A DNA stretch of 64,000 nt from Gilvimarinus algae. Its GTDB lineage: Bacteria > Pseudomonadota > Gammaproteobacteria > Pseudomonadales > Cellvibrionaceae. Of the stretch, positions 1 to 64,000 are shown piece after piece. The number at the start of each line of letters is the position of its first letter. Within the stretch, counting starts at the first letter, position 1. The notes under the pieces are model-generated. The model was given only the letters and a program-made list of their open reading frames with translations, had not been told where the DNA came from and ran no database searches. Location: positions 310,001 to 374,000 of the forward strand of contig NZ_JAULRT010000032.1 of the NCBI RefSeq assembly GCF_030518215.1, written 5' to 3'. Both the position numbers and the translations under genes were made by a program.

Positions 1-5
1 CTTCT

Positions 6-167
6 CTAGTTGTTGCAGTGCCACGCACTAGAGTAAGGATCGCAAGGTGGCGGTGGTGGTGGCGGTGGGTCACACTCAACGCTAATCACGTTGTTGTAGT
101 TGTCTCGGATGACGCGACATCCGCCACCACTGACTGCCTTCATTTCTTCTTTCGTTAGATAACGCAT
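6..167 (-). CDS. Double-glycine precursor peptide, Cys- and Pro-rich (putative bacteriocin-like peptide)
   Basis: This 53-codon gene starts with ATG at 167, 9 bases after the exporter stop codon, with AGGA overlapping that stop as ribosome binding site. Residues 1-15 form a typical class II leader with hydrophobic residues at the spaced positions (Leu4, Met9, Val12) and a Gly14-Gly15 cleavage site. This is the signature processed by C39 peptidases, and such a peptidase is encoded just upstream. The predicted mature part is 38 residues with four cysteines (17, 32, 42, 51). Cys32 and Cys42 bracket an Asp followed by eight consecutive prolines encoded by mixed CCA/CCG/CCT codons, and the tail is short and aromatic. 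I see no known bacteriocin core. Function is inferred from leader and context only: secreted peptide, antimicrobial or signalling. No immunity gene is visible, but the operon may continue past the window edge. Confidence 0.8.
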   Translation of the reverse strand: MRYLTKEEMKAVSGGGCRVIRDNYNNVISVECDPPPPPPPPCDPYSSAWHCNN

Positions 168-176
168 AAGACATTC

Positions 177-2315
177 CTAGTCGTTATGAATGGTATGCCG
201 AGGGTTCCCGGCAAGATGAAATTGCTTCCCTGCAGACCGAACAGTTTCCGGTCTATGTGCTACCAGAACCCGGGTGATACTGAGCTTGCCGATGTTTTGG
301 CTGACTACTGACTCACTATCAGTGTCCAGGTGGCTGGTGGCCTCGTCCATGAACAGAATTTGCGGAGTGCGATAGAGCGCACGAGCTAAAATGACACGTT
401 GCTTTTGTCCTCCGCTGAGATTTGAACCTAGATCACCAATGAGGGTTTCATACCCCATGGTCATTTTCTCGATGTCTCTATGAATACAAGCATTAGTTGC
501 GCATTGCTTAATTCTTTCGCCATCGGGCGATTCTGAGAAGAAGGCAATGTTATCTCGGATGCTGCCGCTGACAAGCTGGTCATCCTGCATGACGCCAGAG
601 ATCTGGCCTCGATACTGAGGTATGGATTTTAGGGGTTTTCCATCGATAAGGATTTCGCCTTCGGTGGGCTCATACAGCCCCATTAGACATTTAATCAGTG
701 TGGATTTTCCGCAGCCGCTCGGGCCGGTGATTGCAAGTGACTCGCCTTTCTCTACCTCAAAGCTAACGTTACGGAAGGCGAAATCCTTCTCTCCCTCAAA
801 CTGGTACCCTAAGTTGACGACTTTAATATTTCCTTCTATGCGATTGTCCTTGTCAAGACTCGCTTCGTTGGACGCTGGTTCCTTGTTTGTAAAAGCAATG
901 TCGGAGAGCCGCTCTAAATGAATGTCAAGAAGCTTGAACTCTATGGACTGAGTTATTAGGTTGTTGAAGGATATAGTGAAGCTGCTCTTGAAACTGACAA
1001 ACGCAAATAGCATCCCGAGACTAAATTGATTATCCCTGACCAGAAGTGCAGCAAGGAAAATTACTGCAATATTTTCGATGCCAAATAGAATGTTGCTGGC
1101 ATTTGTGGTGAAAGTATTCCACTTGGACAGCTGTACCTCTTTGTCGATATGATTGCTAAACTTTGTTGCCCATTGGGCTTGTCGGATACCCTCCTTCTGA
1201 AAGAGTTTTAGTGTTTGTACAGCCCTTAGCGTCTCAAGGAAAAAGCTATTTTCATTGGCAGAGGCGATGATGCTGTCTTGGCTAAGAAGGCGTATCTTCC
1301 GATATAGCGAGATTCGCAGCAGGGTGTACAACGAGACCGCCATAAGGGTTATCATCGTTAATGTGGTGCTGTAGTAAAACAGGATTGCCAGAGTGATTAT
1401 TGTCATGGCGCCATCCAGAATGGCGGTGACAAGGCCTCCGGTGATCATGTCCCGAACGCTTCGTAGGGAGCCAAATCTCGAGACGATGTCGCCAACATGT
1501 CTTCTCGAGAAGAAGCTAAAGGGAAGCCTTATTAGATGAAAGAACAAGTTTGCACCCATTTGTAAGCTAAGTTGCTTCGAAAGGTGCAATATGGCAAAAG
1601 ACCTAAGAAAGCTAATTGCCGCCTGGGTGAGAACGAGCAGTGAAAACCCTATGGCAATTGGCACTAACCAGTCCCAGTACTCGGTGCTTACTACCTGATC
1701 TACTACGAGTTGCAGATAGAGCGGAGATAAAATCGTCACGAAGTGGAGTGCAAAGGTAATTGCAATTATCTGAAAAAGACTTCGCTTCAGGCCAATGACG
1801 TTAGTCCATAGGTCAGATAGCCTTAACTTTTTATTGTAGTTTCCTTTGTTGAAGTCTTCAGTTTTGGTGACTTCTACCACAATTCCCGTGAAATGAAGGT
1901 TGAATTCGCTTAACGGAAGTAAAACCTCTCCTCGAGAGGGGTCCATTACAGTAAATTGGTCGTTTCGCTTTTTAGTAAGAACCACAAAGTGATTGATATC
2001 CCAGTGAAGCAGGGCGGGAAGCTGAATCTGATCAAGTTCTTCTGTTTCCGCCCGAATGGCACGGGCAGATAGACCTAAGGATGCGAAAACATCAATAACA
2101 TCAGAAAGATCCATTCCCTGCATGGATACTGGATATTGTTTCCTCATGGAGTTTAGGTCAATGTCCAGGCCGTGAGCGCTGACTATAGCTGTAATGCAAG
2201 CCAGTCCGCACTCCGCTTGCTCATTTTGTAGGACGACGCGGGACGGCCGATTTGGTGATTCACGAAAGAGCTTAATGATGCCGGAGGTGTCGCTGGAAAT
2301 TGGCTGAGAGTTCAT
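177..2315 (-). CDS. Peptidase-containing ABC exporter (C39 domain, bacteriocin/microcin type)
   Basis: An inner-membrane ABC transporter of 712 residues with the full three-part layout of peptidase-containing exporters. The N-terminal C39 cysteine protease domain has Gln30, Cys36 (in AECGLAC), His109 and Asp125 in the expected order, so it should be active. A six-helix transmembrane region covers about 180-440. The C-terminal nucleotide-binding domain has Walker A GPSGCGKST near 528, signature LSGGQKQR near 632 and Walker B ILFMDEAT near 652. Known members cut the leader of a double-glycine peptide and pump the mature part out of the cytoplasm. The gene overlaps the upstream adaptor gene by 4 bases and is followed after 9 bases by a matching precursor peptide gene, so the three form one operon. 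Local base composition is AT-richer than the housekeeping genes. Confidence 0.93.
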   Translation of the reverse strand: MNSQPISSDTSGIIKLFRESPNRPSRVVLQNEQAECGLACITAIVSAHGLDIDLNSMRKQYPVSMQGMDLSDVIDVFASLGLSARAIRAETEELDQIQLPALLHWDINHFVVLTKKRNDQFTVMDPSRGEVLLPLSEFNLHFTGIVVEVTKTEDFNKGNYNKKLRLSDLWTNVIGLKRSLFQIIAITFALHFVTILSPLYLQLVVDQVVSTEYWDWLVPIAIGFSLLVLTQAAISFLRSFAILHLSKQLSLQMGANLFFHLIRLPFSFFSRRHVGDIVSRFGSLRSVRDMITGGLVTAILDGAMTIITLAILFYYSTTLTMITLMAVSLYTLLRISLYRKIRLLSQDSIIASANENSFFLETLRAVQTLKLFQKEGIRQAQWATKFSNHIDKEVQLSKWNTFTTNASNILFGIENIAVIFLAALLVRDNQFSLGMLFAFVSFKSSFTISFNNLITQSIEFKLLDIHLERLSDIAFTNKEPASNEASLDKDNRIEGNIKVVNLGYQFEGEKDFAFRNVSFEVEKGESLAITGPSGCGKSTLIKCLMGLYEPTEGEILIDGKPLKSIPQYRGQISGVMQDDQLVSGSIRDNIAFFSESPDGERIKQCATNACIHRDIEKMTMGYETLIGDLGSNLSGGQKQRVILARALYRTPQILFMDEATSHLDTDSESVVSQNIGKLSITRVLVAHRPETVRSAGKQFHLAGNPRHTIHND

Positions 2316-2797
2316 TGCCGAAACTCCTGCTTCGTAGAATTCTCTCGCGTCAGTAACTCGTAGAAAGTTCGCTTTTCTTGAACTAGTTTAAGGCCTACTG
2401 TCTTGAGCAGAGTTTCCGGTTTCTCCAATTGAATCTCTAGAATCCATTTTTTGTCATTTATGTCTTGATTGATCAAGCGGCCTTTAAGTGAATTCCCTGT
2501 ACTTGAAGAGCTTGGGTAAAGGTTAATGGTTTCACCGGTTGATACTTTATGGTTGGGCGCCGTCGATAACTGTATTCTAGCCCTGAGCCCTGACTGAGCG
2601 AGTACATTTGCCTGATAATACTGATAGCTTCTCCACTCAACGCTGAAGGCCGCATAAGAAAGAAATGCAAGCCAGGTTATCGATAACATGAAAAATGAGA
2701 AGTATGAAATTTTCGGTGTCGCTATGACGCTGCCATAGAGTTTGTTGTTGGTGGCCGCAATTGCTTGTTCTCTAAAAAGTGAACTTCCTTGGCTCAT
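2312..2797 (-). CDS. Very short HlyD-like periplasmic adaptor
   Basis: A protein of 161 residues with the start seen in CvaA/HlyD-type adaptors of C39 exporters (SLFREQAI), one transmembrane helix at about 30-53 and a beta-rich C-terminal part. The end resembles the last barrel strand and tail of HlyD proteins (LKLVQEKRTFYELL). Family members usually have about 400 residues, with a lipoyl domain and a long coiled-coil hairpin that reaches TolC. Here the sequence passes almost directly from the membrane helix to the barrel-like part, so those middle domains are missing. The reading frame is intact, GAGG lies 9 bases before the ATG, and the end overlaps the exporter start by 4 bases, so this looks like a functional reduced gene and not decay. 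Assignment to HlyD is by motif resemblance and context. Confidence 0.65.
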   Translation of the reverse strand: MSQGSSLFREQAIAATNNKLYGSVIATPKISYFSFFMLSITWLAFLSYAAFSVEWRSYQYYQANVLAQSGLRARIQLSTAPNHKVSTGETINLYPSSSSTGNSLKGRLINQDINDKKWILEIQLEKPETLLKTVGLKLVQEKRTFYELLTRENSTKQEFRQ

Positions 2798-3200
2798 GTA
2801 TAATCGCCTCAGCGTTGCAAGTTATTATTCTTATCTTATTGTTAAAATAACTATAACACTGGACGTTGTATTTAATCACGTTAACTTAGTCACAAAATGT
2901 GATATGTCTATTTTCTTGAGGGGAATAGTTATTTTTTTGTGTCTGAAAAATACGATAAATGAAAGGGGGTAACGTAGGAGGGATTGCGAAAAGAGGAGGT
3001 TTTATGTGTGAAAAATCCGATAAGTGGCACTCAATGAATCCTTCATTTTTAGCCGTCCAATAAGACGGGGGTTACTGGGTTTTTGGGAGCCGCTGTTGAG
3101 GTAAATGCCTAGCTTGCTTACTGCGAGAGTTCAGTAAATGAGTAAAAGAGGGGTGTCACTACCGGAGTGGTGTTATGGGTCGCAGGCTGTCGTACAAGCA
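2798..3200. other. Intergenic region, AT-rich
   Basis: About 400 bases without a convincing gene. The part near 2800-2900 should hold the promoter of the export operon, but I see no clear -35/-10 pair. A 19-codon reading frame on the plus strand at 3004-3063 is preceded by GAGGAGG, a strong ribosome binding site, but has no recognisable product. Two stretches near 2944 and 3009 share an imperfect direct repeat of the form TGAAAAAT(A/C)CGATAA(A/G)TG. Confidence 0.4.
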
Positions 3201-3228
3201 GAACGGGGAGTCTTGACTCTCCCCGTTC
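3201..3228 (-). terminator. Hairpin downstream of the CXXCH lipoprotein gene
   Basis: Ten-base-pair perfect stem (GAACGGGGAG pairing with CTCCCCGTTC) with an 8-base loop, 9 bases past the lipoprotein stop codon. No clear T run follows on the minus strand, so it may be a weak terminator or a 3' end stabiliser. Confidence 0.55.
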
Positions 3229-3237
3229 TACATTCAA

Positions 3238-4575
3238 TTATTTCCCCTGCTGCTCTTGAATGTCATCAAAAATATGACTCAGACCCGTGGTAGCAGTTTT
3301 GCCGGGCGTGTAGCCGTGGCAGACAAAACAGTTAAGTACACCGCTGGTCGAGGTATCAATTTGCCCATTGTTGACACTGAGGCTGCCTTGAAAGGTGGTC
3401 TCCATCACGGGGTTGGCCAGTTGCATGGAGCCGCGCTGGTTGTCGGTGGTGGAGGGCTTGGACGGGTCGCTGACCCAGAGCGCGCCGATATTAAAATAAT
3501 GGCGCCACACGGACATGGTTGAGGGTACGCTGCTCTTGTTCAGCAGACTCTGGATTTGGTTGTTGAGAGACTGGACATCCACAATGTTTTCTTCACCCTT
3601 GTGATCGCCCGGTGCGGTGCCCTCCGGAAATACACGGCAAATTTCAGACGCGGTTCCTGTCAGGCTGCTTGCTTTTGTAGCCTGGTTGTAGCTGCAGCTT
3701 TCCAGGCAAGCCGATGTTGGGCTCTCCAGACAGCTTTGGCAGCTAGCAGATAGGAATGACCAGCCCTCTGCAGGTGCCTGTGCCGGGCTCTGGCAGTTGG
3801 GAGCATTGTTCTTATGCTCGAAGCTGGCCCATACCAGCTCGCGGTGTTCGGGTGTGCCGCGCACCAGGTGAACGCCAATTAAGCCCAAGGTTTCTCCGAT
3901 GGGAGCGCCCTGCTCGGGAATCACATCGGCCTCAATCCAGAAATACTCGTTTTTCAGCGAGTCGTCTATCACCCGCCAGGCGAGCTTTAGCTCGGTGGTG
4001 TCTGCCGGCAAGTCGCCGGTAGCGGTTGCATCGCACAGGCTGCGGCTAAATGAGATGCTGTAGAAAACAACGTTGCTGTTCTGGTCGTAAATGGTGGCAC
4101 CACCTCCGGCCTGGCCGATACGCTCAGGTAGGGTAAAACTGGTGTCTGCGGCCTGGTCCTTAACGGTGCGAACAAAAAACACGGGTTCGCTGGATGGGTT
4201 GGAGCAGGAGTTTCCGTCAATTTCCAGTACGGGGTAATCGGCAACCATTTGAAAGTTGCGCAGTGATGGATCGCTCTGGGACGGCGACATCAGGTAAAAA
4301 AACCACTGCCAGGAAAACTGATAAAACTGACAGAAGTTGGTGCCGCCGCCAGGGATCTCTGTGGGCGGGTTGGGGTCAGTGATCCAGCTCAACTCCGCCT
4401 GGCAGGCCTTGTCGGATGAGGCGCTGCTAACGGCTGTCTTTGCGGTGCTGCTATTAGCGGGTGTGTTGAGTGCGGTGGTTGTTTCAATGGTAGAGGGCGC
4501 GGGTTTGTCATCTTGGGTACAAGCGCCAATCAGGGTTGCGAGTGTCGATATTATCAGTATGCGCGAAAGCGTCAT
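3238..4575 (-). CDS. Lipoprotein with a single c-type heme motif, function unknown
   Basis: A 445-residue protein with a lipoprotein signal peptide: positive start, hydrophobic stretch and lipobox LIGAC with Cys at about 19. A Thr/Ser/Ala-rich tether follows. The body is Trp- and aromatic-rich near 85-100 and carries a cluster of cysteines near 270-300. Close to the C-terminus (about 417-421) lies CFVCH, a CXXCH motif that normally attaches c-type heme covalently in the periplasm. There is no clear cytochrome c fold around it and only one such site. I do not recognise the family. It stands alone between two hairpins with the CGGGGAG stem sequence. An outer-membrane or periplasmic redox lipoprotein is plausible. 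Confidence 0.75.
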   Translation of the reverse strand: MTLSRILIISTLATLIGACTQDDKPAPSTIETTTALNTPANSSTAKTAVSSASSDKACQAELSWITDPNPPTEIPGGGTNFCQFYQFSWQWFFYLMSPSQSDPSLRNFQMVADYPVLEIDGNSCSNPSSEPVFFVRTVKDQAADTSFTLPERIGQAGGGATIYDQNSNVVFYSISFSRSLCDATATGDLPADTTELKLAWRVIDDSLKNEYFWIEADVIPEQGAPIGETLGLIGVHLVRGTPEHRELVWASFEHKNNAPNCQSPAQAPAEGWSFLSASCQSCLESPTSACLESCSYNQATKASSLTGTASEICRVFPEGTAPGDHKGEENIVDVQSLNNQIQSLLNKSSVPSTMSVWRHYFNIGALWVSDPSKPSTTDNQRGSMQLANPVMETTFQGSLSVNNGQIDTSTSGVLNCFVCHGYTPGKTATTGLSHIFDDIQEQQGK

Positions 4576-4705
4576 GCCTAAACCTCCAGTTGTTCAGTGC
4601 TGAGACGTTGAATAAGGCGAAAGCCTGTCCAGATTGTAGGCCTGTCACCTAATACCGCAAGGGGGTGGGATAGAACAATTTTGAATGACCATGTCTGGCA
4701 CAAGA

Positions 4706-4732
4706 AAAAACGGGGAGCTTTGCTCCCCGTTT
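4706..4732 (-). terminator. Rho-independent terminator of gnd
   Basis: Eleven-base-pair stem (AAACGGGGAGC with GCTCCCCGTTT) with a 3-base loop, followed on the minus strand by a T run from the A stretch at 4705-4710. It lies about 55 bases beyond the gnd stop codon. Confidence 0.85.
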
Positions 4733-4787
4733 ACGGTATCGGTTGCCCACAGAAATGGTTCTATTGTTTGGGCAAGGACGGCCCTTG

Positions 4788-6242
4788 TTACACGTCGTAA
4801 GTGGTCGAGGCCGTGGAGCCGCCGCGGCCGGTCCAGTTGGTGTGGAAGAACTCGCCGCGCGGCTTATCGAGGCGCTCGTAGGTGTGGGCGCCGAAGTAGT
4901 CGCGCTGGGCCTGGAGAAGGTTGGCGGGCAGGCGGGCAGTGCGGTAACCGTCAAAGTAATTCAGCGCGGCCGTCAGGCAGGGCACGGGTACGCCGTTGGT
5001 GATAGCGGTCGCCGCCACATTGCGCCAGCCTTGTTGCGCCTTGGTGACTACGTCTTTGAAGTAGTCGTCCAGCAGCAGGTTGTTCAGCTCTGGGTTTTTG
5101 TCAAAGGCCGCTTTGATGTCACCGAGGAAGGCGGAGCGAATGATACAGCCGCCACGCCACATCAGGGCGATGCCGCCGTAGTTGAGGTTCCAGCCAAACT
5201 CGCTTGCCGCTTCGCGCATCAGGGTGTAGCCCTGGGCGTAAGAGACGATCTTGGCGGCCAGTACAGCCTGGCGCAGATCTTCGATAAAGGCGGCTTTGTC
5301 GCCGCTGAACGACGGCTCGGGGCCGTTCAGTACTTTGGAGGCCTCTACGCGCTCGTCTTTCAGGGCGGAGATGCAGCGGGCGAATACGGATTCGGCAATC
5401 AAGGTCAAGGGTACGCCAAGATCCAATGCAACCACACCGGTCCATTTGCCGGTACCTTTCTGGCCGGCGGTGTCCAGGATTTTCTCCACCAGCGGCTCAC
5501 CGTCTTCGTCTTTAAAAGCCATGATGTCGCGGGAGATTTCTACCAGGTAGGAGTCCAGCTCGGTGTTGTTCCAGTCGGCGAATACCTGATGAATCTCGTC
5601 GGCGCTCATGCCCAGCAGTTCTTTCATGATTTGATACGCTTCACACAACAGTTGCATGTCGCCGTACTCGATGCCGTTGTGCACCATTTTCACAAAGTGG
5701 CCGGCACCGTTTTCGCCGACCCAATCGCAGCAAGGAGAGCCGTCGTCCACCTTGGCGGCAATGCCCTGGAAGATGGGTTTGACCGCTTCCCAGGCTTCAG
5801 GTGCGCCGCCGGGCATAATGGATGGGCCAGTCAGGGCACCTTCTTCACCGCCCGATACGCCAGCGCCGATAAAGTGAATGCCTTTTTCACGCAGTTGTTC
5901 TACGCGCCGGTTGGTGTCGGGAAAGTGGGTGTTGCCCCCGTCAATAATGATATCGCCTTTGTCCAGGTGCGGTACCAGCTGCTCGATAAACGCATCCACC
6001 GGCGCGCCGGCCTTGACCATCAGCATGATTTTGCGCGGTTTTTCCAGTGATGCTACCAGCTGCTCAATCGATTCGGCGCCGCGAATATTCTTGCCTTTTG
6101 CGCGGCCCTCAATAAAGTTGGTTACCTTCTCCACAGAGCGGTTATACGCCGTTACTGTGAAGCCTTTGCTTTCCATATTAAGGATAAGGTTCTCACCCAT
6201 AACGGCGAGACCGACCAAACCGATATCAGACAGTGTTTTCAT
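4788..6242 (-). CDS. gnd: 6-phosphogluconate dehydrogenase, decarboxylating
   Basis: Converts 6-phosphogluconate to ribulose 5-phosphate with CO2 release and NADP reduction, in the oxidative pentose phosphate pathway in the cytoplasm. The chosen start is the ATG at 6242, giving 484 residues, because the protein then begins MKTLSDIGLVGLAVMGENL, the standard N-terminal Rossmann motif; the frame runs further upstream but that part lacks similarity. Other family marks are the GAGVSGGEEGALTGPSIMPGG substrate-binding region, KMVHNGIEYGDMQL with the catalytic Lys, and the C-terminal ERLDKPRGEFFHTNW. Length fits the family. A terminator follows. Its product meets the arabinose pathway at the pentose phosphate level. 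Confidence 0.97.
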   Translation of the reverse strand: MKTLSDIGLVGLAVMGENLILNMESKGFTVTAYNRSVEKVTNFIEGRAKGKNIRGAESIEQLVASLEKPRKIMLMVKAGAPVDAFIEQLVPHLDKGDIIIDGGNTHFPDTNRRVEQLREKGIHFIGAGVSGGEEGALTGPSIMPGGAPEAWEAVKPIFQGIAAKVDDGSPCCDWVGENGAGHFVKMVHNGIEYGDMQLLCEAYQIMKELLGMSADEIHQVFADWNNTELDSYLVEISRDIMAFKDEDGEPLVEKILDTAGQKGTGKWTGVVALDLGVPLTLIAESVFARCISALKDERVEASKVLNGPEPSFSGDKAAFIEDLRQAVLAAKIVSYAQGYTLMREAASEFGWNLNYGGIALMWRGGCIIRSAFLGDIKAAFDKNPELNNLLLDDYFKDVVTKAQQGWRNVAATAITNGVPVPCLTAALNYFDGYRTARLPANLLQAQRDYFGAHTYERLDKPRGEFFHTNWTGRGGSTASTTYDV

Positions 6243-6415
6243 AGCAACCCGTACTTTTGTCAGTGATTGGAGAGGGGTGTATAACCGATCATCGCCGCCG
6301 AGGTCACTCTGGGCATTGGCAGCGCCCGGTTTTGAGGGCCGCAATTGTACCTGAATGCGCTGCCTTTTGCTTGGGCAGGGGTGATATTTATTGGCTATGG
6401 CGCCGATTGAAAAGG

Positions 6416-7540
6416 CTAACCAGAGGCGCTCGGGGCCTTGATTTTGCGCTTGCGCCGGTAGCCGGGACGGCGCTGGCGCTCCAGCGCCCAGAGCAGGTGT
6501 TCATCGACTACCGGGCCGTGCTTGCCAAGCCGTTGCTCCAGCGCCTCAATGATATCCGGCCGGCTCGGTGCGTTGCCGAGGCCGGTGGCCAAGTTGCGCA
6601 GCCAGCGCTGGTAGCCAATTCGGCGAATGGCCGAGCCCTTGGTGTTGCGCAAGAATGCTTCCTCGTCCCACTTGAACAGGCTCAGCAGGTCCGAGTCGTT
6701 CAGTCCGTGGCGGGGCAGAAAGTCTCTTTCGCCCGTGGGCTGGGCGTACTTGTTCCAGGGACAGATGGCCTGGCAGTCGTCGCAACCAAACACGCGATTG
6801 CCCATGGGTTCGCGAAACTCCTCTGGAATGGCGCCTTTGAGCTCAATGGTCAGGTAAGAGATGCAGCGCCGCGCATCCAGTGTGTAGGGCGCGGGGAAGG
6901 CATCGGTGGGGCAGACTTTCAGGCAGGCGGTGCACTCGCCACAGCGGTTGGGTTGCTCACTTTCATCCACCGGCAGGGGCAGGTAGGTGAACAGTTCGCC
7001 GAGGAAAAACCAGCTGCCGGCCTTGTCGTTTAAAATCAGCGTGTGCTTGCCGGTCCAGCCGAGTCCGGATTTGGCCGCCAGCGGGCGCTCCAGCACCGGC
7101 GCGCTGTCGACAAAGGCACGCATCTGCTGCCCATCTTGCGCTTGAAGGTGCGTAGGCAGGGCGGCCTCGATTTGCCGGGCCAGCTGCGACAGGCGCTTGC
7201 GAATGAGTTTGTGGTAGTCCCGGCCCAGGGCGTAGCGTGACAAATAGGCTTTTTCCGGGTCTTTCAGCACTTTGATCTGTTCAGTGTCTCCCGGCAGATA
7301 ATCCATGCGCGCCGAAATCACCCGCACGGTGCCGGGCACCAGCTCGGCTGGGCGCGAGCGCTTATTGCCGTGCTCGCTCATCCAGCTCATTTCACCCTGG
7401 TAGCCTTTCGCCAGCCAGTCTTTGAGTTGCGGCTCTTCGGCGGACAGGTCCGTATCGGTAATGCCCACCTGCTGAAACCCAAGTTCGCGCCCCCAGCGTT
7501 TGATGTCGCGGGCCAGTTGTGCGTAGTCAAAAGCGCTCAA
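6416..7540 (-). CDS. queG: Epoxyqueuosine reductase
   Basis: Catalyses the last step of queuosine synthesis, reducing epoxyqueuosine to queuosine in the wobble position of GUN tRNAs, using cobalamin and two 4Fe-4S clusters. The 374-residue protein shows both cluster motifs: CGECTACLKVCP near 205 and CDDCQAICPWN near 255. The N-terminal part carries the cobalamin-binding reductase domain. The start codon is TTG at 7540, supported by GGAGAG five bases upstream and by the common start with an early FDYAQLARDIKRWG helix. It is divergent from nnr, the same pairing as yjeS-yjeF in enterobacteria, across a 74-base gap. Confidence 0.96.
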   Translation of the reverse strand: MSAFDYAQLARDIKRWGRELGFQQVGITDTDLSAEEPQLKDWLAKGYQGEMSWMSEHGNKRSRPAELVPGTVRVISARMDYLPGDTEQIKVLKDPEKAYLSRYALGRDYHKLIRKRLSQLARQIEAALPTHLQAQDGQQMRAFVDSAPVLERPLAAKSGLGWTGKHTLILNDKAGSWFFLGELFTYLPLPVDESEQPNRCGECTACLKVCPTDAFPAPYTLDARRCISYLTIELKGAIPEEFREPMGNRVFGCDDCQAICPWNKYAQPTGERDFLPRHGLNDSDLLSLFKWDEEAFLRNTKGSAIRRIGYQRWLRNLATGLGNAPSRPDIIEALEQRLGKHGPVVDEHLLWALERQRRPGYRRKRKIKAPSASG

Positions 7541-7614
7541 AAAGCTCTCCAGTTGGGAGTGGTGAAGTAAAGCCCCTATAATGGCGCCAAGATTATACCG
7601 ACTCAGGACCCTTT

Positions 7615-9096
7615 ATGACTGCCACCAAGCTTTACACGGCCGAGCAGGTGCGCGCACTGGACGCCGCCTTTATCCAGTCCGGCACTCCGGCGCAGCAATT
7701 GATGAAGCGCGCAGGGCGCGCCGCCTTTGACGCGCTGCTGGCGCGCTGGAGTGAGCCCGAGGAAATCACCGTCTATTGCGGCAGTGGCAACAATGCCGGC
7801 GATGGTTTTGTGGTGGCAGCGCTCGCGGCAGCGCGACGCATACCGGTGAATGTGGTGCTGGTGGGCGAGGTGGAAAAGCTCAGCGCCGAGGCCCGGGCCG
7901 CCTACGATTTCGCTCGCCAGGAAGGGGTGGTGATGATGCCCCCGGGCCCGGCGCCGAGCGCGGGTGTGATTGTTGATGGTTTGCTGGGCACGGGGATTAG
8001 TGGCGAGGTCCGGCCCGAATACCGTCAGGTCATTGAGCAGATCAATGCCAGTGCCCTGCCCGTGGTGGCGCTGGATCTCCCCTCGGGGTTGAATGCTGAC
8101 ACCGGCGCCGAGTGTGGTCTGGCGGTGCGTGCGGCCTTGACCGTGAGCTTTATCGGCCTCAAGCAGGGGCTGGTCACAGGCCGTGCCCCGGCACTCACCG
8201 GGGAGTTGTTGTTTGCCGATTTGAGCGTGCCGGCCGAAATCTATAAAAGCCTTACCGCGACGGCCGAGCGGCCCGAGTTTGCCGATTTGCTGGCGGCTCT
8301 GCCCTCGCGGGAGGCGGATGCACACAAGGGCAGTTTTGGTCATGTGATGGTAATCGGCGGCGACACGGGGCGAGGCGGGGCTGCGATCATGGCGGCCGAG
8401 GCGGCCGCGCGCACAGGCGCCGGGCTGGTGAGCTTGGCCACGCGCCCCGAGCATGTCGGCGCCGCTTTGGCGCGCAGGCCCGAGATCATGAGTTGTGGTG
8501 TTATTTCCGGGCAGGAACTCGAGCCCTGGCTGGCCCGCCCATCGGTGCTGGTGGTGGGGCCCGGTCTGGGCGAGTCCCCCTGGTCCGAGCAAATGCTGCA
8601 ACAGGCCCTGGCAACTGACCTGCCATTGGTGTTGGACGCCGATGCGCTTAACTTGATTGCCGCCGGCCGGTTGTGGCGCGAGGGCGCCCGTCGGGACAAC
8701 TGGATTCTCACACCGCACCCGGGCGAGGCTGCGCGGTTGTTGGCCTCCACCACTGCAGGGGTGCAACAAGATCGCTACGCCGCTGTGCGCTCAATACAGC
8801 AGCGCTACGGCGGAGCCGTTATTTTGAAAGGCGCGGGTTCTTTAGTGGCGAGCGCGGATGCCCCCGTACAAGTGATCACTGCGGGCAACCCCGGCATGGC
8901 ATCCGGCGGCATGGGCGATGTGCTCAGCGGCATTCTCGGCGCGCTCCTAGCCCAGGGCGCACCGCTTGCGCAGGCGGCCGCGCTCGGCGCTAGCCTTCAT
9001 GCTCATGCGGCCGACTTGGTGGCCGCTGAGCGCGGCCAGCGCAGTTTGTTGGCCACCGACTTACTTGACTATCTGGGAGAGCTGCTGGGTGACTGA
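7615..9096 (+). CDS. nnr: Bifunctional NAD(P)H-hydrate epimerase / ADP-dependent dehydratase
   Basis: Repairs hydrated NADH and NADPH. The N-terminal YjeF_N domain (about 1-215) epimerises the R form, seen in YCGSGNNAGDGFVVA and in VALDLPSGLNADTG. The C-terminal ribokinase-like domain (about 225-490) dehydrates the S form, with HKGSFGHVMVIGG, PGLG and the glycine-rich GNPGMASGGMGDVLSG phosphate-binding motif. 493 residues, matching the family. It opens the nnr-tsaE-amidase-mutL-miaA run and overlaps tsaE by 8 bases, suggesting coupled translation. Confidence 0.95.
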   Translation: MTATKLYTAEQVRALDAAFIQSGTPAQQLMKRAGRAAFDALLARWSEPEEITVYCGSGNNAGDGFVVAALAAARRIPVNVVLVGEVEKLSAEARAAYDFARQEGVVMMPPGPAPSAGVIVDGLLGTGISGEVRPEYRQVIEQINASALPVVALDLPSGLNADTGAECGLAVRAALTVSFIGLKQGLVTGRAPALTGELLFADLSVPAEIYKSLTATAERPEFADLLAALPSREADAHKGSFGHVMVIGGDTGRGGAAIMAAEAAARTGAGLVSLATRPEHVGAALARRPEIMSCGVISGQELEPWLARPSVLVVGPGLGESPWSEQMLQQALATDLPLVLDADALNLIAAGRLWREGARRDNWILTPHPGEAARLLASTTAGVQQDRYAAVRSIQQRYGGAVILKGAGSLVASADAPVQVITAGNPGMASGGMGDVLSGILGALLAQGAPLAQAAALGASLHAHAADLVAAERGQRSLLATDLLDYLGELLGD

Positions 9097-9607
9097 GTGG
9101 TCTGGCTTTCTCGAAAACGAGGCCGCCACTGTAGCTGCGGGTCGAGCGGTGGGGCGCGCGCTGGCTGAGCATCCGGGCGCCATCAGTATTCATCTGGCGG
9201 GAGACTTGGGCGCGGGCAAGACGACCTTCACGCGCGGCGTTCTCCAACACTTTGGTCATTCAGCTGTTAAGAGCCCAACTTATACGCTGGTGGAGGTCTA
9301 TGACCTGCCCGGGCGAAGTCTCTATCACTTTGATCTCTACCGGTTGGGCGACCCCGAAGAGTTGGAGTACATGGGTATTCGCGATTATTTCGGTGGGCAG
9401 AGCCTATGCCTGATTGAGTGGCCCTCGCGAGGCGAGGGGATTTTGCCGCCGGCGGATATTATTGCGACTTTGGCGGTCAGTCAGTCAGATAAGATGCAAG
9501 TGCCCGGCCGAGTTGTTAAGCTAGAAGCGGGTTCCGATGCGGGTTCTCGTCTGATTGCGCGGGTGGCAGAACAATACAGTGACTATGGCCTTCATCAACA
9601 ACACTAA
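9089..9607 (+). CDS. tsaE: tRNA threonylcarbamoyladenosine biosynthesis ATPase TsaE
   Basis: ATPase that works with TsaB and TsaD to place the t6A modification at position 37 of ANN-decoding tRNAs. The P-loop is LAGDLGAGKTTF near residues 35-45, followed by the family marks SPTYTLVEVY, YHFDLYRL and the CLIEWPSRG motif near 110-120. The start is GTG at 9089 inside the end of nnr, giving 172 residues; the longer in-frame extension upstream reads as antisense-like low-quality sequence. The 3' end overlaps the amidase gene by 23 bases. Confidence 0.93.
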   Translation: MTEWSGFLENEAATVAAGRAVGRALAEHPGAISIHLAGDLGAGKTTFTRGVLQHFGHSAVKSPTYTLVEVYDLPGRSLYHFDLYRLGDPEELEYMGIRDYFGGQSLCLIEWPSRGEGILPPADIIATLAVSQSDKMQVPGRVVKLEAGSDAGSRLIARVAEQYSDYGLHQQH

Positions 9608-10943
9608 GCGCATATTGAGTGGCTTTCTGGCCGCGCTCGCGCTTTTTGCCCCCAGCGTTTTAGCGGCAACGGATGTGGAGGGGGTGCGCCTGTGGCGTGC
9701 ACCTGACCATACGCGTCTGGTGTTTGACTTGTCTGCTCCGGCTGAGCACACACTCTTTACCCTGGAAAATCCCGAGCGCGTCGTTATCGATGTGCGTAAC
9801 GCCCGTTTTAAATCCAGCTTTGCCTCGCTCGATTTGAGCGAGACACCCATTAAAGACATTCGCCACTCGCCTCGCGACGGCACCGACTTGCGTGTGGTGC
9901 TGGACTTGTCCACGGCGGTAAACCCCAACAGCTTTTTTTTACAGCGCCAGGCTGGCGCGGCCGACCGGCTGGTGGTGGACTTGAAAGATCTGCGGCCCAC
10001 CCCTAAGGGGCCGCCACCGGTGAGCGTGCCGGAGCCCTCTGAGAGCCGTCGCGATGTGATTGTCGCCGTGGATGCCGGGCACGGCGGAGAAGACCCGGGT
10101 GCCCTGGGCCCCAATGGCCTGCGGGAAAAAGACGTGGTGTTCAGCATCGCCAAAATACTGGTGGATAAAATCAACGCCGAGCCGGGCTACACCGCCAAGC
10201 TGGTACGCACCGGCGATTACTATGTGGCCCTGCGTGAGCGGCGCAACATCGCCCGCAAAATGCAGGCAGACTTGTTTATGTCCATACACGCCGATGCGTT
10301 TACCAAACCTTCGGCAAAAGGGGCCTCTGTATTTGCCCTGTCGCGCTCTGGCGCCACCAGTGAAATGGCGCGCTTTCTCGCGCAGCGCGAAAACGAATCG
10401 GATTTGATAGGCGGCGTCGGCAGTGTCAGTCTGGAGGATAAAGACGAAGTGCTTGCCGGGGTGCTGGTGGACTTGTCCATGACGGCCACCCTCGGCGCCA
10501 GCTTGCAAGTGGGCGATTACGTGCTCAAGTCCATGGGGCGGGTGGCGCACTTGCACAAACATCAGGTAGAGCAGGCGGGCTTCGCGGTGCTCAAGTCGCC
10601 GGACGTGCCTTCCATTCTGGTGGAGACGGGTTTTATTTCCAACCCGACAGAGGCCAAAAACCTCGGTAGCCGCCGCTACCGGGAAAAATTGGCCGATCAG
10701 CTGGTCGCCGGTGTTAGGCAGTATTTCAACCAATATCCGCCAGCGGGCACTTATCTCGCCTGGAAAAAATACGGCGGAGGCGAGGCCGGTCAAATTACCG
10801 AGTACACCATCGCCCGCGGCGATACCTTGAGCGATATCGCCAAGCGCTTTAACATCAGCGTCAGCCAACTGCAGCAGTTTAATGACCTGGATAACCACAT
10901 GATCCGGGTCGGTCAGGTGCTGCGCATTCCCCCCACGACCTAA
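9585..10943 (+). CDS. amiB: N-acetylmuramoyl-L-alanine amidase (AMIN, Amidase_3, LysM)
   Basis: Periplasmic zinc amidase that cuts the peptide stem from peptidoglycan during cell separation. Starting at the ATG 9585 gives 452 residues with a signal peptide ending near Leu-Ala. Domain order is an AMIN septal-targeting domain (about 30-140), the Amidase_3 catalytic domain (about 160-390) with [14 protein letters not shown] for the first zinc His and Glu, the SIHAD His site and the [11 protein letters not shown] Glu site, and a C-terminal LysM (about 405-450, [16 protein letters not shown]). Position between tsaE and mutL matches E. coli amiB; the name is by synteny and domain order. Confidence 0.94.
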
Positions 10944-10953
10944 ACGCGGTTTC

Positions 10954-12798
10954 ATGTCAAAAATCAAGCTGTTAAGCCCTCGTCTTGCCAACCAGATTGC
11001 CGCCGGTGAGGTGGTGGAGCGCCCGTCATCTGTGGTCAAGGAGCTGCTGGAAAACAGCCTGGATGCGGGCGCCACCCGCCTGGATGTCGAGGTGGAAGAC
11101 GGCGGCGTCAAACTGATGCGTGTTCGCGATAACGGCTCGGGCATTGATAGAGAAGACCTCGCACTGTCGCTCTCGCGCCACGCCACCAGCAAGATCACGG
11201 ATCTGGATGATCTGGAGGCGGTTGCGACCCTGGGTTTTCGCGGCGAGGCGCTGGCCAGTATCAGCTCTGTGGCACGCCTCGCGCTCACCAGCGCCACCGA
11301 CGAAAGCGGGGCCGGCTGGCAGGTCACCGCTGAGGGGAGGGATATGGAGACCGAGCTGGCGCCCGCGCCTCACCCCCAGGGGACCACGGTCGAGGTGCGT
11401 GATCTGTTTTTCAATACCCCGGCCCGGCGCAAGTTCCTGCGCACTGAGAAAACCGAATTCAATCATTTAGAAGATGTGGTCAAACGCCTGGCGCTGTCGC
11501 GCTTTGATGTGGGCTTTACTCTGCGGCACAACGGCCGCGCCATTCACAGCTGGCGCGGTGGTCGCACGCAGGCCGAGCGCGAGCGGCGGGTGGCGCAGGT
11601 GTGCGGACCGGCCTTTATGGACAACGCCGTTCACCTAGACATTGAGCGCGCCGGGTTGCGCTTGTGGGGCTGGGTGGCGCTGCCGACCTTTTCTCGCTCG
11701 CAGGCGGATTTGCAGCACTTTTACGTGAATGGACGCTCCATTCGCGACAAGCTGGTGAGCCACGCGGTGCGACAAGCCTATCAGGATGTCCTCTATCACG
11801 GTCGCCACCCGGCTTTTGTGCTGTATTTAGAGGTGGACCCTGCCACAGTGGATGTCAATGTGCACCCTACCAAGCACGAGGTGCGGTTTCGCGATGGGCG
11901 CACAGTACACAATTTTATCTTTAGCTCTTTGCATCATGCGCTGGCCGAGGTATCGCCGGGTGATCGGCTGGATCGTGAGCATGAGCCGGCGGTGCCAGCG
12001 GCCGACGCAGGCGTCGCGCAAATGTCCCAGCAGAACACTATGGCGCTGGCCGGGCAGGGGCGTCCCACTGGCGACTGGCGAGAGTCTTATTTCCCGGCGG
12101 CCATGGGTTCACACGCTGGCGATACCTCGGTCGCCGAAACGCCCTCGGCCTACGGCCGGCCGGTAGCCCCGCAAGCGGCAAGCCTGTCTGAAATAGAGAC
12201 TTCCGATGGCGAAATTCCCCCGCTCGGCTTTGCCATTGCCCAGCTTAAAGGTATATATATTCTGGCGGAAAACGCCCAGGGCTTGATCATTGTTGATATG
12301 CACGCCGCTCACGAGCGCATCACCTACGAGCGCATGAAAAGTGCATTCGCTGACGGACGCATTCAGGCCCAGCCGCTGCTGGTGCCGGTGACGCTGGCGG
12401 TGAGTGAAAAGGAGGCCGCCTGCGCTGAAGAGCACCCGGATACCTTTGCCGCTCTGGGGTTTGAATTACAGCGCGCCGGCCCTGAGTCCCTGCTGATCCG
12501 ACAGATTCCGTCTATCTTGCACGGCGCCAAAGTCGATCAGCTGGTGCGCGACGTACTGTCGGATTTGATCGAGCACGGTGCCAGCGAGCGACTGGCGCAC
12601 CACGTAAATGAAATTCTCTCCATTATGGCCTGCCACGGATCGGTGCGAGCCAACCGGCGCCTGAGCCTGCCGGAAATGAATGCCCTGTTGCGGGACATGG
12701 AGGCGACTGAGCGCAGCGGCCAGTGCAATCACGGCCGGCCTACCTGGACGCTGCAGTCGCTGGATGCGCTGGACAAGCTCTTTATGCGCGGCCAGTGA
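10954..12798 (+). CDS. mutL: DNA mismatch repair protein MutL
   Basis: Links MutS recognition to strand incision and UvrD loading. The 614-residue protein has the GHKL ATPase N-terminus: [23 protein letters not shown] and [11 protein letters not shown] linker of low conservation spans about 340-425. The C-terminal dimerisation domain contains [12 protein letters not shown] starting near 448, which fits the DxHA-X2-E-X4-E endonuclease motif, and ends with the ACHGSVRA and CNHGRPTW motifs. MutL proteins of MutH-free bacteria carry this nuclease site, so incision by MutL itself is likely here. Only 10 bases separate it from the amidase gene. Confidence 0.96.
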
Positions 12799-12817
12799 TG
12801 CTCGGGATTCTCCGCTT

Positions 12818-13795
12818 GTGAGTGCTCGCAAACCCCAGGTTCTTTTTCTGATGGGGCCAACCGCGTCCGGTAAAACGGATCTCGCCACGGCGCTCTACCG
12901 CGAGCTGCCCCTTGAGCTGGTGAGCGTGGACTCCACCCTCGTCTACCGGGGCATGGATATCGGTACCGCCAAGCCCAGCGCCGAGGAGTTGGCGCGCGCG
13001 CCACACAGGTTGATTGATATCCGCGACCCGGCCGAGCCCTATTCCGCCGCCGACTTCGTCGCCGATGCGGAACGCGAGATTGCCGACATTCATGCCGCGG
13101 GGCGGATTCCGCTACTGGTAGGCGGCACCATGCTTTACTTCAAGGCGCTGCTGGATGGCTTAGCCGAGATGCCGGCGGCCGACCCGGCCGTACGCGAGCG
13201 GATCGAGCGCGATGCCCGAGAGCACGGCTGGCCCCATGTTCATCGCCAGCTGGCCGAGGTAGATCCGGTGTGTGCTGCCGAGATTCACCCCAATCACTCC
13301 CAGCGCCTGTCCCGGGCTCTGGAGGTCTACCTCGCCAGCGGTAGCACCATGACGGAGCTGCGCCGGCGCCAACGCGAACAGAGCGGGCCGGCGTTTACCG
13401 AGCGCTTTGATGTGACCCAGCTCGCAATTGCACCGCGTGATCGCAAAACTTTACACAAGCGTATAGAAAAACGTTTTCACCTCATGGTCGAATCAGGTCT
13501 GGTGGCTGAAGTAGAGACCCTGTACCGGCGTGGTGATCTGAATTCTGAGCTGCCGGCCATCCGCGCGGTGGGCTACCGGCAAGTGTGGGATTATCTGGAC
13601 GGTCGCTGCGGGCTCGATGAGGCCATCGAAAGAGGCATTATTGCCACCCGGCAATTGGCCAAAAGACAGTTTACCTGGCTCAATGGCTGGGAGAGCGTTT
13701 GCTGGATTTGGAGCGAAAACGAGGCCGGAGAGGCGCTATCTTTCGAAGAAATTGTACGATTTAGCTTGAATTCTATACCGTCGGGGGCCATATAA
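12818..13795 (+). CDS. miaA: tRNA dimethylallyltransferase
   Basis: Transfers a dimethylallyl group to A37 of UNN-decoding tRNAs. The P-loop [11 protein letters not shown] lies at about 11-20, followed by [18 protein letters not shown] and the [14 protein letters not shown] region, all standard for MiaA; the end has the [11 protein letters not shown] motif and the [11 protein letters not shown] helix. The start is taken as GTG 12818, giving 325 residues, which matches the family; the frame extends upstream inside mutL but that part has no similarity. The gene carries a promoter for hfq at its 3' end. Confidence 0.95.
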
Positions 13796-13796
13796 T
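13766..13796 (+). promoter_or_regulatory. Probable sigma-70 promoter for hfq
   Basis: TTGAAT at 13766-13771 and a perfect TATAAT at 13791-13796 with a 19-base spacer, inside the last codons of miaA and about 110 bases before hfq. Internal hfq promoters within miaA are known in E. coli. The spacer is longer than ideal. Confidence 0.55.
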
Positions 13797-13908
13797 ACAA
13801 CTGTGAAAACCCTAGTCAGTTTTTCATGCTTGTCTTCGCCCCCTTTCAGGCGGTTTTCCCGATTTTGAAAGACTTAGGCGTATTTTTATTATCAAAAGGA
13901 GAAAAAAG

Positions 13909-14178
13909 ATGTCAAAAGGGCATAGCTTACAAGACCCTTACTTGAATGTGCTGCGAAAGGAGCGCGTTCCTGTATCCATTTATCTGGTTAACGGTATTAA
14001 GTTGCAGGGCCAGGTCGAGTCGTTCGACCAGTTTGTGGTGCTGCTGAAAAACACTGTCAGTCAAATGGTGTATAAGCACGCCATTTCTACTGTGGTGCCC
14101 TCCCGCGCTGTTCGTGTGCCTCTTCTCAACCCCGCTGCAGAAGGCGAGGGTGAGGGTGACGAAGGACAGGGCGACTAA
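13909..14178 (+). CDS. hfq: RNA chaperone Hfq
   Basis: Hexameric Sm-like RNA chaperone that pairs small RNAs with mRNAs. The 89-residue protein has the conserved core: [20 protein letters not shown], the Sm1 region [16 protein letters not shown] and the Sm2 motif [11 protein letters not shown]. The C-terminal tail (about 70-89) is short and acidic (Glu/Gly/Asp repeats), unlike the longer E. coli tail. The ribosome binding site AGGAG precedes the ATG by 8 bases. Placement between miaA and hflX is the classical one. Confidence 0.98.
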
Positions 14179-14195
14179 GACCACGAGGTAAGTCA

Positions 14196-15521
14196 TTGTT
14201 TTTTGATCGTCCCGATTCAGGTGAGCTAGCCGTGCTGGTTCATCTGGACCTTTCCAGCGGCCAAGAGCCCGAAGACCCCCGCGAATTTGAAGAGCTTGTC
14301 CTGTCTGCCGGTGGTGACCCGGTTACTATGGTGCTTGGCCATCGAGATGCGCCACACGCCAAGTACTTTGTCGGCACCGGAAAACTCCAGGAGCTGCAGG
14401 CTCTGGTGGAGGAGCACCGGGCGGAATTGGTTATTTTCAATCATACCCTGAGCCCGTCGCAGGAGCGCAACCTGGAAAAAGCGCTCAAGTGCCGGGTATT
14501 GGATCGCACCGGTCTGATTCTGGACATTTTTGCCCAGCGTGCCCGTACCTTTGAGGGTAAGCTGCAGGTGGAGCTGGCCCAGCTCAAACATATGTCGACC
14601 CGCCTGGTGCGGGGCTGGACGCACCTTGAGCGGCAAAAGGGCGGTATTGGCCTGCGCGGTCCGGGTGAAACCCAGCTTGAGACCGACCGTCGCCTGCTGC
14701 GGGGGCGTATCACCAATATCGAGCGGCGCCTGGCCAAAGTGCGTACCCAGCGTGAGCAGGGAAGGCGCTCGCGCCTGCGCGCGTCAATTCCCACGGTGTC
14801 GCTGGTGGGCTATACCAACGCCGGGAAATCGACCCTCTTTAACCGCATTACCGGGGCCGACGTATACGTACAGGACCAGTTGTTCGCGACGCTTGACCCC
14901 ACCATGCGCCGGGTGGAGCTGGACGACATAGGGGCGGTGATTCTTGCCGATACCGTAGGTTTTATCAGCCACTTGCCGCACAAGCTGGTGGAGGCGTTTC
15001 GCGCCACCCTCGAGGAGGCGGCCAACTCCAGTTTGCTGCTGCACGTGATCGACTCGGCGGCCGATGAAAGGCTGCACTACATTGAGCAGGTCGAAGAGGT
15101 GCTTGATGAAATTGGCGCTGGCGAGCTGCCCCAGCTGCGTGTTTTTAACAAGACCGATCTGATCGGCATGGCTCCGCGTATTGATCGTGACGATGACGGA
15201 ACGCCTGTTGCCGTTTGGCTATCGGCGCAAACCGGTGACGGTGTCGAGCTGCTGTTTGAAGCGGTTACTGAGCTGCTCGGTGAGGCGATGATCGAGGGAG
15301 ATTTGATTCTCGCTCCCACCGATGGCAGGCTGCGGGCCAGACTGTTTGAACAGCACGCCGTGTCTGCCGAATCCTACCGCGACGACGGCTGTAGCACCCT
15401 GTCGGTGCGTATCCCGCAAAGCGACCTGATGCGGATTTTGAGCGGTCTGAACCTCGGCTTTGAGCAGTTGCACTGGGACGGCGAGCCGCCTGAAGAACAT
15501 CAGGTGGCGGGGAACTTTTAG
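14196..15521 (+). CDS. hflX: GTPase HflX, ribosome-associated
   Basis: Ribosome-binding GTPase implicated in splitting stalled 70S ribosomes. The protein has 441 residues: an N-terminal HflX domain with the GTGKLQEL glycine motif, a coiled middle with GGIGLRGPGETQLETDRR, then a G domain with G1 GYTNAGKST, G3 DTVG and G4 NKTD, and a short C-terminal domain. The start codon is TTG at 14196, supported by GAGG 7 bases upstream and by its distance of 17 bases from hfq. Confidence 0.95.
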   Translation: MFFDRPDSGELAVLVHLDLSSGQEPEDPREFEELVLSAGGDPVTMVLGHRDAPHAKYFVGTGKLQELQALVEEHRAELVIFNHTLSPSQERNLEKALKCRVLDRTGLILDIFAQRARTFEGKLQVELAQLKHMSTRLVRGWTHLERQKGGIGLRGPGETQLETDRRLLRGRITNIERRLAKVRTQREQGRRSRLRASIPTVSLVGYTNAGKSTLFNRITGADVYVQDQLFATLDPTMRRVELDDIGAVILADTVGFISHLPHKLVEAFRATLEEAANSSLLLHVIDSAADERLHYIEQVEEVLDEIGAGELPQLRVFNKTDLIGMAPRIDRDDDGTPVAVWLSAQTGDGVELLFEAVTELLGEAMIEGDLILAPTDGRLRARLFEQHAVSAESYRDDGCSTLSVRIPQSDLMRILSGLNLGFEQLHWDGEPPEEHQVAGNF

Positions 15522-15611
15522 CCGCGCGATAACGGGTGCTAAAATCCGGCGCTGAACACCTCAGGCGTGGGCAGAGCCCGCGCTCTACATCATTATAATT
15601 GGAGTCAATCT

Positions 15612-16745
15612 ATGGCCTGGAATGAACCGGGAGGCGGGGATAAGGATCCCTGGGGTAATCGCAACAACGACGGTCCGCCGGACCTGGATGAGGCCCTGAA
15701 AAAGCTGCAGGAAAAGCTCGGTGGCATTTTTGGTGGCGGCTCGGGTGGTAAGGGCGGCGGCAGTGCCAAGGGCTTTGGCACTTTGCTGATCGGCGCCATC
15801 GTGGTGGCGGGCCTGCTCTACGCCTTTGCCGGTTTTTACCAGGTGGATGAGAAAGAGCGTGCCGTGGTACTGCGCTTTGGTGCCTTCAGTGAAATCAAGC
15901 AGCCGGGCCTTCGCTGGAATGCCCCGCTGATTACCGAAGTGTTTGTGGAAAACGTCACCGAGGAGCGGCAGTACCCGAGCCGCGGCCTGATGCTGACCGA
16001 AGACGAGAGCATCGTCGAGCTACCCATCACCGTGCAATACAATGTAAACGATGTGAAGGCCTATGTGCTCAACGTCCGTGATCCGGAAGTGAGCCTGCGC
16101 CACGCCGCCGATTCCGCCCTGCGCCATGTCGTGGGTTCGACCGAACTCGAGCAAGTGCTCTCGGAAGGCCGTGGCAAAATCGCCGATGAGGTGGAAGTGC
16201 GCTTGCAGCAGTATCTGGACAGCTACGGCACGGGTATCCTGGTACGCGATGTGAACATTCAGGAAGGCCGGCCGCCGGAAGAAGTGCGCGCTGCTTTTGA
16301 CGATGTGATTAAAGCGAAAGAGGACGAAGAGCGCCTGAAAAACGAAGCTCAGGCCTACGCCAATGCGGTGGTCCCGGCGGCTCGCGGTCGCGCCCAGCGT
16401 ATGCTGGAAGAGGCCGAGGCCTATCGCGCCGAAGTCACCAGTCGCGCCGAAGGTGAATCGGAGCGCTTTGTCAATCTGCTGACAGAGTACACCAAGGCGC
16501 CGGAAGTGACCCGCGAGCGTCTGTACATCGAGGCGCTGGAGCAAGTCATGGGCAATGCTTCCAAGGTTTTGGTGGATGTTGAGGGTGGCAACAATATGAT
16601 GTACCTGCCGCTGGATAAATTGATGGAGCAGTCCTCCGGCCAGTCCCGCAGTACCACGCTCAGTCAGGAGCAACTGCGTCAGATCAGTGATTACGTGTCC
16701 CGCCAACTGGGGCGTTCCAATAACACCTACCGGGAGGGCCGCTAA
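15612..16745 (+). CDS. hflK: FtsH protease modulator HflK
   Basis: SPFH/prohibitin-family membrane protein which with HflC forms the cage around the FtsH protease in the inner membrane. The start ATG 15612 gives 377 residues: a Gly-rich cytoplasmic N-terminus (WNEPGGGDKDPWG), one transmembrane helix near 58-78, then the SPFH domain beginning VDEKERAVVLRFGAF and a long alpha-helical region with Ala/Glu-rich heptads. It shares one base with hflC in TAATG, indicating translational coupling. Confidence 0.95.
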   Translation: MAWNEPGGGDKDPWGNRNNDGPPDLDEALKKLQEKLGGIFGGGSGGKGGGSAKGFGTLLIGAIVVAGLLYAFAGFYQVDEKERAVVLRFGAFSEIKQPGLRWNAPLITEVFVENVTEERQYPSRGLMLTEDESIVELPITVQYNVNDVKAYVLNVRDPEVSLRHAADSALRHVVGSTELEQVLSEGRGKIADEVEVRLQQYLDSYGTGILVRDVNIQEGRPPEEVRAAFDDVIKAKEDEERLKNEAQAYANAVVPAARGRAQRMLEEAEAYRAEVTSRAEGESERFVNLLTEYTKAPEVTRERLYIEALEQVMGNASKVLVDVEGGNNMMYLPLDKLMEQSSGQSRSTTLSQEQLRQISDYVSRQLGRSNNTYREGR

Positions 16746-17620
16746 TGTCTAATCGATCCTTTTTCGGCCTGGCGGTACTGGCGGTTGCGCTGCTTATCGG
16801 CGCCAACAGTGTGTATATCGTGTCTGAGTACGAGCGTGCTGTGGTGCTGCGGTTTGGCCGCCTGATCAACCCGGACGTAGCGCCGGGGCTGCATGTAAAA
16901 ATTCCGTTCGCGGACAAGTTGCGCAAGTTCGATGGCCGCATTCTGACCACTGACGCTCGCCCAGAGAGCTTCTACACCATCGAGAACAAGCGGCTTATCG
17001 TAGACTCCTACGCCAAGTGGCGCATTCGCGATGTGCAGAAGTACTACAAAAGCACCGGTGGCGATGAGGCCGTGGGAGCCAGCCGTCTTGCCAGCCGTGT
17101 TGCCGATGAGTTGCGTAACCAGATTGGTAGCCGCACCTTGCACGAGGTAGTGTCGGGCAAGCGCGATGAGCTGATGCACGAACTGACGGAAAAGCTCAAC
17201 AGCGTTGCCGATGAACTCTTGGGTATTGAAGTGCTGGATATTCGGGTCAAGCGCATCGACTTGCCTGAAGATGTCAGCCAGTCGGTCTTTGATCGCATGG
17301 CTGCCGACCGAGAAAAAGAGGCGCGCGAGTACCGCTCCAAAGGTGCTGAGCAGGCCGAAGTGATTCGCGCCGATGCCGACCGTCAGGTCGCTGTGCTGGA
17401 GGCCAATGCCTATCGCGATGCCGAAATCATTCGCGGTGAAGGCGATGCAACGGCCGCGGCAACCTTTGCCCAAGCCTATCAGCAGGACCCGCAGTTCTAT
17501 GCCTTTGTCCGCTCACTGACGGCCTATCGCAACGCCTTTGCCAACAAGGATGATCTGATGGTGGTGGATCCGGACAGCGACTTTTTCCGCTACCTCAAGA
17601 ATATCGAGGGCAAAAAATAG
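16745..17620 (+). CDS. hflC: FtsH protease modulator HflC
   Basis: Partner of HflK. The 291-residue protein has an N-terminal signal anchor (about 7-26), the SPFH start SEYERAVVLRFGRL, and the conserved GIEVLDIRVKRIDLPEDVSQSVFDRMAADRE helix of HflC. The C-terminal end has DFFRYLKN, typical of the family. A rho-independent terminator follows 50 bases after the stop codon and closes the hfq-hflXKC unit. Confidence 0.95.
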   Translation: MSNRSFFGLAVLAVALLIGANSVYIVSEYERAVVLRFGRLINPDVAPGLHVKIPFADKLRKFDGRILTTDARPESFYTIENKRLIVDSYAKWRIRDVQKYYKSTGGDEAVGASRLASRVADELRNQIGSRTLHEVVSGKRDELMHELTEKLNSVADELLGIEVLDIRVKRIDLPEDVSQSVFDRMAADREKEAREYRSKGAEQAEVIRADADRQVAVLEANAYRDAEIIRGEGDATAAATFAQAYQQDPQFYAFVRSLTAYRNAFANKDDLMVVDPDSDFFRYLKNIEGKK

Positions 17621-17669
17621 GCGATTTTTCGCTCAACATTTGCCACGCAAAGGTGGTAAAATCCCCCAG

Positions 17670-17694
17670 CCGGGCCGCGAGGCCCGGTTTTTTT
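17670..17694 (+). terminator. Rho-independent terminator after hflC
   Basis: Seven-base-pair GC stem (CCGGGCC with GGCCCGG), GCGA loop and seven T residues, lying between hflC and hisZ. Confidence 0.9.
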
Positions 17695-17770
17695 GTGTCG
17701 GGGCCCGGCAAGACCGCCTTACGTCACGGCCACACGTTTCAACGAAGACCCAATACCGACAGAGTCTGTT

Positions 17771-18946
17771 ATGACTTACGCCGACAGATGGCTGCTGCCC
17801 GACGGAATTGAAGAAATTCTGCCCGACGAAGCACGGCCTATTGAATTATTGCGCCGCAGGTTGCTGGAGCTCTACCGCACCTGGGGTTATGAAATGGTGA
17901 TTCCGCCGCTTTTGGAATACACCGACTCTCTGCTGATTGGCCTGGGGCGCGACGTCGATTTGCTGACCTTTAAGGTCACCGATCAGCTGACCGGTCGCAC
18001 CCTCGGAATTCGCGCCGATATCACACCGCAGACGGCACGTATGGATGCCCACAGCTATAAGCGCGAGGGCGCCAGCCGCCTCTGCTATGCCGGGCATGTG
18101 GTTCATACCCGGCCGAAAAACCCGCTGGCAACCCGCACCCCAATCCAGGCGGGTGTGGAGTTCTACGGTGAGCCTGGGCTGGGCGCCGATACCGAAGTCG
18201 TGTCTTTACTGCTCGAATCGCTCCGCGCGGCGGGCCTTCCTAAATTGCATATCGATCTCGGTCATGTGGGCATTTACCGTGCCCTGATTTCCAAGGCGGG
18301 CGTGGAGCCAAGTCAGGAAGATGCCTTCTTTGCAATGTTGCAGCGCAAAGCCGTGGCTGAAATCCAAGCCTGGGTCGCTGACAATATCCACGATAAAGCC
18401 ATTGCCAAGGTGCTGCTGGCCTTGCCGGGGCTTGCGGGCGGTCGCGAGATACTGACCAAGGCGCGTACGCTCTTTGCCGCTGTCGCGAGTGAGGCGGTTA
18501 ATGCGGTGGACGAGTTGGCGGCGGTGGCCGATGTGATCGAGCAGCGCTATCCCGAGGCGGAACTCTACTTTGATCTCGGTGAGCTGCGCGGCTATCACTA
18601 TCTGACCGGTATGGTCTTTGCGGCTTTCGCCCCAGGTTATGGTAACCCTATCGCCAGTGGTGGCCGTTACGATCACATTGGCGAGGTGTTCGGGCGTCGT
18701 CGCCCGGCCACGGGTTTTGCGGTGGATATTACCGCCCTGTCCAAGCTTGGGCTGTTGAAAGCTGAAAGCCTCGGGCTTGTGGGCTTTGTGGATGATAACT
18801 CCCAGGCGCAATGGCAGAAGGTTGCCGCGCTTCGCAGCGATGGCGAGCGAGTGGTCAGCGCGGCGAGCACCGATGAGCTAAAAGCGCTCGGCTGTGACAG
18901 AGTGATGATTAAGACAGGCGACGGCTACGAGCTGGCGCCATTGTAA
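17771..18946 (+). CDS. hisZ: ATP phosphoribosyltransferase regulatory subunit HisZ
   Basis: Histidyl-tRNA synthetase-like protein without synthetase activity that forms the hetero-octameric first enzyme of histidine synthesis with a short-form HisG. The start ATG 17771 gives 391 residues. Class II synthetase features are LPDGIEEILP, the RTWGYEMVIPPLLEY motif 1 region, motif 2 GRTLGIRADITPQTAR and the late GGRYDHIGEVFGRRRPATGFAVDI. The hisZ-purA order after hflC is common in Pseudomonas-like gammaproteobacteria. HisG itself is not in the window. Confidence 0.94.
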   Translation: MTYADRWLLPDGIEEILPDEARPIELLRRRLLELYRTWGYEMVIPPLLEYTDSLLIGLGRDVDLLTFKVTDQLTGRTLGIRADITPQTARMDAHSYKREGASRLCYAGHVVHTRPKNPLATRTPIQAGVEFYGEPGLGADTEVVSLLLESLRAAGLPKLHIDLGHVGIYRALISKAGVEPSQEDAFFAMLQRKAVAEIQAWVADNIHDKAIAKVLLALPGLAGGREILTKARTLFAAVASEAVNAVDELAAVADVIEQRYPEAELYFDLGELRGYHYLTGMVFAAFAPGYGNPIASGGRYDHIGEVFGRRRPATGFAVDITALSKLGLLKAESLGLVGFVDDNSQAQWQKVAALRSDGERVVSAASTDELKALGCDRVMIKTGDGYELAPL

Positions 18947-20281
<1,335 letters not shown>

Positions 20282-20300
20282 CTGTTCCGTTTTGCTGCTG

Positions 20301-20332
20301 AAAAAAACACCGCCACCTGGCGGTGTTTTTTT
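20301..20332. terminator. Bidirectional terminator between purA and hipA
   Basis: Perfect eight-base-pair stem (ACACCGCC with GGCGGTGT), ACCT loop, flanked by an A run at 20301-20307 and a T run at 20327-20332, so it can stop both the plus-strand purA and the minus-strand hipA transcripts. Confidence 0.9.
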
Positions 20333-20339
20333 ATCGGCG

Positions 20340-21641
20340 CTAGAGTTGCAGTCGCAAGTTGGCAAAGATCTCATCGGCGAAGGGTGCGAACACGCCTGCC
20401 CGGTTGGCGTAGTCTTTCCACTGGGCGATCACAGCAATGGTCTCGTCAATTACGGCAGTGGCCTGCCTGTCGTTGAAGCGGGTGATCAGTTTGGCCACTT
20501 GCAGTAAATCGCCGCGCGTAAAGCCATCGCGCTTGCCATTAATGCTCAGCTGATGGCTGTTGACCCAGGGTGAGCCGGGCTTGTAGCTATAGGCGATGTC
20601 GTAGGCCGGTGCCAGGCGCCAGCGCAAATCGTCGTCCACATAAAAGGCCGTATTTTTGGTGTGGTCATCGTGGTTGCGGGCAATGACGTTGAACACCATG
20701 CGTCGGTAGATTTGTCGCTGCTCTTCCACACTTAGGTTCAGTTGACGGGCGACGCTCAACAGCTCTTCGTAGCTAAAGGCCCCCGGCTGCTTGAAGTCGG
20801 CGTGGGCCATGGCGCACAGGGTGAGTATGTGGTATTTCTGGTTGCGCTCGCGATCAAAACGACGGGTCATAAAGTGAGCCCGGCCGTTTTCCTCCAGCAG
20901 CTCACTGGGTGACATATCGAGGCCGCAGTCGAGTGCCATCAGGTAGTAGGCGTATTCCATCAGGCCGTAGCCCTGCGGGTCGCCAAAGGTTTCCCGGTCT
21001 TGGCGGTACTCAACGACTCCGTCAAATTTCAACAAATAGTGCTCAAAGCCCGGCGGCGCCTCCACTTGTCCGGAAAGGATTTGTGTGCGATCTGCGTTGA
21101 CCGCAATAACGGCTTTGGGGCGGGCACCGCCGGCGGAGGTGCCAACCTGTAGAAGATGGCTCATGGCATGATCCTGTCCGGCGTTCACTCGCACCTGGCC
21201 GCGCTGGTTGAGCACTTGCTGAGCGAGGTGTACCAGTTCAGTCATTTGCAGAGCTTCGGCCCGATTGGCAAAAGGCTCGAGTGCCTGTTGGTACTCGAGA
21301 GCGCCCATCCCCCGGGTGCCGGTGTACAGCAAACGGTCAATGGCGCCGAACTGCGCCTGATCCAGTCCCTGTCGGGCCAGCCAGGCGTTGATGAGCGCGT
21401 TACCAAAATCGTCGGGCAGGGAGTCAGCAAAGGCGGCGGGAAGCCCGCGGTAGGTTTCCGAGGGAAGATGCGGAAACTGATAGACGGCGCGGCTTAACGG
21501 CATGTGCAGCGGGGCCACGGAAAAGCCCTCCGCCAGCCACTGCGGACTGTATTCAAACATGGCGCAGGGGGCGTCGTCTGGTTGGGCGAGAGTGCCGACT
21601 TCCAGGCCCATAAACTCGACTTTGCAGGCTTTGGCAATCAT
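20340..21641 (-). CDS. hipA: HipA-family serine/threonine kinase toxin
   Basis: HipA proteins are kinases that, when free of HipB, phosphorylate targets such as glutamyl-tRNA synthetase and slow growth. With the ATG at 21641 the protein has 433 residues. The N-terminal HipA domain contains PLSRAVYQFPHLPSETYRGLP and DSLPDDFGNALINAW; the C-terminal kinase domain has the FMTRRFDRE motif, the catalytic loop VIARNHDDHTKN (Asp in the HRD-like site) and APAYDIAYSY for metal binding. It overlaps the upstream antitoxin by 4 bases (ATGA), the usual hipBA coupling. The kinase motifs are intact, so it is probably active. The target cannot be told from sequence. Confidence 0.88.
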   Translation of the reverse strand: MIAKACKVEFMGLEVGTLAQPDDAPCAMFEYSPQWLAEGFSVAPLHMPLSRAVYQFPHLPSETYRGLPAAFADSLPDDFGNALINAWLARQGLDQAQFGAIDRLLYTGTRGMGALEYQQALEPFANRAEALQMTELVHLAQQVLNQRGQVRVNAGQDHAMSHLLQVGTSAGGARPKAVIAVNADRTQILSGQVEAPPGFEHYLLKFDGVVEYRQDRETFGDPQGYGLMEYAYYLMALDCGLDMSPSELLEENGRAHFMTRRFDRERNQKYHILTLCAMAHADFKQPGAFSYEELLSVARQLNLSVEEQRQIYRRMVFNVIARNHDDHTKNTAFYVDDDLRWRLAPAYDIAYSYKPGSPWVNSHQLSINGKRDGFTRGDLLQVAKLITRFNDRQATAVIDETIAVIAQWKDYANRAGVFAPFADEIFANLRLQL

Positions 21642-21997
21642 GATTCCGGGGTCTCGGTTTTGAGCTTCTGGCGCGATGCCAGCGCCTGGGCGATGCGTCC
21701 GCTGCCTGCGCGATGCTTTTGACCGTGTTCGCGCTGCCACAGGTCTGTTGGTCGTTGCTGCGTTGGTGGAATCAGTGACTCCAGGGATTCCAACAGGTTG
21801 AGTTGACGCAGCACCGTAATAAAAATCAGTAAACTGCTGTGTCCCTGGCGCAGATTGCGGTAGGTTTTTGGGGTCACGCCCACTCTTTCGGCCATTTGGG
21901 CCTGGGTAATGCTCATGGCCTTGCGCCGGTTTTCCAGGCGCTCAAAGAGCGCCTCGGCCACGGCTGTGTCGGTAAGCGTGTTGGTGATCTTTGTCAT
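21638..21997 (-). CDS. hipB: HipB-like XRE-family antitoxin
   Basis: A 119-residue DNA-binding protein with a helix-turn-helix of the XRE/Cro type (ITQAQMAERVGVTPKTYRNLRQG) at about 29-52, preceded by a short helical N-terminus and followed by a leucine-rich dimerisation helix and a basic, Gln/Arg-rich tail. It lies directly upstream of and overlaps hipA. Known HipB proteins neutralise HipA and repress their own operon at inverted repeats. Three such repeats lie just upstream, the nearest ending 1 base before the ATG. The leader has GAGG 13 bases before the ATG, an unusually long spacing, so the nearest palindrome sits between ribosome site and start. Confidence 0.85.
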   Translation of the reverse strand: MTKITNTLTDTAVAEALFERLENRRKAMSITQAQMAERVGVTPKTYRNLRQGHSSLLIFITVLRQLNLLESLESLIPPTQQRPTDLWQREHGQKHRAGSGRIAQALASRQKLKTETPES

Positions 21998-21998
21998 G

Positions 21999-22128
21999 GG
22001 TAAAAATATACCTCATTGGGGTGGAGTCACGCGATTTTGGGTATTTTAATACCTTTAATATTTCGTTGTAAAGGGTAGGTTGCTACGCTTTTGGTGCTGA
22101 TTTCGCCAAAAATAGGTAATTTTATACC
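21999..22128 (-). promoter_or_regulatory. Three GGTA-N6-TACC palindromes, probable HipB operators
   Basis: Three 14-base sites with identical ends and AT-rich centres: 21999-22012 (centre AAAATA), 22040-22053 (TTTTAA) and 22115-22128 (ATTTTA). Centre-to-centre distances are 41 and 75 bases. They cover the region between the antitoxin start and the divergent methyltransferase gene. HipB of E. coli uses TATCC-N8-GGATA, so the architecture is comparable but the half-site differs. Confidence 0.7.
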
Positions 22129-22217
22129 TTTTTGAGTTGACCCTCTGAGACTCCTGACAAACAATAACAGTCGCGCGAATCGCTTGGGATATAAAGGTTA
22201 CTAACTAGGGATGCCGT

Positions 22218-22847
22218 ATGGTCAGACGCAACTTAAAATTTTGGGATTTTATCGCCAAGCGGTACGCCAGGCAGGCGGTACCCAGCGAGGAGCAGTATCA
22301 GCACAAGCTGGAAAAAACCCGCGAGTTCTTTACCAAAGACTGCCAGGTTTTTGAATTTGGCTGTGGTACCGGTACCACAGCTTTAGCTCATGCTCCCTAC
22401 ACTAAGAGCATCCTGGCGGTGGATGTGTCCCGCAAAATGCTGGAAATTGCCGAACAAAAACGCCAAGCGCAGGCGGCGGATAATGTCAGCTTTCAGCAGG
22501 CGACAATCGAAGAGCTGGCGTTTGAGCCGGCGAGTTTCGATGTGGTCATGGCGCACAATATTTTGCACCTGCTGGATGACAAGGAGGCGGCGATTGCCAA
22601 GGTCTATCAGTGGTTAAAGCCCGGAGGGGTGTTTGTCTCGACCAATGTCTGCCTTGGTGATCGCATGACCTGGTGGCGCCCGCTGCTGGGGTTTGGCAGG
22701 CTCATAGGCGTTCTGCCGCTGGTGCGCTTTTTCAGCGAGCAGTCCTTGGAAGATACGCTGCGAGAGGCCGGCTTTGAAACCGAATACCGCTGGCAGCCTA
22801 AAGCCGGTGACTCACTGTTTCTGGTGGTGCGAAAGAGCACTCACTGA
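22218..22847 (+). CDS. Class I SAM-dependent methyltransferase
   Basis: Cytoplasmic methyltransferase of 209 residues and unknown substrate. Motif I is VFEFGCGTGTTAL near 43-55, motif II ILAVDVSRKML near 65-75, a QATIEELAF acid loop near 95, then FDVVMAHNILHLL and the post-I motif LKPGGVFVSTN. The C-terminal part has a hydrophobic stretch (GFGRLIGVLPLVRFF) that may touch the membrane. It resembles the UbiE/Methyltransf_11 group. The gene is divergent from hipB and followed by a phospholipase D-type gene; the order alone does not suggest a substrate. Confidence 0.85.
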   Translation: MVRRNLKFWDFIAKRYARQAVPSEEQYQHKLEKTREFFTKDCQVFEFGCGTGTTALAHAPYTKSILAVDVSRKMLEIAEQKRQAQAADNVSFQQATIEELAFEPASFDVVMAHNILHLLDDKEAAIAKVYQWLKPGGVFVSTNVCLGDRMTWWRPLLGFGRLIGVLPLVRFFSEQSLEDTLREAGFETEYRWQPKAGDSLFLVVRKSTH

Positions 22848-22933
22848 GCCCGGGCGCCACGGGTAAAAAGAGTTGTGATCACTTGACGCTATACTCAGGT
22901 ATTACACCAGTAAATAGGGGCCAGGCTTTGCGA

Positions 22934-24505
22934 GTGAAGACGCACACCACATTCGGATACCCGCACCGCCTGGTTCGCGCCGTGACCTTGGTCTTTGGCA
23001 TGCTGGTTGTCAGCGCTTGTGCCAGCGCCCCGGACAGGCGGCCTGTGACGGCGACCTCGGTAGCGCTCGAGCCTGCAGCCGATGCGCCTTTGGCTGTAGT
23101 GGAGCGCAGGGCGCGCGAGCAGTCGGCGGCTCAGGCGGCGCATTCGGGTGTGCATGTGCTGCCTCAGGGCATTGACGCATTCGCCGCCCGGCTGACTCTG
23201 GTAGAAAGTGCGCGCCACAGCCTGGATGTTCAATACTATTTATTCCATAGCGACGCCACAGGGGTGTTGCTGGCTTGGTCTCTCTGGCAGGCCGCCGAGC
23301 GCGGGGTGCGCGTTCGCCTACTACTGGACGATATGGAAAAGCGGCAGGACGACTTCCCGCTCACTGTGCTCGATGCCCACCCCAACATCGAGGTGAGGCT
23401 CTACAACCCTTTTTACTGGCGCGCCGCCAGAGTCTGGCAGCTGGCCAGCTCTTTTGGCCGGCTCAATCACCGCATGCACAATAAGTCATTTACTGCGGAC
23501 AACCTCGCCACGGTCGTAGGCGGGCGCAATATAGGCGATGAGTACTTTGATGCAAACCAGTCGATAAATTTTGGCGACATGGACGCGCTCTTGCTCGGCC
23601 CTGTGGTGCGAGAAGTGTCCAGCGCTTTTGACCGCTACTGGAACAGCGAACTGGTGTACTCGTTTGCAACACTGAGCGACCACAAGCCGCTTGACCGTCA
23701 GCATCATGCCTGGGCGGAGAAACTTTTACAGCAATCGGTTGCGGCGCTGGAAGGCAGCGCTTACGCCGATGCGCTGGTCAACACCGGATTTATGGCACGG
23801 TTGAATGAAGGCCAGTTGCCCTTGCACTGGGCGAACATTGAGCTCTGGGTCGACAAACCCGATCTTGAGGCGATGCGGGCTAGAGAGTCGGGCAGCGCCT
23901 TTGTGATCAACCGTTTGCTGGGAGCGTTCAGTCGCGCTGAACGCGAGCTGTTTTTGATTTCCCCTTATTTTGTGCCGCGCAAACAAGGCACGCAGCTGCT
24001 CAGAGAGCAGGCAGAAAAAGGTGTTGAGGTTAGTGTCGTGACCAACGCCCTGGCGGCGACCGACGTGGTCGCTGTGCACAGCGGTTATGCCAAGCGGCGC
24101 GAGGATTTACTGCGCTCGGGGGTGAGCGTTTTTGAGGTCAAGGCAAAGCCCAGTATTGCGCCAAAGGCCTGGAGTATTTCTTCTGCCTCGAGCCTGCACG
24201 CCAAGACGTTTGTGATCGACAAGCGCTGGGTCTTCATCGGTTCGTTTAACCTCGACCCGCGCTCCGCTTGGTTGAATACGGAAATGGGAGTGCTTATCGA
24301 TTCCCCTGAACTGGCCGTGAAGCTGCTGCAGGGCGTGGCGCCGCTGCTGGATAATATCGCTTACCGGGTGAGCCTGCGCGATGGCAAAGTCGTCTGGCAG
24401 GATATGGCCACAGGGCAGACCTTTGATCGCGAACCAGAGGCGAGCTGGTGGCGCCGGGCTCTGGCCGGCGTGTTGCGCTTTTTACCGGTGGAGCCTCAGC
24501 TTTAG
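22934..24505 (+). CDS. Phospholipase D-family lipoprotein, cardiolipin synthase C type
   Basis: PLD-superfamily phosphatidyltransferase resembling ClsC (YmdC), which makes cardiolipin from phosphatidylglycerol and phosphatidylethanolamine in enterobacteria. The N-terminus carries a lipoprotein signal (VVSACASAPD), so the protein is probably anchored outside the cytoplasm. The two HKD motifs are intact: HNKSFTADNLATVVGGRN and HAKTFVIDKRWVFIGSFN. The start is uncertain: GTG 22934, giving 523 residues, is used here, and TTG 22928 with AGGGG seven bases upstream is equally possible. A second, full membrane-type Cls follows at 25291. Confidence 0.87.
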   Translation: MKTHTTFGYPHRLVRAVTLVFGMLVVSACASAPDRRPVTATSVALEPAADAPLAVVERRAREQSAAQAAHSGVHVLPQGIDAFAARLTLVESARHSLDVQYYLFHSDATGVLLAWSLWQAAERGVRVRLLLDDMEKRQDDFPLTVLDAHPNIEVRLYNPFYWRAARVWQLASSFGRLNHRMHNKSFTADNLATVVGGRNIGDEYFDANQSINFGDMDALLLGPVVREVSSAFDRYWNSELVYSFATLSDHKPLDRQHHAWAEKLLQQSVAALEGSAYADALVNTGFMARLNEGQLPLHWANIELWVDKPDLEAMRARESGSAFVINRLLGAFSRAERELFLISPYFVPRKQGTQLLREQAEKGVEVSVVTNALAATDVVAVHSGYAKRREDLLRSGVSVFEVKAKPSIAPKAWSISSASSLHAKTFVIDKRWVFIGSFNLDPRSAWLNTEMGVLIDSPELAVKLLQGVAPLLDNIAYRVSLRDGKVVWQDMATGQTFDREPEASWWRRALAGVLRFLPVEPQL

Positions 24506-24506
24506 C

Positions 24507-25124
24507 TTATCGGGCTTTGCGGCGCCACTGTCCCTGTTCTTTGCAAAAGGTATACACTCCCTGGGCGTGAGCGTCTTTGCTGTCGGTTAGCTCAATGCTC
24601 ATCAGCCGGCAGTGAGAGTCATCAACTGGGCTGCTCAGCGGGGTAATTCGGGCTTGGTGGCCGCTGCGCTCCCACTCGGCGGTTTGATCGTTTGGCAGGC
24701 TATCGGCCGCCTTGGCGAAAGCTTCGCCGAGGCTGGTCCAGTCGTCTTTGCTAAATTGACTCGCGGCAGTCTCGGTGACCTGCCATTTGCCGGCGTTATT
24801 GCACACATCAACGTGAAAAAAGTCGCGCCGCTGTTCATCGTTGCGCAAATCCAAAATGGCCTTGCGACACTCGGTGCCGCTGTTTTCATAACTGTATTTG
24901 ACTTTGATGCGTCCTTGCAGCGGCGAGTCGGGCGACTGCCAGTGGATGGTCTGTTGATCGGGGGCATCGTTCAGTGCTGATCCAATTGTGGTTTTGAAAG
25001 AAGCGACCTCCGTTTCGGTCATTTCGCTGGCGACACTGCGCCCCATAAACTGTAAATTTGCCGCTTGGGCAGTGCTGACATAAAGTAGGGCAGAGCACAA
25101 GAGCAGTGGGTTGCGATAGAACAT
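24507..25124 (-). CDS. Secreted protein with two related repeats, function unknown
   Basis: A 205-residue protein with a clean signal peptide (cleavage after AQA near 21) and AAGGAG at good distance before the ATG. Two halves of about 85 residues look related: each has a Trp preceding a basic patch, then an xCR motif (ECRK near 83, HCRL near 172), a beta-like stretch and a Cys followed by a GKW/GQW ending (VCNNAGKW, FCKEQGQW). The spacing suggests one disulfide per repeat. The pattern recalls small surface antigens of the 17-kDa type, but I cannot name a family. It is convergent with the ClsC-like gene, with one base between stops. Confidence 0.7.
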   Translation of the reverse strand: MFYRNPLLLCSALLYVSTAQAANLQFMGRSVASEMTETEVASFKTTIGSALNDAPDQQTIHWQSPDSPLQGRIKVKYSYENSGTECRKAILDLRNDEQRRDFFHVDVCNNAGKWQVTETAASQFSKDDWTSLGEAFAKAADSLPNDQTAEWERSGHQARITPLSSPVDDSHCRLMSIELTDSKDAHAQGVYTFCKEQGQWRRKAR

Positions 25125-25290
25125 ACAGTCTCCTTTGACAGTTCCTGAACCGGCTACGGGGCGTGGTACACTGAGCCATTCGAGCCGCCCCTATGATAGC
25201 GCGATTTGCCCAGGGGTGGTGGTTCGCGTCGCGGTTTTAGGTACTAGTCTTGTGCCGGCCTGTTGGCCTCAAATAACAGGGAGCTAATGT

Positions 25291-26739
25291 TTGTCACTCA
25301 TACTGAGTATTGTGCAACAGGTGTTAGTCTGGGGGCATTTGCTGCTGGTGGTGGCTTTTTCCGTTCGGGTAATTATGCAGCGGCTACCGGTGGGCGTGTC
25401 TCTGGCGTGGCTGTTGGTGTTGGTGCTCCTGCCCTACGTGGGAGTGGCGCTTTACTTATTGTTTGGCGAACGTTTTTTAGGGGTAAAGCGCTCGCAGCGC
25501 AGTACCCGCCTGCGGCTGGCCTATGTCAATGCCAGGCGTAACGGCCCTCAGGAAGACCCCCTAAGCTGGACCGAGTGCCACCCGGCCAGCCAGGCGCTGG
25601 CCATCTTGGAGTATCGCACCTCCGGAATACCGCCTCTCGGTGGTAACCAAATCCGGTTTCTGCAGCAAGCCCGAGACATCATCGATGCACTGGTGGCCGA
25701 CATTGCCAGCGCCCAGCGCTTTTGTCATATGGAGTTTTACATCTGGTATCCGGGTGGATTGGCGGACCGGGTGGTGGATGCACTGCTCGAGGCGGCGGCG
25801 CGGGGAGTGCAGTGCCGGGTGATGCTCGATGCGGTGGGCAGCTCGGAGTTTTTTTCCTCCGAGCAGGCGCGGCGTTTAAGAGTGGCCAATATCACCTTGG
25901 TAAAAGCCTGCCCCATTGGCATTATGCCCTGGCAGCTGGCTCGCTACGACTTGCGCAATCACCGTAAAACCCTGGTGGTAGACGATCGCGTGGCCTATAT
26001 GGGCAGCTTCAACCTCATCGACCCGGCGTTCTTCAAGGCCGATGCCGGTGTGGGGCAGTGGATTGATGTAATGGCCAGGATTGAAGGGCCGAGCGTGTGT
26101 GTGCTCGATGCCGTGTTTCGCTGGTACTGGAACATCGAGTGCGACGAGTCTCTGCCGCTACTCGATGGCGAGATTCCCGCTGACACTTCTCCGGCGTTGG
26201 TGCAAATCGCACCCTCCGGACCCGATGCGGCCAAGGAGAGTATCCTCAGCGCTCTTTTACAGGCGATATACGCCGCAAGTAAATCGGTAGATATCGTTAC
26301 TCCTTATTTTGTCCCTGGCGAGGCTCTGGAGCAGGCCCTGAAAATTGCCGCCCGGCGCGGGGTGCGGGTGCACCTGGTAGTGCCCGAAAAAGTGGATTCT
26401 TTTCTGGTGCGTCACGCCAGCCATTCATACTTTGCCGGGCTGCTTGAGGCAGGGGTCAGTATTTATACCTATCGCGCCGGTTTACTGCACACCAAGGCCA
26501 TCATTGTCGACGAAAGCCTGGCGTTTTTTGGCACGGTCAATCTCGATTTACGCTCTCTTTGGCTGAACTTTGAGATGACCATGATCATCTACGATCGCGC
26601 TACCGTTTGCGATTTATCAAGGCTTCTGGCTGAGTATCGGGAGGATGCGGAAAAACTCAGCGCTGAGCTATGGCGCAAGCGCAGCGCCGTTTCACGGTTT
26701 TTTGAAAACATCACCCACTTATTCAGTCCGCTGATTTAA
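25291..26739 (+). CDS. cls: Cardiolipin synthase
   Basis: Inner-membrane phosphatidyltransferase that condenses two phosphatidylglycerols into cardiolipin. The 482-residue protein begins with two transmembrane helices (about 3-25 and 32-55), the ClsA layout, followed by two PLD domains with HKD motifs HRKTLVVDDRVAYMGSFN near 222 and HTKAIIVDESLAFFGTVN near 400. The start codon is TTG, with AGGGAG about 8 bases upstream. Its 3' end overlaps the convergent gene by 17 bases. Confidence 0.93.
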   Translation: MSLILSIVQQVLVWGHLLLVVAFSVRVIMQRLPVGVSLAWLLVLVLLPYVGVALYLLFGERFLGVKRSQRSTRLRLAYVNARRNGPQEDPLSWTECHPASQALAILEYRTSGIPPLGGNQIRFLQQARDIIDALVADIASAQRFCHMEFYIWYPGGLADRVVDALLEAAARGVQCRVMLDAVGSSEFFSSEQARRLRVANITLVKACPIGIMPWQLARYDLRNHRKTLVVDDRVAYMGSFNLIDPAFFKADAGVGQWIDVMARIEGPSVCVLDAVFRWYWNIECDESLPLLDGEIPADTSPALVQIAPSGPDAAKESILSALLQAIYAASKSVDIVTPYFVPGEALEQALKIAARRGVRVHLVVPEKVDSFLVRHASHSYFAGLLEAGVSIYTYRAGLLHTKAIIVDESLAFFGTVNLDLRSLWLNFEMTMIIYDRATVCDLSRLLAEYREDAEKLSAELWRKRSAVSRFFENITHLFSPLI

Positions 26740-27358
26740 GCGCTTCTTCCAGCGGCGACTCGCCGTTTACCAGCGGATAAATGCGATTGAGTGTCGCCGG
26801 GTTGCCAAGGCAGTAGACACAGGCCGCGGCAACGTCTTCGCGGGTAATAATCTGAGCTTCTTTGTCCGCGGGCATATGAGTGCTAAAGCCGCCGGTGGCG
26901 GGCTCATTTAACAGTCGCCCGGGGCGCAAAATTGTGTAGGGCAGGCCGCATGCCAGAAGGTAATCATCGGCGATTTTTTTGCACACCGAATAGTGCTTGA
27001 TGGCGGCGGGGCCATTGTCCGGATCTTCAGCGCCGCGCGAGCTGATCATAACAAACTGTTTGATGCCGACTTGACGGGCCAGGTCCATAGCTTTTATGGC
27101 GCCCCACATGTCGATCAGGATGGTCTTGTCTGCGCCGGTTTTAGCACCGGAGCCCGCGGTAAAAATCACTCTGTCGCAGCCCTCCATGGCGTGGACAAAA
27201 TCGCCTTCGAGGTCGCCGCGCACCGTGTCTGCGCCCAGCGCTTCAAGCTCAGGGGCGGGGCGGCGCACCATGGCCCGCGGTGTCTCCCCCTTTTGAAACA
27301 GTTGCTCAATGATCAGCCGGCCGATTTGACCGCCGGCACCGATAACCAGTGTGCACAT
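26723..27358 (-). CDS. NAD(P)-binding atypical SDR protein
   Basis: A 211-residue Rossmann protein of the NmrA/atypical SDR type. The nucleotide-binding glycine motif is VIGAGGQIGRLI at 5-16, followed by RAMVRRP, GDLEGDF and VIFTAGSGAKTGADK, and the YSVCKKIADD segment provides the Tyr/Lys pair of the SDR active site. Proteins of this kind act as small oxidoreductases or as NADPH-sensing regulators. There is no substrate hint. It is divergent from the next SDR gene, with a 130-base shared upstream region. Confidence 0.85.
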   Translation of the reverse strand: MCTLVIGAGGQIGRLIIEQLFQKGETPRAMVRRPAPELEALGADTVRGDLEGDFVHAMEGCDRVIFTAGSGAKTGADKTILIDMWGAIKAMDLARQVGIKQFVMISSRGAEDPDNGPAAIKHYSVCKKIADDYLLACGLPYTILRPGRLLNEPATGGFSTHMPADKEAQIITREDVAAACVYCLGNPATLNRIYPLVNGESPLEEALKSAD

Positions 27359-27488
27359 AGGTTGCGCTCCTTTTGCGTAATCCGGTGTAATCTCTTGGGT
27401 CAGTTTCTATGGTAACAGGCCGCCGGGGTTGATAAACCTCGCGGTCACCACCATTAGAGCGGTTTAACGCACAAACAAAGAGGTTCCC

Positions 27489-28154
27489 ATGTCCAAGACT
27501 GTCGTGATTACCGGTGCCAACCGCGGTATTGGTTTGTCGTTTACCCAACATTATCTAGCACAGGGGTATACGGTCTACGCCGCCTGCCGCAGCGCCTCGC
27601 CCGAGCTGGAGGGTTCCGATGCCCGCATCATTGATGGGGTCGACGTGAGCACAGAGGCTGGACTCAAGACCTTGCTGGATGGTCTCGACGGCGTCGGCAT
27701 TGACCTGTTGATCAACAACGCCGGTATTTTGCGCAACGAGCAACTCGGCAATCTCGACCCCGAGACCATTCGCGAGCAATTTGAAATCAATGCACTGGCA
27801 CCGCTGCGGGTAACCGATGCCCTTGTGGGGCAGCTCAACCCGCAAGCCAAGGTGGCCGTCATCACCAGCCGTATGGGCTCTATCACTGACAACACCAGCG
27901 GCGGGCGCTACGGTTACCGTATGTCAAAAGCCGCCCTGAACGCGGCGGCCATGTCACTGGCCCAGGATCTCAAAGGCCGCGGTATTGCCGTGGCGATTTT
28001 GCATCCGGGGTTGGTGGGTACCGATATGATCGGTGGTCACGGCGATATTACACCCGATGAGGCGGCCGAACGTTTGATGCAGCGCATTGACGAGCTGACG
28101 CTGGCCACCACCGGTACCTTCTGGCACTCCAATGGTCAGGTTTTGCCTTGGTAA
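27489..28154 (+). CDS. Short-chain dehydrogenase/reductase (C-factor-like)
   Basis: Classical SDR of 221 residues with TGANRGIG cofactor motif at 8-15, NNAG near 78, catalytic Ser in SRMGS, and YGYRMSKAALN giving Tyr and Lys near 142-146. The short length and the sequence resemble the CsgA/C-factor group of SDRs. The substrate is unknown. The RBS is AAAGAGG. The stop overlaps the putative TTG start of the next gene. Confidence 0.88.
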   Translation: MSKTVVITGANRGIGLSFTQHYLAQGYTVYAACRSASPELEGSDARIIDGVDVSTEAGLKTLLDGLDGVGIDLLINNAGILRNEQLGNLDPETIREQFEINALAPLRVTDALVGQLNPQAKVAVITSRMGSITDNTSGGRYGYRMSKAALNAAAMSLAQDLKGRGIAVAILHPGLVGTDMIGGHGDITPDEAAERLMQRIDELTLATTGTFWHSNGQVLPW

Positions 28155-28690
28155 CACCGGCCGGCCTGGGCGATCCCGACTATGCCTTGGCCTTTTGCAT
28201 TGCCAATCGTCCGGCGCTTGATCACTACCCGGCGCTGGAGCGCATAGCGCCATTGGCGCCGGGTGAGTTACAACACATAGTCGCCAATTCAAGCAACCAT
28301 TGGCGCAAGCTCTTCAGTGTCTATGCCAAGTGTCTCTATGCCCTGGGGCCAGCCTCTCACTGGCCAAGCCGCTGGCAGGATTACCGGGACAAGCACTTGC
28401 TGCAAGCGGGCTCTGGCTGCGCCCTCCTGTTTACCCCGCCGGCTGGAGGTGAGCGACTGCATATTGTCGCGGGGAAAACCTATGCAGCAGCGCTGGGTTT
28501 GAATCAGCTCGAATGGTTGGATGCGCATTTCGCCATTGATGTCGCTCACCGACAGATCGTCACGCCTTATCTTGACTACCGCCAATTGTCTAATGAGCGA
28601 ATTGAGAGGCTGGCCGAGCTTATCCGCCGCCACGGTCTGGCAACCTCGGTCAATGCGCGGCTGCGCTCAAGGGTTGAGTCAGCCGATTAA
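28148..28690 (+). CDS. Conserved-looking protein of unknown function
   Basis: A 180-residue soluble protein without signal peptide or membrane helix. Visible features are an aromatic N-terminal half (NHWRKLFSVYAKCLYAL near 48-65), a GGERLHIVAGKTYA segment near 100 and a C-terminal helix rich in Arg and Leu. The start is uncertain: TTG 28148 overlaps the previous gene by 7 bases and could couple translation; no ATG lies nearby. Co-directional placement right behind the SDR suggests one transcript. I do not recognise the family. Confidence 0.6.
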   Translation: MVTPAGLGDPDYALAFCIANRPALDHYPALERIAPLAPGELQHIVANSSNHWRKLFSVYAKCLYALGPASHWPSRWQDYRDKHLLQAGSGCALLFTPPAGGERLHIVAGKTYAAALGLNQLEWLDAHFAIDVAHRQIVTPYLDYRQLSNERIERLAELIRRHGLATSVNARLRSRVESAD

Positions 28691-28758
28691 CATGTATTGA
28701 TGTCTCCGCTTCGGATTTAGCCTGAGCGAGTCGTGGTTTTGACCTTGGTGTTAGTGAG

Positions 28759-29523
28759 CTACTCGAAGTCTTTATCTGAGCGAGTGCTTACCAGCGGATG
28801 ATCGGCGGCCGTATCCTGACTCTCGCGCTGATTAATTTCCCGCAGTAGTGCGCGCAGCGTGGTGGAGTGAAACTCCCGGCGGTAGAGAACGCCTACCACC
28901 ACGGCCACTGCGGCGATGAACAACCAGGTATTAAAAAACCAGGGCAAGACGGCCAGGGAAAAATAGTAGGCGCGCAAGCCGTAGTTATAGCTGTGGCCTG
29001 CCTGATCGATGATTTTTGCCGTGCTGACCGCGTAGCGCCGGCGGTCTTCCTCGCTGATTTGCGCATCGTGCGCGGGCGCCGCGCCGAATAAAATCGAGCA
29101 GAAACCGTACTGGCGTAAAGCCCAGGTTAGGGTGAAAAAGGCGTACACATAAACCAACAGCAGCAGGATCACTTTCAGCTGCATTTGCCGCGGGGTCATA
29201 TTGTCATTGGCAAAGGGCAGGGCACTGAGGGTGATGTAGACTTTGTCGATGGAGGCCATAATGGTTACCAGGCCCGCGATAATTAAAATCGAGGTGGACG
29301 CCAAAAACGACACGTTGCGCTCAAGGCTGGCAATCAGCGCGGTATCGGCAATGCGGTTCTGGCGGCTGAGCATTTCGATCATCCAGGTTTTGCGGTACAC
29401 GTGCAGTACCGAGGCCAGGCAGTGATCAGTGCGCGCCCTACGCCGGGCGAAGCGGGCATAACCAATCCAGGCCACAAACAGCCAGACGGCGGCGCCGATA
29501 TTGATCCAATCGTAGGGTGTCAC
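28759..29523 (-). CDS. DUF599-type integral membrane protein
   Basis: A 254-residue inner-membrane protein with hydrophobic helices near 8-22, 73-95, 112-135 and 195-220, and a basic RFARRRARTDHCLASVLHVYRKTWM cytoplasmic loop between the first two. The HSYNYGLRAYYFSLAVLPWFFNTW motif near 180-203 is typical of the DUF599 family, whose function is not established. The tail is polar and acidic. It is divergent from ada with about 140 bases between starts. Confidence 0.78.
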   Translation of the reverse strand: MTPYDWINIGAAVWLFVAWIGYARFARRRARTDHCLASVLHVYRKTWMIEMLSRQNRIADTALIASLERNVSFLASTSILIIAGLVTIMASIDKVYITLSALPFANDNMTPRQMQLKVILLLLVYVYAFFTLTWALRQYGFCSILFGAAPAHDAQISEEDRRRYAVSTAKIIDQAGHSYNYGLRAYYFSLAVLPWFFNTWLFIAAVAVVVGVLYRREFHSTTLRALLREINQRESQDTAADHPLVSTRSDKDFE

Positions 29524-29667
29524 AACTCAGGTTCCTGCTGGATGGGGAAACAGCCCCTTTATAACAGATAGCACGCCAAACGGGAATTTGGGCACAAGAT
29601 TCGGAGTGACGGCCGAGCAAAGAGCGCGCACTATACAGCCATGATACAAACTCCAGATGACAAGGCA

Positions 29668-30732
29668 ATGCCAGTGCTCGGCGTGCGGGAAACCGATGCG
29701 CGCTGGCAGGCGTTGCTCCAGCGCGATAAAGCGGCCGATGGCCAGTTCGTTTACGCCGTTACAACCACGGGCATTTACTGTCGCCCATCCTGCGGTGCCC
29801 GCCGACCGCTAAGGCGCAATGTGCAGTTTTTTGCGCAGGCGGCGCAGGCCGAGTCGGCCGGCTACCGGGCTTGCCTGCGCTGCCAGCCGCAGCAGTTGCC
29901 AGGCTCATCGGGTATTTTGCAGACGGTGACGTGTGTCTGCCGCAGGCTCGAGATGAGCGAGCAAATTCCCACGCTCGCTGAGCTTGCCGAGGAGCTGAGC
30001 GTCAGCCCACAGCATTTGCAAAAAAGCTTTACCCGGGTGGTGGGGCTCAGCCCACACACTTACGCCCGCGAAGTGCGCGCGGCCCGCCTGCGTCAGCAAT
30101 TGTGCGAAGGCGAAAGTGTGACCAATGCCATTTACCGGGCCGGCTATAACGCCAGCAGCCGTTTCTACGAGGAGTCAAACCGTATGTTGGGAATGCAAGC
30201 GGGCCAGTACCGCGAGGGCGGGCCGGGGGTGACGATTTACTTTGCCCTGGCGGAGTGTTCCCTCGGCCATATTCTGGTGGCGCAGTCGACAAAAGGCGTG
30301 TGCGCCATATTGTTAGGTGAAGATCCCGAGACTCTGCTAAGCGATTTACAGCAGCGCTTTCGCGCGGCCGAGCTGGTGGGCGCGGATGCCCGCTATGAGC
30401 AGACGGTCGCGCAAGTGATTGGCCTGATTGAAGCCCCCGCCCTGGGGCACGAGTTACCGCTGGATATTCGCGGCACCGCGTTTCAGCGCCGGGTTTGGGA
30501 GGCACTCGTTCGGGTGCCGCCGGGGCAGACAGTCAGTTACCGTGAGCTGGCGACTTCTCTGGGTATGCCGAGCGGTGCGCGCGCTGTGGCCAGTGCCTGC
30601 GCTGCCAACCCGCTGGCGGTGGCCGTGCCCTGTCATCGGGTGGTGCGCAGCGATGGCGGCTTATCCGGCTATCGCTGGGGGATAGCGCGCAAACGCGAGT
30701 TGCTGGAGCGCGAGCGTCAAGGTGTACGCTGA
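29668..30732 (+). CDS. ada: Ada: methyltransferase and transcriptional activator of the adaptive response
   Basis: Repairs methylphosphotriesters and O6-methylguanine by suicidal methyl transfer and, once methylated, activates repair genes. With the ATG at 29668 the protein has 354 residues and the zinc cysteines fall exactly at 38, 42, 69 and 72 as in E. coli Ada; this decides against the ATG 27 bases upstream. An AraC-type helix-turn-helix spans about 95-180 and the C-terminal methyltransferase carries PCHRVV with the acceptor Cys near 320. The end overlaps alkA by 11 bases. A TATAC box at 29632-29636 and an AAAG...GCGC stretch just before could be an Ada-controlled promoter. Confidence 0.95.
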   Translation: MPVLGVRETDARWQALLQRDKAADGQFVYAVTTTGIYCRPSCGARRPLRRNVQFFAQAAQAESAGYRACLRCQPQQLPGSSGILQTVTCVCRRLEMSEQIPTLAELAEELSVSPQHLQKSFTRVVGLSPHTYAREVRAARLRQQLCEGESVTNAIYRAGYNASSRFYEESNRMLGMQAGQYREGGPGVTIYFALAECSLGHILVAQSTKGVCAILLGEDPETLLSDLQQRFRAAELVGADARYEQTVAQVIGLIEAPALGHELPLDIRGTAFQRRVWEALVRVPPGQTVSYRELATSLGMPSGARAVASACAANPLAVAVPCHRVVRSDGGLSGYRWGIARKRELLERERQGVR

Positions 30733-31612
30733 ATACCGTCTGAGGTTGCCCGCCGGCTATGATCAGAGCGCCTTTGTCGACTTTCATGGCCGGGACCGCC
30801 AGTCGGTGGCCGAGCGGATAGCCTCCGGGCGTGTCGGCAAAGGCTTTGTCTGGCGCGGACGGCCAGCGCTGATGGAGTGGTTTTTCACCGCCCACCAGGC
30901 ACGGGTTCGCCTCGCGCTCGATGGCGCGGGGGAGATCGCGCCGGCTAAGCTCAAGGCCGAACTCAAGCGTCTCAGCCGCCATGCTCTCGGGCTCGATCAA
31001 CCCGTGCAAACGTTTAATGCCGCCTGGTGTTCTCACCCTAAGCTCGGGCCGCTGATCGCTCGCCGCCCGGGCCTGTGTATCCCTCAGACTTTAACGCCGT
31101 TTGAGGCCATCGCCTGGGCGATCATTGGCCAGCAAATCAGCGTGACCGCGGCCACGGCCATTCGCCGCCGGCTGATTCTCGCCTGCGAGGTAAAACACAG
31201 CAGTGGTCTTTGGTGCTTTCCCGCGCCCGCGCACTTGTTGCAAGCCGATACCGAGGCCCTTATGGCGGCTGGTTTGTCGCGGGGCAAGTGGCGCGCACTG
31301 GTGGCCTTGGCGCAGTGGTTTGAAGCTGGCCAGTTACCCGAGGTGCGCACGAGTGAGTCCGAGTCCCTTGAGGCGCTGGGGGAGTGCTTGTTGGCCTTAC
31401 CCGGCGTAGGTCCCTGGACGGTCAACTATGCGCTTTTGCGCGGTTTTGGCTGGCTGGATGCCTCACTGCATGGCGATGTCGCCGTGCGCCGCAATCTGGC
31501 CCGATTACTCGGTAGGGATGACATCAGCCAGGCCGATACCGAGCGGTGGCTGCGCGCTTTCACCCCTTGGCGCGCTCTGGTGGCCGCGCATCTGTGGGCG
31601 ATGTCGACCTGA
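30722..31612 (+). CDS. alkA: DNA-3-methyladenine glycosylase II
   Basis: Base-excision repair glycosylase that removes alkylated purines. The 296-residue protein starts at GTG inside the end of ada. It has the N-terminal AlkA domain (YRLRLPAGYD), the core PFEAIAWAIIGQQISVTAA, then the helix-hairpin-helix LLALPGVGPWTVNYALLRG followed by LHGDVAVRR with the catalytic Asp. Overlap with ada implies joint expression in response to methylation damage. Confidence 0.94.
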   Translation: MYAEYRLRLPAGYDQSAFVDFHGRDRQSVAERIASGRVGKGFVWRGRPALMEWFFTAHQARVRLALDGAGEIAPAKLKAELKRLSRHALGLDQPVQTFNAAWCSHPKLGPLIARRPGLCIPQTLTPFEAIAWAIIGQQISVTAATAIRRRLILACEVKHSSGLWCFPAPAHLLQADTEALMAAGLSRGKWRALVALAQWFEAGQLPEVRTSESESLEALGECLLALPGVGPWTVNYALLRGFGWLDASLHGDVAVRRNLARLLGRDDISQADTERWLRAFTPWRALVAAHLWAMST

Positions 31613-31613
31613 C

Positions 31614-32306
31614 TTAGACACACTGTGCCAGCCATTGGGTGAGCACCGCGCGGGATTTGGCCGCCAACTCGCGGGCCTGCCCTGCCTGCTGACGCAGGAT
31701 GCGAGGGTCAATGCCGGCGCCGGCGATTTCGCAGGCGTGGCCGGCCAGCCAGCGCTCGATTTGCCTCGGGTCCGCCTCCAGGTGGCACTGGAGCGCGAGC
31801 ACTTTGTTGCCGACACGAAACGCCTGATGTGGGCATTGGGCGCTGCTGGCCAGCAGTTCGGCTTGTTCTGGCACAGCAAACTGGTCGCCATGCCAGTGAA
31901 GCACGGGGGTGTCACCGAGCAGTGCCAGCGGTGAGTTGGCACCGGCGCGACTCAGCTCCAGAGGCGCAAAGCCGATTTCCTTTTGCTTCATGGGGCTGAC
32001 CTCCGCCCCCAGTGCCTTGGCGATGAGCTGCGCCCCCAGGCAAATCCCCAGCAGTGGCGCTTTGCGCTCCAGGCGCTTTTGAATCCACTCCAGTTCGGTG
32101 TCGAGATAGGGATAAAGGTGACCGTCGTCAACGCCCATAGGACCGCCGAGGATCACGAGTAACTCCGGCGCCAGAGGGTCGATGTCGGCCAGCTTTTCAG
32201 TGCAGGCGTTCAGGTATTCCACCCGAAAGCCTTGTTCTTCCAAGGTGCTCTCCCAAGTGCCGAGCTGCTCAAAGTCAATGTGATAGAGGACGGTGGCGGT
32301 TTTCAC
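31614..32306 (-). CDS. Class I glutamine amidotransferase-like protein
   Basis: A 230-residue GATase domain protein resembling the stand-alone GMP-synthase-like amidotransferases. The nucleophile elbow is GICLGAQLIAKALG near 88-101, HWHGDQF near 137-143 matches the region before the active His, and HLEAD near 172-176 provides the His/Glu pair. Such proteins hydrolyse gamma-glutamyl bonds or glutamine; the substrate is unknown. The start is GTG with GGGAG about 8 bases upstream. It is divergent from the iron operon. Confidence 0.82.
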   Translation of the reverse strand: MKTATVLYHIDFEQLGTWESTLEEQGFRVEYLNACTEKLADIDPLAPELLVILGGPMGVDDGHLYPYLDTELEWIQKRLERKAPLLGICLGAQLIAKALGAEVSPMKQKEIGFAPLELSRAGANSPLALLGDTPVLHWHGDQFAVPEQAELLASSAQCPHQAFRVGNKVLALQCHLEADPRQIERWLAGHACEIAGAGIDPRILRQQAGQARELAAKSRAVLTQWLAQCV

Positions 32307-32433
32307 ACGAATTCTCCCTGCTGCCAGTTGCCGAGCGCGAATAATGACACGCCGATAGAGCGGGTATCCACTCGCGCGGCTCTGCTTTCGCTTCTTTACG
32401 CGACGGGCGCCGGTGTTGCTTTACGAGCTTCCT

Positions 32434-32452
32434 GATAATAAGTATCATTTGC
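32434..32452 (+). promoter_or_regulatory. Candidate Fur box
   Basis: GATAATAAGTATCATTTGC matches 14 of 19 positions of the E. coli Fur consensus (palindromic GATAAT/ATTATC core). It lies 30 bases before the start of the first gene of the Fe3+ ABC operon, where Fur with iron would block transcription. Confidence 0.72.
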
Positions 32453-32481
32453 GGGGTCAAGTCTTATTAACGGAATTTTTT

Positions 32482-33288
32482 ATGAAAGTTTTATTGCGAA
32501 ACTGTCACAAAGCCTTGTGTGCCGCCGCCCTGCTGTTGGCAGCGGTGCAGGTGTCGGCCAATGGCGCCATTGGCGAACACGTCAATCATCTGCAGGATAA
32601 CCTCGGCAAGTACACCAAAGAGGTGAACTGGATTATCGAGCGAATCGATATCATGGTGAACACCTACGAGGCCAAAGGCGCTAAGGCGGCCGAGTCGGAC
32701 CAGGTGGTGGATATTTGGGAATCGGTGATCTTTCACTCGGCCATTGAAGTGAACTATGTGCCGATTTACGCCAACATCTGGCAGGGCCTGTACGGCGTGA
32801 AAGAAGCCATTGATGCGGAAAAGCCCGTGGCCGAAGTACGCGCCGAACAGGCGGCACTGGAGCAATCGTTGTGGCAGGCCCTCGGGGCGGTTAAACTGGC
32901 GGCCCAATATCAGCAGCGCGGCTTGCTGGCACAGGTCAAGACCACAGAGACTCTGCCTACCACTCTCACAGGGACCCTGGATGAGGTAAAGCACCGTCTG
33001 GATCGGGTGGTCGCCAAGTACGCCGAGCAGTTGCCCGAAGAGGCCACCAGCATTGTTCACGACACCTACCTGAACCTCTTTGAGGGCGTGGAAGGGGCCC
33101 TGATTGAACAGGACGCCAAGCTGGTGGAAGCGCTCGAAAAAGACTTTAACGTCACCCTGCCCAAGGCGATCTCTGGCAACGGCAGCGTGGATGATGTGCG
33201 CGGTGTGGTGAGTGCTATGCACACCAAACTCGACCGCGCCAAAGCGCTTTTGCAGAAAGCGGAAGAAGAACGTAAGGACGTTTTTTAG
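32482..33288 (+). CDS. Helical periplasmic protein heading the iron-uptake operon
   Basis: A 268-residue protein with a signal peptide (hydrophobic 9-22, cleavage after VSA near 25). The mature part is almost wholly alpha-helical: amphipathic stretches rich in Ala, Glu, Val and Leu, with FHSAIEVNYVPIYANIW near 88-104 carrying His and Glu in one helix. A second Glu/Asp-rich half follows. It starts at ATG 32482 (the longer frame upstream covers the Fur box). It shares one base with the substrate-binding protein gene. The family is not recognised. Helical His/Glu periplasmic proteins of the imelysin/EfeO M75 type bind iron, so a metal-loading role is a reasonable guess and no more. Confidence 0.72.
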   Translation: MKVLLRNCHKALCAAALLLAAVQVSANGAIGEHVNHLQDNLGKYTKEVNWIIERIDIMVNTYEAKGAKAAESDQVVDIWESVIFHSAIEVNYVPIYANIWQGLYGVKEAIDAEKPVAEVRAEQAALEQSLWQALGAVKLAAQYQQRGLLAQVKTTETLPTTLTGTLDEVKHRLDRVVAKYAEQLPEEATSIVHDTYLNLFEGVEGALIEQDAKLVEALEKDFNVTLPKAISGNGSVDDVRGVVSAMHTKLDRAKALLQKAEEERKDVF

Positions 33289-34319
33289 TGCAACGCAGAA
33301 CTTTTCTACAGACTCTGGCCGGCGCCGGCATCCTGGGCAGCTTGCCCTTGGCCCGCGCATTGGCCGCTGGCGCCACCGCGCTCTCGGTGGACGATCTTCC
33401 GCCGCTTGAGGGGGAGTTGACGCTCTATCTAGGGCGCGGTGAAGGCGGGCTGTACGAAAACGTGCTCGAGGCGATTAAAAAGCGCAATCCGAAATTTACC
33501 CTGAACATTCGCCGCGGCGTCACGGCGGCGCTGGCCAACACCATTGTCGCCGAGGCCAAGGCCGGTGTGCGCCGGGCAGATATTTTCTGGGCAGTGGACT
33601 CTGGTGCCATAGGTCTGGTGAACGATGCCGGATTGGCCCGGCCCCTGCCGGCGGATCTGACAGGCCAGCTCAAAGAGGGCTTTCGCTACGACAACTGGTC
33701 TCCCGTGACCGGGCGTATTCGCACTCTGCCTTACAACACTCAAAAGCTCAGCGCCGATAAAATCCCCGACAGTGTGATGGCGCTGCCCGACAGCGGCCTG
33801 TCCATTGGCTGGGCACCGGCTTACGCGTCTTTTCAATCGTTTATTACCGCCATGCGCTTGCTCGAGGGTGAGAAGGCTACGGCCGAGTGGCTCAAAGCCA
33901 TGAACAAGCGCGGAAAAAACTACGCCGGTGAATTGGGTGTGGTGATGGCGGTGGAGCGCGGTGAGGTCGATGTGGGCTTTGCCAACCACTACTACACCCT
34001 ACGCCTGAAAGCCGGCAAGCCAGATGCGAAAGTGGACCTAGCCTTTAGCAAAAATGACGCTGGCTGCCTGGTGAATGCTTCGGGCATTCTGGCTCTGAGT
34101 GAGGGCGCTTTGCCCATCAACTTTATCCGCTATTTGTTGACCCGCGAGGTGCAGTCTTACCTGGCCAGCGAGGCTTACGAAATTCCGCTGGTGGCCGGCG
34201 TAAGCCCACCCGAAGGTTTGCCCCCACTTGCCAGCATATCACCGCCGCAAATGGACCTGACCCGGCTAGCCGATTTGCGGCCAACCCTGGACTTGATGCG
34301 CAGCGTCGGGGTGCTATGA
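33288..34319 (+). CDS. Fe3+ ABC transporter substrate-binding protein (FbpA-like)
   Basis: Periplasmic ferric-ion binding protein of 343 residues. The N-terminus MQRRTFLQTLAGAGILG has a twin-arginine pattern followed by an Ala-rich signal, so Tat export is possible. Bacterial transferrin-fold features include LTLYLGRGEGGLYENVLEAI, TVSAALANTI-like TAALANTIVAEAKAG and FANHYYTLR near 230-240, where adjacent tyrosines coordinate iron in FbpA. The start is GTG sharing a base with the previous stop. Permease and ATPase follow with 4- and 1-base overlaps. Confidence 0.86.
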   Translation: MQRRTFLQTLAGAGILGSLPLARALAAGATALSVDDLPPLEGELTLYLGRGEGGLYENVLEAIKKRNPKFTLNIRRGVTAALANTIVAEAKAGVRRADIFWAVDSGAIGLVNDAGLARPLPADLTGQLKEGFRYDNWSPVTGRIRTLPYNTQKLSADKIPDSVMALPDSGLSIGWAPAYASFQSFITAMRLLEGEKATAEWLKAMNKRGKNYAGELGVVMAVERGEVDVGFANHYYTLRLKAGKPDAKVDLAFSKNDAGCLVNASGILALSEGALPINFIRYLLTREVQSYLASEAYEIPLVAGVSPPEGLPPLASISPPQMDLTRLADLRPTLDLMRSVGVL

Positions 34320-35836
34320 CCCGACTGCCCGGTTCCTACCCGCTGGCGCTGCTGATAGCGCTCTTTGCGCTGGTGCCAGTGGGGGTGCTGTTTGCCCTCG
34401 CCAGCGATACTGCGCAGCTATTCGACACCCACAACCTGAAAGTGCTGGCCAATACCCTGGCGCTTATGGGTCTAACGGTGCTGGGCTCGGTGCTTATCGG
34501 CGTGCCTCTGGCACTGCTTACCGCCTACGCTTATATCCCGTGGCGCAAATTTTGGCTGATTGTCTTCGCCGCGCCTCTGGCCATGCCCAGCTACATAGGT
34601 GCCTTTACCCTGTATGCCGCGTTTGGCCCCGGCGGCGAGATCAATAACCTTACAGGAATCCCCACGCCTGCGTTTTACGGCTTGCCCGGGGCGGCGCTGG
34701 TAATGACGCTTTACACCTATCCTTTTGTGCTGCTCACTACCCGCGCCTCGTTACTGAGTCTGGACGCCAGTCTGGTCAACGCCGCCCGCACATTGGGTAT
34801 GTCGCTGGGTATGAGTCTGTGGAAAGTGGTGCTGCCCCGGGTGGTCAACGGTATTGCCGCCGGCGCTCTGCTGGCCGCGCTCTACACCCTGTCGGATTTT
34901 GGTACCCCGGCCATTATGCGCCTGGATACCTTTACCCGCGTGATTTATGTGGAGTACAACGCCTTTGGCTTGAGTCAGGCGGCCATGTTGTCTTTACAGC
35001 TGTTGGTGATTGTCGCTCTGGTGCTGTTTCTCGAGTCGCGCGTGAAAGTCACCCGCGAGCGGCCCGGCCGCAGTCTGACACTCTGGCCCTCGCGTTGGCG
35101 CAGCGGCCTGATGCTTGCCGCCTCTGCGCCAGTGCCCCTTTTATCCATTGCCCTGCCGCTGGGGATCTTTGGCCTGTGGCTGGTGCGTGAGGGCGCCGCG
35201 GGCTTCGAGCTCAGCTACGCCTGGAATTCCACCTACGCCTCTTTTCTTGCCGCCATAGTCGCCGTGGTGTTGGCTGTGCCTGTCGCTCACGCCGCGATCA
35301 GCGGGCGCGCCGGCCGTTTGATGGAGCGGGTGACGTATTTTGGCTTTGGCGTGCCGGGTATCGTCATGGGTACGGCGCTGGTGTACGTCGGACTGCAGCT
35401 GCCTTTTTTGTATCAAACATTGGGCCTGTTGGTGCTCGCTTATGTGCTGCGTTTCTTGCCTTTGGCCGTGGGCTCGGTGCGCTCGTCGGCCGAGAGCCTG
35501 GATGCCAGCTTGGTGAAGGCGGCGCGGCTGCTGGGCGCCTCACCGCGCGAGGCTTTTACCCGGGTCACCCTACCGTTAACGTTACGCGGTATGATTGCCG
35601 GCGCGGCGCTGGTGTTTCTCGAGGCCATGCGCGAGTTGCCGGCTACTCTGCTGCTCGGCCCTACCGGCTTTGAAACCCTCGCCACCTACTTGTGGCGGGT
35701 GTACGAGGCAGGTTATTTTGGTCGCGCTGCCGTACCGGGGTTATTGCTGGTGTTGATGTCCGGCCTGGGGCTGGCGCTGATGTTGTCCGGTGAACGACGC
35801 AGTGAGTTTGAAGTTACCAAGAGCGGGCCCAAGTAA
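34316..35836 (+). CDS. Fe3+ ABC transporter permease (FbpB-like)
   Basis: Inner-membrane permease of 506 residues with about twelve predicted helices in two homologous halves, the layout of fused FbpB/SfuB permeases. Each half has the cytoplasmic EAA loop: SLVNAARTLGMSLGMSLWKVVLPRV near 155 and SLVKAARLLGASPREAFTRVTLPL near 398. It overlaps the binding-protein gene by 4 bases (ATGA) and the ATPase gene by 1 base. Confidence 0.92.
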   Translation: MTRLPGSYPLALLIALFALVPVGVLFALASDTAQLFDTHNLKVLANTLALMGLTVLGSVLIGVPLALLTAYAYIPWRKFWLIVFAAPLAMPSYIGAFTLYAAFGPGGEINNLTGIPTPAFYGLPGAALVMTLYTYPFVLLTTRASLLSLDASLVNAARTLGMSLGMSLWKVVLPRVVNGIAAGALLAALYTLSDFGTPAIMRLDTFTRVIYVEYNAFGLSQAAMLSLQLLVIVALVLFLESRVKVTRERPGRSLTLWPSRWRSGLMLAASAPVPLLSIALPLGIFGLWLVREGAAGFELSYAWNSTYASFLAAIVAVVLAVPVAHAAISGRAGRLMERVTYFGFGVPGIVMGTALVYVGLQLPFLYQTLGLLVLAYVLRFLPLAVGSVRSSAESLDASLVKAARLLGASPREAFTRVTLPLTLRGMIAGAALVFLEAMRELPATLLLGPTGFETLATYLWRVYEAGYFGRAAVPGLLLVLMSGLGLALMLSGERRSEFEVTKSGPK

Positions 35837-36852
35837 TGCTGAGCGTAAGTAATTTGTCGGTCGACTACGGCTCCACCCGTGTGGTGGACAAGCTGAATCT
35901 GGCTTTGGCAGACGATGAAATCCTGATGCTGGTAGGCCCCACCGGCTGTGGAAAAACCACCATTTTGCAAGCGCTGGCCGGGCTGATCCCCATCAGTGAA
36001 GGTGAAATCACACTGGGCGCCTGGAGCGCCAGCGCGCAAAAGCCGGTGCCGCCGGAAAAACGCAATGTGGGTATGGTGTTTCAGGACTTTGCCCTCTTCC
36101 CCCATTTAACCGTGCAGCAAAACGTCAATTTCCGCCTGAAAGACAGAGCGCTTGCCGATCACTGGATTGAGCTGCTGGGCCTTGGTGCGCTTCGCCATGC
36201 CAAGCCGGCAACACTGTCGGGCGGGCAAAAGCAGCGTGTGGCTCTTGCCCGTACCCTGGCCCACGAGCCGGTATTTATTCTGCTTGATGAGCCGCTGTCC
36301 AATCTGGATGCGGCGCTGAAAGACAACCTGCGCTGGGAAATCCGCAACGCGCTTAAAGCCGCTGGCGTGCCCGCCATATGGGTCACTCACGACCAGGAAG
36401 AGGCGCTCTCGGTCGGTGACCGAGTCGGTGTTTTAAAAAGCGGTAAGCTGGAACAATTGGACACGCCCGAGACCTGCTTTTCCGAGCCCTCCAGCCGTTT
36501 CGTTGCGCGCTTTCTGGGCGAGGCCAGTTTTATCCCGGGCCATCTAGAGCAGGGGCGGGTACGCACCGCCATTGGCGATGCACCGGGTACGCCCGTAGAC
36601 GGCGCGACTGGCGCTGTGGATTTGCTGCTGCGTCCGGACGATGTATCGCTGATACCTGTGGCCGACGGGGGTGGCAACGGCGAAATTGCCTGGGTGCGCT
36701 ACGAGGGCGGTGCCCGGCTCTTTGCGGTGACCCTTGATGACGGCACCGAAGTGAAGGTGCGTGCCAGTCACGAAACCCGCGCCGAGCCCGGCAGCCGGGT
36801 GCAACTGGCGGTGATCACTACCCATCCGCTGGCCGTATTTAACCGGGAGTAA
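35836..36852 (+). CDS. Fe3+ ABC transporter ATPase (FbpC-like)
   Basis: ATP-binding subunit of 338 residues. Walker A is GPTGCGKTT near 34-42, Q-loop MVFQDFALFPHLT, signature LSGGQKQRVALAR near 125, Walker B ILLDEPLSNLD and the switch VTHDQEEAL. The C-terminal 110 residues form a TOBE-like regulatory domain (RPDDVSLIP, TDGTEVKV-like strands), common in the Fe3+/Mal-type ATPases. The cluster organisation and upstream Fur box support iron over other substrates of this family such as polyamine or thiamine. Confidence 0.92.
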   Translation: MLSVSNLSVDYGSTRVVDKLNLALADDEILMLVGPTGCGKTTILQALAGLIPISEGEITLGAWSASAQKPVPPEKRNVGMVFQDFALFPHLTVQQNVNFRLKDRALADHWIELLGLGALRHAKPATLSGGQKQRVALARTLAHEPVFILLDEPLSNLDAALKDNLRWEIRNALKAAGVPAIWVTHDQEEALSVGDRVGVLKSGKLEQLDTPETCFSEPSSRFVARFLGEASFIPGHLEQGRVRTAIGDAPGTPVDGATGAVDLLLRPDDVSLIPVADGGGNGEIAWVRYEGGARLFAVTLDDGTEVKVRASHETRAEPGSRVQLAVITTHPLAVFNRE

Positions 36853-36882
36853 TTGTGCTTCCTGACATGTGAGGAGAGGTTT

Positions 36883-37335
36883 ATGAAAGTTGTAAAATAC
36901 CTGGTATCTGTTGGCTTTTTGGCGCTGATCGGCTCTGCCGCCCAGGCCGATGACTGCTCTGTCACCATCGACAGCACCGATCAGATGCGCTTTGATACCG
37001 ACGCTATCACCATCTCGTCGTCCTGCGAGCAGTTCACGGTCAACCTGACTCATTCAGGTTCGTTGCCCGCCAATGCCATGGGCCACAACTGGGTGCTGAC
37101 CCAAACCGCCGATCTGCAGGCCGTGGCGCAAGACGGCATGTCAGCTGGCCTGGAAAACGACTACGTTAAACCCGGTGACGAGCGCGTTATCGCTTACACT
37201 GAGGTTATTGGCGGCGGCGAGAGCACCTCTGTCACCTTCGATGTGGCGCAGCTGGAAGTGGGCGGCGATTACAGCTTCCTCTGCTCTTTCCCAGGTCACT
37301 ACGCGTTGATGAAAGGCACGGTAACCGTCGAGTAA
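36883..37335 (+). CDS. azu: Azurin (blue copper protein)
   Basis: Periplasmic type 1 copper electron carrier of 150 residues with signal peptide ending AQA near 22. The mature part begins [15 protein letters not shown], and Cys3/Cys26-type disulfide cysteines are present. Copper ligands are visible: GHNWVL (Gly-His), then [14 protein letters not shown] giving Cys, His and Met. The start is ATG 36883, with GGAGAGG upstream; the in-frame extension before it is rejected. It lies 30 bases behind the iron ATPase gene and before a strong terminator, so it is probably the last gene of the iron operon. Azurins usually serve denitrification or redox-stress chains; a role in iron redox cycling is an inference from position. 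Confidence 0.93.
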
Positions 37336-37362
37336 ACACACTTTGCCGCGTGCCAACGCCAC

Positions 37363-37392
37363 AAGCCCCGGCTGCAAAGCTGGGGCTTTTTT
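37363..37392 (+). terminator. Rho-independent terminator after azurin
   Basis: Stem AAGCCCCGGCT with AGCTGGGGCTT (one G-U pair), GCAA loop, then a T run. It closes the iron operon. Confidence 0.88.
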
Positions 37393-37466
37393 GTCGTTTG
37401 GGGGTGATTTAACAGTCTTGGGCAATGCGCGTGAGTGCAACAGGCCCTAAGTAGCGGAGTAGGTAG

Positions 37467-38387
37467 ATGCCTGTTTGTTTTGACATAGGTGGCACAAACA
37501 TCCGGTCTGGCTGGCCCGACGGCGAGGGCATTGTTCAAATCTCTGGGCAGTGTGCCACGCCAGGCGATTCACTGGAGAGGTTTTTGTCGGCCTTGACGGA
37601 GATGGTACAGAGCGCGCCAGCCGAGCAACAAGACTTCGTCGCTATTTCCATTACCGGCCTTGTTCATCCCAAAACAGGCGCACTGACCATTGCGAATATT
37701 CCCTACCTGAAAGACCAAAACCTTTCCGAGTTATTGCGAGCGCGGATCAACTTACCGGTTCTGGTGGCCAATGATGCGGACTGTCTGGCGCTGGCAGAGG
37801 CACACGTCGGCGTCGCGAAAGGCGAAAGCAATGTATTGGCGATTGTTCTGGGCACAGGTGTCGGCGGCGGCTTGGTCTTGAACGGCGAACTGGTGACGGG
37901 TTTTGGCGGGATTTCCGGGGAGTGGGGGCACGGCCCCATTGTCGATCCAACGGCGGGGGGGCTGGTGGAGTCTTTGGGTTATTTTCAGTGTGGTTGCGGC
38001 CAAACGGGCTGCCTGGACACCGTCGGCGCCGCCCGGGGGATGGAAAATGTGCACAGAGCTTTAACCGGTGCCGAGCTCGATGCCAGGCAGATACTCGATC
38101 AATGGCGTACCGGTGATGCCTCAGCGAGCAAAACGGTAGAAGTGTGTACAGAAATAGTCGCGCGCGCACTGAGCGTTTTTGTCAATGCATTCGGCCCGGG
38201 CTCAGTGCCTGTAGGCGGTGGCTTGGCGAACGCTCATGACTTTGTTGAAAAAATCGATGCCAAGGTGCGCACTATGGTCCTGGCTCACTATGACCGCCCG
38301 CTGGTGGTTCAGGCGCAGCATGTCAAAAACGCAGGGCTTGTCGGTGCGGCCTTTCTGCGGCCTGGCAGAACATTCGGGGACGTGTGA
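37467..38387 (+). CDS. ROK-family sugar kinase
   Basis: Cytoplasmic sugar kinase of 306 residues. The phosphate-binding DIGGTNIRSGW at the N-terminus, the catalytic VANDADCLALAEA region, GTGVGGGLVLNGEL, and the zinc-binding CGCGQTGCLDTVGAARGME identify the ROK family. The substrate may be glucose, N-acetylglucosamine or N-acetylmannosamine; sequence alone does not decide. The stop codon directly abuts the GTG start of cutC, so the two are almost certainly co-translated. Confidence 0.88.
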   Translation: MPVCFDIGGTNIRSGWPDGEGIVQISGQCATPGDSLERFLSALTEMVQSAPAEQQDFVAISITGLVHPKTGALTIANIPYLKDQNLSELLRARINLPVLVANDADCLALAEAHVGVAKGESNVLAIVLGTGVGGGLVLNGELVTGFGGISGEWGHGPIVDPTAGGLVESLGYFQCGCGQTGCLDTVGAARGMENVHRALTGAELDARQILDQWRTGDASASKTVEVCTEIVARALSVFVNAFGPGSVPVGGGLANAHDFVEKIDAKVRTMVLAHYDRPLVVQAQHVKNAGLVGAAFLRPGRTFGDV

Positions 38388-39116
38388 GTGCCAAAAATCA
38401 CCTTTGAAGTCTGCGTAGATACCCCCGAGGGGCTTGTTCGCGCCCAGCGCGGTGGCGCTGATCGAGTTGAGTTGTGTTCAGCCCTGGCGATAGGGGGCCT
38501 TACACCCACGCGCGCGTTCATGCGGTTTGCGGCGGCGCAATCCATGCCAGCCCATGTCATGATTCGCCCGCGCGAGGGTGATTTTTGCTTTAGCGCGGCT
38601 GAGGTACAGCTGATGCTCGATGAGATTGCTCTGGCGCGCGAGGAAAACATGCAGGGCGTGGTGCTCGGCGCAACCTGTGAGGACGGCTCGCTCGATCAGA
38701 ACACTCTGGAAAAACTTGTCGTGGCCGCCGAGGGTATGGACCTCACTCTGCATCGCGCTTTTGATGTTACGCCCGATCCATACGCGGCGCTGGAAGCGGC
38801 CATTGCCCTTGGTTTCAACCGAATTTTAAGCAGTGGCCAACAAATCACCGCCCTCGCGGGCAAGGCGCTCTTGGCCAGCCTGGTTGCCGAGGCGGACGGC
38901 CGCATAGAGATCATGCCGGGCAGTGGTATCAACCCTGACAATCTGCACACTTTGGCAGAGGTCATGCCTCTGACTTCTGTGCATGCCTCCTGTTCTAGCC
39001 CGGAGCAACAATCACCTGAAGCGGTATCGCGGCTTGGGTTTAGCGGGGCGCAGGGACGCCGGCAAACAAATCTCGCCATGGTGCAGCGGATGGCAAAGGC
39101 CCTGGCTGAGATATAA
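38388..39116 (+). CDS. cutC: CutC-family TIM-barrel protein
   Basis: A 242-residue cytoplasmic TIM barrel. Family marks are FEVCVDTPEGLVRAQRGGADRVELCSALAIGGLTPT-type start, HVMIRPREGDFCFS, GVVLGATCEDGSLD, LHRAFDVTPD and SSGQQ. CutC was named for copper homeostasis in E. coli, but its molecular activity is unsettled and a copper role has been questioned. Direct joining to a ROK sugar kinase without a gap hints at a sugar-linked function here. The start is GTG. Confidence 0.93.
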   Translation: MPKITFEVCVDTPEGLVRAQRGGADRVELCSALAIGGLTPTRAFMRFAAAQSMPAHVMIRPREGDFCFSAAEVQLMLDEIALAREENMQGVVLGATCEDGSLDQNTLEKLVVAAEGMDLTLHRAFDVTPDPYAALEAAIALGFNRILSSGQQITALAGKALLASLVAEADGRIEIMPGSGINPDNLHTLAEVMPLTSVHASCSSPEQQSPEAVSRLGFSGAQGRRQTNLAMVQRMAKALAEI

Positions 39117-39314
39117 CTCTTAGCTGTGCATTTTGAAAATGCGCACTCGCGCTGTTGTTTGGACTTGAGTGTGTGCAAAAAACAGGACGGCGGTAAACCG
39201 CCCTTATCTGATTTGGCGTGGCTCGGCTATGCGGGGCAGCGCTGACCGTCTGCGAGGCTTTCGCGATTCACGCGTCCTGCTCTGACATCCCCCTGGCGCG
39301 GGACGCTTATCGAC

Positions 39315-39710
39315 TCAATTTGCGGTGATTTCAGGTGGTTCAACTCGATTGACTTCAATCGTGTTCTTTTGCCCTTGCTTTAACGACCAGTCGATACTCT
39401 GTCCGGTTCGCAGACCCAGCAGTGCACTGCCTGCCGGGCTGAACACTGACAGCGCCTCATCGTGCTTGCCGGCATCTCCGGGATACACCAGTTGGTAAGT
39501 GAAGGTCTTCCCCGTCTCCTGAATGGTAAAGGTGACTTTGGAGTTCACCGTCACTACATCCTCGGGCAGCTTGGCGGGCTTGACCCTGCGGGCGCGCTCC
39601 AGCTCATTCAGCAGTTGCTCCGCGGCCGCATCGCCGTCGCGGGCATCAATCATTCGGCACAGCGTGTCGTAGACATCCTGCGCCACCATAATACTGGGTT
39701 TTCTAGGCAT
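39315..39710 (-). CDS. rnk: Rnk-like nucleoside diphosphate kinase regulator
   Basis: GreA/GreB-fold protein of 131 residues that binds RNA polymerase and, in E. coli and Pseudomonas, influences nucleoside diphosphate kinase levels. The start is ATG 39710 preceded by GGAG; the in-frame extension upstream is Cys/Trp-rich junk. The N-terminal part is a short helical hairpin (YDTLCRMIDARDGDAAAEQLLNELERA) and the C-terminal FKBP-like GreA_C domain includes TYQLVYPGDAG, SVFSPAGSALLGLRTGQSIDW. The short coiled coil fits Rnk better than GreA. Confidence 0.85.
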   Translation of the reverse strand: MPRKPSIMVAQDVYDTLCRMIDARDGDAAAEQLLNELERARRVKPAKLPEDVVTVNSKVTFTIQETGKTFTYQLVYPGDAGKHDEALSVFSPAGSALLGLRTGQSIDWSLKQGQKNTIEVNRVEPPEITAN

Positions 39711-40045
39711 GGTTGCTCCAGTTAGAGACGGCCCATCCCAACAATACCAACAAGGCCTTGGGCTTTGGGCACAACAAAAGTAAACACTACGGACAGCAAA
39801 ACTCACAGAGTGCCGGACGGCACCCCGATTAAACGGGGAAGATGGGGGCGAGCCTCCACATCAGAAAGCGGTTTACATCGGTCATGGTGTTAGGAATAAA
39901 CCAGAGGTGAAAGGGTTAAATTAACCGATTGAGCGGTAAAGTCAATTCTCTGGGGGTTGATTCCAAATGCTCCGCGTAGCGTAAACATTCAAATTTTACG
40001 AGCCGCCTGACGTGCGGAGTCGCATTTATCGCCTTGGAGTAGATG
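39711..40045. other. Intergenic region upstream of rnk
   Basis: About 335 bases between rnk and the terminator of the tRNA gene. It should hold the rnk promoter and leader. I see no gene, repeat or strong regulatory palindrome in it. Confidence 0.4.
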
Positions 40046-40077
40046 GAAAAAAGCCCCGATTAAAGATCGAGGCTTTT
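40046..40077 (-). terminator. Terminator of tRNA-Leu
   Basis: Stem AAAAGCC-C-CGAT with ATCG-A-GGCTTTT (one internal mismatch) and TAAAG loop, followed on the minus strand by a T run. It lies 6 bases beyond the tRNA 3' end. Confidence 0.75.
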
Positions 40078-40083
40078 AATGTT

Positions 40084-40170
40084 TGGTGCCCAGGAGAGGA
40101 CTTGAACCTCCACGACCGTAAGGCCACTAGCACCTGAAGCTAGCGTGTCTACCAATTTCACCACCTGGGC
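40084..40170 (-). tRNA. tRNA-Leu, anticodon CAG
   Basis: An 87-base gene on the minus strand including encoded CCA. The acceptor stem GCCCAGG pairs with CCTGGGC, the D-arm contains AATTGGTAGAC, the anticodon arm is CTAGC-TT-CAG-GT-GCTAG, the long variable arm characteristic of class II leucine tRNAs is present, and the T-arm has GGTTCAAGTCC. It reads CUG codons. Confidence 0.95.
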
Positions 40171-40229
40171 AGATGGTTAGCGGTGATTAAGCCCGATTGG
40201 TTCTTCGCTGATCGCGGTCTTGCCGACAC

Positions 40230-40313
40230 GCTGCGCGTGGTCACTATCAGCCTCCTGCTTTACGTGACACTAGTACAATCCTGTACGTCGTCTACCAATT
40301 TCACCACCTGGGC
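40230..40313 (-). pseudogene. Decayed second tRNA-Leu copy
   Basis: The first 24 bases of the tRNA-Leu (acceptor 5' strand and D-arm), plus the base before it, recur exactly at 40290-40314. Beyond that only patches resemble the tRNA: CTAGTG in the anticodon/variable region and GGAGG near the T-arm. A 3' acceptor strand and CCA are missing. It lies between the promoter and the intact tRNA and will be co-transcribed. Confidence 0.6.
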
Positions 40314-40350
40314 ATACCGGAATGGCTGGCGCCACAACCCGAGGACGCGC

Positions 40351-40379
40351 ACTATAATGGCAGCCATTTGCCTTGTCAA
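40351..40379 (-). promoter_or_regulatory. Sigma-70 promoter of the tRNA-Leu transcript
   Basis: On the minus strand a perfect TTGACA (40379-40374), 17-base spacer and TATAGT (40356-40351). A GC-rich GCGC follows the -10, as in stringently controlled stable-RNA promoters. Transcription would pass through the decayed copy into the tRNA. Confidence 0.8.
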
Positions 40380-40476
40380 CGCTTTGACTGAGAAAATTGC
40401 AAAATTATGTCTGGTGCTTGCAAGTTGATGATTTCGTGAGCATTTTTTCTCATGTCCGAGCCGATTGTGCCTAATA

Positions 40477-40492
40477 AATTATTATAATACAA
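40477..40492 (+). promoter_or_regulatory. Candidate operator of the arabinose ABC operon
   Basis: Contains TATTATAATACAA, 13 bases shared exactly with the region upstream of araB. It fits 13 of 16 positions of the palindrome TTGTATTATAATACAA. TATAAT within it could double as a -10 box, but no -35 at the right distance is evident. It lies about 55 bases before the binding-protein gene. Confidence 0.5.
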
Positions 40493-40545
40493 TTATGTTA
40501 ATGCAATACTTACCTGAATAACGACAATAGACAGAAGAGGCAGAT

Positions 40546-41490
40546 ATGAATAAGACACTGATGGGCCTTGCGCTTGCGTCCCTGCTTGGCGCTTCGCAGC
40601 TGGCCAGCGCACTAACCGTGGGTTTTTCTCAGGTCGGATCAGAAAGTGGTTGGCGCACGACTTTTTCCGAGTCGGTTAAGGCTGAGGCCGAGAAGCGTGG
40701 AATCGATCTTAAATTCTCCGATGCCCAGCAAAAGCAGGAGAACCAAATCAAAGCTATTCGCAGTTTTATTGCCCAGAGCGTAGACGCCATCGTAGTGGCG
40801 CCAGTGGTGGAAACCGGTTGGCGGCCTGTGCTGATGGAGGCGCGGCGCGCTCGTATACCGGTGGTCATTGTCGATCGCAACGTGGCCGTTACCGATGATC
40901 GTTTGTACATCACCCGTATTGCCCCCGACTTTGTCGATGAGGGGCGCAAGGCCGCGCAGTGGCTGATGGAGGCGACGGACGGGCGTTGCGACATCGTCGA
41001 GTTGCAGGGCACAGTGGGTTCGAGTGCGGCGATTGGGCGGATGGAAGGCTTTAACGAAGTGATTGGCAAGCACCCAGAGGCCAGCATTGTGCGCTCGCAG
41101 ACTGCAGAGTTCACCCGCGCCAAGGGCAAAGAGGTGATGGAGAGTATCCTTAAAGCTGAGGGGGGCGGCAAAGCCCTGTGTGCTCTTTGGGCCCATAACG
41201 ACGAAATGGCCCTGGGCGCTATTCAGGCGATCAAAGAAGCGGGCCTCAAGCCGGGCGAGGATATTCTCGTGGTGTCGGTGGATGCGGTGGACGATATTTT
41301 TACGGCCCTGCTGGACGGTGAAGTCAACGCATCGGTAGAAATGAGCCCCCACCTAGGTGGCCCCGCGTTTGACGTCATTGAAGCCTACCTGGGCGGCAAA
41401 CGCGACTTCGAAAAGTGGATGGTGATGGATGGGCGCGTTTTTACTCAGGAAAACGCTAAAGCTGAGTACGAGAAACGCCAAGCCAACTAA
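40546..41490 (+). CDS. Sugar ABC transporter substrate-binding protein (YtfQ-like; arabinose)
   Basis: Periplasmic binding protein of 314 residues with signal peptide ending ASA near 22. It belongs to the ribose/galactofuranose group (Peripla_BP_4): VGFSQVGSESGWRTTFSESVKAEAEKRG, DAIVVAPVVETGW, VVIVDRNV and LCALWAHNDEMALGAIQAIKEAG. This closely follows YtfQ, the galactofuranose-binding protein of E. coli. The location before araBDA and the presence of two permeases also resemble the AraUVWZ L-arabinose system described for Shewanella, so arabinose in furanose form is the likely ligand. Confidence 0.88.
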   Translation: MNKTLMGLALASLLGASQLASALTVGFSQVGSESGWRTTFSESVKAEAEKRGIDLKFSDAQQKQENQIKAIRSFIAQSVDAIVVAPVVETGWRPVLMEARRARIPVVIVDRNVAVTDDRLYITRIAPDFVDEGRKAAQWLMEATDGRCDIVELQGTVGSSAAIGRMEGFNEVIGKHPEASIVRSQTAEFTRAKGKEVMESILKAEGGGKALCALWAHNDEMALGAIQAIKEAGLKPGEDILVVSVDAVDDIFTALLDGEVNASVEMSPHLGGPAFDVIEAYLGGKRDFEKWMVMDGRVFTQENAKAEYEKRQAN

Positions 41491-41532
41491 TTCTGCAGTC
41501 AGCCGGCCTTGGTGCCGGCTTCAGGTAATCTT

Positions 41533-43044
41533 ATGAACACGGACAATACGCTACTGGCGCTCAGGGGAGTGGTGAAGACCTTCCCCGGAGTAAAAGCGCT
41601 GGACGGGGTCGACTTCACTCTGCGCAAAGGCGAGATTCACGCACTACTGGGTGAGAATGGCGCCGGTAAGTCAACCTTGATCAAGGTCATGACGGGCGTC
41701 TACCGCCGCGATGGTGGTGACATATCGCTGGAAGACAAGCCGATTCACCCCGCTAATACCGGTGATGCTCAGAACCTGGGGATCAGCACCGTGTATCAGG
41801 AAGTGAACTTGTTGCCGAACCTCACGGTGGCGCAGAACCTGTTCCTGGGTCTTGAGCCGAAACGCTTTGGCTGCATTGACTGGCGCCGCATGAACCGCGA
41901 GGCGCGCGAGCTGCTCGCGGGCTACGAGCTGGACTTGGATGTGACCGCCGCTCTGAATACTTACTCGGTGGCGATTCAGCAGTTAATTGCCATTGCCCGC
42001 GGTGTGTCTATGTCCGCCAAGGTGTTAATTCTTGATGAGCCCACCGCGAGCCTCGATGCCGACGAAGTCGCCTCTTTGTTTAAAATTATGCGCGAGCTGC
42101 GCGACAAGGGGATCGGGATTGTCTTTGTGACCCACTTTCTCGATCAGGTGTACGCCGTCTGCGACCGAATCACGGTATTGCGCAACGGAGCGCTGGTGGG
42201 CGAGTTTGAGGCGGCGAGCCTGAGCCAGCAAGATCTGGTGAGTCATATGCTCGGCAAGGCGCTGGAAAAAGCGGTGCATGAAAAAATTGAGCACGCCGAC
42301 GCCGAGTCCCGCGACAAACTGTTTGAACTAAAGGGTGCGCGCTCGCAAGCACTTGAGGCTCTGGATCTGAGCGTCAGCGCCGGACAGGTAGTGGGCCTTG
42401 CGGGCTTACTCGGTTCTGGCCGCACCGAGCTGTGCAAGCTGGTGTTTGGTGTGGACGGCCTGGTGGCCGGCGATGCGGAACTCAATGGCCAGCATGTGCG
42501 CTTTACGAATCCGCGCCAGGCGGTGGTGGCCGGGCTGGGCCTGTGCCCGGAGGACCGCAAAAAAGACGGCATTTTCGGTCCTATGTCCATTCGTGAAAAC
42601 ATGATCATGGCGCTGCAGAACAAGCGCGGCTGGTGGCGCTATATTCCCATGAAAAAGCAGCGCGAGCTGGCCGAGCGCTATGTCAAGGCACTGAAAATTG
42701 CCACCAGCGATATTGAAAAACCCATCAATCAGTTGAGCGGTGGCAATCAGCAAAAGGTGATTTTGGCGCGCTGGCTTGCGGCTGAGCCCCGCTTGATGTT
42801 GCTGGATGAGCCCACCCGCGGTATCGACGTGGGGGCCCACGCTGAAATCATTCAACTGATTCGCCAGCTTTGCGCTCAAGGCCTCGGGCTGATTGTGGCC
42901 TCGTCCGAACTGGATGAGCTGGTGGAGTTTTCCGACAAAGTGATTGTCATGCGCGACCGGCGCAAAGTGGCCGAGGTGTCGGGCAACGAGATCACCCAAC
43001 AACGTATTATGCAGGCCATCGCCGGCCAGCCCCAGGCGAGTTGA
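41533..43044 (+). CDS. Sugar ABC transporter ATPase, two-domain (YtfR-like)
   Basis: Energises the sugar importer. The protein has 503 residues from ATG 41533 with two nucleotide-binding halves, typical of CUT2 importers. The first has Walker A GENGAGKST, TVYQEVNLLPNLT and Walker B LILDEPTASLD; its signature region is degenerate (LNTYSVAIQQLIAIAR). The second has the modified Walker A GLLGSGRTE, a full LSGGNQQKVILARWLA signature and MLLDEPTRGIDVGA. This asymmetry is normal for the family. It is 42 bases behind the binding protein. Confidence 0.93.
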   Translation: MNTDNTLLALRGVVKTFPGVKALDGVDFTLRKGEIHALLGENGAGKSTLIKVMTGVYRRDGGDISLEDKPIHPANTGDAQNLGISTVYQEVNLLPNLTVAQNLFLGLEPKRFGCIDWRRMNREARELLAGYELDLDVTAALNTYSVAIQQLIAIARGVSMSAKVLILDEPTASLDADEVASLFKIMRELRDKGIGIVFVTHFLDQVYAVCDRITVLRNGALVGEFEAASLSQQDLVSHMLGKALEKAVHEKIEHADAESRDKLFELKGARSQALEALDLSVSAGQVVGLAGLLGSGRTELCKLVFGVDGLVAGDAELNGQHVRFTNPRQAVVAGLGLCPEDRKKDGIFGPMSIRENMIMALQNKRGWWRYIPMKKQRELAERYVKALKIATSDIEKPINQLSGGNQQKVILARWLAAEPRLMLLDEPTRGIDVGAHAEIIQLIRQLCAQGLGLIVASSELDELVEFSDKVIVMRDRRKVAEVSGNEITQQRIMQAIAGQPQAS

Positions 43045-43046
43045 CT

Positions 43047-44051
43047 ATGAATTATCAAAACCTATCCCCTCAGTTGCGACGCAGCATTTGGCCCGTGGCC
43101 GGTTTGCTGGTGCTGCTTCTGACCAATGTGTTAATTGCGCCGGAGTTTTTCAGTATTGAAATCAAGGATGGTCGTCTGTACGGCAGTTTGATTGATGTGC
43201 TTAATCGGGCGGCGCCTGTCGCGCTGCTGGCTATCGGCATGACCCTGGTGATTGCCACCGGGGGCGTGGACCTGTCGGTTGGCTCGGTCATGGCCATTGC
43301 CGGAGCGGTAAGTGCCGGGTTGATTGTCAGTGGTGTCGACAGTGTGTTTCTTGTGATCGGTGGCGGCCTGCTCGCTGGTTTGGCTGCAGGTTTTGTCAAC
43401 GGCTTTTTGGTGGGGTACTTTGGTATTCAGCCGATTGTCGCCACTTTGATTCTGATGGTGGCCGGCCGCGGCGTGGCCCAGCTGATAAACTCAGGGCAGA
43501 TCGTGACCTTTCATCACGAGGGCTTCGAGTTTCTCGGGGTGGGCTATCTTTTCGGTTTACCCTTTCCCATTATTCTCGTGATTATCACCTTTGTACTGGT
43601 GCAACTGCTGATGAGGCGCACCGCCTTAGGCTTGTTTGTCGAAGGCGTGGGGGCCAACGCCAGCGCCAGCCACTACATCGGTATTAATGACAAGCTGATC
43701 AAGTTGATGGTGTATTGCCTCTCGGGCTTGTGCGCTGCCCTTGCCGGTATGATCGCCGCCGCCGACATCGGTGGTAGTGATGCCAATAACGCGGGTCTGT
43801 GGTTGGAGTTGGACGCCATTTTGGCCGTGGTGATCGGCGGTGCCTCACTGATGGGTGGGCGCTTTTCTTTGTTTTTGTCCATCATCGGTGCGCTTATCAT
43901 TCAGGCACTGACCATTACAATTATTCTCAGCGGTGTACCGCCGAAGTTTAATTTGTTGATAAAGGCCGCTGCCATCATTGTCATCCTGCTGCTGCAGTCG
44001 CCTGAATTTCGCCGCCAGTTAGGGCGAATCAAGCAGTGGCGGAGGGCTTAA
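43047..44051 (+). CDS. Sugar ABC transporter permease 1 (YtfT-like)
   Basis: Inner-membrane permease of 334 residues with about nine to ten helices, BPD_transp_2 family. GMTLVIATGGVDLSVGSVMAIAGA near 67-90 is the conserved motif of CUT2 permeases, and IGGASLMGGRF near 265 marks the second. The start ATG 43047 lies 2 bases behind the ATPase stop codon. Functions as half of a heteromeric channel with the next gene. Confidence 0.92.
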   Translation: MNYQNLSPQLRRSIWPVAGLLVLLLTNVLIAPEFFSIEIKDGRLYGSLIDVLNRAAPVALLAIGMTLVIATGGVDLSVGSVMAIAGAVSAGLIVSGVDSVFLVIGGGLLAGLAAGFVNGFLVGYFGIQPIVATLILMVAGRGVAQLINSGQIVTFHHEGFEFLGVGYLFGLPFPIILVIITFVLVQLLMRRTALGLFVEGVGANASASHYIGINDKLIKLMVYCLSGLCAALAGMIAAADIGGSDANNAGLWLELDAILAVVIGGASLMGGRFSLFLSIIGALIIQALTITIILSGVPPKFNLLIKAAAIIVILLLQSPEFRRQLGRIKQWRRA

Positions 44052-44053
44052 TC

Positions 44054-45013
44054 ATGCACAAGAAATTTTTACCCTTGTACGTCACCTGTTCGCTCTTTGC
44101 CCTATTGTTTGCGGCCGGCGCCGTGCAATTTGAAAACTTCGGCAGCCTGCGGGTGTTTATGAATCTGTTCACCGATAACGCCTTTTTGATTATCGCGGCG
44201 ATCGGCATGACCTTTGTGATTCTTTCGGGCGGTATTGATTTGTCGGTGGGCTCTACCATTGCCCTGAGTGGGGTGATCATCAGCGTACTCATGCAGAACT
44301 ACGGTTGGCACCCCTTGCCAGCCTTTGCGCTGGTGTTGGTGCTAGGTACCTTGTTTGGTGCGAGCATGGGCGCGATCATTCACTACTACCAGTTGCAACC
44401 CTTTATCGTTACCCTGGCGGGTATGTTTTTCGCGCGCGGGTTGAGCTCGGTGATCAGCGAAGAGTCAGTGCCTATCATGCACAGCTTTTACGATGATGTG
44501 GCCATGTTTGGTTTTGAGCTGCCCGGCGGCGCCTGGCTGGGCAGTTCGACCATTATTGCCCTGGTGGTGCTCGCCCTTGCCATTTGGCTCGCCAATTTTA
44601 CCCGTTTGGGCGGGCGCGTTTATGGCCTGGGTGGCGATGCCCAGTCGGCGGCTCTGATGGGCGTGCCCATCGCCAGAACCACCATCAGTGTCTATGCCTT
44701 GAGTTCCTTTATGGCGGCGCTGGCAGGTATCGTCTTTAGTTTTTACACCTTTTCAGGGTACTCGCTGGCAGCGGTGGGTGTGGAGCTCGACGCCATTGCC
44801 GCAGTGGTGATTGGTGGCACCCTGCTGACCGGTGGCTATGGCTATGTACTGGGGACGCTGTTCGGTGTGCTGATCATGGGGGTTGTACAGACCTATATTT
44901 CGTTTGATGGCACTCTGTCGAGCTGGTGGACCAAGATAGTTATTGGACTTTTGCTGTTTGTCTTTATTGCCCTGCAGCGCTATCTGGTTGGGCGAGGACA
45001 AAAATCCAGATAG
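44054..45013 (+). CDS. Sugar ABC transporter permease 2 (YjfF-like)
   Basis: Second permease of the importer, 319 residues, also BPD_transp_2, with GMTFVILSGGIDLSVGSTIALSG near 51-73 and VVIGGTLLTGGYGYVLGTLFGV near 258-280. It matches YjfF of the ytfQRT-yjfF operon. The start ATG 44054 follows the first permease by 2 bases. Two different permeases in one importer suggest an asymmetric translocation path. Confidence 0.92.
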   Translation: MHKKFLPLYVTCSLFALLFAAGAVQFENFGSLRVFMNLFTDNAFLIIAAIGMTFVILSGGIDLSVGSTIALSGVIISVLMQNYGWHPLPAFALVLVLGTLFGASMGAIIHYYQLQPFIVTLAGMFFARGLSSVISEESVPIMHSFYDDVAMFGFELPGGAWLGSSTIIALVVLALAIWLANFTRLGGRVYGLGGDAQSAALMGVPIARTTISVYALSSFMAALAGIVFSFYTFSGYSLAAVGVELDAIAAVVIGGTLLTGGYGYVLGTLFGVLIMGVVQTYISFDGTLSSWWTKIVIGLLLFVFIALQRYLVGRGQKSR

Positions 45014-45075
45014 CTTCGGCCTCAGCGTCTATACTCGGGGCATTGGTAGGCAAGCGATGTTCAGCGGGGCGGCGA

Positions 45076-45972
45076 GTGACCTTCTCTTTCTGGGGCAAAT
45101 GTATTGCGGTGGCACTGGTGTCTTGTTTGTGGGCACCGGTGCTGGCCGAGTCCGAATCCTCCGGCCAACAAGCGGTTCTGACCGTGCGCTACCCGCAGTA
45201 CGCCGGCGATGACATTGTTTTCCAAAGGCAGGTCAACTACTTTGTCAGCCTGCTGACCCTGGCGCTGGAAAAATCGGGCCGCCCCTTTGAATTGCACCCT
45301 GTGCCCGGCGGAGCGGTTTCCGACCGGCGCAATTCGAGAAATCTCGATACCGGCTTCTACGATGTGAATTGGATGCACAGCAACCCGGACCGGGAGGCGA
45401 CCTTGCAGGCTGTGTACATTCCGCTGTTTAAAGGCCTGGCCGGCTGGCGTTTGCTGCTGATCAGTGAGAATGCTGAGCCTGCATTTCAAAAGGGTGTCTC
45501 CCTGACAAAGCTCAAGACCCTGCGCGCCGGCCTGGGGCAGGACTGGCCCGATACCAGTTATATGAAGGCCAATGGGTTTAGCGTGGTGACCTCTATCAAC
45601 CGCGACAGCCTGATCAGCATGCTGGTGAGCGACAGGGTGGACTATGTGTCGCGCTCGGTGGTTGAGATATGGGATGAACTCGAGGCGCACAGCGATAAGC
45701 GTGTGGCGGCGGCCTGCTGCGTTGCTTTGCACTACCCATCGGCATTTTATTTTTTTACCAACCGGGACAATCATGCACTGTCCCAGGCGCTGAGCACCGG
45801 GCTGAACGCCGCCATTGCCGACGGTTCTTTCGATCGGGTATTTAACGAATTCTACGGTGAAGCTCTTTCTCGCGCGCGCTTGGGCTCGAGGGCGGTGTAT
45901 CACCTGGACATCCCCTGGGAAACGGCCACCATGCCACTGCACCGCCCTGAGCTCTGGTATCAGCCAGAGTGA
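45076..45972 (+). CDS. Secreted solute-binding-like protein (family 3 fold), function unknown
   Basis: About 298 residues when started at GTG 45076, with GGGG upstream and a good signal peptide ending VLA near 24. The body looks like a type II periplasmic binding protein: LTVRYPQYAGDD start, an early FYDVNWMHSNPDRE, ATLQAVYIPLFKGLAGWRLLLIS, TLRAGLGQDWPDTSYMKANGF and SMLVSDRVDYVSRSVVEIWDEL. Ligand residues are not clear. It has no dedicated permease and follows the arabinose importer by 62 bases, so it may share its transcript. It could be a sensor or an accessory binding protein. Confidence 0.68.
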   Translation: MTFSFWGKCIAVALVSCLWAPVLAESESSGQQAVLTVRYPQYAGDDIVFQRQVNYFVSLLTLALEKSGRPFELHPVPGGAVSDRRNSRNLDTGFYDVNWMHSNPDREATLQAVYIPLFKGLAGWRLLLISENAEPAFQKGVSLTKLKTLRAGLGQDWPDTSYMKANGFSVVTSINRDSLISMLVSDRVDYVSRSVVEIWDELEAHSDKRVAAACCVALHYPSAFYFFTNRDNHALSQALSTGLNAAIADGSFDRVFNEFYGEALSRARLGSRAVYHLDIPWETATMPLHRPELWYQPE

Positions 45973-46301
45973 ATGGTCTCGCCCAGTGGCCTGGGTAAGC
46001 GGTCACCCCCAGTGGTTGGATACCTGTTGTCTATAAAACGTCTTTGGGCTTTCACCCATGCTATTAACGCGGCAATTATGATGGTCGGGTTAATAGCGGC
46101 GCAGGAAGCGCCGATGCCGCCGAAGGCGAGCGCGAGAGCTGTAAAATCAAGGGATTTCACAAATTGCTCAGATTTTACAGGGCGACAATTGGGGGGCTCA
46201 GGGCGAGCATCTTAATTGCCAGGTAAATAGCTGCGCCATTTACTCCACATGGGGCTGTGGTAAGGTTGCGCTCCCGCCCGCATTTTTGAGGTAGATACAC
46301 T
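45973..46301. other. Intergenic region with an inverted repeat
   Basis: About 330 bases with no convincing gene. CTGTAAAATC (46139-46148) and GATTTTACAG (46171-46180) form a perfect 10-base inverted repeat with a 22-base loop, and a smaller GGCGC/GCGCC hairpin lies just upstream. These could act as a transcription end or a regulator site. Confidence 0.4.
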
Positions 46302-46901
46302 GTGTACGATCAATACCAGGCCATCATTTTCGATATGGACGGCACCCTCGTGGACAGCGGCCAGCTGCACGAGGTGGGCTGGACACAAACGCTCAACCAT
46401 TACCAGATTCCCATTGATCGGCCTTTAATGCGTTCGCTGGCCGGTGTGCCCACCAAGCGCACCATTGAGATACTGTTGGACACTTTTGGCGTCTCAGCGA
46501 CCGCTTCACTGGACGAGATGAACGATTACAAAGAGCGGGTGGTTGCCGAGGTGGCTCATCAGTACGTGAAACCCACGGCGTTGATCGAAGTGGCCAACCG
46601 CTATGCCGGGGTTAAGCCCATAAGCATCGGCACTGGCGCCTATACCGATGAAGCCCGCGCTATCATTGGTCACTGTGGCATCGCTCACTTGATAGATCAT
46701 GTCGTGGGGGCTGATCTGGTGGCGCACCCCAAGCCGGCGCCGGACACGTTTCTGCGCTGCGCGCAGCTGATGGGGGTCGCCCCGGAGCACTGCGTGGTGT
46801 TTGAAGACTCCAAACTGGGGCTGGAAGCTGCCCAGCGCGCGGGTATGACCGGTATTGATGTGCTTGATGTGCTGGGTATCGAAAACGACTACTTTTTATA
46901 G
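46302..46901 (+). CDS. HAD-family sugar-phosphate phosphatase (YqaB-like)
   Basis: Haloacid dehalogenase-type phosphatase of 199 residues. Motif I is IFDMDGTLVDS at 9-19 with the two catalytic Asp, motif II IGTGAYT near 110, motif III KPAPDTF and motif IV VVFEDSKLGLEAA. The small helical cap after motif I and the overall sequence resemble YqaB (fructose 1-phosphate/6-phosphogluconate phosphatase) and beta-phosphoglucomutase. The start is GTG. Within the arabinose region it may remove stalled sugar phosphates; that is inference. Confidence 0.87.
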   Translation: MYDQYQAIIFDMDGTLVDSGQLHEVGWTQTLNHYQIPIDRPLMRSLAGVPTKRTIEILLDTFGVSATASLDEMNDYKERVVAEVAHQYVKPTALIEVANRYAGVKPISIGTGAYTDEARAIIGHCGIAHLIDHVVGADLVAHPKPAPDTFLRCAQLMGVAPEHCVVFEDSKLGLEAAQRAGMTGIDVLDVLGIENDYFL

Positions 46902-46946
46902 TGCTCATAAGGCCTGTTTACACCAGGCAGGCACTTTCCAATTGGC

Positions 46947-47408
46947 CTAAAGCAACTGTACGGCCCGAATGGCTCCGGCCAGCACCCCCTGGTCGGTGAC
47001 CCACACGCGATCCAGCCCCTGTGCCACCAGCAGCTCGCGCACACTTTGCAGGGTGTCATCCGCCTCGACATGCGGTGGATCGGGCAGCATCACCTGGTGC
47101 ACAGTGCAGTAGACCAGTGCCCGGCGGGTCCACTGGGTCAACTCATCCATATTGTCCATATCCTGCCCGGTTGAGCGGCGGAAGTTGTCGTTGATCATCC
47201 GGGCGCGGTAGGTCTCCTCCAGATTCATCAGCCGATGCAAATCGGCGCTGCCGACGCTGCCCACCAGCTGGTGGTCTGAGGCGATGACGGGTACCCGCGC
47301 CAGTTCGTGGCGCATTAAAAAATGTTCCAGCCGCTGCAGCGACCAGCCTTCATAGGCGCAGAGAACGTCAGGTTCGAGCAGCTCACGGGCCGTAGGCATG
47401 GCGGGCAT
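46947..47408 (-). CDS. CBS-domain pair protein
   Basis: A 153-residue cytoplasmic protein made of two CBS motifs: the first near 10-60 (LLEPDVLCAYEGWSLQRLEHFLMRHELARVPVI) and the second near 108-150 (VMLPDPPHVEADDTLQSVRELLVAQGLDRVWV). CBS pairs bind adenine nucleotides and act as energy sensors. There is no fused enzyme. It is on the opposite strand from its neighbours, which are the HAD gene and the araB promoter. Confidence 0.85.
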   Translation of the reverse strand: MPAMPTARELLEPDVLCAYEGWSLQRLEHFLMRHELARVPVIASDHQLVGSVGSADLHRLMNLEETYRARMINDNFRRSTGQDMDNMDELTQWTRRALVYCTVHQVMLPDPPHVEADDTLQSVRELLVAQGLDRVWVTDQGVLAGAIRAVQLL

Positions 47409-47531
47409 AGCGCTTCCTTATCGTTGTTCTTTTTCAGAGTTTACCCTCGGGCAGCGCCCCGGCCAAGGCAGGCCAGGTGGCTACACGCAATTGTATTAAG
47501 AAATATTTGACAAGCTCCGGCACTGCTCGGA

Positions 47532-47547
47532 TAATATTATAATACAA
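47532..47547 (+). promoter_or_regulatory. Candidate operator upstream of araB
   Basis: Carries the same TATTATAATACAA as the region before the arabinose ABC operon, here matching 14 of 16 positions of TTGTATTATAATACAA. A GCGCTC/GAGCGC hairpin follows at 47556-47574, immediately before the araB ribosome binding site. No regulator gene is seen in the window. Confidence 0.5.
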
Positions 47548-47592
47548 AATAAAAAGCGCTCTTTCCGGGAGCGCCAGAAGGGTTTTGTTTTT

Positions 47593-49260
47593 ATGGTTTC
47601 TTATGCACTGGGCCTCGACTACGGGTCCGATTCTGTCAGAGCGCTGCTCGTCAATACCGCTACCGGCGAAGAAGTGGCCTCGAGTGTGGTGAACTATCCG
47701 CGCTGGTCGCAAGGGCTCTATTGTGAGAGCGCCGCCGATCAGTTTCGCCAGCACCCACTGGACTACCTTGAGAGCCTGGAGCAGGCGGTGGCACAGCTGT
47801 GGCGCCAGGCGCCTGAAGGCGCGGCCGAAGCGGTTGTGGGGTTGAGTTTTGACACCACCGGCTCAACCCCAGTCGCCGTAGACGCGCAGGGCGTCGCGCT
47901 GGCGCTCAGGCCCGAGTTTGCCGACAACCCCAACGCCATGTTCGTGCTGTGGAAGGACCACACCGCGGTGAAAGAGGCGGCGGAGTTTACCGCCGCTGCC
48001 GCACGCAGCGAGCCCAATTATCTCAAGTATGAAGGGGGTATTTACTCCTCGGAGTGGTACTGGTCAAAAGCCCTTCATGTGATGCGAAAGGACAGCGCTG
48101 TCAGAGACGCTGTATACATGTGGGTGGAGCACTGCGACTGGATGTCGGCGGTATTGACCGGCACCACCCACCCGAGCGAATTCCGTATGGGGCGCTGCGC
48201 CGCCGGCCACAAAGTGATGTGGCACGAGAGCTGGGGCGGTTACCCACCCAATGACTTTTTTGTGAGTGTCGATCCCATGCTCGACGGCCTGGCCTCGCGG
48301 CTGCCCACAGACACATTTACCTCGGATCAGGCCGTTGGTGGTCTTACCCAGGAGTGGGCGAGCAAACTGGGCCTGCCCGTGGGGACGCCCGTGGGGTTTT
48401 CGGCGTTCGACTGCCACATGGGTGCGGTGGCGGCGAATGTGCAACCGGGTGTGCTGACCAAGGTCATGGGCACCTCCACCTGCGATATCACTATCGCCGG
48501 TTACGAAGCCTTGAGCGAGACCTGCGTACGCGGCATTTGCGGGCAAGTGGACGGCTCTGTGATTCCGGGCATGGTGGGGCTGGAGGCGGGGCAGTCCGCC
48601 TTCGGTGATCTTTACGCCTGGTTCAAGAATCTTATCAATGGTCCGGCCAAAAGTATTATTGCCGCCAGCACGGCGCTGAACGAGGCGGGGCGGGCCGCGC
48701 TTTTGCAAGAGCTGGAAGACAAAACCTTGGTCGAGCTGTCCCGCGCCGCCAGCGCCCTTGCGCCTGGGCAGAGCGGTGTCACCGCATTGGATTGGGTCAA
48801 CGGCCGGCGTACGCCCGATGCGGATCAAACGGTGGCAGGCGCCATTGCCGGCTTGAAGATGGGCAGTGGCGCCCCCGAGGTCTTTCGCGCACTGGTTGAG
48901 GCGACGGCGTTTGGTGCCCGCGCCATTATCGAGCGCTTTCGCGCCGAGGGTGTGGCGGTCGATAGCGTGGTCGCCATTGGCGGCATTTCGAAAAAATCCG
49001 ATTTTGTCATGCAAACCTGCGCGGACGTGTGGAATTGCCCGATTGATGTGCTCGACAGCGAACAGAGCTGTGCTCTGGGCGCAGCAATTTTTGCCGCTGT
49101 TGTCGGCGGCGCTCACGCCGATGTGGCCAGTGCCCAGCGGGCTATGGGCTCAAAAGTCTGCAAGACCTACGAGCCAAATACGAAAGCGGCTCGTGTCTAC
49201 GACCAGCTCTACACGCGCTACCAATCCTTGGGTGAATTCGTCGATGGAGGTCAATCGTGA
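47593..49260 (+). CDS. araB: L-ribulokinase
   Basis: Phosphorylates L-ribulose to L-ribulose 5-phosphate. FGGY-kinase of 555 residues: GLDYGSDSVRALLVNTATGEE at the N-terminus, LSFDTTGSTPVAVD, LWKDHTA, the central EHCDWMSAVLTGT, GFSAFDCHMGAVAA and VMGTSTCDI, then the C-terminal VEATAFGARAIIERFR and AIGGISKKSDFVMQTCADV ATP-binding part. It overlaps araD by 4 bases. The order araB-araD-araA differs from the E. coli araBAD. Confidence 0.96.
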   Translation: MVSYALGLDYGSDSVRALLVNTATGEEVASSVVNYPRWSQGLYCESAADQFRQHPLDYLESLEQAVAQLWRQAPEGAAEAVVGLSFDTTGSTPVAVDAQGVALALRPEFADNPNAMFVLWKDHTAVKEAAEFTAAAARSEPNYLKYEGGIYSSEWYWSKALHVMRKDSAVRDAVYMWVEHCDWMSAVLTGTTHPSEFRMGRCAAGHKVMWHESWGGYPPNDFFVSVDPMLDGLASRLPTDTFTSDQAVGGLTQEWASKLGLPVGTPVGFSAFDCHMGAVAANVQPGVLTKVMGTSTCDITIAGYEALSETCVRGICGQVDGSVIPGMVGLEAGQSAFGDLYAWFKNLINGPAKSIIAASTALNEAGRAALLQELEDKTLVELSRAASALAPGQSGVTALDWVNGRRTPDADQTVAGAIAGLKMGSGAPEVFRALVEATAFGARAIIERFRAEGVAVDSVVAIGGISKKSDFVMQTCADVWNCPIDVLDSEQSCALGAAIFAAVVGGAHADVASAQRAMGSKVCKTYEPNTKAARVYDQLYTRYQSLGEFVDGGQS

Positions 49261-49949
49261 GTTATCTCGAACTCAAGCGCGAAGTCTATGAAGCGAACAT
49301 GCAATTGCATCACCGCAATCTGGTGGTCTATACCTGGGGCAATGTGTCCCAGGTGGATCGCGACAGAGGTGTCGTCGCCATCAAGCCCAGTGGGGTGGCC
49401 TACGAGGATATGCAGGTAGAGGATATTGTCGTCGTCGACCTGGACAATCAGGTGGTTGAGGGCAAGATGCGGCCATCGTCGGACACCAAGACCCACACCC
49501 ATCTTTATCGCCACTTTGACAGCATCGGTGGTGTGACGCACACCCATTCCACCTACGCCACGGCCTGGGCGCAGGCACAGGAGTCCATTCCCTGTTTGGG
49601 GACGACCCATGCCGATTACGCCTATGGCCCCATCCCCTGCACTGCTGTGATGAGTGACGCGCAAATCGCACGCGATTACGAAGAGGAGACCGGCGTACAA
49701 ATTACCGATTGCTTTAAAGGTAAAAGCCCGGTGGAAACCCCTATGGTGATCATTGCTGGCCATGCGCCTTTTACCTGGGGTAAAAACGCCGCCCAATCGG
49801 TGTACCACGCTGTCATTCTGGAAGAAATTGCCAAGATGGCCTATCTGACGCGCACCCTCAAGCAGGACGTAAAGCCGCTTAAACAGGGCATTCTAAATAA
49901 GCACTACCTGCGTAAGCACGGCAAAGACGCTTACTACGGGCAAAATTGA
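49257..49949 (+). CDS. araD: L-ribulose-5-phosphate 4-epimerase
   Basis: Converts L-ribulose 5-phosphate to D-xylulose 5-phosphate. Class II aldolase-fold protein of 230 residues. GNVSQVDRDRGVVAIKPSGV binds the phosphate; HTHLYRHFDSIGGVTHTHSTYATAWAQA holds the metal His pair; VIIAGHAPFTWG supplies the third His. The start GTG lies inside the araB end (GTGA overlap), which implies translational coupling. Confidence 0.96.
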   Translation: MSYLELKREVYEANMQLHHRNLVVYTWGNVSQVDRDRGVVAIKPSGVAYEDMQVEDIVVVDLDNQVVEGKMRPSSDTKTHTHLYRHFDSIGGVTHTHSTYATAWAQAQESIPCLGTTHADYAYGPIPCTAVMSDAQIARDYEEETGVQITDCFKGKSPVETPMVIIAGHAPFTWGKNAAQSVYHAVILEEIAKMAYLTRTLKQDVKPLKQGILNKHYLRKHGKDAYYGQN

Positions 49950-49975
49950 TCTATTGAGACTTGCAGGACATAACC

Positions 49976-51478
49976 ATGAAAATTTACGGTGAAAAAGAAG
50001 TGTGGCTGGTAACGGGCTCGCAAACCCTCTACGGCCCGAAAGTGTTGGAACAAGTGGGTAAAAACAGCGAGCAAGTGGCGGCTGGCCTGAGCGCCTCTGC
50101 CTTGCTCTCTGCCAATGTGAAATTCCAGCCGGTGGTGAAAAATCCACAGGAAATTCTCGACGTTTGTCTGCGCGCTAACTCAGACCCCAACTGTGTGGGT
50201 CTGATTTTGTGGATGCATACTTTTTCCCCCGCGAAAATGTGGATTGCCGGTCTCAAAGCGCTGAACAAGCCCTATATGCATCTACACACCCAGTTCAATG
50301 CCGAGTTGCCCTGGGGTGAAATCAATATGGATTACATGAACATGCACCAGAGCGCTCACGGCGACCGTGAGTTCGGCTTTATCGGTGCGCGCATGCGACA
50401 CGATCGCCGCGTTGTGGTGGGCCATTGGGCCACCGAGCGTGTGCAGCAGGAAATCGACGACTGGGTGCGCGTGGCCATGGGCTGGGATGAAGCTCAGGGT
50501 CTTAAAGTGGCCCGCTTTGGTGACAACATGCGTCAGGTGGCGGTGACTGAGGGCTGCAAGGTCTCGGCCCAAATCAACTTTGGCTACGAGGTTCACGCTT
50601 TTGGCCTGGGTGATCTGGCGGTGGTGGCCAACGAAGTGAGCGACGCTGATATTGATGCACTGGTTGAGCAGTACAAGGCCGAATACACCGTGCCCGATGA
50701 GCTGCTGAACGACGCTCACCAGTTCGAGGCGCTGCGCAATGAAGCGCGTCTTGAAATTGCCATGCAAAAGTTTTTGGATGACGGCGGCTTCAAAGCCTTT
50801 ACCAACAACTTTGAAGACCTGCACGGCATAACGGGGCTGCCGGGTCTGGCGACTCAGCGGCTGATGCAAAAAGGCTATGGCTACGGTGGTGAGGGCGACT
50901 GGAAAACCGCTGCCATGACCCGAGTAGTGAAGATCATGGCCAAGGGCAAAGAAGGCGGTACCTCTTTTATGGAGGATTACACCTACAATTTTGGCTCCAG
51001 CGATCAGGTGCTGGGCGCTCATATGCTGGAGGTTTGCCCGACCATTGCCCAGGAAAAACCGCGTGTTGAAGTGGCGCTGCACACCATCGGCATTCGCAAA
51101 GACATTGCCCGGCTGATTTTCAATGGTAAGCCCGGGCCAGCAATCAATGTGTCTATCGTGGATCTTGGCAACCGCTTTCGCATGATCATCAATGAGCTGG
51201 ACACAGTCACACCGCCAAAAGATTTGCCCAATCTTCCAGTGGGCCGCGCCCTGTGGGAGCCGCGTCCGAACCTGGCCGTGGCCGGCGCCGCCTGGATTCA
51301 CGCCGGCGGCGCGCACCACAGTGTGTACAGCCAGGCGGTGACCACAGATCAGATCATCGATTTTGCCGAAATGGCGGGCGTTGAAGCGGTCGTGATCGAC
51401 AGTGATACTAAAATTCGCGATTTCAAAAACGAGTTGCGTCACAACGCTGTTTACTACCATCTCAGCAGCGGCGTCTAA
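49976..51478 (+). CDS. araA: L-arabinose isomerase
   Basis: Isomerises L-arabinose to L-ribulose with Mn2+. 500 residues from ATG 49976, preceded by AGGA; the start then reads [20 protein letters not shown] as in known AraA. Further marks are [11 protein letters not shown], the [14 protein letters not shown] stretch, [26 protein letters not shown] and the C-terminal [18 protein letters not shown] with metal-binding residues. A long perfect hairpin follows before the transporter gene. Confidence 0.97.
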
Positions 51479-51504
51479 GCACTTAGGTCAAGCGCTCACC
51501 GCGC

Positions 51505-51534
51505 CATGCCCGGGCCTAATGAGGCCCGGGCATG
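51505..51534 (+). other. Perfect 12-bp inverted repeat after araA
   Basis: CATGCCCGGGCC pairs fully with GGCCCGGGCATG across a TAATGA loop. No T run follows, so it is more likely an RNA-stability or processing hairpin, or an attenuator, between araA and the symporter gene than a simple terminator. Confidence 0.7.
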
Positions 51535-51594
51535 TGTGGCTGAAGCGCAGCCTCCCTAGTAAGCAATACCGATAGATTTTGAGAATAAACAATA

Positions 51595-52968
51595 ATGAAA
51601 ACTGAAAAATTGTCCGTTGTAGAAAAAGTAGGCTTTGGTGCAGGCGACATGTCCGTCAACGTCATGATCGCGGCCATGTTCTACTTTATGCAGTACTTCT
51701 ATACGGACATTTTCGGTCTGAAGCCGGCCCATGTGGGTACCTTGTTTTTGGCAGCTCGCTTTATCGATGCCTTGAGTGACCCCCTGATGGGCCTGCTGAC
51801 CGACAAGATCAAAAGCCGCTGGGGACGCTTTCGCCATTACTTTCTCTATTTGTCGGTCCCCTACGGCTTTGCCGTTTTCCTGTTGTTTACCACCCCGGAT
51901 TTTAGCTATAACGCCAAGCTGGTCTGGGCTTACGTCACTTATCTTTTTGCCACCTTGATGTTTACCGGCGTGGCTATTCCGTATATCTCCTACATCGGCG
52001 TTTTGACCAGCGATCCGAAAGAGCGTCTCTCCGCCAATGGCTACCGCATGTTCTTTGCAAAGATTGCCAATGTGGTAATTGTGGCGTCCGTGCCCGAGCT
52101 GGCCGCTCTATGGGGCGAAGGTAGCCCGGCCAAGGGATATCAGTTGGCCATGGGTTTTATGTCGTTTGTCGGGGTCGGGTTGCTGTTGTTTTGCTTTGCC
52201 ACCACCCGCGAGCGGGTTGAGCATGTGGTGGACAAAAAGCCTCTCGGTGAGCAGTTGCAGCTGCTGCTGAAAAACGACCAATGGCTGGTGCTGGCGGCCT
52301 GCTGTGTGCTCGGAACGCTCGGTTACGCCATGCGCGGCGGTGTGGCGTTTTACTACACGATTTACTACCTCGGCGGCACAGAGTCTATGGCCGCTATGTT
52401 TACCAGCGCGGGGATTGCCGCCTCTATCGTCTCTATGGTGGCCTCCACCTGGATCACCAAGCGCTATTGCAAGGTGCAGTTGTTTCGCTGGTCGCAGATT
52501 CTCGTCGGCGTATTGAGTGCGCTAATGTTCTTTGCCGTCTCGCCTGGCGACCTGGCACTGGCGCTGGTGCTCTATGTCATCTTGTCTTTTGTGGTGGATC
52601 TGCACGCCCCGGTTTTTTGGTCGGCCATCGCCGAGGCAGTGGATTATGGTCAGGCGAAAACCGGCAAGCGGGTCTCAGGGCTGGCATTTGGGGGTATCTC
52701 TTTTTGTCAAAAGGCGGGCGCGGGTCTGGCCGGTTTTGTCACGGGCTTGTTGCTGACGTTTTTTGGGTACCAGGCCGGTCAGGAACAAAGCGAGTTTGCG
52801 CTGACCGGTATTTCCCTGATGTTGACGATTATTCCCGGCGCCTTTCACGCGCTGCTGGGTTTTGTCATGTTCAAGTATAAAATTACCGATCGTTTTTACA
52901 ACGAGATGAAGGCCCGCGGCGATATTGAGTCCGAGGCGCCCGACCACACCATTGAAGAGTTAACCTGA
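51595..52968 (+). CDS. GPH-family sugar:cation symporter
   Basis: Inner-membrane symporter of 457 residues with about twelve helices, MelB/XynP-like. The N-terminus EKVGFGAGDMSVNVMIAAMFYFMQYFYTDIFG and the first loop FIDALSDPLMGLLTDKIKSRWGRFRHYF are diagnostic for the glycoside-pentoside-hexuronide family. The position between araA and the GH43 gene suggests arabinose or short arabino-oligosaccharide uptake, complementary to the ABC importer. The GH43 gene follows by 17 bases. Confidence 0.92.
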   Translation: MKTEKLSVVEKVGFGAGDMSVNVMIAAMFYFMQYFYTDIFGLKPAHVGTLFLAARFIDALSDPLMGLLTDKIKSRWGRFRHYFLYLSVPYGFAVFLLFTTPDFSYNAKLVWAYVTYLFATLMFTGVAIPYISYIGVLTSDPKERLSANGYRMFFAKIANVVIVASVPELAALWGEGSPAKGYQLAMGFMSFVGVGLLLFCFATTRERVEHVVDKKPLGEQLQLLLKNDQWLVLAACCVLGTLGYAMRGGVAFYYTIYYLGGTESMAAMFTSAGIAASIVSMVASTWITKRYCKVQLFRWSQILVGVLSALMFFAVSPGDLALALVLYVILSFVVDLHAPVFWSAIAEAVDYGQAKTGKRVSGLAFGGISFCQKAGAGLAGFVTGLLLTFFGYQAGQEQSEFALTGISLMLTIIPGAFHALLGFVMFKYKITDRFYNEMKARGDIESEAPDHTIEELT

Positions 52969-52985
52969 GCAATCTGGAGATCAGA

Positions 52986-53933
52986 GTGAACGTATTGCAA
53001 CCGTTAATTGAGCAGCGGGCCGATCCGCACATCTACAAGCACACCGATGGCTACTACTATTTCACCGCCAGTGTTCCCGCTTATGATGGTGTTGAATTGC
53101 GGCGCGCGACCAGCATTCGTGACCTGGCCAGCGCTGAACCTGTGATGGTCTGGCGCAAGCCGGATACTGGCCCTTACAGCGATTTGATCTGGGCGCCGGA
53201 AATTCACTTTAACCAGGGCGCTTGGTATGTCTATTTTGCCGCGGCGCCCTCGCGGGAGATTAAGCACGATCTTTTTCAGCACCGGATGTACGCCATCTCT
53301 TGTAAAGACGCCAACCCTGTTACCGGCAGTTGGACATTTGAAGGCCAGATTGACACGGGCATAGACACGTTTTGTCTGGATGCGACCACCTTTACTCATA
53401 AGGGCGTTCTCTACTATGTATGGGCGCAAAAAGAGGAGGGCATTCGCGGCAACTCCAACCTTTACATTGCACCGATGAAAATCCCCACGGAGATCGACGG
53501 CGAGCCGGTGCGTCTGAGCATTCCGGAATACGACTGGGAGATTATTGGTTTTTGGGTCAACGAAGGCCCCTCTATCGTTAAACATGGCGGCAAGATTTTT
53601 ATGACCTATTCGGCCAGCGCCACGGACGAAAACTACGCGATGGGCTTGCTGTGGGCTGACGAAAACGCCGATTTGCTGAATCCCGCGAGCTGGCACAAAT
53701 CCAAGCAGCCTGTGCTGCGCTCAAGCCCCAAACACAAGATTTTCGGCCCGGGGCACAACAGTTTTACCAAAGCGGAAGACGGCGTCACCGACCTGCTGGT
53801 GTACCACGCGCGCACTTACACCGAGATTGAGGGCGACCCTCTTTGGGATCCCAATCGCCATACCTTTGTAAAGACACTCAAGTGGGATGATCAGGGCATG
53901 CCGGTCTTTGGCGACGCCGCCCTCGATGACTAA
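52986..53933 (+). CDS. GH43 alpha-L-arabinofuranosidase, cytoplasmic
   Basis: Five-bladed propeller glycosidase of 315 residues. RADPHIYKHTDGYYYFTASV gives the catalytic base Asp near 12, CLDATTF the middle pKa-modulating Asp near 130 and VNEGPSIVKHGG the general acid Glu near 194. The sequence resembles subfamily 26 exo-alpha-1,5-arabinofuranosidases. There is no signal peptide, so it should act on imported arabino-oligosaccharides. The start is GTG. A terminator follows. Confidence 0.88.
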   Translation: MNVLQPLIEQRADPHIYKHTDGYYYFTASVPAYDGVELRRATSIRDLASAEPVMVWRKPDTGPYSDLIWAPEIHFNQGAWYVYFAAAPSREIKHDLFQHRMYAISCKDANPVTGSWTFEGQIDTGIDTFCLDATTFTHKGVLYYVWAQKEEGIRGNSNLYIAPMKIPTEIDGEPVRLSIPEYDWEIIGFWVNEGPSIVKHGGKIFMTYSASATDENYAMGLLWADENADLLNPASWHKSKQPVLRSSPKHKIFGPGHNSFTKAEDGVTDLLVYHARTYTEIEGDPLWDPNRHTFVKTLKWDDQGMPVFGDAALDD

Positions 53934-53965
53934 TGTTTCATCATGACTGAAACCTCAGTGATTTA

Positions 53966-53990
53966 GGCCCGCCATGCGGGCCCTTTTTTT
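53966..53990 (+). terminator. Rho-independent terminator after the GH43 gene
   Basis: GGCCCGC stem with GCGGGCC, three-base CAT loop and a run of seven T residues. It separates the araBDA-symporter-GH43 unit from the GH127 gene, which starts 28 bases later and probably gets partial read-through. Confidence 0.88.
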
Positions 53991-54017
53991 AGTCGCAGGC
54001 TCCTGTAGGGGATAGAG

Positions 54018-56375
54018 ATGATACGAAAACTTGTGCTCGGTATTGGCCTATTGTGGCTCAGCCATACAGTCCAGGCCGTTGAATACTTCGCGCTGGATGA
54101 GGTGCGCCTGACAGAAAGCCCGTTTAAGCAAGCCCAGGAGAAAAACCTGGAGTACGTTATGACCCTGTCGCCGGATCGGCTGCTGGCGCCCTACCTGCGC
54201 GAGGCGGGTCTGACCCCCAGGACGGCCAGCTATGGCAACTGGGAAAATACGGGGCTGGACGGTCACATCGGAGGTCACTATGTCACCTCTCTCAGCCTTG
54301 CCTATGCCGCTACCGGCAGAGCAGATGTTAAAGCGCGGCTCGAGTATGTGCTCAGTGAGCTTGAGCGTGCGCAAAAAGCCAACGGCAATGGCTATTTAGG
54401 CGGTGTGCCTGACAGCGACAAGCTCTGGCAGGAAATCGCCAGAGGTGAGCTGCGGGCTGACTTGTTTGCGCTCAATGGCTACTGGGTGCCCTGGTACAAT
54501 CTGCACAAAATATTCGCAGGTTTGCGCGATGCCTACGTCTATACCGGTAGCGAGCAGGCCAGACGCATGATGCTTGCCTGGGCCGACTGGGCGGCAGCGC
54601 TGATGTCCCATTTGTCCGATGAACAGATTCAGCAAATGCTGACCACCGAGTACGGTGGCATGAATGAAACCTTTGCCGATGTGTATGCGCTGACCGGAGA
54701 TCAGAAATACCTGACTCTGGCTGAACAGTTTTCTCAGCGCAAGTTGCTTGAGCCTTTGGTGAAAGGGCGTGATGAGTTGACGGGTTTGCACGCCAACACC
54801 CAGATACCCAAGGTGGTGGGATTTGAGCGCATCGCGCAGCTCAGTAACCAGGAGGACTGGCACCGCGCCGCCGAGTATTTCTGGCGCACGGTGGTCAATG
54901 AACGCAGCGTGGCGATCGGTGGTAACAGTGTGCGCGAGCACTTTCACGACAAGGCCGACTTCGATCCCATGATTGAGGAAATCGAAGGGCCGGAAACCTG
55001 CAACACCTACAACATGCTCAAGCTCACCAAGTTACTCTATGGGCGTCGTACTGCACCGGAGTACGTCAATTACTACGAGCGCGCGCTTTACAACCACATC
55101 CTCAGCTCGCAAGACCCGCACACCGGCGGGCTGGTGTATTTCACGCCTATGCGTCCGAACCACTACCGGGTGTATTCACAAACCCATCAGGGGATGTGGT
55201 GCTGCGTGGGCTCGGGTATCGAAAACCATTTTAAGTATGGCGAGTTTATTTATGCTCACCAGGGCAATGAGCTCTACGTCAATCTCTATATTCCCTCGAC
55301 ACTTCACTGGCGCGAGCAGGGCGTGCGTCTGAGTCAGACTACCCACTTCCCCGATGAGTCGGGCACCTCGTTTAGCTTTGAGCAAGCTGCCGACATCACC
55401 CTGAAACTGCGCTACCCGCAATGGGCTGCGGGTGAACCCCAGGTTCAGGTCAATGGCAAGGCCATCAAGGTAGAGGTCGACGCCGATGGCTATATTGCGC
55501 TCGACAGACACTGGAAAAAGGGTGATCAGGTGGCCTTGGCCCTGCCGATGCAAACGCATCTGGAAGCCCTGCCCGGTGGTTCGGATTTTTACGCGATTCT
55601 CTACGGGCCCATTGTGCTCTCGGCCGAAACCTCACCCTTTAAAGATGAGGTGCTCAATTACTACGCAGATGCCAGCAGAATGGGGCATATTGCCGATGCT
55701 GAGCGCTGCCCGATTGATCAGGCGCCCATGCTGGTCGCCAGTAGCCCGGATTTTGCCGAACAGATTCAGCGTATTGATGATCATCAGTTACGCTTCAAGG
55801 CGAGCGGTGTGATTCAGCCGGTCGAGTACCAGAATCTGGAGTTGATACCTTTTTTCCGCGTGCATCGCTCGCGCTATATGCTCTACTGGCCCTACAGTAC
55901 GCCCGAGAACATCGGCGCCTTGCGCGAGAATCGCGCCCGCGAAGAAGTCGCTCAACTGGCGTTGGAAGCGGTTACCATCGACAAGGTGGCCCCCGGTGAA
56001 CAGCAACCTGAGTCAGATCATTTTTTCCAAGGCAGTGAGAGCGAGGCAGGTGTTCATCTTGGGCGCCACTGGCGTCATGCCCACGACTGGTTCAGTTATC
56101 AACTCAATGATCCGCAGGCGCAGGCGCGATTTCTGCAAATCACTTACTTTGGCGGGGACGCAGGCAGACACTTTTTTATCGAGCTCAACGGTGATGTTTT
56201 GGCACAAGTCCGTCTGAGCGCCGAGCGGGGGCCGGAGTTCTACAGCGTCGAGTACGTCATACCGCCAGAGATTCTAGCGAAAGCGGATAAAGGCAAGCAC
56301 TTGCTGAAATTTGTGGCCGGAGAAAAATCGATAGCCGGTGGAATTTACGGCGTGCGCCTATTATCTGATCATTAG
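54018..56375 (+). CDS. GH127-family beta-L-arabinofuranosidase, exported
   Basis: A 785-residue protein with signal peptide (cleavage after VQA near 21). The catalytic (alpha/alpha)6 domain shows GNWENTGLDGHIGGHYVTSLSLAYAAT, YWVPWYNLHKIFAGLRDAY, GGMNETFADVYALTG and, near 326-328, ETCNTYNMLKL, with WCCVGSGIENH at 394-404. In the Bifidobacterium enzyme HypBA1 the corresponding Glu and three Cys bind zinc and one Cys is the nucleophile; here Glu326, Cys328, Cys395 and Cys396 are in place. C-terminal beta domains follow. It would remove beta-linked arabinofuranose outside the inner membrane for the adjacent importers. Confidence 0.9.
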   Translation: MIRKLVLGIGLLWLSHTVQAVEYFALDEVRLTESPFKQAQEKNLEYVMTLSPDRLLAPYLREAGLTPRTASYGNWENTGLDGHIGGHYVTSLSLAYAATGRADVKARLEYVLSELERAQKANGNGYLGGVPDSDKLWQEIARGELRADLFALNGYWVPWYNLHKIFAGLRDAYVYTGSEQARRMMLAWADWAAALMSHLSDEQIQQMLTTEYGGMNETFADVYALTGDQKYLTLAEQFSQRKLLEPLVKGRDELTGLHANTQIPKVVGFERIAQLSNQEDWHRAAEYFWRTVVNERSVAIGGNSVREHFHDKADFDPMIEEIEGPETCNTYNMLKLTKLLYGRRTAPEYVNYYERALYNHILSSQDPHTGGLVYFTPMRPNHYRVYSQTHQGMWCCVGSGIENHFKYGEFIYAHQGNELYVNLYIPSTLHWREQGVRLSQTTHFPDESGTSFSFEQAADITLKLRYPQWAAGEPQVQVNGKAIKVEVDADGYIALDRHWKKGDQVALALPMQTHLEALPGGSDFYAILYGPIVLSAETSPFKDEVLNYYADASRMGHIADAERCPIDQAPMLVASSPDFAEQIQRIDDHQLRFKASGVIQPVEYQNLELIPFFRVHRSRYMLYWPYSTPENIGALRENRAREEVAQLALEAVTIDKVAPGEQQPESDHFFQGSESEAGVHLGRHWRHAHDWFSYQLNDPQAQARFLQITYFGGDAGRHFFIELNGDVLAQVRLSAERGPEFYSVEYVIPPEILAKADKGKHLLKFVAGEKSIAGGIYGVRLLSDH

Positions 56376-56425
56376 CACAATGCAAGAAGAATGAGCATTA
56401 TCTTTTGGCTGTGGAAAGCAGTCGC

Positions 56426-57598
56426 TTACAAGCTGGTTTCTGTTTCTACAGCCAACGCTTTCGAAAGGTATTGGTTAAAGTACGTTATGATGCTCTCCGG
56501 TTCTCGAAACAGCTGAATAGACATCGGGTGTATGGCGTTATTAATAGCGTCTATTCGCTCTCTTATCTGGCCGTCGGAACCTATGTCCCGAATCCAAATG
56601 GCTTTCACTTGGTCTGGAAACTCCTTGTATATGGCCTGGTAAACCTCTGGGTCGTGCTCCCCGCTGTCACCCACTAGAATAAAGTCTCTTTTAGGGTAGC
56701 GATTAATCAGCTTGGAAATTTGCTGTGGTTTCGTTTCGATTCCCTTTTTAAAGAGCCCAAAAACAGTTTTATCCCGGAAACGAACACTTTTGAGGGTGAA
56801 GCTGGCCCAGGGGAAGTCCGATTGATTCAGCATGCTCAGTAGTTCGGGGTACAGTTGCCAAGGGCTGGATGACACATAATGGAATTGCGCGCCCTTGCTT
56901 TCCATTTGTTGGTAGGCTCTGCTCATTCCTGCAATGCTTGAAAATGGAAGGAGAAAGGTACTTCGCATCAACTCTTCGGTATTTGTCACCCCTGTGCGTT
57001 TTACGGTGTCATCAATATCACTGATTACGGTAAGGCCTGTGGGAGGGTAGAGTTTCACCTCCCCGGAGAATTCTCGAGTGTCGCTAGAGCTTAAAACTGC
57101 TCGGAAATGAATAGTATGATTGGCGGGGTTAATGTGGCTGATGGCTTCCTCTGGAGTGAGGTTTATGATGTGGTAAAAGTGACCATTAGGCGTGGTTTTA
57201 GGAAGAGTAATGGTGTCGTCTGCCAGCCTGATGACTATTTTCTTACCTCTCTCATTATCTGCTATCAGCAAATTGACTCGCTTTTCAAAAGTCTCCCGCT
57301 GGGTGTCCGATATGTCTATCTGATATTTTGCTGATAAAGCGGCTTCAAACAAGGACGCTCTTACAATGCTACTTTGGGGTTCATATACCCAACCATGAAT
57401 CGGTATTTTCCAGAGATTTTCGGAGTTGTCGAACCATGCGCTGGTGCGGAAAAAAACGATTGTTTCGTCGCTTTTTAGGTCACTGGCTGTCTGCGCTGTG
57501 TTGGTACAGCCTGTCAGCAGAATGAAAAGTATGACAATTGATGCCGTCAGCTGATGCATGTGGAGTGGTTGTTTTTGATCTATGTGGAGTGGTTTCAT
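56426..57598 (-). CDS. App1/DUF2183-type phosphatase lipoprotein
   Basis: A 390-residue protein with an apparent lipoprotein signal (LFILLTGC near 31 from the chosen start). The C-terminal half has ISDIDDTVKRTGVTN, a DxDxT phosphatase motif near 193, followed by FHYVSSSPWQLYPELL, and the DFILVGDSGEHDPEVYQ acidic site near 318. This is the catalytic domain of yeast App1-like Mg2+-dependent phosphatidate phosphatases. The start is unsure: neither ATG 57598 nor ATG 57559 has a good ribosome site, and the codons between them lie in an imperfect 24-base tandem repeat. AT-rich compared with flanking genes, probably acquired. Confidence 0.82.
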   Translation of the reverse strand: MKPLHIDQKQPLHMHQLTASIVILFILLTGCTNTAQTASDLKSDETIVFFRTSAWFDNSENLWKIPIHGWVYEPQSSIVRASLFEAALSAKYQIDISDTQRETFEKRVNLLIADNERGKKIVIRLADDTITLPKTTPNGHFYHIINLTPEEAISHINPANHTIHFRAVLSSSDTREFSGEVKLYPPTGLTVISDIDDTVKRTGVTNTEELMRSTFLLPFSSIAGMSRAYQQMESKGAQFHYVSSSPWQLYPELLSMLNQSDFPWASFTLKSVRFRDKTVFGLFKKGIETKPQQISKLINRYPKRDFILVGDSGEHDPEVYQAIYKEFPDQVKAIWIRDIGSDGQIRERIDAINNAIHPMSIQLFREPESIITYFNQYLSKALAVETETSL

Positions 57599-57677
57599 AC
57601 AAGGAGTTCAGCTTGAGTTCAGTTGCCGAGCGGACAATAATGCTTTTTACGCCATTAAAATAATAGGGGAGCCAATT

Positions 57678-59345
57678 GTGACGCCAGCTTTAGCGAAACG
57701 GCAAGGTAGCATTCATGGGATTCTTTTCGTTTTTATGGTGGCTTGCGTTGTAGCCACCATCAGTGCTTGTCAAACTCAAAAGAAGGAGCCTGTGGTTGTT
57801 TCGGCCATTGTACCTACCAATTCCGATAAGCCAAGCATATTGCAGTTGGTGGATTTGGGAGGCTTGGATATCCAGAACGGAGGTGGTGTGCCGGTACATT
57901 TCCACGATTCTGAATTTTCCCCCGGAGAGTGGGTATTAGTAAGAGGGAAAAATCTGGGCGTTTCCAGCGTCTCCGTCGATGGATTGCGAGTGCCAGTAAA
58001 GCAATACTTCGGTAATTACCCACTGTTCAAAATTCCGGTAGGGCTTTCCCCTGTCAACGAGCACACGCTGGTGATTGAGAACGAATACGGCGAATCACGA
58101 AGTACCTTCACCACGAAGCATTACCTGTTTGCCAATGATCTAGATGATTCCAAAACGCATATTCTCCAGGTTGACCGAAACTCGGAAGGGTTTATTCGTG
58201 AAGAATGGTTAGAGCTTGAATCACCTGCAGACCGGCCGCTTTTTACGATAGTCTCCAACGATAGTCGCTTCTTATATCAAATGGATGTCGGTAAGCGCTC
58301 GGGGGAATCATTAATGGACGAGGCAGATACCTATCCGGTTATCGTTCGTACATTCCATCTGGCTGCACCGCAGCGGCCGGAGAAGGTCGCGGAATCTGAA
58401 CTAGCGGTAGGGTCGGTACCGATTGATTCGCACTTGAGCGGAGATAACACATTGCTACTGTTAGGCAAGCAAAGCTTTACGTTGGTGGACGCCGCAGATC
58501 CCCTGAGTTTGAGTACACTTAGCCATACCGCTCTACCGTTTAATGAGGATGGAAGCACAACTTACGTTGACGCGATTTTTCTGGATAACGATAAGAAGCT
58601 GGCTTTACTTGAGACCTATAGTAATCGAGTTGTGCTTTTTGATGTGTCAGATAGAGCTTCGCCCAAACTGATAGACGAGGTCCAGCTCTTGCCAAGTAAA
58701 ACCGTTGCGCTTTCGATAGATTTGGAGCCGGTTCCGGATAATCCCACTGCTTTTTGGGTGCTAGAAGGGCCAAACTATCGAGTGGCAGGTTCGAAGCTGG
58801 CTGACATGTATAAGCGTATTGTTCTGGATCGCGATATCTCTGAGTCAAGATCACTTCTCAGTCAGCTCCAGAGAGTTGCAATCGCCGACAATAAACTGGT
58901 TCTGGATAGGAGGGTTTCTCTTCCTGAAGGCTTTGCCTCGTATTTTTCAGTGTTTGGCGAAGACGGAAGACTTTACATTACACAAACAAAAACTGATTTC
59001 TTTAATGTGGACATGGAAGAAGGTAGCCCGAAAACCATCCTAAAACGTGTTGGTGATCTCGTGTGGGAGAATATGTCGCTTGGGCGGGTGGTAGCGTTTG
59101 ACTTAGAAACTGAAGCGGTGGAAACCATCTCGCGCGGTGTCGGCATTTACTATCACATAGTCGATGTGCCGGGGATCGGCCAGGTGTTTACTTTGCTCAA
59201 ATTTGGCCCCTCGTTCAGTTTTCCTTATCTAACCCCCAATTGGGGTGTTGGAGTCAAAACCACTGGCACCTATGCAAAGCGAAAAATGAATAGGCGCGCG
59301 GCTTTTCCACCCTACTCCATTGGCTTTATCGCCTATCAGTATTAA
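57678..59345 (+). CDS. Large lipoprotein, possible IPT/TIG and beta-propeller domains
   Basis: A 555-residue protein from GTG 57678, chosen because AGGGGAG lies 6 bases upstream and the signal peptide with lipobox ISAC then begins at the right distance. After the tether comes an IPT/TIG-like beta sandwich (SPGEWVLVRGKNLGVSSVSVDG near 85-110), then a long repeat-poor beta region containing VDAADPLSLSTLS and VLFDVSDRASPKLIDEVQL, phrases typical of LVIVD-type propeller blades. No catalytic motif is seen. Likely surface or periplasmic. Divergent from the App1-like gene with which it shares AT-rich composition, so the two may have arrived together. Confidence 0.72.
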   Translation: MTPALAKRQGSIHGILFVFMVACVVATISACQTQKKEPVVVSAIVPTNSDKPSILQLVDLGGLDIQNGGGVPVHFHDSEFSPGEWVLVRGKNLGVSSVSVDGLRVPVKQYFGNYPLFKIPVGLSPVNEHTLVIENEYGESRSTFTTKHYLFANDLDDSKTHILQVDRNSEGFIREEWLELESPADRPLFTIVSNDSRFLYQMDVGKRSGESLMDEADTYPVIVRTFHLAAPQRPEKVAESELAVGSVPIDSHLSGDNTLLLLGKQSFTLVDAADPLSLSTLSHTALPFNEDGSTTYVDAIFLDNDKKLALLETYSNRVVLFDVSDRASPKLIDEVQLLPSKTVALSIDLEPVPDNPTAFWVLEGPNYRVAGSKLADMYKRIVLDRDISESRSLLSQLQRVAIADNKLVLDRRVSLPEGFASYFSVFGEDGRLYITQTKTDFFNVDMEEGSPKTILKRVGDLVWENMSLGRVVAFDLETEAVETISRGVGIYYHIVDVPGIGQVFTLLKFGPSFSFPYLTPNWGVGVKTTGTYAKRKMNRRAAFPPYSIGFIAYQY

Positions 59346-59351
59346 CTGAGT

Positions 59352-59378
59352 AGAGCAAAGGGCCTAGCCCTTTGCTCT
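59352..59378. terminator. Hairpin between convergent genes
   Basis: Perfect 12-base-pair stem AGAGCAAAGGGC with GCCCTTTGCTCT and a CTA loop, 6 bases after one stop codon and 10 bases before the other. T runs are short on both sides; likely bidirectional. Confidence 0.7.
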
Positions 59379-59388
59379 TACCGATCTA

Positions 59389-60876
59389 TCAGTTACAACT
59401 ACCGCTGAAACAGTCATCGGTGTGGCCAAAACCAATCACGCCGCTGCAGTGCATAGTTTCTGAGTAGGAACCGCCACCGCACTCGCCGTTGCCGTAGGTG
59501 GCCGTGTTGTACTCCATGTCTTCGGCCTGACGGTTTTCACCGTTGACGGTGACATAATCCAAAATGACATCGCGACCAGAGGCATCGTTGGTGTACTCCA
59601 CATTCACATCGCCTGTAGCGCTGCCGATGTAGGTGTAGCTCTGGTTACTGGTGCCCAGTGTCCAGTCGGCCACGACACTGCCGCCTACCAGCAAATTGAT
59701 GTGCTCGTCACCGTTGGTGCCGCGGGCGCGCACAACAATATTGTCACTGCCGCCGCTATTTCCACCACCCGCGTTGCCGCCGCCGGAATTACCACCGCCA
59801 CAGCTGCCGCTGAAACAGTCGCCGGTGCCACCAAAGCCGATCACGCCGCTGCAATGCATGGTCTCGGAGTAGGAGCCGCCACCACACTCGCCGTTGCCGT
59901 AGGTGGCCGTGTTGTATTCCATATCCTCGGCTTGACGGGTCTCGCCATTGACATAAACCGAGTCGAGGGTGACATCGCGGCCACTGGCGTCGTTGTCGTA
60001 TTCCACCTGCAGATCGCCGCCGGCGCTGCCGTAGTAGGTGTACTCCTGCATGCCGGTAGAAAGTGTCCAGTCGGCCACCACGTTGCCGCCGATAAGCAGA
60101 TTGATGTGCTCTTGGCCGCTGGCGCCCTGCGCACGCACGACAATATTGGTGCTGCTCGGTGTGGAGTCCCCACCACCGTTGCCGCCACCGTTATTACCGC
60201 CACCACTGCTGCCGAGGGTGATGTTGGAGCTGCCGCTGCTCTGGTAGCCCTCAGTGGCCATCACCATATAGTCGTGGGTGCCGAGGTTCAGACCGTTGCT
60301 GGCCCAGGCATCAAAGTGATTGCCGGTGGTGATGGTGCCGCCGGTGCGTTTTTGCTGGCGCACGCTCCAGTATTGGTAGAAAGTCGCCGTGCCCTCAATG
60401 GAGGGCTGGTTAACCCGCTGGGTGCGGTAGATGTCGTAGGTGCCACCATCGGTGTTGACGGTGCCGTAGTAGGTACCGCTTTCACCTGGACGATAGGAGC
60501 CCCAGTTGTCGACAATGTAGTATTCCACCAGCGGATTGCGCGTCCACCCATAGAGGGTCAGGTAGCCGTTGCCGGAGGGGTTAAAGGTACCGGAGTAGCT
60601 GACGGTACGTCGACCGCCGGGATTCCAGCCTTTACCGCCGACCCAGTTGCCGGTGTTGCTCCACTGGGAGGTGTAGTTACCGCCAGAGCCCAGCGTCATG
60701 GACACAGTGCCGGGGGCGTCGGTCCAGAACGAGTAGTAATAACCGTTATGGTTGCCGGTTTGGTTGGATGTCAGGGTTTGGGCATGGGAGGTTGTCATAC
60801 ACGCCGCAGCGGCGGCCGTTGCGATCCAGGCCAGGTGCTTTTTTGCGTGCGTTGTTGCTCTCAATATTGTCATCAT
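59389..60876 (-). CDS. Secreted GH11 endo-1,4-beta-xylanase with two CBM60-like modules
   Basis: A 495-residue extracellular xylanase. Signal peptide 1-32, GH11 jelly roll 33-222 with nucleophile Glu118 ([13 protein letters not shown]) and acid/base Glu209 ([11 protein letters not shown]), Gly/Asn/Ser linker 223-243, first CBM60-like module 244-about 357, second Gly-rich linker, second module 379-495. Both modules contain [20 protein letters not shown]-like segments with the Asp/Glu and Cys pattern of calcium-dependent xylan-binding CBM60. Two in-frame ATG codons begin the gene; GGAG lies 4 bases before the first and 7 before the second (60873), so the second may be used. Xylan is the expected substrate, with broad beta-glycan binding by the modules. 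Confidence 0.95.
59395..60145 (-). repeat. Internal tandem duplication of the CBM60-like coding unit
   Basis: The two module-coding segments (about 59395-59740 and 59805-60145) align along their whole length. The protein is identical over a stretch of more than 30 residues in the second half while the DNA differs mainly at third codon positions, apart from an identical block of about 30 bases around 59478-59510 and 59888-59920. Confidence 0.8.
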
Positions 60877-61313
60877 TATTCTCCAGGTTTCGCCTCGACC
60901 AATACCGCCTACAGAGGAAGAGGCTGGGCTTTTGCCTGGTCTTTGCGAACAGGCGGTTCGATAGCGTTACTTAACCCACTGCTTATTGTTAAAAAGAGTT
61001 AAGTGGCCGGGACTCTACGAGGCTAAATTTATATTGTCAACAGGACTATATGCTTTTGGTCAAAAATACTATAAGGTTGCGCTACCATATTGCATTGGGC
61101 GATAACGATAACGCTAACGAATCAGGTGGCTTTTGCAAAAAAGTCCAGTAAATTTAAAGGATTAGCGTATCTTATTTGTGGTTAAAAACACCGTTGGCGG
61201 ATAAAGCCGAATATGAGAAAAATTGGTGAATTCAGGCGACAGCACCAGTAATCCCTTGACCGCCGCTGCCCGGCTGGGTAGTTTCACTCTCTCGTGCCAA
61301 GAGGATGTGAATT
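60877..61313. promoter_or_regulatory. Upstream region of the xylanase gene with GATAACG repeats
   Basis: About 435 bases without a gene between the xylanase and the small membrane protein gene. It is AT-rich near 61020-61200. At 61101-61120 it holds GATAACG GATAACG CTAACG, three adjacent 6- to 7-base repeats that look like a regulator-binding site, about 225 bases before the xylanase start. No clear core promoter was identified. Confidence 0.45.
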
Positions 61314-61493
61314 GTGAAAGTTTTGCTCAGAGTTGTGTTTGTGATTGCCTGCTTTTTTGCCGCTGTCGCCTGCTGGCAATTTGGTGTCCCCATCGGCGGG
61401 GGCCTGTTTATTGTGCTCGGTCTGGTGTTTGAAGGCCTGTTCTGGACCGGCATATTCGGGCGCAAGAAAAAAACGCTGGATGCGCCTCAGTAA
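61314..61493 (+). CDS. Small membrane protein, function unknown
   Basis: A 59-residue protein starting at GTG 61314, with GAGG 9 bases upstream. It has two hydrophobic stretches (about 4-23 and 29-48, the second rich in Gly, Leu and Val with FEGLFWTGIFG) and a basic tail GRKKKTL. Likely a two-helix inner-membrane protein with both ends inside. The GC-rich codon use fits the genome. I do not recognise it. Confidence 0.6.
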   Translation: MKVLLRVVFVIACFFAAVACWQFGVPIGGGLFIVLGLVFEGLFWTGIFGRKKKTLDAPQ

Positions 61494-61506
61494 ACCAGCT
61501 TGGCGA

Positions 61507-62641
61507 TTAAGGCGCAGGCGGCTTGGTAAATAGCCAGCTCACTGCCCGAGTAAAGCCCACAGGAAACGTGGTTTCATGGATCGAGCCACTGATAATCTCG
61601 TCCTTTATCTTTAGCCCTGGGTAGTTTCTTGAGCGCAGGCTTGCGACAAACGCATTTTGATCGCCCACCATGTCGTGGCGGGTGCTGCCGTGTTCGGGGT
61701 TCTCGTACTCACCCACGGCGAAATAGACCTTGGCCCGGAGGTCCTTGTGGTTCTCGGCGTAGCTTTTTTCAAGATCGAAAATCATGCGTTGATGGAACCA
61801 GAGCGAGGCGCTGGTAAGAATATAGCTGTCGAAGAGCTCGGGGCGAGTCAATAACACCCAGGCACCAAAAGAGCCTCCGAGCGACTGGCCGGCCAGCGTG
61901 CGACGCGTCGGGTCGGCGCGGTAGTGCTGCTCGACAAACGGCAAGACGTCCTCTTCCATAAAATCCAAATAGGCTTGGGCCCCGCCAGTGGTGTAGTTTG
62001 TCCAGCTTTTGTCTTGTGTTGGAGTCAGATCGCGCACCCGGCTGGCCATGCCGTCTTCGCCCAGAGCGAAAGAAATCCCCACTACTAGCAGGCTGTTGAA
62101 AACCCCTTGCATGCTCAGCACGACCTGAAGCGCGCAGATGTTGTGACTTGCCTTGACGGACAGGGTGGCTCCCTTTCCTAGAGGCAAGGCGCAGCAGATG
62201 TGCGCTTCAGGCCACGCCCTTCGGGGCTTTCGGGCTGGCCCGTACTCGTCGTTGCCGCTTCTCGATGGGTGGTCACACACCTTCAAAACGGCGCCTAGAT
62301 TACGAACCAGCCCGAAAGCCTGAGTACGCAAGGGGTTTTCAACAGCCTGCTAGCGCTTGCTCAAGCTTTCCCATGTTCATCGGCAGGTGAGTGACGCCCG
62401 AAGCGACCTGAAACGTGTAGGGGCCGTCGTTTAAATAGATTACCGGGTAATACTTTTGACGATTCTCCTCGTTGTGGTAACGGGCAGGGACTTTGACATA
62501 AATATCATAGCTTCGGCCCAAGTCGCTGGAGGTCAGGGTGTGCACGAATGAGTGGGGAATTTCGAACGCCGGTGCTTCGGCTTTGGCGGTGAAGGTCGCG
62601 ATAATCAACACCGTGGCGAGTAATCGTGAGAAGACGGTCAA
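61507..62641 (-). pseudogene. Secreted esterase (PF00756-like alpha/beta hydrolase), split by a MITE
   Basis: The 5' part (62641-62354) encodes a signal peptide and the start of the hydrolase (SYDIYVKVPARYH, YPVIYLNDGPYTFQVASG). The 3' part (up to about 62084) continues with VVGISFALGEDGMASRVRDLTPT, the nucleophile elbow AGQSLGGSFGAW, and SIHETTFP with the catalytic His. Removing 62089-62349 and one CTAG copy restores a single frame of 289 residues, so the gene was intact before insertion. As it stands the N-terminal fragment stops after 100 residues and the downstream frame would lack a signal peptide. The family includes IroE/Fes-type and sugar-acyl esterases. Confidence 0.9.
62089..62349. 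mobile_element. MITE-like element, 261 bp, with CTAG target duplication
   Basis: Terminal inverted repeats begin CAGGCTGTTGAAAACCCCTT at both ends and extend to about 31 bases with two mismatches. The direct flanks are CTAG at 62085-62088 and 62350-62353. An inner inverted repeat CCTGAAGCGC (62124-62133) / GCGCTTCAGG (62202-62211) is also present. The element has no transposase and must be mobilised in trans. The parental insertion sequence family is not identified from this window. Confidence 0.9.
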
Positions 62642-62772
62642 TGGGGTGTCCTCAGTGTTTGGGCATCGGTAGCTAATGTGAATGGTGCCAGAGATTTCCT
62701 ACCGGCAACACGATTTCGGTCTCCGGTCGCTGCGTGGCCTGATGAAAATCCGCGTCACCAACTTAGGTGTTT

Positions 62773-63681
62773 TCAAGCAATCTCGTCCCAGTAGGGCGAA
62801 TCGCCGTAGTAGCCGTCGATAAAATCCAAAAAGCAGCGCACCTTGCTCGCCAGCAGTTTGCGGTGGGCATAGACGGCGTAGAGCCCCAGTGGCTCGGGCG
62901 CCAGCTCCGGCAAGAGAATCTGCAGCTTGCCCTCGGCGATGGCGCGGCCGGCGATAAACGTCGGTTGCAGCACAATGCCCATGCCCAGGGTGGCCATGCG
63001 CATCAGCACCTGGCCGTTGTTGCAAACCATACTAGAACCGGCCACAGGCTGGGCGCGGCTGAGTGTTTGTTGCAGGCTGCCTGGGTTGTCGCTGTCCATC
63101 AGGCTGTAACGCAGGTAGCGGTGCTGGGCCAACTCATCGAGGTTAGCGGGTGCGCCACAGCGGGCGATGTAATCCGGTGAGGCGCAGAGCACCAGGCGCA
63201 CCGGGGCAATACGTTTGGCAATCAGCGATGAGCTCTTCAGCCGGCCGATGCGCAGGGCAATATCAAAACCCTCTTCGACAATATCGACCTTGCGGTCATC
63301 CAGCATCAGATCAATGCCCACACCTGGGTGTGCCCTTTGGAAATCACTGAGCAGGCCCGGCAGGTGCTCGCTGGCAAAGGACACGGGCGCACTGATGCGC
63401 AGCAGCCCCTGGGCGCTGCCACCGAGATCACCCACCTGGCTGTCTAAATCATCCAGCTCTTCCAGCAACTGCTGGGCGCGTTCGTGATAGCGAAGACCGG
63501 CCTCCGTCAGGTGCAGTTTGCGTGTGGTCCGATTGAGCAAGCGCTGGCCCAGGCGCTCCTCGAGATGCGAGACATACTTGCTCACCAGCTGCGGTGAGAG
63601 CGCCAGGCGGTCGGCGGCCCGGGTAAAGCTGCCCTCGCTCACCACAGTGACAAAGGCCCGCATGGTCTCGACCTTATCCAT
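62773..63681 (-). CDS. LysR-family transcriptional regulator
   Basis: A 302-residue regulator with an N-terminal winged helix-turn-helix (MRAFVTVVSEGSFTRAADRLALSPQLVSKYVSHLEERLGQRLL, with the usual SxLS-type core modified to SPQLVSKYV) and a LysR substrate-binding domain from about 90. It is divergent from a doxX gene with 134 bases between starts, the arrangement in which LysR proteins usually control the neighbour. Effector unknown; quinone- or redox-responsive LysR proteins are often next to DoxX. Confidence 0.93.
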   Translation of the reverse strand: MDKVETMRAFVTVVSEGSFTRAADRLALSPQLVSKYVSHLEERLGQRLLNRTTRKLHLTEAGLRYHERAQQLLEELDDLDSQVGDLGGSAQGLLRISAPVSFASEHLPGLLSDFQRAHPGVGIDLMLDDRKVDIVEEGFDIALRIGRLKSSSLIAKRIAPVRLVLCASPDYIARCGAPANLDELAQHRYLRYSLMDSDNPGSLQQTLSRAQPVAGSSMVCNNGQVLMRMATLGMGIVLQPTFIAGRAIAEGKLQILLPELAPEPLGLYAVYAHRKLLASKVRCFLDFIDGYYGDSPYWDEIA

Positions 63682-63815
63682 GGTTATCCACCCCTTTTAT
63701 CAACATTTTGTTGATTATATGGCAATAAGTGATCAGTTACTCTTTTTATTTGTTGTCAGTAGACTGAGTTCAAGCCTCGGGAGAGTGCCCGGGACTCAAT
63801 CAACAGGAGACGATC

Positions 63816-64000
63816 ATGAGCACAAAACTGACAAAAGCATTACTCAATACCCACGGCGGCTACGGGGCACTGGCATTGCGACTGCCTATTGGGGGGATAC
63901 TACTGGCGCACGGGGCGCAGAAACTGTTTGGCTGGTTTGGTGGCTACGGCCTTACCGGTACCGGACAGTGGATGGCGAGCATTGGTTTGGAACCCGGCTA
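63816..64000 (+). CDS. DoxX-family membrane protein, 5' part
   Basis: The first 61 codons of a gene cut by the window end. The start ATG has AGGAGA upstream. [40 protein letters not shown] is the typical first helix and loop of DoxX proteins, inner-membrane proteins linked to oxidative stress and thiol metabolism. Confidence 0.9.

What the first reader, a model, noticed from the sequence alone, without database searches (positions are those of the whole stretch)
6..2797. Compact peptide-export operon: mini adaptor, C39 exporter and an unusual precursor
Three tightly spaced minus-strand genes (4-base overlap, then a 9-base gap) encode a shortened HlyD-like protein, a catalytically complete C39 ABC exporter and a double-glycine precursor whose core resembles no bacteriocin I know. 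The peptide gene is short and easily missed by gene callers, and it sits after the exporter. AT-rich composition suggests acquisition. Known from families: C39 exporters process GG leaders. Inferred: that this exporter handles this peptide and that the product is bioactive.
Basis: partly seen in the sequence, partly recalled or inferred. Interest (0 to 1): 0.85.

Follow-up and report, generated by a model that had tools for sequence, protein, structure and literature searches.

The report
Exported-peptide cassette with linked sugar-transfer enzyme
A small block of acquired genes makes a short cysteine- and proline-rich peptide, its own export pump with a shortened helper protein, and two enzymes that probably decorate the peptide; a diverged copy of the whole block in another genus shows that the parts travel together.

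Summary
In detail: on the minus strand lie a 161-aa HlyD-like protein (2797-2312), a C39 peptidase-ABC exporter (2315-177) and a 53-aa double-glycine precursor (167-6). The window edge cuts the operon; beyond position 1 follow a 13-bp hairpin, a GT1/MGT-like glycosyltransferase and a SAM methyltransferase. The AT-rich island is absent from a congener in which its two flanking genes are neighbours.

The best exporter match among 144 family genomes, in another genus, carries the same cassette: short HlyD-like protein (184 aa), exporter (51%), homologous four-Cys precursor, hairpin, GT (49%), MT (52%). So the mini adaptor is a shared part, although only its membrane anchor is clearly HlyD.

Best reading: a GG-leader peptide, probably glycosylated and methylated by the linked enzymes, then cleaved and exported by this exporter. 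Action on the peptide, outer-membrane crossing and antibacterial activity are untested. The kind is known (C39-exported peptides; glycocin-like in logic); the GT1-type enzyme, the core, the shortened adaptor and the gene set matched no family or paper in the searches made.

The parts
6..167 (-). 53-aa double-glycine precursor: 15-aa leader MRYLTKEEMKAVSGG, 38-aa core with four Cys and eight Pro in a row between Cys2 and Cys3
   Evidence: frame and AGGA-type ribosome site; profile of other loci's leaders finds it first in the genome; homologue in genome G776: 12 of 15 leader residues identical, core alignment score reached by 2 of 20,000 shuffles
177..2315 (-). C39 peptidase-containing ABC exporter, 712 aa, C36/H109/D125
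   Evidence: Pfam/NCBIfam; PDB relatives include bacteriocin ABC transporters, HlyB and ComA; catalytic residues; relatives
2312..2797 (-). 161-aa short HlyD-like protein: HlyD membrane anchor, then about 100 residues without significant match; too short for the usual lipoyl and coiled-coil parts
   Evidence: anchor: BLAST, hhalign 94.7%, profile 1.7e-6; tail: no significant match, low-confidence model with six strands; 184-aa counterpart in the sister cassette, BLAST 4e-6 over the anchor
1..3201 (.). window part of an acquired island of about 7.2 kb that continues past position 1 to phnA/yjdM; outside the window, same strand: 13-bp hairpin, GT (L002:16586-17941), MT (L002:15820-16647)
   Evidence: congener G006 has the two flanking genes adjacent and no island; GC; off-window genes; hairpin

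Best explanation
A horizontally acquired cassette for a modified, exported peptide. The 53-aa precursor is made with a 15-aa double-glycine leader. The linked GT1/MGT-like glycosyltransferase adds a sugar to the core (candidate sites: the Ser/Thr three residues before Cys2, or Ser/Tyr near the C-terminus) and the linked methyltransferase methylates the sugar or the peptide. The C39 domain of the exporter cuts after GG and the ABC part moves the 38-residue core out of the cytoplasm, where four cysteines can form two disulfides around the proline-rich linker. The short HlyD-like protein works with the exporter at the inner membrane, without the long hairpin by which ordinary adaptors reach the outer-membrane channel. 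Shown by sequence: the genes, the exporter's catalytic residues, the leader, the inheritance of short adaptor + exporter + peptide + hairpin + GT + MT as a unit in two genera, and acquisition in the window's genome. Inferred: that GT and MT act on the peptide, the disulfides, the role of the short adaptor, the route over the outer membrane, and a role in competition.
For: No other exporter with the catalytic Cys and no better leader match in the genome; the two genes are 9 bases apart. The best non-own exporter match among 144 family genomes (37 with a match at E<=1e-100, own included), G776, has the same order and strand, with exporter 51%, GT 49% and MT 52% identical and a homologous precursor; core homology 2 of 20,000 shuffles. 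A short HlyD-like frame precedes the exporter in both (161 and 184 aa), whereas 63 of 89 relatives' loci have a long (at least 260 aa) anchored adaptor there. A 13-bp hairpin of unrelated sequence separates precursor and GT in both (z -3.4 and -3.8). The GT keeps the HHGG-x-G motif and matches EryCIII-like_C, Glyco_transf_28 and UDPGT over Pfam's cut-offs. Among 52 family exporter loci 7 (G776 included) hold a GT1 homologue of at least 60 bits, against 0 of 37 loci of other families; in L151, L153 and L158 it is in one run with exporter and GG peptide. A 51%-identical exporter sits beside a RimK-like ATP-grasp gene resembling graspetide maturases (below their NCBIfam cut-offs) and a TTLAxGEE-repeat precursor, so this exporter branch probably serves modified peptides.
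Against: No direct evidence that GT or MT touches the peptide; they could act on a surface glycan, a lipid or a small molecule, or give self-protection. No immunity gene was recognised. Only two members of the exact cassette are known. The tails of the two short adaptors are not significantly alike, so their shared function is open. Of the 7 loci with GT1, one (L164) has it on the strand opposite the exporter and one (L152) is cut by the contig end. The background rate of GT1 genes was not measured, so 7 of 52 is a rough sign of linkage. In G776 the cassette (42.5% GC) does not stand out from its neighbours (40.7-48.0%), so acquisition is shown for the window's genome only.
Confidence: 0.6

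Rival explanations
1. Ordinary class II microcin: an unmodified disulfide-bonded GG peptide that kills competitors; GT and MT are passengers or alter the producer's surface as immunity.
For: GG precursor plus C39 exporter match the class II export unit of PMC9746304 (passages). GTs of this broad kind also act on lipids and small molecules (hit names). No immunity gene otherwise.
Against: GT and MT are kept with the peptide in the same order in two genera at 49-52% identity. GT1 homologues recur beside other exporters of the family.
Confidence: 0.25
2. Signal or envelope component: a secreted, glycosylated, proline-rich disulfide peptide for signalling or the cell surface, not a weapon.
For: No immunity gene recognised; related loci have a poly-Ser or a Thr/Pro core with transferase genes nearby, one a sulfotransferase.
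Against: No receptor, kinase or regulator recognised among the island frames or in the G776 cassette; patchy distribution and very variable cores in relatives suit conflict systems.
Confidence: 0.2
3. Decaying island: the shortened adaptor shows that export is lost and the rest drifts.
For: 161 aa where 63 of 89 loci have an adaptor of at least 260 aa; split adaptors do occur, e.g. L045 (176 + 229 aa frames) and L160 (281 + 149); duplicated fragments inside the island.
Against: The sister cassette has a short adaptor too, at 27% identity, with an intact exporter; exporter, GT and MT frames are intact and keep their motifs.
Confidence: 0.06

Closest known systems
Class II microcins with CvaA/CvaB-type export
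   Same: GG leader, C39 exporter with the same catalytic spacing
   Different: no full-length membrane fusion protein, no recognised immunity gene, core without family match, linked GT and MT
Siderophore (class IIb) microcins such as E492
   Same: GG peptide whose modification genes include a glycosyltransferase (mceC; passage of PMC7680869)
   Different: no Ser-rich C-terminus and no mceIJ-like pair in the island frames read or the G776 cassette; such a pair is seen beside related exporters
Glycocins
   Same: GG-leader Cys-containing peptide, C39 exporter and glycosyltransferase genes together (abstract starts; passages)
   Different: known glycocin GTs are SunS/GT2-like (recalled); here an EryCIII-like/GT28 (GT1) enzyme; Gram-negative host (inferred); methyltransferase added
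Graspetide-like clusters of the same exporter branch (L040, L145, L146)
   Same: exporter 49-51% identical beside a GG-leader precursor
   Different: TTLAxGEE repeats, with an ATP-grasp gene checked in L040 only
BesA, the hairpin-less adaptor of Borrelia
   Same: an adaptor without alpha-hairpin can belong to a pump operon (PMC3807786, passages)
   Different: [quoted passage not shown] the proteins here are shorter and only their anchor is clearly HlyD

Membership tests
C39 peptidase-containing ABC exporters | C39 domain with Cys/His/Asp plus ABC membrane and ATPase domains | tested here: met
Double-glycine leader peptides | MxxLxxxExxxVxGG-type leader next to a C39 exporter | tested here: met
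   E=0.0056, next 2.2; strict pattern once in 64 kb
Class II microcins | full-length membrane fusion protein in the export unit | tested here: not met
   161 aa, 184 aa in the sister; anchor only
Class II microcins | cognate immunity protein | tested here: inconclusive
   none recognised among frames; small unknown ones cannot be excluded
Class II microcins | antibacterial activity | not testable with these tools
   needs bench work
Siderophore (class IIb) microcins | Ser-rich C-terminus carrying the siderophore (Ser attachment: PMC7680869 passage) | tested here: not met
   core ends WHCNN; sister ends WKCN
Glycocins | SunS-like GT2 glycosyltransferase (recalled) | tested here: not met
   EryCIII-like_C, Glyco_transf_28, UDPGT; TIGR01426 MGT 72 of 260 bits
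Glycocins | sugar on Ser/Thr/Cys of the mature peptide | not testable with these tools
   needs mass spectrometry
NHLP/proteusin export systems | TIGR03796 exporter at cut-off | tested here: not met
   487.6 of 853.3 bits
Graspetides | ATP-grasp ligase in the operon | tested here: not met
   none among the island proteins scanned
HlyD-type membrane fusion proteins | N-terminal membrane anchor | tested here: met
HlyD-type membrane fusion proteins | lipoyl, hairpin and barrel domains | tested here: inconclusive
   window tail: no significant match; sister tail: C-terminal HlyD profile i-E 0.003, mixed pairwise results; models of low confidence

The most novel reading that the evidence does not exclude
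The two cassettes are first-seen members of a Gram-negative family of sugar-decorated, C39-exported peptides made with GT1-type glycosyltransferases and exported through a purpose-shortened adaptor. In related loci the cores are low-complexity (poly-Pro here, poly-Ser or Thr/Pro elsewhere), tailoring genes are exchanged between loci, and stand-alone C39 domains without the catalytic Cys may serve as leader-binding helpers of the tailoring enzymes.
Probability: 0.35. Interest if true: 0.8.

Novelty: new variant of a known kind. Interest (0 to 1): 0.64.

Why it matters
If GT and MT act on the peptide, this is a route to sugar-bearing double-glycine peptides with an enzyme type other than that of the known glycocins (GT2, recalled), in a Gram-negative host, with a searchable signature: short adaptor, C39 exporter, four-Cys/Pro peptide, hairpin, GT1, methyltransferase. 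The shortened adaptor, present in both cassettes, makes a mechanistic question testable: how a C39-exported peptide passes the outer membrane when the adaptor is too short for the usual hairpin.

Tried and rejected
No relative found: peptide in plasmids; GT and the two-peptide alignment in viral contigs; the 161-aa protein in plasmids. Family libraries gave the peptide sub-threshold leader hits, and a poly-Pro match to Androgen_recep (0.042) that I take as an artefact. GT in plasmids (window GT, 20 of 82 records listed) and phages (G776 GT, 2 records): 23.6-27.1% identity. GT at E<=1e-30 in 390 order genomes: own and one 30% match; in 398 'phylum' genomes: own only. Those draws did not include G776; I found it through the exporter.

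A looser profile search on both strands found the 184-aa frame, so the mini adaptor is now counted as a shared part and the decay rival was lowered from 0.12 to 0.06. I had also called the G776 cassette AT-rich beside its flanks; measured, it is not.

HlyD tail as C-terminal barrel: my eye alignment suggests it. MAFFT placed the tail elsewhere, hhalign aligned it to the lipoyl half, shuffles were not convincing (best 13 of 300 for a barrel, 26 of 300 for a lipoyl part), and the lipoyl-region profile scored better than the C-terminal one. Structure comparison gave no Foldseek match at E<=0.001 and mostly unrelated barrels, with two membrane fusion proteins tied at Z 6.7. For the sister tail the C-terminal profile is better (0.003 against 0.087), pairwise scores mixed; its model is uninformative (pLDDT 34.6). 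In 390 order genomes the 161-aa query matched three others: two anchors of long adaptors and a frame with eight stops.

Promoter and terminator scan of 2700-3240: none. Rfam over 6.5 kb: none.

Literature: searches; listings were capped in several (12 of 354, 12 of 46, 15 of 56). No listed title or abstract start describes this cassette. I read passages of PMC9746304, PMC12457901, PMC3807786 and PMC7680869 only.

Full report
What is there. The middle protein is a C39 peptidase-containing ABC exporter with C36, H109 and D125, the spacing of C32, H105 and D121 of CvaB (passage of PMC9746304), and intact Walker, signature and H-loop motifs. None of the 25 NCBIfam matches shown (of 190) reaches its cut-off; the best is the NHLP exporter model, 487.6 of 853.3 bits. 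The small frame has the leader MRYLTKEEMKAVSGG and a 38-residue core with four cysteines and eight prolines in a row.

Is the peptide real? A strict leader pattern followed by a frame of 10-120 residues occurs once in the six frames of the window. A profile of 14 leaders from other loci finds it at E=0.0056 in the 4.2-Mb genome; the next match is 2.2. The genome has one other C39-like domain at E<=0.01; it lacks the catalytic cysteine and lies in a run with a 472-aa and a 586-aa frame that I read as adaptor and outer-membrane component of an adhesin-type system (frames; the reading is recalled, not tested).

Past the window edge. The window is contig C50:310001-374000. The contig continues with a perfect 13-bp hairpin after the peptide gene (the folded 86-nt stretch has -33.6 kcal/mol, z -3.4), a glycosyltransferase (EryCIII-like_C, Glyco_transf_28, UDPGT over Pfam's cut-offs) and a methyltransferase (Methyltransf_11, with a CxxC...CxxC pattern before it), overlapping on the same strand. 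PDB matches of the GT include sterol 3-beta-glucosyltransferase, YjiC and GtfA/B/D.

Acquisition. The island genes have 42-53% GC, the window from 3300 on 57.3%. In congener G006 phnA/yjdM and the 445-aa gene that flank the island are about 95 bases apart and the island is missing; in the window's genome about 7.2 kb stands between them. Inside it a 522-bp stretch with the 3' ends of phnA and of the methyltransferase is duplicated at 90%, and 82 bp of the 445-aa gene's end at 79%: at least two steps of insertion. Of eight genomes of the genus, six have no exporter match at E<=1e-100; no other of the eight has the peptide (one match at 0.04 to a 1728-aa frame).

The sister cassette. In the family 37 of 144 genomes, own included, have an exporter match at E<=1e-100. 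The best after the own one, G776 of another genus, carries in the same order and strand a short HlyD-like frame (184 aa), exporter (51%), a GG peptide, GT (49%) and MT (52%). Its 58-aa precursor has 12 of 15 leader residues identical and in the core four cysteines, prolines between Cys2 and Cys3, a Ser/Thr three residues before Cys2, D-x-Y and a W-x-C-N end (Cys1 pairs in the alignment, not in that). The cores score 46 against a shuffle mean of 6.0 (sd 8.3), reached by 2 of 20,000. A 13-bp hairpin of different sequence stands at the same place (z -3.8). This is the main finding: short adaptor, exporter, peptide, hairpin, GT and MT form one inherited unit. In G776 the GC content does not set the cassette apart.

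The short adaptor. The window protein's anchor matches HlyD (profile 1.7e-6) and the sister's anchor (BLAST 4e-6, residues 6-43). The remaining parts of the two are not significantly alike. The sister's C-terminus matches the HlyD C-terminal profile weakly (i-E 0.003); the window's does not. Both models show an anchor helix and no long hairpin, at low confidence. Of 89 relatives' loci 63 have an anchored frame of at least 260 aa directly before the exporter; several of the rest are cut by contig ends. Besides the sister, L178 (178 aa, anchor E 0.044) and L171, a second exporter locus of G776 (180 aa, with LFRKEAV), have short anchored frames there; the last two are suggestive only. Whether the short form does without an outer-membrane partner or uses another protein is open. 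Borrelia BesA shows that a hairpin-less adaptor can belong to a pump operon (PMC3807786, passages).

A wider pattern. Of 52 family exporter loci 22 have a leader match within 300 bp downstream, against 2 of 37 of other families; 7 of 52 have a GT1 homologue of at least 60 bits, against 0 of 37. In L151, L153 and L158 it stands in one run with exporter and GG peptide; L153 and L158 add stand-alone C39 domains without the catalytic Cys and His. A recurrent pair of frames (about 550-600 and 136-154 aa) lies in L151, L158, L163, L169, L171 and L178; one small member matches HlyC (0.002) and one large member SelO (0.0011), both below cut-off. They recall MceI/MceJ, which attach the siderophore to microcin E492 (PMC7680869, passages; the likeness is my reading). 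In L040 a 51%-identical exporter goes with a RimK-like ATP-grasp gene and a TTLAxGEE-repeat precursor. The exporter branch thus appears to serve modified peptides of several sorts.

Mechanism and confidence. That the peptide is cut and exported by this exporter: about 0.9. That GT and MT act on the peptide: about 0.65. That the product inhibits other bacteria: about 0.4. It fails the glycocin GT type, the microcin adaptor test and the class IIb C-terminus, and is filed as a new variant of C39-exported peptides. Interest was raised by 0.02 when the short adaptor proved shared.

Noticed in passing
L153:10639-11046 and L158:5828-6259: Stand-alone C39 domains beside GG-peptide exporters with the catalytic Cys and His replaced; possibly leader-binding helpers.
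   Followed up: partly
L158:571-2731; L151:11432-13553; L169:1755-3921; L163:11288-13502; L178:4905-7031; L171 (about 554 + 147 aa): Recurrent gene pair, about 550-600 and 136-154 aa, near these exporters; weak sub-threshold HlyC (L178) and SelO (L151) matches suggest a MceI/MceJ-like attachment system.
   Followed up: partly
L171:9772-10314 and L178:7031-7567: Further short anchored frames (180 and 178 aa) directly before related exporters; weak matches to the HlyD anchor.
   Followed up: partly
L163:13634-13837: GG-leader peptide with a Thr/Pro mucin-like core beside a sulfotransferase gene.
   Followed up: no
L158:7969-8211: GG-leader peptide with a run of serines near its end, followed by GT1, C39-like and GT4-like genes on one strand.
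   Followed up: no
L040:5613-6871; L145; L146: GG-leader precursors with TTLAxGEE repeats, in L040 beside an ATP-grasp gene: graspetide-like clusters with close relatives of this exporter.
   Followed up: partly
L185:9575-9766: Cys-rich GG peptide beginning GGQQC like the G776 precursor, directly before a remote exporter (31%).
   Followed up: no
L002:13822-14340 and 15601-16119; L002:14465-15301: Duplicated phnA/methyltransferase fragments and a second methyltransferase inside the island, pointing to stepwise insertion.
   Followed up: partly
L039:3661-4455; L042:6236-7036; L045:6321-7160: CPBP (Rce1-like) membrane proteins near related exporters, possible immunity or processing genes; none recognised in the window's island.
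   Followed up: no
window 56001-59000: Second stretch of low GC (0.46-0.49) in the window.
   Followed up: no
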